A stretch of 24,411 nucleotides of DNA, from positions 1 to 24,411 of IMG/VR virus record IMGVR_UViG_3300023202_000218. The stretch is one strand, 5' to 3'. The notes below the pieces were generated by a model that saw nothing but the letters and a program-made list of their open reading frames with translations, did no database searches and was not told the DNA's origin. Within the stretch, counting starts at the first letter, position 1. Every line of letters starts with the position of its first letter. Below, in pieces: positions 1 to 24,411 of the stretch. The position numbers and the translations under genes were made by a program. This DNA comes from a virus.

Positions 1-1
1 T

Positions 2-304
2 ATTAGCAGGTGTATTAATATGATTGATAACAAGAAATATAAATGTTTAATATCGTTTGCTGATGAGACTTATAATCATATTGGAACCATTTATAAAGCC
101 ACTAATTGGATTCATGATGGCTATGTCAGTCCTTCTTATTGGTATGTTGATAATGATGGTCATGTGATGCATAAGAAGACTCTTTACAATCATGCAGTGT
201 CATTGAAAATGACTGAAAGGGAATTCTCAATTTTATATGGTTATAAGAAGGTGATGGGTAAAAGAAAACACAGATATTTGTACTATCTGAAAAATGATGC
301 CTAG
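2..304 (+). CDS. Mom-like DNA-adenine modification acyltransferase, C-terminal part (5' end outside window)
   Basis: The frame is open to the left edge, and the first ATG in the window (position 20) lies inside a conserved stretch, so this looks like the end of a gene that begins upstream. The visible protein reads CLISFADETYNHIGTIYKAT, then a Y-W-Y segment, an H-K-K-T segment and a final K-H-R-Y-L-Y-Y-L. This resembles the C-terminal half of the phage Mom / adenine methylcarbamoylation family, a GNAT-fold group that modifies DNA adenine to block host restriction. That assignment rests on recalled family features, not on a search. The acyl-CoA binding N-terminal part is not visible. The portal gene starts 15 bp downstream, so the two may share a transcript. 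It could instead be a GNAT protein acting on something other than DNA. Confidence 0.6.
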   Translation: MSRCINMIDNKKYKCLISFADETYNHIGTIYKATNWIHDGYVSPSYWYVDNDGHVMHKKTLYNHAVSLKMTEREFSILYGYKKVMGKRKHRYLYYLKNDA

Positions 305-318
305 GGTAAATATATAAT

Positions 319-3300
319 ATGAGTTTTGTCTTATTCGATAAATTAAGATTATTTTTCAAGAGTGGTAATGTATATGGTCATGAAAATTTGTTACAAAATC
401 AGCCTGATTTTAATAGAGTGTTGCGTGATAATGGCGAGGTAAATTTTTCTGACCCCAATTTCTTATTAGAGCAGACTAATGTTCAAATTAATCGCTTAGA
501 GCGTTATAAAGATTATGACCAAATGGATGAAGTTGGCGAAGTATCATTAGCATTGGATATGTATTGCTTGCATGGTAATACCAGAGTGCCACTATTGGAT
601 GGCACATGTCCAACAATTAAAGATCTAACTGCATTTGGTAAAAAGGAATTTTGGGTTTGTTCTTATGATGTTAAAAATGGTCAATATATATCAGCTAAGG
701 CTTATAATCCTCATGTAAGTGGTAGAAATGCCAATATGGTTGAGGTTTTATTTGATGATGGTTTAACAATAAAATGTACTCCAAATCATAAATTTTTAAC
801 AGACTCTGGGTTTATAGAAGCTAGAAATTTATGCAATGGCCAATCAGTCATTTCGTTACATAGAAATGCCTCTGTTGGTAATCATAAAGTTTCATCTGTT
901 GTTTCTTGTGAGGATGCTGAAGAAGTTTATGATTTATATGTAGAAAACCATCACAATTTTGCTGCAGGTGATGAAAAATCATGGGTGATAGTTCACAATA
1001 GTGATGAGGCATCATTAAGAGATCCAGAAAGAAACCATTCTGTTTTTGTTAAAACTGGTAGTGCTAGGTTAAAATTAGAAATTGAAGAGTTTTTATACGA
1101 GACTTGGAATGTTGATTCTCATGTTAGACCAATGACCCGATACTTGACAAAATATGGTGATTTACCTCTTGAGATAGTTCCTACTGTTAATAGAGATGGT
1201 GTTGCTCAAGTCAGACCAATGCAAGTTTATAACTTTACTAGAGTTGAAACTAAATATGGTGATTTGGTTGGTTTCTTCTTTCAAGAAGAAGGTGGAGAGC
1301 CAACATATTTACACCCATGGCAAGTTGCTCATATGAGGCTTACATCTTTTGAGCAAATATTTCATCCATACGGCAGGTCGATGTTAGATGGTGCTAGACG
1401 TGATTTCAGAAGATTAAGGTTAATGGAAGATGCTGCTTTGGTTTATCGTTTGTGTTTACGCGGTGATAGCAAAGTATGGGTTGCTGGTGGATATAAAGAA
1501 ATTAAAGACATTGAAGTTGGGGATGAAGTATACTCGTATGCAACTGATGGAAGTTTGAAGAAAGCCACAGTCACCAATCATGAGTGTAATGGTGAAGATA
1601 GAATTTATAGGGTATTTTCTGAGCATAGAGAAATATATGCCAATTCTACTCATCCCATATTAGTTGAAGAGAGATTTTATAATAATTGTAAATGGAATAG
1701 TTATTTTAGATATGTTGACGTAAAAGATTTGAAAACTGCGGCAAACACTAGGCATAAAGAATACTGCCACAGGTTTTTGTTACCAAGTCTGGATAATGGC
1801 GATGAATTGGTTAAGCTTAAAGTTTCAAATAATGTTGATTTTAGTGGTGTTGCTGATCAAGAATTTGCAAGATTTTTTGGGTTTATGATTGGGTGTGGAT
1901 TCATTTATGCCATTCATGGTCGTGAACACTGTACTGGATTTGTTGCTGGAGGTAATAATCATATAAATATTGAATATAAAAATATATTTAATAAGTATGT
2001 AAACGATTTGATAATAGACGCAAATCGTTCTAAATTTGGATCTTATCATACAACATCAATAGATTTTTGTAATTTTATGGTTAGAAATGGTTTTATTGTT
2101 AATAATGATATTAGGTCAGTACCTTCTTGGGTGTTTAAATCTCCACGATTTGTTCAAGAGTCGTTTATTGATGGCTATGTGGATGCCCACAATTATAGGC
2201 CTATTGATGGTAATTTAAATGAAGTTATTGAACTGGAAAGTTGTAGTAGATCGTTGATATATGACATCAAAGAGCTTCTACATAGGATTGGTTGGGATGT
2301 TGGGTTGGTTAAAGAAATAGATGATGGTGTTTTATATTCTTTATGTTTTAGAAAAGTTGAATCTTGTGACTCAGAGGTCATATTAGGAGTTGAAGAATTA
2401 GATAATGATTTGGTTTATGATATTAGCGTTGATAGTGATGAGCATAATTTTGTTGTTGATGGTGTTCCTGTTCATAATACTCGTGCTCCAGAGAAGAGAG
2501 TATTCAAGGTTCCTACTGGCAATTTACCACCGAAGGAACGTGAGCAGTACATTCAAATAATTGCTAGGAGATTTAAAAAGCACAAATTTATAGATCCAAC
2601 ATCTGGAGAGTTAAATGAAAGGTATGCCCCACACATTCAAGATGATGATTATTGGATACCTGTAACAAGTGATGGAAATGGCGTTGAAATTGAGACTTTA
2701 CAAGGTGCTGAAAATTTGGATGCCATTGCTGACATAGAATATTTTAAAAAGAAGATGGTATCAGCATTAAAAATACCATTCCATAGGGTTGGACTAGGAG
2801 AATCAACTGGCGATCCCGGTAAATCGATAGCATCTCAGTCTCCTGAATTTGCTAAGGCTGTTCAGTGGATTCAGGATCAGATGATCGTTGGGATAAAAAA
2901 GATAGTTTTAGTTCATTTGGCATTGAAAAATTATTCAATAGATCAAATGAAAAATTTTGAAATATCAATGACATCGGCAAGTGCAATAGATGAATTATAT
3001 CGCATTGAGACTTGGGCTAGCAGAGTTGATATAATGGGCGGGTTGAAGGATACTGGCATGTTTCCTGATGAGTGGATAGTCAGAAGATTTACTGATATGA
3101 CCGAAGATGAGCTTGAATTAATGAATATCACTAAAAAGATTCAGCAATCTGGTGATGGTGAAGAAGAAGATGAAAAAGACTTTTTTGAATATAATGAATT
3201 TAATAAATATAAAAAAATGTTGCTTGAGCATCGTTCAAATAGTGTTAGTGACTTGCACAATAAGATCGAAGAGGACATCAATAGGCATGGACATCATGAT

Positions 3301-3447
3301 AGCTTCCAAAAGATGATTAACGATAATGAATTTGATGGTTTTGGTGACGATCATTCATATTTGGAAGAAGAAGATGTCAAAGAGGCAAAAAATATAATAG
3401 AGGAAATACTGAAAGGCGAATTTGATGAGTCTGATTTACTTGTATAA
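319..3447 (+). CDS. 20: Portal vertex protein (T4 gp20-like) interrupted by two inteins
   Basis: The product is the dodecameric portal at the unique capsid vertex, through which DNA is packaged and to which the neck attaches. The reading frame is 1042 aa, but two in-frame inteins (residues 83-227 and 379-720) account for 487 of them. Spliced exteins would give 555 aa, close to T4 gp20 (524 aa). The extein after the second intein reads TRAPEKRVF, the hallmark of gp20-like portals, followed by a D-D-Y-W-I-P stretch and a G-A-E-N-L-D stretch matching gp20 order. The C-terminus is acidic. The ATG at 319 has a weak AGGG about 12 bp upstream. Function requires both splicing events. A 12-bp inverted repeat begins at the stop codon. 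Confidence 0.95.
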   Translation: MSFVLFDKLRLFFKSGNVYGHENLLQNQPDFNRVLRDNGEVNFSDPNFLLEQTNVQINRLERYKDYDQMDEVGEVSLALDMYCLHGNTRVPLLDGTCPTIKDLTAFGKKEFWVCSYDVKNGQYISAKAYNPHVSGRNANMVEVLFDDGLTIKCTPNHKFLTDSGFIEARNLCNGQSVISLHRNASVGNHKVSSVVSCEDAEEVYDLYVENHHNFAAGDEKSWVIVHNSDEASLRDPERNHSVFVKTGSARLKLEIEEFLYETWNVDSHVRPMTRYLTKYGDLPLEIVPTVNRDGVAQVRPMQVYNFTRVETKYGDLVGFFFQEEGGEPTYLHPWQVAHMRLTSFEQIFHPYGRSMLDGARRDFRRLRLMEDAALVYRLCLRGDSKVWVAGGYKEIKDIEVGDEVYSYATDGSLKKATVTNHECNGEDRIYRVFSEHREIYANSTHPILVEERFYNNCKWNSYFRYVDVKDLKTAANTRHKEYCHRFLLPSLDNGDELVKLKVSNNVDFSGVADQEFARFFGFMIGCGFIYAIHGREHCTGFVAGGNNHINIEYKNIFNKYVNDLIIDANRSKFGSYHTTSIDFCNFMVRNGFIVNNDIRSVPSWVFKSPRFVQESFIDGYVDAHNYRPIDGNLNEVIELESCSRSLIYDIKELLHRIGWDVGLVKEIDDGVLYSLCFRKVESCDSEVILGVEELDNDLVYDISVDSDEHNFVVDGVPVHNTRAPEKRVFKVPTGNLPPKEREQYIQIIARRFKKHKFIDPTSGELNERYAPHIQDDDYWIPVTSDGNGVEIETLQGAENLDAIADIEYFKKKMVSALKIPFHRVGLGESTGDPGKSIASQSPEFAKAVQWIQDQMIVGIKKIVLVHLALKNYSIDQMKNFEISMTSASAIDELYRIETWASRVDIMGGLKDTGMFPDEWIVRRFTDMTEDELELMNITKKIQQSGDGEEEDEKDFFEYNEFNKYKKMLLEHRSNSVSDLHNKIEEDINRHGHHDSFQKMINDNEFDGFGDDHSYLEEEDVKEAKNIIEEILKGEFDESDLLV
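565..999 (+). mobile_element. Mini-intein 1 in portal gene (145 aa, no endonuclease domain)
   Basis: The element runs from Cys83 (start of CLHGNTRVPLLDG, a block A pattern) to His226-Asn227, followed by Ser228 as the +1 nucleophile. Block B is visible as C-T-P-N-H with Thr154 and His157. Block F lies around E-E-V-Y-D-L-Y-V, and block G ends W-V-I-V-H-N. At 145 aa it has room only for the Hint splicing domain. It is inserted between extein residues ALDMY and SDEAS, a helical part of the portal conserved in this family. All residues needed for class 1 splicing are present, so it is probably active. Confidence 0.9.
1453..2478 (+). mobile_element. Large intein 2 in portal gene with degenerate LAGLIDADG domain (342 aa)
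   Basis: The element runs from Cys379 (CLRGDSKVWVAGG, block A) to His719-Asn720, followed by Thr721 as the +1 residue. Block F/G is seen as D-S-D-E-H-N-F-V-V-D-G-V-P-V-H-N. The middle carries a two-motif LAGLIDADG-type homing endonuclease, with FFGFMIGCG at residues 519-527 and IDGYVDAHN at 617-625. In both motifs the position of the catalytic aspartate is replaced (Cys526, His624), so splicing is probably intact while DNA cutting is probably lost. The block B region has N-S-T-H-P, where the usual Thr three residues before His is Asn. Insertion is directly in front of TRAPE, the most conserved point of the portal. Confidence 0.9.
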
Positions 3448-3477
3448 TATAATCAATGCTTAATGTTGATTATATTA
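3445..3477 (+). other. Intergenic perfect inverted repeat (12-bp stem, 9-nt loop)
   Basis: The arms taatataatcaa (3445-3456) and ttgattatatta (3466-3477) are perfectly complementary. The left arm overlaps the portal stop codon, and the next start (3515) follows 38 nt later. There is no U-run after it, so a rho-independent terminator is unlikely. An mRNA processing or stability hairpin is more plausible. Confidence 0.55.
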
Positions 3478-3514
3478 AATGCAAAAATACTCTAAGAATG
3501 CAGGGGAATGCCTA

Positions 3515-5995
3515 ATGTCTAAGTCTCAGCTAACTACTGCTCCCAAGAAGCACATTGATGCTAGAAAATTTTTGGGAAACATTAACAAAAAGGGATTTGC
3601 TGGCCAAATTCGTATGGCTGAAAGCAAACTACAAAAGCTAGCTGATGACACTGGTTCTAAGCTTCGCTTAGTGTCTTATTTTGGTGATAGTATTTATTTT
3701 GAAGATACTAGTAATAATGAGTATTATCAAGCTGACTTAGACAATAAGAGTCGTTCTATAAATAATATTAAATCCATTGTTGTCGAGGACAAAGATAAGG
3801 CCAAAGTATTTGATGAAGCATGTGATAATTTAATAAATTATATTGAAGAATCAATTGATGATGGTGATTATTCTAAGGCAGAACAAGTATTTGGGCGAAT
3901 TGCCACTGGATATTGCACTCCTCGTGTAATTCCGGAGTGTGGTCGTGTTCGTACTCGTGATGGTAGCATTCACAATATTAAAGTAGCTGATTCATTAATA
4001 CCTGAGGAATATCGTCCAGAAGTTGTAAAGACACTAAAACAAGCAATTAAGAGTTCTAATGTTGTAATCAAAGAAGGCTCACTTTCAGTTGGTGATGAAA
4101 AAGTCAACATACCAATCAATGAGACAACAAGACGCATTTCAGTTGCCAGGAGCATGAAATCAGTAGCTGAGAATGCTCATAATAGTGATAATTTTAATAG
4201 GTTGATTAAGACTGTCGCTGGTCATGTGTCTAACAATGGTATGAAAGATGCCGTTGGCATCTTGAAGACTTTCTTATCTGAGGAACAAGAATTTACACTC
4301 CTTGATAAACAAGGTGTTTATACATTAATTGAAAATACCTTATATCGTCAGGGTGTATTCAATTATCATACAATGCGCAATACTGCTTTGCTATTTTGGG
4401 AAACAAACTGTTATTTAAATAAAAATGATATTATCAAGGAATGGTCAACTGCTGCTAGTAAATGTGGCAATAAGCAATTGGCTGAGAATATCGGTATTTT
4501 AAAGAATGCTGCTGGCAAATCACCTGTAGTATTCTCTGATGCTGTTGACAAGTTTAATCAGAGCATCTTTAATGAAGATCGCTCGACACGAACAGTTAAA
4601 GCTCGCGCGTATTTAAATATGCTTAAAATGTTGAATAATGTTGTTACTGGATCTGACGCTGATGAGGCTGTTAAGGGTGCTGTTGATGATTTAATCTTGC
4701 GTCTTGAAAGTGACATTGAAGATGTTGATGACGCCACCTTATTTGAAGTAGAAGATTTGTTAGCTACTGTAAGTACTGATTTGATAAATGATACATCAAC
4801 ATTATCTGATTTTAATGCAACTCCAGAGCCTTTTAATGTTGATACTTTTGGGTCTGATGAAGATGTGGGTGATTTCGAAGGAGATATGGGTGACGCTGGT
4901 GATATGGGTGACATTGGTGGTGGTGTTGATGCAGAAGCAGACGAAGCTATAGATGACGCGGAAGCTGCTGCTGGTGATGATGAAGAAGAGGAAGAAGAAT
5001 TAGATGATGATGATCTTCAACTTGATCATCTGGTCAATAAGTCTAAGCCTATCAATGAGATGGAAAAAAGTGATATCAAAGCTGTATTGGAAGCTTTGAA
5101 AAAGATCAAACCAGAAGTTGTTGAGGTTGACGGTGAGTTTAAAAAGATGCTTAAGAGTGGTTTAACTGAAAGCCATATATCATTTGTTCGTAAGGTTATG
5201 GATCATTCTAAGAGCATAGATAATGATTTATATGAGGGATTAACTTCTTCTTATTATGATTTAGTTATTGCTGAAAATGATAGTGAAGTTGAATCTGATA
5301 TCTATGATTTTGGTGGAAATGGTGATATAGATATCAATGAAGATTATACTGGCATTAATGAAAATGATGCTTTAGATAAAGGTGGTAAGGATGAGGCTGG
5401 TTTAGATGGTTCTGCTGATAATGGCATTGATGCTGCCAGTTTATCTGATAAAGATGAAGTTGTTGATGAGGGATTCAAAAAGAATCTTGAAGGTGATGAA
5501 GAAGGTGATTTAGATGGTGATCATGATGACAATCATGTTGACGAGTCGATCGCTGTTGTTTCTGCTGATAATGATGAGAAACTTTTAGACATGATTGACA
5601 AAGTTCTTGGAAATACTGATGCTGACAATGTAGATGATGCTGATGATGCAGAGACAGATGGTGACGATGATACTGATGGTGACACTGGTGGTGGTGACAC
5701 AGATGATGACAACATGATTGTTGATGGTAGTGATGAGTATAGTGGCGAGGCAGATCCTGATCAGGATGGTATTCCCATTTGGAAAGATGAAGATGATCAG
5801 AACATGAAGGAAGACAATAATATAACTGATCCATCACATTCTGAGTTTGATAGCGAGGGGACTGCTGATAAGCATGGTGATGGCACTAAGATAAATGACA
5901 AGCCCAAATTCTCTGATAAAGATTATGATGGCACATCGGGAGCAAAAACTGGCAAGGATAATCCTGGGTCTGGCCATCCAACATCTGGGAAGTGA
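3515..5995 (+). CDS. Large acidic structural/prohead-core candidate protein, 826 aa
   Basis: It lies between portal and prohead protease, where T4 carries the small acidic core proteins gp67/gp68, so a prohead-core or inner-virion role is inferred from position. I do not recognise the family. Residues 1 to about 410 look globular and mixed in charge. An Asp/Glu- and Gly-rich stretch follows (about 440-505), then a helical stretch (about 505-580). The tail (about 590-826) is extremely Asp/Gly-rich and probably disordered, ending in a Ser/Gly/Lys-rich segment. Residues 747-758 (DPDQDGIPIWKD) resemble a D-x-D-x-D-G calcium-binding loop. An ATG 36 bp upstream (3479) is in frame but has no ribosome site, whereas AGGGGAA at 3502-3508 lies 6-8 bp before 3515. 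Confidence 0.75.
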   Translation: MSKSQLTTAPKKHIDARKFLGNINKKGFAGQIRMAESKLQKLADDTGSKLRLVSYFGDSIYFEDTSNNEYYQADLDNKSRSINNIKSIVVEDKDKAKVFDEACDNLINYIEESIDDGDYSKAEQVFGRIATGYCTPRVIPECGRVRTRDGSIHNIKVADSLIPEEYRPEVVKTLKQAIKSSNVVIKEGSLSVGDEKVNIPINETTRRISVARSMKSVAENAHNSDNFNRLIKTVAGHVSNNGMKDAVGILKTFLSEEQEFTLLDKQGVYTLIENTLYRQGVFNYHTMRNTALLFWETNCYLNKNDIIKEWSTAASKCGNKQLAENIGILKNAAGKSPVVFSDAVDKFNQSIFNEDRSTRTVKARAYLNMLKMLNNVVTGSDADEAVKGAVDDLILRLESDIEDVDDATLFEVEDLLATVSTDLINDTSTLSDFNATPEPFNVDTFGSDEDVGDFEGDMGDAGDMGDIGGGVDAEADEAIDDAEAAAGDDEEEEEELDDDDLQLDHLVNKSKPINEMEKSDIKAVLEALKKIKPEVVEVDGEFKKMLKSGLTESHISFVRKVMDHSKSIDNDLYEGLTSSYYDLVIAENDSEVESDIYDFGGNGDIDINEDYTGINENDALDKGGKDEAGLDGSADNGIDAASLSDKDEVVDEGFKKNLEGDEEGDLDGDHDDNHVDESIAVVSADNDEKLLDMIDKVLGNTDADNVDDADDAETDGDDDTDGDTGGGDTDDDNMIVDGSDEYSGEADPDQDGIPIWKDEDDQNMKEDNNITDPSHSEFDSEGTADKHGDGTKINDKPKFSDKDYDGTSGAKTGKDNPGSGHPTSGK

Positions 5996-6042
5996 GATAG
6001 TATATCATGACCGATCGTAATTTAATGTGTGAAGGAAATTTA

Positions 6043-6684
6043 ATGCATTCTGCCACAACAACTAGTGGTAGGGTTATTCGTGATTATTCAACTTTTAAAT
6101 TAACTAAGGCTCCTGAAGTTGTTACTGAGCGTGTTAATGGAAATACTAAGAAATTTACTCGTCTTACTGGTTTGATTCAAAAAGCTGATACGCCAAACGA
6201 AAATGGTCGTGTATACCCCACAGAGGTAATGAGGGAGGCTATAGAAGCTCTTAGAGAGCCAATTGAACAGAGAATGGTTTTGGGTGAGCTAGATCACCCA
6301 GATGATGCTAAGATACATACCGAAAATGCTTGTTTATTGTTAACCAAAATATGGATGGAAGGAAAGGATGTATATGGTCAATTTGAAATATTAGAGGGCA
6401 TGCCTAAAGGGCAGATGTTAAAGTCATTGATGGATCAAGGTGTAACTATCTGCATAAGTAGTCGTGGTGTTGGAGATATGGAAATTGATTTGATGGAAGA
6501 TGGCTCTGAAGTCAATAAAGTTCTTCCTGGATTTAGGTTTGTGTGTTTTGATGCAGTAAATGAGCCTTCTGTTAAGGGAACTAAATTAAATGTTATGGAA
6601 AGTAAACAGCGTCGTGAAATTAATAAAAGACGCAAGATTACTGAAAATAGGTTGATTGATGCTATGAAAAGTTATTTGAATTAA
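6043..6684 (+). CDS. 21: Prohead core protease (T4 gp21-like, peptidase S77 type)
   Basis: This serine protease is assembled inside the prohead, where it cleaves scaffold and capsid proteins before packaging. The segment TPNENGRVYP, the motif GELDHP (catalytic His at residue 85) and ISSRGVGDM (catalytic Ser at 139 or 140) match the gp21 family in order and spacing. The length of 213 aa is normal. The ATG at 6043 is preceded by GAAGGA (6031-6036) at good spacing. An in-frame ATG at 6007, 11 bp after the upstream stop, would add 12 residues but has only a weak ribosome site, so the start is uncertain. The neighbours are acidic proteins on both sides and the scaffold and capsid genes downstream, which are its expected substrates. 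Confidence 0.92.
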   Translation: MHSATTTSGRVIRDYSTFKLTKAPEVVTERVNGNTKKFTRLTGLIQKADTPNENGRVYPTEVMREAIEALREPIEQRMVLGELDHPDDAKIHTENACLLLTKIWMEGKDVYGQFEILEGMPKGQMLKSLMDQGVTICISSRGVGDMEIDLMEDGSEVNKVLPGFRFVCFDAVNEPSVKGTKLNVMESKQRREINKRRKITENRLIDAMKSYLN

Positions 6685-6745
6685 TTTGCCTGTTTCTTGT
6701 ATATTAACTTACACAATTGAGAATCATTCTGGCATATGTAGGTAA

Positions 6746-6781
6746 TTTATATCTTTTATGGTCATAAATAAAAGATATAAA
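6746..6781 (+). other. AT-rich perfect inverted repeat (13-bp stem, 10-nt loop)
   Basis: The arms tttatatctttta (6746-6758) and taaaagatataaa (6769-6781) are perfectly complementary, in the 146-bp gap after the protease gene. The loop and right arm include CATAAATA (6763-6770), one mismatch from the T4 late-promoter sequence TATAAATA. The site could therefore be a late promoter, an RNA hairpin, or both. The next start is 50 bp downstream. Confidence 0.45.
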
Positions 6782-6830
6782 AACTGTTTGGTTCATGCAA
6801 AAATAACTAAAGACAACATTGGAGAACAAT

Positions 6831-8078
6831 ATGTCAGAACGTCTTGCTATTCTTAAAGCTCTTAATGAAGAGTTAGGCATGGAAAAAGCTCCTGGTGACG
6901 GGGTACAAGATCGTAATATTGATAACGATCTAAAATTTTCAAATAATGAAAAGGAAAAAGGATTTAAACTGTCTGGCGATGGTAAGACAGTTGGCGGAAG
7001 TTCTGGTGGTGTTACTGAGAGTGCTATATCTAAGGCAGACGGCACTGGTGTTGCTAAACGCAGCCCGCATCAAGTTAGTGGCACAGATGCCACAGGCGCA
7101 CCGACTAATAATGGCGCAGAAGATGGCCATGGTTGTGCTGTTGATCGTGCTGATGGATCTGCGGTTGCAAGTTCTAAAGCTAAGAAATCGGATGGTAAGT
7201 CATCTAGCGGTGGCATAAGCGCCAAAGCTGTGTCTAAGGCACGAGGAAGTGGTGTCGCTTCAAGAGATGGTGGTACTGATGGGATGGAAAAACATGTGAG
7301 AGAAAATCGTAAAATCATAGAATTACCACATGATACAATGGTTGAGGCCGATGACGGAACTATTAAAACATTATCTAAGGGAACTAAAATTATTATAGGT
7401 GAAGATGGAATGGGAATGGGATTGGGATATGATGATACAAATAATATGGATTATGATGACACAAATAGTATGGATTATCAAAGTGATGCAGATTATGAAA
7501 ATGGTATGAGTGATTGTATTGATGATGATTCGATAGCAAAAATTGTAACTGCTGTTGTTCAGGCTTTAAATGGTTCTGGAAGTTATGATTATGCAATGGA
7601 AGGCAAAGAAATACTGCCTGAATGTTTGGTAGAAGATGTTAAGAAGATTCTTGGTGAGGGTAAGCCATGGGAAGATGATGAAGATCCACATGCTGCTGCC
7701 TTAGGTAGGAAAGATGATGATGAGCAGGATACTGCTGGGCCTGAGGATGATGAAGATCCACATGCTGCTGCCTTAGCTCGTAAAGAGAGTAGGGATAATA
7801 GATTTGGAAGAACCATAAAAGAGCGTGGTTCATATTGTGAAGATGAAGAAGAAGCTGATGGTATTGATGCTATAGGGGATGATAGCACTGATGAATCTAG
7901 TCCTAATTATATAGCAGCTTTAATTGATGATGTTCAAGATGATTTTGATAATTTAAAAGGTGCTTTAGGATTTGATGACGATGATGAAGAATACGACGAT
8001 GACGATGAAGAAGATGTTGATTTAGAAGGAGATGGGGAAGAAGACGAAGAAAAAGCTGATGTAGATAATTTGTTCTAA
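6831..8078 (+). CDS. Acidic, low-complexity head-module protein with internal repeats, 415 aa
   Basis: I do not recognise the family. It sits between the protease and the scaffold, so an internal prohead or virion component is inferred. Residues 1-20 form a short helix (MSERLAILKALNEELGM). A Gly/Ser/Ala/Lys region then carries three related units (AISKADGTGVAKR, AVDRADGSAVASS, AVSKARGSGVASR). A small ordered segment near 157-190 (E-L-P-H-D-T-M-V-E-A-D-D-G-T) precedes an Asp/Tyr/Met-rich stretch, and the C-terminus is almost entirely Asp/Glu. A 31-bp identical direct repeat (7674-7704 and 7746-7776) encodes DDEDPHAAAL twice. The start at 6831 has GGAGA at 6821-6825. A TTG at 6819 is also in frame but less likely. 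Confidence 0.75.
   Translation: MSERLAILKALNEELGMEKAPGDGVQDRNIDNDLKFSNNEKEKGFKLSGDGKTVGGSSGGVTESAISKADGTGVAKRSPHQVSGTDATGAPTNNGAEDGHGCAVDRADGSAVASSKAKKSDGKSSSGGISAKAVSKARGSGVASRDGGTDGMEKHVRENRKIIELPHDTMVEADDGTIKTLSKGTKIIIGEDGMGMGLGYDDTNNMDYDDTNSMDYQSDADYENGMSDCIDDDSIAKIVTAVVQALNGSGSYDYAMEGKEILPECLVEDVKKILGEGKPWEDDEDPHAAALGRKDDDEQDTAGPEDDEDPHAAALARKESRDNRFGRTIKERGSYCEDEEEADGIDAIGDDSTDESSPNYIAALIDDVQDDFDNLKGALGFDDDDEEYDDDDEEDVDLEGDGEEDEEKADVDNLF
7674..7776 (+). repeat. 31-bp identical in-frame direct repeat, 72-bp period
   Basis: Positions 7674-7704 and 7746-7776 are identical over 31 bases, encoding DDEDPHAAAL in both. The offset of 72 bp is 24 codons, so the frame is kept. Flanking codons also match in sense (G/A-R-K). 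This looks like a recent tandem duplication in the acidic tail. Confidence 0.85.
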
Positions 8079-8104
8079 AATAGGCCTACAATTTTATAAT
8101 TCAG

Positions 8105-8133
8105 TTGAACCACACATTAGTTGTGTGGTTCAA
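8105..8133 (+). other. Perfect inverted repeat (12-bp stem, 5-nt loop) ahead of small head gene
   Basis: The arms ttgaaccacaca (8105-8116) and tgtgtggttcaa (8122-8133) pair perfectly with loop ttagt. No U-run follows. The hairpin ends 7 bases before the GGGAG ribosome site (8141-8145) of the next gene, so it may stabilise or delimit that mRNA. A weak terminator is possible. Confidence 0.6.
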
Positions 8134-8151
8134 TGTTATCGGGAGAGCTTA

Positions 8152-8478
8152 ATGCCAAAATCAAAAAAAGCCAAAAAGATAATGAAAGATTTTAAAGATC
8201 AGTATGGTGAAGAAGAAGGTGAAAAAGTCTATCATGCGACTGCCAACAAACAAAATAGGGATCCCGATACATTTAAAAAAGAATCTTTAAGATTAGTTGA
8301 TGATGTAATTATTGAATATGATGGCAAAATGATTACATTACAGTCTGGATCATTGTTTGAAACTGTTGGATCTGGTGCTATAGCATTGATCCCAGCGCCA
8401 TTAGAAGATGAAGAGGAAGATGAAGAGGTCGAAGAAGCTTCTAATTCTCAATTGTCTAATCTTCAGCAGGACCATTAA
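8152..8478 (+). CDS. Small head-module protein, basic N-terminus and acidic C-terminus, 108 aa
   Basis: The N-terminus (PKSKKAKKIMKDFKDQYGEE, then G-E-K-V-Y-H-A-T-A-N-K) is a motif I recall from small phage proteins of unknown function, in which a K-K-x-M-x-x-F/M-K-x-Q-Y-G unit is followed by a Y-A-T-A-N unit. Residues about 52-80 are a short beta-rich stretch (I-I-E-Y-D-G-K-M-I-T-L). The tail is a run of Glu/Asp followed by a Gln/Asn-rich end. The start at 8152 is fixed by GGGAG at 8141-8145. An in-frame ATG at 8125 falls inside the hairpin and is unlikely. Position suggests a role in prohead assembly, without direct evidence. Its 3' end overlaps the converging minus-strand gene by 23 bp. 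Confidence 0.75.
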   Translation: MPKSKKAKKIMKDFKDQYGEEEGEKVYHATANKQNRDPDTFKKESLRLVDDVIIEYDGKMITLQSGSLFETVGSGAIALIPAPLEDEEEDEEVEEASNSQLSNLQQDH

Positions 8479-9097
8479 TAATAGCATAATTTAAGTCATT
8501 GGTATAAATAAAATCTTTATAATAATGTTCAATAAATAATTCTTTTTCTTTAGAATAATTATAGTCAAATAGATATTTATTTTTAATAAGTGCATCAAAT
8601 TCATATGGTGGAACAGCATGTCCAATTATATGTTCAATATTTAATTTTGATAATTTATTTTTAAGTTTATTGTTTTTTTGGTGCAAGCGTACTCTACTTC
8701 CTAAAACTTTACCACGATATTTTGGGTCCCGCCATTTTTCTTTTAGTCCTTCGCTTACCATTTTTCGATAGTTAGAATTTAACCAGTTGTTTTTACTTCT
8801 TTGTTTGGCTTTTTGTAAATTATCATGATTAGAATAATATTTTTTTACGCTTTTGCTTATTTGATCTGCATTTTTTATATTATTTAAGATAGCTTTTTGG
8901 CTCATTCTTTCCTTAACATTTGGATCTGATAACGATTTTATTGATAATTGTCTTTGTTTGTTTTTGTAGCTTTCTGATTGTGTTCGTATTCGTATTTTGC
9001 ATTTGCGACATATAAAAGTTTCACAGTCGTGGTTGTTAAACCATGATTTTTTAAACTCATAGTCAGTATTGCATTTGTTGCATGTTACTTTTGGCAT
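8456..9097 (-). CDS. Putative free-standing homing-type endonuclease (zinc ribbon, NUMOD3-like repeats), 213 aa
   Basis: The gene runs against all head genes and sits between them, as free-standing homing genes often do. The N-terminus has a zinc ribbon (Cys6, Cys9, Cys30, Cys33). Residues about 50-135 hold repeated S-x-K-x-x-x-W-x-D/N-x-x-Y-R segments (N-W-L-N-S-N-Y-R; K-W-R-D-P-K-Y-R) like the NUMOD3 DNA-binding units of phage endonucleases. The C-terminus (I-E-H-I-I-G-H-A-V-P-P-Y-E-F-D-A-L-I) resembles the start of a Vsr/EDxHD-type nuclease core, but the family's usual later acidic and His residues are not clear. Activity is therefore uncertain. There is no ribosome site upstream of the ATG. 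It overlaps the end of the preceding + gene by 23 bp. Confidence 0.65.
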   Translation of the reverse strand: MPKVTCNKCNTDYEFKKSWFNNHDCETFICRKCKIRIRTQSESYKNKQRQLSIKSLSDPNVKERMSQKAILNNIKNADQISKSVKKYYSNHDNLQKAKQRSKNNWLNSNYRKMVSEGLKEKWRDPKYRGKVLGSRVRLHQKNNKLKNKLSKLNIEHIIGHAVPPYEFDALIKNKYLFDYNYSKEKELFIEHYYKDFIYTNDLNYAIINGPAED

Positions 9098-9098
9098 T

Positions 9099-9106
9099 TA
9101 TAAATA
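9099..9106 (+). promoter_or_regulatory. Possible T4-type late promoter (TATAAATA) for scaffold and capsid genes
   Basis: This is an exact TATAAATA on the + strand in the 144-bp gap between the minus-strand nuclease gene and the scaffold gene, 136 bp upstream of the scaffold start. T4 late genes, including the 22-23 region, use this -10 motif. In AT-rich DNA the 8-mer also arises by chance, so support is moderate. The rest of the gap shows a weak ccttaa/ttaagg pair (9210-9215, 9229-9234) that could mask the ribosome site. Confidence 0.35.
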
Positions 9107-9241
9107 TATTTACTTCGATTATTAATGTTGTTTGTTGCGTATTAATATGAATAGTAACAAATATATATATAAGGAACTACTAGTATTAGGGTGTGGTAAA
9201 TCACGAGTACCTTAATGCTGAACTTACTTTAAGGAACAATC

Positions 9242-9973
9242 ATGAATAAGAAGCCCGTTTCTGGTTTAGATAAAATTGCTTCGATTCTTAAGCAAATGGG
9301 TATTTCTGAAGAAGCATCTAAAGAATTTATTGGTGTTTGTGAATCGTGGCATAAGCAAGAGAAGGATAAACTTCAAGAGGAATATAAAGTTCGTCTAGAA
9401 AGAGCTAAGAAGTTATGCGTTGAAGAAGTAGAAGCTCATAAGGCAAATCTTTCTCGTGGTGTGAAGGTATTCCTTGAAAATCAGGGTAACTTAATCCGCA
9501 AAGCTTCTGAAAAGAATGCGGCTATTGCCGAGTCTGAGGCTGTCAACAAGCTTAAGCAAGTAATGAACTTGCTAAACGGCCTTGATGTTGACAGCGCTTC
9601 TAATGCACAGGCTCTGCAGGCTGAGAGTAAGAAGAATGCTGAATTGGTTAGCAAGGTTGCTGCCTTAACAGAATCTCTTAACAAAGAGAAAGCTAAGTCA
9701 GCTAAGTTTAGTGAGCTTTCTGAAAAGACTATGGAACGCCAGCGTATATTGGAGAGCAAGATCACTAAGCAAACCAAGCTGCTCACTGAGGCTCGTGATC
9801 AAATTGCGAAGTCTGGTAGCGGTAAAGCCAGTACTACCATTAGCGAACGCAAAGTCCGCCCTTCCAAGGGCAGATCAATGCGAAAAGTTAGTGAAAGCAA
9901 TGTCGGAAATAGCAGGAAGCCAAGTGGCACTGATCCTGAGATTGAAGCCATTGTTGAATCTATGGGTGAATAA
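9242..9973 (+). CDS. 22: Prohead scaffolding core protein (T4 gp22-like), 243 aa
   Basis: In T4, gp22 forms the prohead core that shapes the capsid and is degraded by gp21. This protein lies directly upstream of the capsid gene and downstream of the protease gene. It is almost wholly helical and charged: residues about 35-190 give a long coiled coil (K-D-K-L-Q-E-E-Y-K-V-R-L-E-R-A-K...), and the C-terminal 50 residues are basic and Ser-rich. Length is near that of T4 gp22 (269 aa). The ribosome site AAGGA (9231-9235) precedes the ATG. Codon use is more GC-rich at third positions than in neighbouring accessory genes, as expected for strong expression. Sequence identity to gp22 is not obvious, so the call rests on position and architecture. 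Confidence 0.8.
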   Translation: MNKKPVSGLDKIASILKQMGISEEASKEFIGVCESWHKQEKDKLQEEYKVRLERAKKLCVEEVEAHKANLSRGVKVFLENQGNLIRKASEKNAAIAESEAVNKLKQVMNLLNGLDVDSASNAQALQAESKKNAELVSKVAALTESLNKEKAKSAKFSELSEKTMERQRILESKITKQTKLLTEARDQIAKSGSGKASTTISERKVRPSKGRSMRKVSESNVGNSRKPSGTDPEIEAIVESMGE

Positions 9974-10004
9974 CCTTACTCTCTAGTCAAAAAGGAACAA
10001 GGCA

Positions 10005-11525
10005 ATGAAAACCAAACCAAACCATCGTCAAGCGACTTTAATTGCTGAGGCAAAATCCAACAAGCAGGTAAATCGTTGGGCCAAAGTCATCAACAAGATG
10101 CCTGAGGTCAAGTCCAAGTCTAAGATGTCATTAATGGCAGCTATCTTGGAAAACCAGCATACTCACATGATCGGTGATGGTAAGCCTCAGAGCAGCTTAC
10201 TTACTGAGAATTCTCAGGCCGTGTCGACTGGCAATATTGCTGACTTTACCCGTTTTGCTCTGCCTCTTCTTCGCAAGAGCTATCCTAAGCTGATATCTGA
10301 CAACTTGGTCGGTGTTCAGCCTATGAGCCAGCCTGCTAGCTTGCTCTTCTACATCCGTTATCGTTACGCCTTAGCCAAGGGTCAGACTGCTGCTGGTACG
10401 CAGATCATGCGTCAGAACACCAGTCAGTCTTTCTCTCGTCAGAACGGTTGGGCTCTTGATCCGTACTACAGCAGCCAGACTGTTAAGGATGAGTCTCTGA
10501 CAATTGCTGGTGGTGTGATCAGTGGTAACCTCGTTCACAAGCCGATTCTTGCTGGCACTGTCGTGGTTAACGTCTTTGCTGAGGATACCGATAGCTGTGA
10601 TACTCCTGATCCGTTGCTTCAGGTAACATTCGATGCTAGTGGTACTCCTGATGTGGTTGTTCAGTCCGATGATGTGACCACTGCTTTGAGTGTTGATACT
10701 GGTAGTTCCAGTTTCAACAATGATTCTGGTGATGTCACTGTCACTCTTACAGGTGGTAGTCTTCCTGCTGGCGCTTTTGCTACAGTAGATTATGAATTCG
10801 ATCTGGAAAATAACCCATTCCAGCCAGAAGTTACTCTCAGCATCGATAGTGATAGTGTTTCTGCTATCACCCGTAAGTTGAAGACTTCTTGGAGTCTCGA
10901 AGCTGCTCAGGATCTCAAGTCGGTGCACAATATCGATGCCGAGGCTACCCTGACAGATCTGCTTGGCGACGAGATTGTTGCTGAGATCGATCGTGAAATC
11001 ATCAACGACCTTATCATCGCTTCCAGCATTCGTGCAACTCACAACTTCGCAACTGCGGCTGGTGCTTCTGTGAACTTCGTGGACCGCAACATCGCGTTGC
11101 TCTACAAGACTCTGGAAGTTGCCAATGTCATCCACCGTACCACTCTGCGTGGTCCGGCCAACTGGATGGTAACCAGCGCTGATATTGCTTCCAAGTTTGA
11201 GCAACTCAATGACTTCCGTGGCAGCGATGCTCTTGCTACTGATGGTATCGACATTGGTATTACCAATGCTGGTTCTATCCAGGGTAAGATGAAGCTTTAC
11301 AAGGATCCGCTCTTTCCGAACTGTAAGATCTTAATGGGCTTCAAGGGTAATAGCGCTCTGGATTCTGGCTACTTCTACGCCCCGTACATTCCGCTGCTTA
11401 GCACCCCGACTGTACTTGATCCTAATAGTTTCACTCCGAATAAAGGCGTGATGACGAGGTACGGCAAAAAACTTATCGAGGATGGCGGTCTGTTTTACGC
11501 GACAATCAATGTTAGCAACTTGTAG
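10005..11525 (+). CDS. 23: Major capsid protein (T4 gp23-like)
   Basis: This is the hexamer-forming HK97-fold shell protein. Residues around 80-120 (FTRFALPLLRKSYPKLISDN, then L-V-G-V-Q-P-M-S-Q-P) match the gp23 signature 'vrraiPnLi...D..GVQPM..P'. Residues near 288-330 (T-R-K-L-K-T-S-W-S-L-E-A-A-Q-D-L-K) match the gp23 R-K-L-K-A-x-Y-T-I-E-L-A-Q-D-L segment. The length of 506 aa is close to T4 gp23 (521). The basic, helical N-terminal 68 residues end in LLTE (Glu68), a good gp21-type cleavage site where T4 cuts after Glu65. A Val/Thr/Asp-rich segment (about 185-265) looks like a surface insertion. Two AAGG motifs precede the start. Base composition is clearly higher in GC. A strong terminator follows. 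Confidence 0.95.
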   Translation: MKTKPNHRQATLIAEAKSNKQVNRWAKVINKMPEVKSKSKMSLMAAILENQHTHMIGDGKPQSSLLTENSQAVSTGNIADFTRFALPLLRKSYPKLISDNLVGVQPMSQPASLLFYIRYRYALAKGQTAAGTQIMRQNTSQSFSRQNGWALDPYYSSQTVKDESLTIAGGVISGNLVHKPILAGTVVVNVFAEDTDSCDTPDPLLQVTFDASGTPDVVVQSDDVTTALSVDTGSSSFNNDSGDVTVTLTGGSLPAGAFATVDYEFDLENNPFQPEVTLSIDSDSVSAITRKLKTSWSLEAAQDLKSVHNIDAEATLTDLLGDEIVAEIDREIINDLIIASSIRATHNFATAAGASVNFVDRNIALLYKTLEVANVIHRTTLRGPANWMVTSADIASKFEQLNDFRGSDALATDGIDIGITNAGSIQGKMKLYKDPLFPNCKILMGFKGNSALDSGYFYAPYIPLLSTPTVLDPNSFTPNKGVMTRYGKKLIEDGGLFYATINVSNL

Positions 11526-11530
11526 TAATA

Positions 11531-11572
11531 GCATGAAAAAACCCCGAAGTAATATTCGGGGTTTTTTCATGC
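11531..11572. terminator. Strong rho-independent terminator after the capsid gene, symmetrical
   Basis: The arms 11531-11548 (gcatgaaaaaaccccgaa) and 11555-11572 are perfectly complementary over 18 bp with a 6-nt loop. A GC core (CCCCG/CGGGG) is followed by TTTTTT, giving termination of + transcripts. The opposite arm is A6, so the structure also ends minus-strand transcription. It closes the head-gene operon. Confidence 0.9.
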
Positions 11573-11582
11573 TTTGTATATG

Positions 11583-11770
11583 CAAATTGTAAATTATTGT
11601 ACTTTTTATGTTGTCATGATTAGTTATAGACACTTGTAATTGCTATTTACGGTTTGCAATGCTGGTGCTCTTGTGTATTGACTGTGTTGCAAATTGTAAA
11701 TAATGTTTATAAATTCTGTTTGTAGTTAAAAGTGTTGTTAGTGGTTAAATGTGCATTACAAATTGTAAAT
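11583..11770. repeat. Cluster of four 12-14 bp repeats (three direct CAAATTGTAAAT, one inverted variant)
   Basis: CAAATTGTAAAT occurs exactly at 11583-11594, 11690-11701 and 11759-11770. A fourth, inverted copy at 11645-11658 reads tgcaaaccgtaaat on the minus strand, two mismatches from tgcaaattgtaaat. All lie in the gap between the capsid terminator and the HNH gene. The last copy ends 3 bp before a TTGACA box. This suggests binding sites for a regulator or a mobile-element recognition region. Confidence 0.7.
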
Positions 11771-11773
11771 ATA

Positions 11774-11801
11774 TTGACAAATGATAAAATTCTGATAAAG
11801 T
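11774..11801 (+). promoter_or_regulatory. Possible sigma70-type promoter for the HNH-methyltransferase pair
   Basis: A perfect TTGACA (11774-11779) is followed after 16 bp by TAAAGT (11796-11801, 4 of 6 matches to TATAAT). The predicted transcript would begin at or just after the ATG at 11808, so the message would be nearly leaderless or translation would start later. The adjacent CAAATTGTAAAT copy would overlap the -35 region if bound. Confidence 0.35.
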
Positions 11802-11807
11802 ACATTT

Positions 11808-12758
11808 ATGATAGACTGGGAAAAATCGAAGAGTTTATTTGGGACTGAAGAGAGTAATCTGACCAAAAAGTCGAGATTGTGGTTTAAGTGTGCCAATTGC
11901 GGTAAAGAGTATGCAATGGCATACAAAACTGTGATGGAAAGAAAAAGGTGCAAGCGGAACAAGTGTAAATTTTGTGCTAACAGGGTTTTAACGGATCAAC
12001 AAAGAGAAGAAAGAACTAGTGGGTATTACACAAAGAAATCGAGGGATAAATCAGGCCGAAAGGAGCTGTATAAAATTTGGTTAAATAAAAAAGAAGGTGA
12101 TATCGAGTTATTTGTTAAAAGTAAAGTATATTCTTCCCTAAATGAAGACAAAAGAACAAATAGGATTGGCAACATCACTACAGACTTCATCATGGGAATG
12201 TTGGAAGCTCAGTCGTGGAGATGTAAGTTATCCAATATCAATCTTTTACATAGAAGATCACTAAATAGCCTGTCAATAGATAGGATAAGTAATGATAGTG
12301 GGCATACTAAGGGTAACGTCCAGTTGATTTGTCGTGGTTTGAATATTGCAAAAAACAAGCATACAAATGATGACATAATCCAGTTTTTGAACTGTTTGTG
12401 TAAAGTTGATAAGTTTATAACTGAAAGGTTTTCTAGGGATTACCTTTCAGTTATAAAAAGGAATAGTCAACAGAGAGATAAATCAAAAAATCTTGATAAT
12501 AATTTAACAACTAATGGAATCATAAAAATTTTTGAAAGGCAAAATGGGTTGTGTTCTATAACAGGTCTACCAATGGCATGTTATCAACATCCATGTTTTA
12601 GTTGTTCTATAGACCGCCTAAATAATGATTTGGGCCATACTGAAGACAACGTTCATCTTGTTCTTAAATGTATCAATAGAGCTAAATCTAAGTTTGCTGT
12701 TGATCAAGTGATCAAATGGCTAAATGACATCAAGGAATGCTATGGAAAATCTAGTTGA
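11808..12758 (+). CDS. Twin-HNH endonuclease with zinc ribbon, 316 aa
   Basis: A zinc ribbon (Cys28, Cys31, Cys53, Cys56) leads into two copies of the same phage HNH-type unit. Unit 1 (about 125-195) has Cys139, S-I-D-R at 156-159, G-H-T at 165-167, N-V-Q-L-I and N-I-A-K-N-K. Unit 2 (about 233-307) has Cys249, S-I-D-R at 267-270, G-H-T at 276-278, N-V-H-L-V and N-R-A-K-S-K. This S-I-D-R...G-x-T-x-x-N-V pattern is typical of phage HNH homing nucleases. Two catalytic units in one chain would allow double-strand cutting from one polypeptide. There is no clear ribosome site. The stop overlaps the methyltransferase start by 17 bp, implying coupled translation. Role: homing nuclease, or nuclease half of a restriction-modification-like pair. 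Confidence 0.8.
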   Translation: MIDWEKSKSLFGTEESNLTKKSRLWFKCANCGKEYAMAYKTVMERKRCKRNKCKFCANRVLTDQQREERTSGYYTKKSRDKSGRKELYKIWLNKKEGDIELFVKSKVYSSLNEDKRTNRIGNITTDFIMGMLEAQSWRCKLSNINLLHRRSLNSLSIDRISNDSGHTKGNVQLICRGLNIAKNKHTNDDIIQFLNCLCKVDKFITERFSRDYLSVIKRNSQQRDKSKNLDNNLTTNGIIKIFERQNGLCSITGLPMACYQHPCFSCSIDRLNNDLGHTEDNVHLVLKCINRAKSKFAVDQVIKWLNDIKECYGKSS

Positions 12759-13911
12759 AGATTATAAAAAAATGAGTTTACGTCAGATGGCTGAAAAATA
12801 TGGAGTTTCAGCCATGACTATAAAAAAGAGGCTTAATAAATTAGGTGTTGATACTAGTTATAAGAAGTCTATGCGCCCACCTTTGTTAAATGACAAAAGT
12901 CTATTAAAAAAACAAATTGATGATGGCAAATCTTTTAGTGATATAGCCAAGTCAGTTGGAGTTGATAAAAGAACCGTTGAAGCTGCATTGAATAGAAAAA
13001 ATGAAGAAGAGATTTATTATTATAATTGGAGAAAGCATTTTAAATCCAGTCAACAGTGCAGTAAGTGGCTGTTGAAATTTGGGTTTAAACACCCAAGATA
13101 TGATGACAGTGAGTTAGTTAAGTTTTTGCATAACATGTTAAAAGTTGAACCGACGTTTAATGCTAATCATAACAGCCAACACACAACCAATTTTATCAAG
13201 AATTTTTCTGAACATTTTTATTATTCAACGCATAAAGGATACAATTGTGTTCCAGATGCTTGGAGCAAAGGGAATAATATTGTTCTAAAAAAAGCAGTCA
13301 AAATGATGTGGGAGCACAATAAAAATTGTAATATTTTTAATTTGATAAACGTAATAGCGCGGCATTTTAGAGATTTCGCTACTGTGTCTATCTTCAAACC
13401 ATGGGTTGCATCATATATCTACAATAAGTATCTCCCAAATGGTGGTGTCGTTGTCGATCCCTGCATGGGTTGGGGCGGTAGGTTGCTTGGATGTCTGGAG
13501 AAAAACATTAGTTATCATGGGTATGATTTAAATCCCAACGCGATAGAGTCACACCGTAATTTAAGGAAATTTTTGGGTGGTAGACTTGGTGAAGTCTCAT
13601 TCACTAATGCAGACTCATCTTTGATAGAATTCCCAAAGTGTGATCTGGTGTTTACATCTCCACCATACGACGATACCGAGCATTACCATGGAATTGACTC
13701 TAGTAAGACTATTACTAAACCCATACTGAACAACATATTTGGTAGTGACAATAGATTGATCGTTTTGAATTTGCCAAAAAGGCAAGAAGATTTATGCCAT
13801 GCTTGTGCGGTTGAGCATGGGTATCGTTTACAAGAAAGATTGGAAATGAAAACTGCCTCGTTTATGGGTCGTGAAAAAACTCATGAACCCATACTGGTAT
13901 ACCGCAAATAG
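12742..13911 (+). CDS. DNA methyltransferase with two N-terminal HTH units, 389 aa
   Basis: The enzyme transfers methyl from SAM to an exocyclic amine in DNA. Motif I is V-V-V-D-P-C-M-G-W-G-G-R (residues 236-247), with motif X-like S-I-F-K-P-W-V-A just before it and catalytic motif IV T-S-P-P-Y at 305-309. The order I then IV without a large gap is gamma-like; TSPPY is common in N4-cytosine and some N6-adenine enzymes, so the target base is open. Residues 1-40 and 48-85 are two HTH units (S-L-R-Q-M-A-E-K-Y-G-V-S; S-F-S-D-I-A-K-S-V-G-V-D), unusual for a phage methylase. The ATG at 12742 has AAGGA at 12732-12736; an upstream in-frame ATG at 12724 lacks one. It overlaps the HNH gene. It may protect phage DNA or mark sites cut by its neighbour. 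Confidence 0.85.
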   Translation: MENLVEDYKKMSLRQMAEKYGVSAMTIKKRLNKLGVDTSYKKSMRPPLLNDKSLLKKQIDDGKSFSDIAKSVGVDKRTVEAALNRKNEEEIYYYNWRKHFKSSQQCSKWLLKFGFKHPRYDDSELVKFLHNMLKVEPTFNANHNSQHTTNFIKNFSEHFYYSTHKGYNCVPDAWSKGNNIVLKKAVKMMWEHNKNCNIFNLINVIARHFRDFATVSIFKPWVASYIYNKYLPNGGVVVDPCMGWGGRLLGCLEKNISYHGYDLNPNAIESHRNLRKFLGGRLGEVSFTNADSSLIEFPKCDLVFTSPPYDDTEHYHGIDSSKTITKPILNNIFGSDNRLIVLNLPKRQEDLCHACAVEHGYRLQERLEMKTASFMGREKTHEPILVYRK

Positions 13912-14065
13912 GCCACTTGCCAATAAGATTTAGCAGCCATGGTTGGTTTTCTTCCAGGGCGCTGTTGTATTTGGTTAATGTATTATGACAAGATATACAA
14001 AGAAACTTATTGATGACATGGTTAGATAAGAAACTAATTGGCAAATCTATAAAAGTTGTTACAAT

Positions 14066-15091
14066 GTGTGCATGGCTAGATTAAGACAACCACTAGAAGA
14101 CCAATTTACAGATGATCAGAAGAAAGAGATTATCGACGATTATGAAAATGGAATGACACAAGAAGAGATTGGTAAGAAATTTGGTTTACCACGTCGATCT
14201 GTTATGAAGTTGTTAAAGAGGCTTGGAATTGAAACACGTAATAACATAGAAGCACAGAAGTCAAGATTTGATACAGATTTTGTTGATAAAGTTAAAGAAC
14301 TGCGAACTAAGGGAAATACTTTGCAGCAAATTGCTGATCTAACTAATAGGTCTACTTCTGCAGTTGCTAGAGTTTGTCAGAAATTTAAAATTGATGAGGC
14401 ACCAAAAATCAATGTTGATGAAAAATTGGTATGTGATGATTACCAGTTTATGTCTTTAAATAAATTATCTGACAAGTTTAATATTAGTAGTCATGTTGTT
14501 AAACAAATATTATTGAAAAATAATATAAAAATTAGAGATCCAGTTATGAGTGGTGGAAGGACTATTAAAATATCGGAAATAGTTTTACCTCATTTTGAAG
14601 ATACTTATGATTGGTGGAAAGACGCATATGATGCTTATGGAATGTCTTCCATAGCTAAATTTTTAGGCAGATCTATTGGTTTTGTATCTCATAAATTGAA
14701 AAATTATTGTATAGATATTAAAACTATTTCTGATAGGCAAACAGAATTTGACAAGGATGAATTAGTTAAAGCTTATAAGCATCATGGTAGCATGTCTAAA
14801 GTGGCAAAAAGATTTAATTGTACTATCACAACTGTTTCTAATGCGCTTAGTGCTCATGAAATAATTCCTACGACTGCTTCTGAAATGTTTTGTGGTGAAG
14901 GTAACCATTTTTATGGGAAAGAACATTCCAAAGATATTAAGGAGTATTGCAAAGAGATAGGAACAAAATCTGGCAAACAATTTTGGATTGATCATCCAGA
15001 GTATGTGGAAGTTGTTAAAGAGAAGCAGAGAAAATATTGGTCTGATATTACCAAAAGATATGAAGCAAATTATGATCTGCAGAATAATTAA
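14066..15091 (+). CDS. Protein with five tandem HTH units and NUMOD3-like tail, no nuclease domain, 341 aa
   Basis: Five successive HTH-like segments are readable: residues 14-58, 68-113, 115-160, 183-220 and 228-270. Each has the pattern hydrophobic-x-x-I-A/G-x-x-F/hydrophobic-x-x-S/T-x-x-x-V-x-x-x-L-x-x-x-x-I. Residues 278-297 (G-N-H-F-Y-G-K-E-H-S) match the NUMOD3 motif N-P-M-Y-G-K-x-H-S of homing nucleases, and K-Y-W-S-D-I-T-K-R near 323-331 is a second such repeat. No catalytic domain follows, and the protein ends at 341. It is probably a DNA-binding relic or regulator derived from a homing gene. There is no ribosome site before 14066; an ATG at 14072 is equally possible. The 154-bp gap upstream shows no gene. 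Confidence 0.75.
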   Translation: MCMARLRQPLEDQFTDDQKKEIIDDYENGMTQEEIGKKFGLPRRSVMKLLKRLGIETRNNIEAQKSRFDTDFVDKVKELRTKGNTLQQIADLTNRSTSAVARVCQKFKIDEAPKINVDEKLVCDDYQFMSLNKLSDKFNISSHVVKQILLKNNIKIRDPVMSGGRTIKISEIVLPHFEDTYDWWKDAYDAYGMSSIAKFLGRSIGFVSHKLKNYCIDIKTISDRQTEFDKDELVKAYKHHGSMSKVAKRFNCTITTVSNALSAHEIIPTTASEMFCGEGNHFYGKEHSKDIKEYCKEIGTKSGKQFWIDHPEYVEVVKEKQRKYWSDITKRYEANYDLQNN

Positions 15092-15284
15092 AGCGTGGCA
15101 CAATTGGCGTCTTACTAAGCTATCCCGCAGGCGCTTAGTTGTTCGAGCTGATGTTGAAACTATAGAAAGAGTTATGGATAGATCTGGGGCCTATGGGATA
15201 TGGGCCTATGGAGATACTCTGCGGCGACGCACACGTGAGTTGGCTTCGATCGATCACAAGATTAGCAAATTGACTGAGTTATGA
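15060..15284 (+). CDS. Hypothetical small basic protein, 74 aa
   Basis: Not recognised. The protein is basic near the N-terminus (R-L-T-K-L-S-R-R-R-L) and otherwise charged and helical, without a membrane segment. Base composition is more GC-rich than that of the flanking homing-type gene and similar to the antitoxin gene that follows, hinting at a shared origin for 15100-15580. The start is uncertain: ATG at 15060 or 15072, both overlapping the end of the preceding gene by 20-32 bp and neither with a clear ribosome site. It may be a real coupled gene or a chance frame. Confidence 0.45.
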   Translation: MKQIMICRIIKAWHNWRLTKLSRRRLVVRADVETIERVMDRSGAYGIWAYGDTLRRRTRELASIDHKISKLTEL

Positions 15285-15329
15285 TGGCACAAACAATTTG
15301 ATAAAGTCCAGCCAATACAAGGAAAGACA

Positions 15330-15578
15330 ATGCCTAAAAAAGATAGACTCAATTTCCGAGTTCGTCCAGAACTCAAAACATTGTTAGAGAGGGCAGCTGC
15401 GATTAAGGGGATCACAGTAAGTGAATTCGCTTTGAGTACACTAGGTGCCACTGCTGAGGATGTAATTAAGCAGCATGAAACGCTTGTGATCACAGAGAAG
15501 GACCGTGAGGTTTTTATGTCTGTGCTATCTGATGATAGCCCATTACCTAAATCATGGAATGGTGAATTAGATATCTAA
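15330..15578 (+). CDS. Orphan TacA/DUF1778-type antitoxin, 82 aa
   Basis: In bacteria TacA-type antitoxins bind DNA through an N-terminal ribbon-helix-helix and neutralise a GNAT toxin that acetylates aminoacyl-tRNA. Here R-L-N-F-R-V-R-P-E-L-K-T-L-L-E-R-A-A (6-23) followed by G-I-T-V-S-E-F-A (27-34) is the RHH. The C-terminal toxin-binding tail has I-T-E-K-D-R-E-V-F (54-62) and L-P-K-S-W (72-76) as in the family. The length is typical. The ribosome site AAGGA lies just upstream of the ATG. No GNAT toxin gene is adjacent on either side; the next gene is a nucleotidyltransferase 162 bp on. It could serve as a regulator, or neutralise a host toxin as a phage countermeasure. Confidence 0.8.
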   Translation: MPKKDRLNFRVRPELKTLLERAAAIKGITVSEFALSTLGATAEDVIKQHETLVITEKDREVFMSVLSDDSPLPKSWNGELDI

Positions 15579-15740
15579 TTGTGAGTGTGCTTGTTGGTTG
15601 CTGCAAAGATATCAATCGCTGATGAATAAACATGGCGTATCTGTCGTAGCAGGAAAATTGATAAATATACGGTGTTAGTGTCCTACAATTGATTTGCAAG
15701 CAATTAAATTTATTAATGATTGGAACGCAGAGGATAGACA

Positions 15741-16643
15741 ATGACTAGTAAGTTTGATGAACTTAGGTCAAAAGGTTTAATTAAAGATTATCCTAGATTC
15801 CTTAAAAGTAATGTTCATTATGAGACGATAATGGGCTCGGTTGCTTATGGAGTAAATGAAGATGCCAGTGATTTTGATGTTTATGGATTTGCTATTCCAC
15901 CAAATAACATTCTCTTTCCACACTTAGATGGGTTCATTCCTGGATTTGGTGCACAACCGCCTAAATTCGACCAGTTTCAGAAGCATCACTTATTAGATAA
16001 AGATGCAGAGGGAGGAAAGGGACGTGAATACGATCTTACTATTTATAATATTGTAAAGTACTTCGATTTGTGCATGGGTTGCAATCCTAATATGGTTGAC
16101 AGTTTGTTTACGCCAAGACGCTGTGTGTTACATTCAACATCAATAGGTGAATTGGTTAGGGACAATCGTAAATTGTTCTTATCCAAATTATGTTGGCATA
16201 AGTTTAAGGGTTATGCTTATAGCCAAATGCATAAGATGAAGAGTCAGACCCGTATGGGCAAGCGTGCTGTGATGGTCGAAAAATATGGTTATGATCTTAA
16301 GTTTGCATATCACATAGTTCGGTTAATGGGTGAAGTACATCAGATATTAGAAGAAGGTGATTTGGATCTTGAGCGGAATCGCGAACAACTTAAGTCTATT
16401 CGTCGTGGAGAGTGGAAGATAGAGGAAATTGAAGCTCATTTTCAGCGGGAAGAGGATGGGTTGGAAGATCTCTATAAGAAAAGCTCGCTGCCAAACAAAC
16501 CACGTGAAGCGGAGATTAAAGATTTGTTGGTTTATTGTTTGGAATTAGCATTAGATGGAATAGACAAGGCAATAAATATTCCAGACAAAACCGTCAGAGC
16601 GCTGCAAGAAGTACGTTCTATTTGCGATAAAGCTCTTGGCTAG
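15741..16643 (+). CDS. RlaP-type predicted nucleotidyltransferase, 300 aa
   Basis: The protein belongs by motif to the polymerase-beta-like predicted nucleotidyltransferases often found in phages (PF10127 type, linked with RNA ligases). The signature is M-G-S-V-A-Y-G-V-N-E-D-A-S-D-F-D-V-Y-G, with Gly32-Ser33 and metal-binding Asp44 and Asp46. The helical C-terminal half (K-Y-G-Y-D-L-K-F-A-Y-H-I-V-R-L) is also typical. The length fits. The family's exact substrate is unknown; RNA end processing or tRNA repair is a common suggestion. No RNA ligase or kinase/phosphatase lies nearby in this window. GAGGA at 15731-15735 gives a good ribosome site. The 162-bp leader shows only GATAAATA at about 15659, one mismatch from the late-promoter motif. 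Confidence 0.8.
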   Translation: MTSKFDELRSKGLIKDYPRFLKSNVHYETIMGSVAYGVNEDASDFDVYGFAIPPNNILFPHLDGFIPGFGAQPPKFDQFQKHHLLDKDAEGGKGREYDLTIYNIVKYFDLCMGCNPNMVDSLFTPRRCVLHSTSIGELVRDNRKLFLSKLCWHKFKGYAYSQMHKMKSQTRMGKRAVMVEKYGYDLKFAYHIVRLMGEVHQILEEGDLDLERNREQLKSIRRGEWKIEEIEAHFQREEDGLEDLYKKSSLPNKPREAEIKDLLVYCLELALDGIDKAINIPDKTVRALQEVRSICDKALG

Positions 16644-16742
16644 TAGACCCATAATTAATTTTAATAATAGTGAGGTGTACAAGGTTTTGTTCGCATAATA
16701 TGCAAATTTGTTGAGTAATTTCGTTCATACGTCGCGAGAAGG

Positions 16743-16770
16743 TTTACTAATCAATACTGGTGTGTATAAA
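16743..16770 (+). promoter_or_regulatory. Possible sigma70-like promoter
   Basis: TTTACT (16743-16748) is followed after 16 bp by TATAAA (16765-16770) in the 210-bp gap before the 115-aa hypothetical gene. The predicted start of transcription falls at the left arm of a 14-bp inverted repeat. The -35 match is weak. Confidence 0.3.
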
Positions 16771-16773
16771 GTA

Positions 16774-16818
16774 GATGTCCGATTAGACAAATATAAAATA
16801 ATCATCTAATCGGACATC
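16774..16818. promoter_or_regulatory. 14-bp perfect inverted repeat, possible operator or 5' hairpin
   Basis: The arms gatgtccgattaga (16774-16787) and tctaatcggacatc (16805-16818) are perfect complements separated by 17 AT-rich bases that contain TATAAAATA. The repeat lies directly downstream of a candidate promoter and 36 bp before the start at 16854. Its length and symmetry suit a dimeric DNA-binding protein or a stable 5' mRNA hairpin. Confidence 0.55.
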
Positions 16819-16853
16819 AACAAACACAAACACAAGTAGAGGTTGTGAGTTAA

Positions 16854-17201
16854 ATGTCTAATATTAATAGTGAAGCACTTGATAGAATGAAGTATTTCTT
16901 CATGAAAACTGATGGAACTTATGAATTTCCAAATTCTTTGGAAGGTGATTTATTAAAAATATGTAAAAGAGAAATTGAAGCTAAAAATTCTTCAGACAAT
17001 GATAAAAAACAGCAATCTTTAGAGAGAGCTAAATATTTGTTGGAGTCATTAGATACGTATCGTAAGTCGATCAATGATCATTCTTATAATCATGCGGAAG
17101 TGTGTATGTTAATTGGCCATCCATCTAAGATGGGTTTACCTCAATTCGATGATTTGAATAGGATTTGTCGCGACTTAATTCAATCACTAGAAAGTGATTG
17201 A
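16854..17201 (+). CDS. Hypothetical protein, 115 aa
   Basis: Not recognised. The protein is mostly helical and charged, with an N-terminal segment M-S-N-I-N-S-E-A-L-D-R-M-K-Y-F-F and a Lys/Asp-rich middle. It has no membrane or signal segment and only two cysteines. It stands alone after a 210-bp gap with a candidate promoter and an inverted repeat, and it ends 4 bp from the end of a converging minus-strand gene. The ribosome site is a poor AGAGG (16840-16844) at long spacing. Confidence 0.65.
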   Translation: MSNINSEALDRMKYFFMKTDGTYEFPNSLEGDLLKICKREIEAKNSSDNDKKQQSLERAKYLLESLDTYRKSINDHSYNHAEVCMLIGHPSKMGLPQFDDLNRICRDLIQSLESD

Positions 17202-17209
17202 ATAATCAC
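17181..17209. terminator. Small overlapping hairpins at convergent gene ends
   Basis: GTGATT (17194-17199) can pair either with upstream AATCAC in a 7-bp stem (caatcac 17181-17187 with gtgattg 17194-17200) or with downstream AATCAC (17204-17209). The two choices exclude each other. The site covers the stop codons of both converging genes. U-runs are poor, so it is a weak bidirectional terminator at best. Confidence 0.3.
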
Positions 17210-17532
17210 ATTGTTTGTGTGTATATTAATGTTAGCCCAACACTTTTATGGTTTAGTATTAAAACGATGTTTTTACTAATTGCTGAATCATAACCATCAA
17301 GCATTTCTGGATTGTTATAATAAGTCTTTATTTTTGATATTTTCACAAATGCTGGATTATTTATATTAAATTTAAAATGCAATATGGTTCTGTTTTTATT
17401 TTCTTTTCTATAGTTAATTGCCATATTTTTATCAGTAAACATTATTATTGGTTTGTTGTTGTCTATTTTTGTTATTCCGTCAATACTTACGTGCCATCCT
17501 TCTTTTGGTATATTAATGCTGGATAATTTCAT
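17206..17532 (-). CDS. Hypothetical protein, 108 aa, minus strand
   Basis: Not recognised. The product begins M-K-L-S-S-I-N-I-P-K-E-G-W-H-V-S-I-D-G and is rich in Lys, Asn and Ile, with a beta-like pattern and no membrane segment. The frame stays open further upstream to 17667, but that extension is Cys/Leu-rich and antisense to the next + gene, so the internal ATG at 17532 is preferred although it has no ribosome site. No + frame of useful length covers this stretch, which supports a minus-strand gene. Minus-strand genes elsewhere in the window are largely mobile-type, so this may also be a recent insertion. Confidence 0.5.
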   Translation of the reverse strand: MKLSSINIPKEGWHVSIDGITKIDNNKPIIMFTDKNMAINYRKENKNRTILHFKFNINNPAFVKISKIKTYYNNPEMLDGYDSAISKNIVLILNHKSVGLTLIYTQTM

Positions 17533-17599
17533 ATTAGATATTTGATATTGGCCATTTACTATTATCCTTGTTGTTATATGAATACAGAAATAACGTCGG

Positions 17600-17881
17600 A
17601 TGGTTGTTAATAATAAAGAGCAAATGAGAACTTTCGAGATAATACAAAGCATATTAAATAAATACAAAGAGTCACTTGACTGTCAGATTTGTCTTGTTGA
17701 TATAGTTGAGACACCTGATGGCATTAAGAGAGAAAGTTGTGTATCTGGTATTGAATATGAATGGATAGACGATTATGGTGTTGAATCATCTGCATGTCCC
17801 GACTGTGGCTATGTATATGTTGAATTAGAATCTGGACATTATGGTAAGTTTGAATATCAATGTAAAGGTGTGAAACAATGA
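17600..17881 (+). CDS. Hypothetical zinc-ribbon-like protein, 93 aa
   Basis: Not recognised as a family. An N-terminal helix is followed by a segment with Cys28 and Cys31 and, near the C-terminus, C-P-D-C-G at 66-70 with a further Cys at 88, so a small zinc-binding fold is likely. The C-P-D-C-G-Y-V-Y-V-E-L pattern is like many nucleic-acid-associated ribbons. The start is uncertain: ATG at 17600 has no ribosome site, and ATG at 17624 (residue 9) is preceded by AAAGAG. The stop overlaps the start of the next gene by four bases (ATGA), so the two are coupled. Confidence 0.65.
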   Translation: MVVNNKEQMRTFEIIQSILNKYKESLDCQICLVDIVETPDGIKRESCVSGIEYEWIDDYGVESSACPDCGYVYVELESGHYGKFEYQCKGVKQ

Positions 17882-18324
17882 ATACAGAATTTGTTGATAG
17901 TGCAATAACTAGGGCAGGGCCTAGATCTCTTAGTTGTCAAGAAGTTCCACAATTAATCATTCAAGGGCACGACACTAAAATATGTGGTCCTGTTTGTGCA
18001 GCAATGGCCTTGTATTGTTTTCCTACTGATATCCTCGCACGAATGAATTCTACTGGAGGATCTACACGAACTAAACAATTGGTTAGTGTTCTCAAAGAGT
18101 ACTATGGTAATGTAGACGATAAACTGGTTAAATTTGATGGCCTATTAAATAAATGTGCAATACTTAAAGTCATTATTAAAAATCGTAAGGTGGGCCATTG
18201 GGTATTGTTGTGGAAAAATGGATTTATTTATGATCCTAGCTGGGGTTGTTTTCTTTTTAGTGAATGGAAGCGTTCTGTAGTTACTTATGGGTGGAGAATC
18301 ACTTCTAGTTTGGGATTTTGTTGA
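17878..18324 (+). CDS. C39-like cysteine peptidase domain protein, 148 aa
   Basis: The motif I-C-G-P-V-C-A-A-M-A-L (Cys36) with later G-H-W-V-L-L-W (His107) and F-I-Y-D-P-S (Asp119) is the Cys-His-Asp arrangement of C39-like papain-fold peptidases. Spacing of about 70 residues between Cys and His fits a small stand-alone domain. There is no signal peptide or ABC-transporter part, so it acts in the cytoplasm unless released by lysis. The substrate is unknown; host-protein cleavage or deconjugation is possible. It starts with ATGA overlap on the zinc-ribbon gene and is followed after 37 bp by the next small gene, in a run of tightly packed genes leading to DHFR. Confidence 0.65.
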   Translation: MNTEFVDSAITRAGPRSLSCQEVPQLIIQGHDTKICGPVCAAMALYCFPTDILARMNSTGGSTRTKQLVSVLKEYYGNVDDKLVKFDGLLNKCAILKVIIKNRKVGHWVLLWKNGFIYDPSWGCFLFSEWKRSVVTYGWRITSSLGFC

Positions 18325-18361
18325 CAAGTAATATATGTATTTAAATGTGTGGAGGCATAAC

Positions 18362-18607
18362 ATGACCGATAGAAAAAAATTTCTTACTATTTCTATGATC
18401 ACTGATGATGATTGTGGGATGTACCAAATTGGAGAATTAGATGGCGGATTTGATGAACAAATGTTGGGCCAATACTTGGAAAGACATGAAATAGACGGAT
18501 TTAATGAGTTATGTAGAAAGATGTGTTTTTTGCAAATGCAAATATGCAACTCATGGAGACGCCATAATTCTAAACAATGTGGCGTTAGTGCTAGCGGGTC
18601 AGCTTGA
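18362..18607 (+). CDS. Hypothetical protein, 81 aa
   Basis: Not recognised. It is an acidic N-terminal half (T-D-D-D-C-G-M-Y-Q-I-G-E-L-D-G-G-F) followed by a Cys-containing helix and a short Ser/Gly tail. A strong GGAGG (18351-18355) six bases before the ATG at 18362 fixes the start; an upstream ATG at 18335 is in frame but lacks a site. It ends in TGATG, sharing one base with the next start, so translation is coupled to the following gene. Confidence 0.7.
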   Translation: MTDRKKFLTISMITDDDCGMYQIGELDGGFDEQMLGQYLERHEIDGFNELCRKMCFLQMQICNSWRRHNSKQCGVSASGSA

Positions 18608-18852
18608 TGGATAGCAAAGAAAGATCTATAGAAGAGATTCTTAATGAATCATTAGAAAAATATGGTGTAAGCGTTGATTGTTCATGCTTAGAAGCCATTC
18701 ATCATGCAATGTCTGAATATGCTAATCAAGAAAAATCGATATATAATGATGAATTACATGCAGCATTTAATATAATAAATTCAATTGTTAATTCGCAGAG
18801 TAGTAAAGAGATGATGCAAATAAGAGATGACATAAGGGAGGCAGCATCGTGA
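18607..18852 (+). CDS. Hypothetical protein, 81 aa
   Basis: Not recognised. It is helical and acidic, beginning M-D-S-K-E-R-S-I-E-E-I-L-N-E, with an amphipathic C-terminal half. The ATG at 18607 overlaps the previous stop (TGATG). It ends in a GTGA overlap with the dihydrofolate reductase start, and its last codons carry that gene's ribosome site (GGGAGG 18836-18841). It is therefore the middle member of a coupled three-gene run. Confidence 0.65.
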   Translation: MDSKERSIEEILNESLEKYGVSVDCSCLEAIHHAMSEYANQEKSIYNDELHAAFNIINSIVNSQSSKEMMQIRDDIREAAS

Positions 18853-19364
18853 TCATGATTAAAGGTATTATGGCGGTTGATGAGGATTTTGGTATTGGTA
18901 TGAATGATGGCAAAATTCCATGGCACATTAAAGAGGATATGTGGCATTTTAAAAAACGAACCGAAAATAGTGTGGTTGTAATGGGTAGAAAGACTTGGGA
19001 CTCTATACCGGAAAAGTTTAAACCATTACCAAACAGGTCAAATATTATTCTATCAAAGACTATGTTAAATAGCGATTTACCAACTCATGATTGTGATCAT
19101 TTTGTTAAAATATGTCGTGATGTTTGTGATGTTTTGAGTATGTTTTCTACTTCGCATGTAGATTATTATATAATGGGCGGTAAACAAATATATAATTGTT
19201 TTTCTCCTTATATTAACCATTGGGTCATCACTTTTATTAAAGGCAATTATAATTGTGAAGTGTCAATGGATGGAGATTTTTTAAATAATTCATTTATTCT
19301 TGATAGCCTTGCTTATTTGACAGATAATGCGGTGGTTGTAGATCTTATTAAATATTTAAAGTGA
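18849..19364 (+). CDS. folA: Dihydrofolate reductase
   Basis: The enzyme reduces dihydrofolate to tetrahydrofolate with NADPH, supporting thymidylate synthesis during phage replication. The family's landmarks are in order: I-M-A-V-D-E-D-F-G-I-G (7-17), K-I-P-W-H-I-K-E-D-M-W-H-F-K (22-35) with the catalytic acid Asp30, V-V-M-G-R-K-T-W-D-S-I (43-53), P-L-P-N-R-S-N-I-I-L-S (59-69) and Y-Y-I-M-G-G-K-Q-I-Y (106-115). The length of 171 aa is normal. The GTG start at 18849 fits the GGGAGG site (7 bp) better than the ATG at 18855. No thymidylate synthase is in the window. Confidence 0.93.
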   Translation: MIMIKGIMAVDEDFGIGMNDGKIPWHIKEDMWHFKKRTENSVVVMGRKTWDSIPEKFKPLPNRSNIILSKTMLNSDLPTHDCDHFVKICRDVCDVLSMFSTSHVDYYIMGGKQIYNCFSPYINHWVITFIKGNYNCEVSMDGDFLNNSFILDSLAYLTDNAVVVDLIKYLK

Positions 19365-19403
19365 TTATTATGAGTGTTTTATTAACGCTGATTGGGGGCA
19401 GTT

Positions 19404-20063
19404 GTGTTGCAAAATAGAGATAAATCTATTGATGATTTTAAAAATAGTGCATATCAAATTTTAACCAATGTTGGAATGGTTCCATCAAAGATTAATAGTA
19501 TAGTCGATGGTCTTTTGACTTATTATTGTGGTGATAATAGGTATTACCATAATGAATTTCATATAAATTATATGCTTGAAAATATGCGTACCGCTGGGTG
19601 GGAAAGCAATGCTTTATCATTTGCTATTTTATTTCATGATATTTTCTATATCCCATGTTCTGCGTATAGAGTCAATGAAAGAATTAGTGCAGATTTAGCT
19701 GTTAGAGAGTTAAGTGATTGCTTATATTGTGACAGTATTGAGGCTGAATCTATTTATAATATGATTTTGGCAACGTCTGATTTTATGGAATCATGCCATA
19801 ATAATATTAATTGCCAAATGATTTGTGATCTAGATCTGTCATCATTGGCTAGAACTGTGTATGAAGATTTTGTTTTACAGCAGACTGACATTATTATGGA
19901 AATGGGATTAGATAGTAGTAATTTAGATAAGTCAGCTAAATTTCTTAAGCTTCTATGTGATAGTCGTGGTGATGATCTATTTTATACTGAGTATGCCAAA
20001 GATAATTGGATGACTAAGGCTAAGAGCAATATTAACGTTTTTTATAATGATTACAATAGATAA
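19404..20063 (+). CDS. HD-superfamily metal-dependent phosphohydrolase, 219 aa
   Basis: The motif set Y-Y-H-N-E-F-H (47-53), L-F-H-D-I-F-Y (76-82; H78-D79), N-E-R-I-S-A (91-96) and D-L-D-L-S-S-L (142-148) matches the predicted HD phosphohydrolase family (COG4339 type). HD enzymes of this kind act on phosphoesters such as nucleotides; the substrate is unknown. The proximity to DHFR suggests nucleotide metabolism. The start is a non-ATG codon: GGGGG at 19394-19398 points to GTG 19404 or TTG 19407, while an upstream TTG at 19392 would lie before that site. A 15-codon ATG frame (19370) overlaps the start region and could affect translation. Confidence 0.85.
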   Translation: MLQNRDKSIDDFKNSAYQILTNVGMVPSKINSIVDGLLTYYCGDNRYYHNEFHINYMLENMRTAGWESNALSFAILFHDIFYIPCSAYRVNERISADLAVRELSDCLYCDSIEAESIYNMILATSDFMESCHNNINCQMICDLDLSSLARTVYEDFVLQQTDIIMEMGLDSSNLDKSAKFLKLLCDSRGDDLFYTEYAKDNWMTKAKSNINVFYNDYNR

Positions 20064-20101
20064 TTATTTTAAATATGTATGACGACTGCCACTAATTATT
20101 G

Positions 20102-20413
20102 ATGAATGATGAACAACGTTACCAAGAGCCAAGTGCTATCAATAATTTGGTTCTATACATCGATGGCAGCGATGGTATTAGATATTATTTATGCTATGAC
20201 GATAATAATAACATTGTTGTTCGTGGTGGCGCTAGTTCATTTATGGCCACTCTAGAATATGTTGTGGCTAATGGTCTTTTACATGCTATGACTGACTACG
20301 GTAAAATTCTAGACCACCAGATTGCTCGTGACGCCTGGCGCAAATTCAGGGATTACTGTGGCATATACGATGAAATTCCTATTGGCAAATATATTGCATG
20401 GTTGGATTCTTAA
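20102..20413 (+). CDS. Hypothetical protein, 103 aa
   Basis: Not recognised. The protein looks like a compact alpha/beta fold: an N-terminal strand pair (N-L-V-L-Y-I-D-G-S-D-G-I-R-Y-Y-L-C-Y-D) and a helical rest, with no membrane segment. The ATG at 20102 has no clear ribosome site. The 3' end overlaps the next gene by 16 bp, so the pair is probably co-translated. Confidence 0.65.
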   Translation: MNDEQRYQEPSAINNLVLYIDGSDGIRYYLCYDDNNNIVVRGGASSFMATLEYVVANGLLHAMTDYGKILDHQIARDAWRKFRDYCGIYDEIPIGKYIAWLDS

Positions 20414-21150
20414 ATTATCTGTTGTACGAAAACATTGCTGATGATTCTGAAAAATTAGTTGATAGATTGCGTAAAGTGCATGGTGTCTCAGCCGCAGAAA
20501 TAAGCCAGATATATAGAGATGCTGAGCGAAATGTTCAAAAATTTTATCAATTATTATTGCAGAAGAATAAGGAACTAGAAGCTGGTGATATTAATGATAA
20601 AGCAGGAGAAACCCCAGAGTTTACAATAGGTGGTAAAAAACCTATTTCATTAGATTCTGAAATCGAAGATGAGGATAGGGATGACAAGCTCAAAGATGAG
20701 TCTGTTGCGGAGGTTCTTAAATATCTAGTTAAGTACTTTCATAGCAGGGATCGCGTTAGGGTGCTTGCTGCTAGATTCCGTATTGATCCGGACATATATG
20801 AAGCAGCCGGTTTAGGGCATTTACCTGATAATTATACTGATGAAGATGTTTGGAACACAATGAATCGTAGTGGTAAGGGTCGTAAACCGTTTAATAATTC
20901 AATTTGGCAGCCTTTATATATAAGAACATTTGAACATATTAAGCATAAAATGCCTGAAGAAGTTAGAGACAAAATTGCTGATATAGTTCAATCTAAAAAG
21001 GATATTACTTACCCTATAAAGACTTATCATGCTCCAAATGATCCAGTTGGTCATGCTTTTGAAGGTAGACTTCTGGGTGATATTATTGTTGAAAATGATG
21101 GCCGTTTATCGGTGATATTGGAAGGCACACCGATTTCAGTCATTGGTTAG
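20398..21150 (+). CDS. Hypothetical protein, 250 aa
   Basis: Not recognised. Residues about 15-65 are a charged helical region with coiled-coil tendency, followed by an acidic linker (S-E-I-E-D-E-D-R-D-D-K) and a second helical block. The C-terminal third contains N-R-S-G-K-G-R-K-P-F-N-N-S-I-W-Q-P-L and H-A-P-N-D-P-V-G-H-A-F-E-G-R, then a beta-like tail. A virion or DNA-processing role cannot be chosen. The ATG at 20398 overlaps the previous stop by 16 bp. It ends 2 bp before the end of a converging minus-strand gene. Confidence 0.7.
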   Translation: MVGFLNYLLYENIADDSEKLVDRLRKVHGVSAAEISQIYRDAERNVQKFYQLLLQKNKELEAGDINDKAGETPEFTIGGKKPISLDSEIEDEDRDDKLKDESVAEVLKYLVKYFHSRDRVRVLAARFRIDPDIYEAAGLGHLPDNYTDEDVWNTMNRSGKGRKPFNNSIWQPLYIRTFEHIKHKMPEEVRDKIADIVQSKKDITYPIKTYHAPNDPVGHAFEGRLLGDIIVENDGRLSVILEGTPISVIG

Positions 21151-21152
21151 TG

Positions 21153-21419
21153 TTATTTGGGTGTGGCGTCTATTCTATCAAATGCTATCATGTGCTCCCA
21201 AAATCCGCCTTTTAAGTATGCTTCTATAGTTTTATCATTGTTATAACGGTATATTTGGTTATGTTCCTGAGATAAGGCAAATTCAACTTGTCTTGCATTT
21301 AGATTTTTGTTGATTTTTGCTATTGTTTTTCTTCCTCCAACTTTGCGTATATGCCCACTAATTTTTTTATAATATATTACTTCTGGCCACTTAGGCTTTG
21401 TTGCCTTATTTAGCTCCAT
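21153..21419 (-). CDS. Hypothetical small basic protein, 88 aa, minus strand
   Basis: Not recognised. The product is basic (K-I-S-G-H-I-R-K-V-G-G-R-K-T-I-A-K-I-N-K-N-L) and would suit nucleic-acid binding. The ribosome site is weak (AATAAG). It lies between the homing endonuclease gene and the + strand 250-aa gene, so it may have arrived with the endonuclease, or may be a phage gene displaced by it. Confidence 0.5.
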   Translation of the reverse strand: MELNKATKPKWPEVIYYKKISGHIRKVGGRKTIAKINKNLNARQVEFALSQEHNQIYRYNNDKTIEAYLKGGFWEHMIAFDRIDATPK

Positions 21420-21466
21420 ATCTTATTTTTGAGAGGGTGGCATTAGATAAGTAATGATAATAAATA

Positions 21467-22426
21467 TCAACATTTTAAGAATTCTTCTAAGCGATCCCAT
21501 TTTCGATTTAATAACTTGTATTTGTATGTTATTAATATTTTGTATAGTTTTATAGCGTCAGATCCAGCAATTTCGTATGCGGCATAATACTTTGATCTTG
21601 GTTTTGTATAGATTTTGCGTGGTGGAATATTAAATTGTGTTATGCGTTCTCTAAGCCATTCAATTAGTACTTGAGACCCACTGCATATTCTGACACGTGG
21701 AACTTTGCGTATTGTTTTGCGTGATTTTAGATTTAAGATGCCAATTGATCCATCTCCTTCTATGAATCCTATGAGAAATTGGCAAAATTGATCGTCAGAT
21801 AAATGCTGTAGGTTTGATGTAATCTTGAATTCATATGTTTTGTTTGGAATTAAACCCCATGTTTCTAATTCCATGGCGACATGACGTGGAATCGATAAGT
21901 CTAATCTATTACAATTATTTTTCTTAACAACATGTATTTTTTGTTGCGGATAGATAATATCTCTAAAGAATTCTAAAATATGATTGTCATTTCTGTGGAC
22001 TGTTAATATTGCTGATACTCCTCTATTGCGGTTATCTCGGCGTTTGTGATATATGCAACCATCAGCCAACATCCATCCAAGCCAGTAGAAAAACAGTTGT
22101 TGTTTAACATCAATAAAAGACCAGTCGCCTTTATTTTGTGGTGCTGTAATGGTGTTTATGCCATTTCTTTTTAATAATTCTGACATTCCCGTAATTGAAT
22201 ATCCATGTTCAGAAGCTAGTTTTGTAACGGAGATTCCTTCATTGAATTGCTTAAGTATTTTATCTAAAGAACCGGTTTTAATATGCGAGGAAGAATTGGA
22301 TCTACATGATACTCCCATTTTGTGTAAGTGCTTATAAATGACTGGTGGTGTAACATGTGAAAGGCGTGCTATGGCATACGCTGACAATCCATTATTGTAT
22401 GCTTCTATCCACTCGGCTTTATTCAT
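21467..22426 (-). CDS. LAGLIDADG homing endonuclease with two N-terminal HTH units, 319 aa
   Basis: Two intact dodecapeptide motifs are present: W-L-G-W-M-L-A-D-G (115-123, Asp122) and L-I-G-F-I-E-G-D-G (218-226, Asp225). Each keeps the metal-binding Asp, so a monomeric double-strand endonuclease is expected. Residues 1-40 (L-S-A-Y-A-I-A-R-L-S-H-V-T) and 50-90 (I-S-V-T-K-L-A-S-E-H-G-Y-S) are HTH units. It is free-standing, not inside an intron or intein. The frame continues upstream to 22576, but that part is antisense to thymidylate kinase; the ATG at 22426 leaves 27 bp between the two divergent starts. The ribosome site is weak. Confidence 0.85.
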   Translation of the reverse strand: MNKAEWIEAYNNGLSAYAIARLSHVTPPVIYKHLHKMGVSCRSNSSSHIKTGSLDKILKQFNEGISVTKLASEHGYSITGMSELLKRNGINTITAPQNKGDWSFIDVKQQLFFYWLGWMLADGCIYHKRRDNRNRGVSAILTVHRNDNHILEFFRDIIYPQQKIHVVKKNNCNRLDLSIPRHVAMELETWGLIPNKTYEFKITSNLQHLSDDQFCQFLIGFIEGDGSIGILNLKSRKTIRKVPRVRICSGSQVLIEWLRERITQFNIPPRKIYTKPRSKYYAAYEIAGSDAIKLYKILITYKYKLLNRKWDRLEEFLKC

Positions 22427-22453
22427 ATACCATTTTTGATGGAGGTGTGTTAC

Positions 22454-23170
22454 ATGGGAAACGGATTTCAAATATGCATAGAAGGTTGTGATGGCAGTGG
22501 CAAAAGTGCAATAGTAATTGAATTGGCAAAATGGATAGCCAATGAGATTGGTATTAAGACAATCAATACTAGACACCCTGGATCTACCTTGCTTGGTGCA
22601 GAGTTACGACGAATCATAGCTGATCGAGAACTTGGTGTTGATCATCAAGCGCGAGCTTTGTTATTTGCTGCGGATAATGCAGCATATATTTCAACAATTT
22701 TGATACCAAAAATGAAAGACGATTATTGTGTGGTTGCAGATCGCAACAATTTTATAAGTAGCTTCGCTTATCAAATTGCTGATGGGTGTTCATTAGATAT
22801 TCTTAAAAAAATTCATAGTGCTACTTACAATCTTGATTTGGTACCAAAAATAGACATTCTGTTTATTCTTCGTGTATCTTATGAGACTGCCGTAAATAGA
22901 CGAGAAGAAAGATCGTCAATTGAAAAGGCTGAACATTTTGAGAAAAAAATGATGTCTCATAGTTTTTTTAATAGGGTTTCTTGTGCTTATGATGATTTAC
23001 CGAACCACTTAGAATGGCTTTTAAAATTTGTTAAGGCTAAAGGTGATACCCCACATATTGTGTATATTGATGCTAATAGAACATTTGATATTGTGTTGCA
23101 TGATGTTAAAGAGGCAATTAGACCATTATTGAAGAACTTAATAAACACGGGACGGCCTGATGGCAGCTGA
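22454..23170 (+). CDS. tmk: Thymidylate kinase (dTMP kinase), 238 aa
   Basis: The enzyme phosphorylates dTMP to dTDP. The P-loop is G-C-D-G-S-G-K-S (11-18). The substrate-binding R-H-P-G-S-T (40-45) and the A-D-R-N-N-F-I-S-S-F-A-Y-Q segment (95-107) match the family's DRY/DR-motif region. The lid (R-E-E-R-S-S-I-E-K-A-E) is present. Length is slightly above that of bacterial Tmk (about 210). GGAGGT (22441-22446) fixes the start at 22454; in-frame ATG 22439 and TTG 22436 lie before or in that site. Together with DHFR it points to thymidine-nucleotide supply. Its last 11 bp overlap the next gene. Confidence 0.9.
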   Translation: MGNGFQICIEGCDGSGKSAIVIELAKWIANEIGIKTINTRHPGSTLLGAELRRIIADRELGVDHQARALLFAADNAAYISTILIPKMKDDYCVVADRNNFISSFAYQIADGCSLDILKKIHSATYNLDLVPKIDILFILRVSYETAVNRREERSSIEKAEHFEKKMMSHSFFNRVSCAYDDLPNHLEWLLKFVKAKGDTPHIVYIDANRTFDIVLHDVKEAIRPLLKNLINTGRPDGS

Positions 23171-23828
23171 AATTTTAGGTAAAATCAATAAAGAGTTATC
23201 AGAAGAAAACTCTAAGTTACAAAACAGAAATGATAAACTTGAGATAGAAAATGAAGAATTGAGAATCTTATTGGCAGAGTTTGGTGATGGTAAAGTCATA
23301 CCATTAACTAAAACAGATCCTGTCAGGCAGATTGCAGCCCTAAGACATAGAATAAAATCTCTTGAAGATAGACTTTCGAAATATGAAAGTGTTACTGCCA
23401 CTGAAAAATATGGCAGTATTAAGAATCATCATCTAACAGATTTAATTAATAGAATCAATAAACGTAAAGAAGAAGTATTGAATTCAAAATCAGAGCCAGA
23501 ACTGGAATTTGAGCTAAATCGAGAAGATGAGGTTACAGCAGAACCCAAAGAAGAGACGAATTCTTATAGGCCACAAGATGCCACTCAGAAAATTGATCGA
23601 CCACTTGAACCGAAAAGAAGGATGAAAGCGGAAGAAGTGTTAGATATTATTTGTGACTTTGTTGATGGGAAAAAGCCAATGCACCGTGCGCAGATAATGG
23701 ATGGGACTGGGCTGTCAGAAAGTCAAGTTAGTAAGACCATAAATAAGTACCCAGATTTATTTAATGGTGAAAAAGATCCTAAGAATCGAAGGAGAATATT
23801 ATATAAATACGTAGGCCCAGCATCTTAA
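23160..23828 (+). CDS. Coiled-coil protein with C-terminal winged helix, 222 aa
   Basis: Residues 8-42 and 55-77 form heptad-rich coiled coils. An acidic/Pro/Glu linker (about 110-150) is followed by a winged-helix-like domain at 155-219: helix K-A-E-E-V-L-D-I-I-C-D-F, then Q-I-M-D-G-T-G-L-S-E-S-Q-V-S-K-T-I-N-K and a wing with N-R-R-R-I-L-Y-K-Y. A dimeric DNA-binding protein is the best reading, perhaps a regulator or replication accessory. The family is not recognised. The start overlaps tmk by 11 bp with only a poor ribosome site, so coupling to tmk is likely. Confidence 0.75.
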   Translation: MAAEILGKINKELSEENSKLQNRNDKLEIENEELRILLAEFGDGKVIPLTKTDPVRQIAALRHRIKSLEDRLSKYESVTATEKYGSIKNHHLTDLINRINKRKEEVLNSKSEPELEFELNREDEVTAEPKEETNSYRPQDATQKIDRPLEPKRRMKAEEVLDIICDFVDGKKPMHRAQIMDGTGLSESQVSKTINKYPDLFNGEKDPKNRRRILYKYVGPAS

Positions 23829-23835
23829 TAGAATG

Positions 23836-23864
23836 CTTGGTTCAAATATATTACAAGAACCAAG
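23836..23864 (+). promoter_or_regulatory. 8-bp hairpin overlapping the ribosome site of the DUF2589 gene
   Basis: The arms cttggttc (23836-23843) and gaaccaag (23857-23864) pair perfectly around a 13-nt AT-rich loop. The right arm covers the first three bases of the ribosome site AAGGAG (23862-23867). It may control ribosome access or mark an mRNA end. No U-run follows. Confidence 0.4.
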
Positions 23865-23873
23865 GAGAATAAT

Positions 23874-24411
23874 ATGGCTAATATTGGACAAATGGTTGGT
23901 AACTCGATCAATGCTTTACCGCTTGATCGCATGTTTAAAGCCCCAGCTTTGGCCATGGCCGATACTCAGAAGCAATTGTCTTATAATTATATGGAATGGG
24001 TCAAGGCAGTTGGTCTTGATGAAAATGGCAATGTTGTGATGGGCACTGCTGAATATGACGAAGATATAGTTGATGAGCAAGGTAATGTCACAAATACTGT
24101 TAAAAAGAAACTGGCTGTCCCTTTACTTTCCATTTTGACTCATCCTAATGTTAATGTTCAAGAGGGTAGTGTTGAATTTGAAATGACTATCCAATCTTCT
24201 GAAGAATCTACTTCAGAATCTGAAGCAGAGGGTAGTTTTCAAGCTAAAGCTGGCTGGGGTCCGTTCTCAGTTAAGATTTCTGGTCGTGCTAGTCATAAGT
24301 CTTCTCAGACACGTAAAACTGATACTCGCGCTCGTTATGCTGTTAATATGAAGATCGCTAAAGATGATGCCCCAGAAGGTATGATGCAATTTATGGAAAT
24401 GATTCAACAGG
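23874..24411 (+). CDS. DUF2589 family protein, N-terminal 179 residues (cut by right edge)
   Basis: The ATG at 23874 is preceded by AAGGAG at 23862-23867, and the frame is open to the end of the window, so the gene continues outside. The opening (I-N-A-L-P-L-D-R-M-F-K-A-P-A-L-A-M-A-D-T-Q) and the segment L-A-V-P-L-L-S-I-L-T-H-P-N-V-N-V-Q-E-G-S-V-E-F-E-M (80-104) match the DUF2589 pattern 'PL.A...AQ...' and 'vPlLslv.vP.l.i....v.F'. The following S-G-R-A-S-H-K-S-S-Q-T-R-K-T-D-T-R-A-R-Y family segment is also present. The family is found in bacteria and phages, and its function is unknown. GC-richer third positions suggest good expression. Confidence 0.8.
   Translation, partial: MANIGQMVGNSINALPLDRMFKAPALAMADTQKQLSYNYMEWVKAVGLDENGNVVMGTAEYDEDIVDEQGNVTNTVKKKLAVPLLSILTHPNVNVQEGSVEFEMTIQSSEESTSESEAEGSFQAKAGWGPFSVKISGRASHKSSQTRKTDTRARYAVNMKIAKDDAPEGMMQFMEMIQQ

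Follow-up and report, generated by a model that had tools for sequence, protein, structure and literature searches.

We analysed a virus record of 24.4 kb (24,411 nt; hereafter the window) in which a twin HNH-like nuclease gene and an HTH-methyltransferase (HTH-MTase) gene sit directly after a T4-type major capsid gene. This gp23-type gene (10005-11525, + strand; Pfam PF07068, 8.4e-79) anchors the hotspot described below. The closest gp23 of a described phage is only 40% identical to it, so the window phage belongs to an essentially uncultured clade, and contigs related to the window reach 370-395 kb. We considered the high GC content of gp23 (48%, against about 33% in its flanks) as a sign of co-conversion and rejected the idea, as every relative measured likewise has a gp23 of higher GC content than the sequence around it.

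Other genes of the window are of separate note. The portal gene (319-3447) encodes a product of 1042 aa that matches the portal profile only over residues 721-949; the protein is about twice the size of the profile and has an extra N-terminal part. Directly upstream, positions 2-304 encode the C-terminal end of another Mom-like protein (47% to the Mom protein of contig L105), a second modifier gene adjoining a virion gene. A zinc-finger protein lies between head genes on the minus strand (8456-9097), with no PHROG match at 0.001; L002 carries a similar minus-strand protein at 1830-2459, and the gene is possibly another free-standing mobile gene. Further downstream are a TacA1-type antitoxin-like protein (15330-15578; Pfam 4.6e-17) and, on the minus strand, an HTH-LAGLIDADG endonuclease (21467-22576; PHROG_4645, 9e-20) with intact ADG and EGDG motifs, whose gene overlaps the start of a plus-strand thymidylate-kinase-like ORF.

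The first gene of the pair (11808-12758, +) encodes 316 aa, with an N-terminal zinc-ribbon-like segment and two HNH-like modules, defined by alignment and by the strands and helix of the model, at 12160-12370 (+; core residues about 119-187) and 12511-12745 (+; core residues about 235-312). Two stretches of the protein match PHROG families of endonuclease and endonuclease VII (1.3e-25 and 5.5e-21), and its PHROG matches also include Srd/sigma-decoy families. An AlphaFold2 model (mean pLDDT 86) contains two beta-beta-alpha modules, and the top Foldseek matches, weak throughout (best E 0.03), are mostly HNH enzymes, including the Gme HNH nickase, the HNH domain of Cas9 and, as the best structural match, PacI. 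Pfam HNH models gave no match to the protein; nor did the PADLOC, NCBIfam and Pfam restriction models, which leaves it without a match to a known restriction enzyme family in these libraries. A sequence search of solved structures returned no meaningful nuclease or DNA-MTase match. Both modules contain the pattern S-[IVA]-D-R-[ILV]-x-N...N, and in the alignment the D-R and the downstream N are kept in both modules of all nine homologues. By comparison with PacI, Hpy99I and Endo VII, the D and N are expected to be metal ligands. The general-base His that follows the metal-binding Asp is absent, with D-R in the place of the D-H of Endo VII; catalysis is therefore not assured, and the modules are best called "HNH-like". 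The two HNH units named in the first-pass annotation are thus recovered as modelled modules under a more cautious label; one or both may be inactive, and nuclease activity of the protein is plausible rather than assured.

The second gene (12742-13911, +) is predicted from ORF, Pfam, alignment and model evidence to encode an HTH-MTase of 389 aa, or 395 aa from the first ATG at 12724. The ATG at 12742, preceded by AAGGA and aligned with the start Met of the L002 homologue, is the better start, and translation probably begins at this position. Both ORFs lie where the first-pass annotation had placed them. The 17-bp overlap that it reported holds from 12742, as it does in L002 and L180; from 12724 the overlap would be 35 nt. 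Its description of an MTase with an address domain of its own also stands: a two-HTH DNA-binding region (12763-12999, +) matches Pfam HTH_23 and HTH_24 above cut-off and is seen in the alignment, and motifs I (DPCMGWGGR) to IV (TSPPY) span 13453-13680 (+) by alignment. DPxxGWGGR and TSPPY, the motifs I and IV of amino-MTases, are invariant in MTase family A, to which the protein belongs, and its model (pLDDT 88) has a class I MTase fold. PADLOC gave only weak matches, to mad2/MTase_II. Because of motif IV and the nuclease partners, DNA is the presumed substrate; RNA could conceivably be used, the fold matches being to generic class I enzymes. Distant relatives of the MTase in Staphylococcus and Vibrio phages lie in replication and nucleotide-metabolism neighbourhoods, where no directly adjacent gene is annotated as a nuclease.

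A strong intrinsic terminator (11530-11573, +; 19-bp stem, 6-nt loop, T tail) would separate the cassette from capsid transcription and leaves it a leader of its own of about 240 nt. Similar hairpins follow gp23 in L002 and L180; terminator-like sites in the region as a whole show no excess over shuffles. The motif CAAATTGTAAAT occurs three times within 283 nt, on the plus strand at 11583-11594, 11690-11701 and 11759-11770, the last within the 20-mer TTGTAAATATATTGACAAAT that is identical in L002, and nowhere else in the window even with one mismatch. By chance a mean of 0.74 matches per whole window is expected, and 2 of 100 shuffles reach three anywhere. The L180 leader has four copies in both orientations and that of L002 one or two, one being the near-palindrome TTGTAAATGTATTTACAA; leaders of other cassette types lack the motif, except for a single one-mismatch match in L154. 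The last copy in the window abuts the TTGACA of a candidate sigma70-type promoter (TTGACA-16-TAAAGT, 11774-11801, +), a type of match that is not above shuffles in the region, and L002 has the consensus TTGACA-17-TATAAT at the matching place. The simplest reading of the leader motif is an operator that the HTH-MTase may bind. As a genome-wide target we provisionally reject it: across the complete L002 and L105 records, the matches outside the leader are only scattered and all have one mismatch, and in L105 these are fewer than in a reversed control.

We searched for the same gene pair in other phages, as the first-pass annotation had proposed. A single twin-HNH sequence found no match in the viral contigs scanned, and a three-sequence profile was needed to find relatives there. 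With profile scans of viral contigs we recovered L002, L004/L005, L015 and L018, and a scan of genome contigs added L180. In these five further independent phage contigs (six with the window) the two genes overlap, by 17 nt in L002 and L180, 14 nt in L004/5 and 28-29 nt in L015 and L018; L002 is 62% identical to the window in both proteins. The pair is therefore not a one-off. Twin-HNH genes also adjoin MTases of a sister family, family B, in L012, L103 and L017. In the six contigs, nuclease and MTase genes are adjacent and inherited together, as in type II restriction-modification (RM) systems. The first-pass annotation had named the occurrence of the two genes only separately in relatives as a finding against a joint unit; instead, overlapping pairs recur, and elsewhere the MTase is itself fused to a nuclease. 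The gp23-linked cassettes L180 and L181 come from two Lokiarchaeota MAGs, into which their short contigs had been binned; they reflect either mis-binned phage contigs or a true association.

The MTase-nuclease fusions are the strongest evidence, by sequence comparison, that the pair may form a single nuclease-plus-modification unit. Family-A MTases are fused to PD-(D/E)XK domains with an intact D...ExK in L003, L016, L092, L096, L097, L099, L100, L101, L103 and L142, and to LAGLIDADG in L093. In family B the partner is LAGLIDADG (L017, L123, L124, L131 and L157), a single HNH (L115, L122 and L167) or a PD-(D/E)XK-like domain (L156, L173 and L181), and in neighbours similar nucleases are fused to a Mom modifier. 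Where PD-(D/E)XK and MTase share one chain, one address must serve both. These single-chain fusions and the window MTase have HTH pairs that align, which is why we propose that the HTH-MTase guides the twin-HNH protein.

The fused nuclease tends to be missing where a twin-HNH gene is present. Beside the twin-HNH gene it is deleted in the window, L002 and L180, decayed in L004, reduced to scars in L015 ("QPYDFDGEYED") and L018, and absent in L012; in L103 both LAGLIDADG catalytic acids are mutated (SRG, DGGG), whereas all other LAGLIDADG fusions have ADG or ADA and DGDG. Counting twin-HNH neighbours within 70 nt of the MTase gene, an intact fused nuclease is missing from 8 of 10 units with such a neighbour and from 1 of 21 others (Fisher p 4.7e-5). 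The PD-(D/E)XK-MTase gene of L142 is excluded from the count as ambiguous; the twin-HNH gene that follows it after 50 nt overlaps the next unit. Exceptions to the tendency are L017 and the second L142 unit, with an intact LAGLIDADG, and L102 has neither nuclease in the part seen. Strict mutual exclusion, weakened by L017 and L142, is thus kept as a tendency. Corrected on the tree, the pattern reduces to 5 parsimony changes, with 3 of 4 supported independent pairs as expected (sign test p 0.25, with too few pairs for significance), and the data do not reject a single family-A origin for the twin-HNH form (p-AU 0.051). With only about 3-5 independent events after correction for relatedness, replacement of the fused nuclease is only suggestive.

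The position of the cassette is shared more widely. Because a count over all loci is biased by the searches that found them, we recounted occupancy in 46 non-redundant loci from a gp23-only scan, each with 1.2 kb or more of downstream sequence and chosen without reference to the cassette. A nuclease plus a modifier follows gp23 in 24 of these, a modifier only in 3, a nuclease only in 8 and neither in 11. A set of 51 loci, among them some that were found through the cassette, has cassette domains after gp23 in 40 cases and before it in 2. L105 is 79% identical to the window in DNA through gp22-gp23, and the similarity ends at the gp23 stop codon, beyond which L105 continues with ORFs for a single-HNH protein, a helicase-like protein and a Mom protein. 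This difference, together with the 11 loci lacking cassette domains, is an insertion polymorphism beside a conserved gene of the kind associated with homing.

The contents of the slot vary. Mom fusions in L002, L144 and L179 occupy it or the next gene, the slot itself being taken in L179 by a LAGLIDADG-Mom protein. At this position the distant phage L009 (484 kb) carries genes for a zinc-finger-Vsr-MTase and a Mom-like protein, and L107, L117 and L145 have single-HNH genes after gp23 without a modifier. In L163 an XamI-type restriction endonuclease lies just after gp23 (6598-7371; Pfam 1.5e-28), with no MTase within 3.5 kb by the MTase profiles used. The window pair itself contains no Mom (GNAT-like) domain. 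The next gene of the window (14066-15091, +; 341 aa) encodes an HTH-array/NUMOD3-like protein that is 60% identical to the address half of the L002 HTH-PD-(D/E)XK-Mom protein; its nuclease and Mom halves are missing, a search just downstream found no remnant of them, and the gene is probably a truncated second cassette. The L002 gene after the MTase carries NUMOD3. As regards folds of the homing type, the window cassette has HNH-like modules, but it carries its HTHs on the MTase gene and lacks the base His; relatives in the same slot have LAGLIDADG (PF14528).

Together, these comparisons favour reading the pair as one nuclease-plus-modification unit, a self-protecting RM-like or homing cassette in a hotspot, to which we assign a probability of roughly 0.7. 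Comparison thus gives good support to the core of the first-pass interpretation, one functional unit that is RM-like or homing; that the proteins cleave and methylate DNA, share a target, form a complex and serve interference and homing is our inference. The HTH-MTase would place its mark at a specific sequence of the phage genome itself, and DNA without the mark would be cut by the twin-HNH protein, which the HTH-MTase probably steers or binds. The cassette would belong to a class in which, immediately downstream of gp23, PD-(D/E)XK, LAGLIDADG and single or twin HNH nucleases are interchangeable beside a modifier (either MTase subfamily or Mom), frequently accompanied by HTH arrays. Its most likely use would be attack on the unmarked DNA of co-infecting related phages; repair would probably copy the cassette into the cut genome, and the modifier would spare its own carrier.

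A broader proposal is that such loci are self-protecting mobile endonuclease cassettes, in which homing-type nucleases carry their own DNA modifier as immunity, nuclease folds, modifiers and HTH addresses are freely exchanged at one post-capsid slot, and the TTGTAAAT leader repeats are the operator or recognition site of the window HTH-MTase, making the locus an evolutionary bridge between homing and RM. We hold this tentatively, at somewhat less than even odds. Doubtful, yet a serious contender, is a pure phage-borne RM or interference weapon without homing, a fixed cargo destroying unmarked rival-phage or host DNA. It would account for a modifier that is kept while nucleases are exchanged and for the XamI-type enzyme in the L163 slot, and the same role has been predicted for Mom-REase fusions (PMC7824862); a homing nuclease already acts as an interference weapon in phage Phi-PA3 (PMC11620839). 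Against a purely fixed cargo speak features typical of mobile endonuclease genes: nucleases of the classic homing type (LAGLIDADG, HTH/NUMOD3) are among those found, the site beside a conserved gene is fixed, and the contents turn over between close relatives. Sequence does not separate homing from a weapon, and both may be true, as for Phi-PA3 gp210 (PMC11620839).

The remaining explanations do away with the joint unit or with the nuclease, and we regard each as unlikely. Orphan MTases are often carried by phages, and two independent genes, an anti-restriction MTase directed against host enzymes and a selfish homing HNH, might share one hotspot with their overlap reflecting packing; the Staphylococcus and Vibrio relatives that lack an adjacent annotated nuclease gene and the modifier-free single-HNH genes after gp23 are in keeping with this. 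The strongest counter-argument is that the MTase families are repeatedly fused to three nuclease folds in single chains, and the loss of the fused nuclease where the twin HNH is present points the same way. Alternatively, the twin-HNH protein could be inactive as a nuclease, a decayed homing enzyme now serving the MTase as a DNA-binding or regulatory subunit that provides specificity. The replacement of D-H by D-R in both modules of 9/9 homologues and the Srd/sigma-decoy matches fit such a role, and one of the two modules may be structural; yet the D and N expected to bind metal are conserved in both, PacI, the best structural match, uses Tyr and not His as its base (PMC4081073), and the fused nucleases that the twin HNH seemingly replaced keep intact active sites.

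If the preferred reading of one cutting-and-marking unit is right, a single phage locus links homing endonucleases and RM, which are usually treated apart, and makes their part swapping visible. The cutter-plus-marker combinations at the post-gp23 spot suggest an exchangeable, self-protecting weapon or selfish element. Should the modifier protect its carrier, this would explain how a phage can keep a potent nuclease while its own target stays intact, and would offer a route for such genes to become phage-versus-phage weapons. The locus also provides many ready nuclease/modifier pairs for side-by-side determination of specificity.

The first-pass annotation knew of no standard system with this layout. 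The exact twin-HNH/HTH-MTase pair was indeed not found in the literature searched, and the parts of the open-licence literature covered hold no report of LAGLIDADG-MTase fusions, of this pair or of the post-gp23 hotspot, which is weak evidence; the claim is qualified by Mom-REase fusions, type IIG enzymes and HNH/Endo VII-type restriction genes beside methylases, all of which are related. HNH/Endo VII-type restriction genes adjoining methylases, and type IIG enzymes, were already known. The principle is not new either, because Mom-REase fusions in jumbo phages have been predicted to cut host or superinfecting phage DNA while self DNA is protected (Iyer et al. 2021, PMC7824862). Like those fusions, the window cassette joins a nuclease to a DNA modifier in gp23-type large phages; unlike them, its modifier is a TSPPY-type MTase, its nuclease is a separate overlapping twin-HNH gene, and its relatives carry a fused PD-(D/E)XK, LAGLIDADG or HNH domain. 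Relatives such as L003 and L093 resemble type IIG enzymes in combining nuclease, MTase and recognition region in one chain, whereas the window unit is split into two genes and its address is an N-terminal HTH array rather than a C-terminal or separate S module; type IIG models in the libraries used gave no match. As in Hpy99I-type systems, a beta-beta-alpha-metal nuclease is paired with an MTase, and as in PacI the nuclease departs from a His base. In contrast to both enzymes, the window protein has two tandem HNH-like modules, is phage-borne and has an HTH-MTase partner, and its sequence has no detectable similarity to Hpy99I or PacI. Homing endonucleases are normally protected from themselves by disrupted or diverged sites, and to our knowledge no free-standing phage homing endonuclease carries a modification enzyme of its own. 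Insertion beside a conserved virion gene and rapid turnover are shared with those free-standing genes (HTH-LAGLIDADG, HNH and F-CphI-type), whose nuclease folds and HTH/NUMOD3 modules also occur among the cassettes of the slot.
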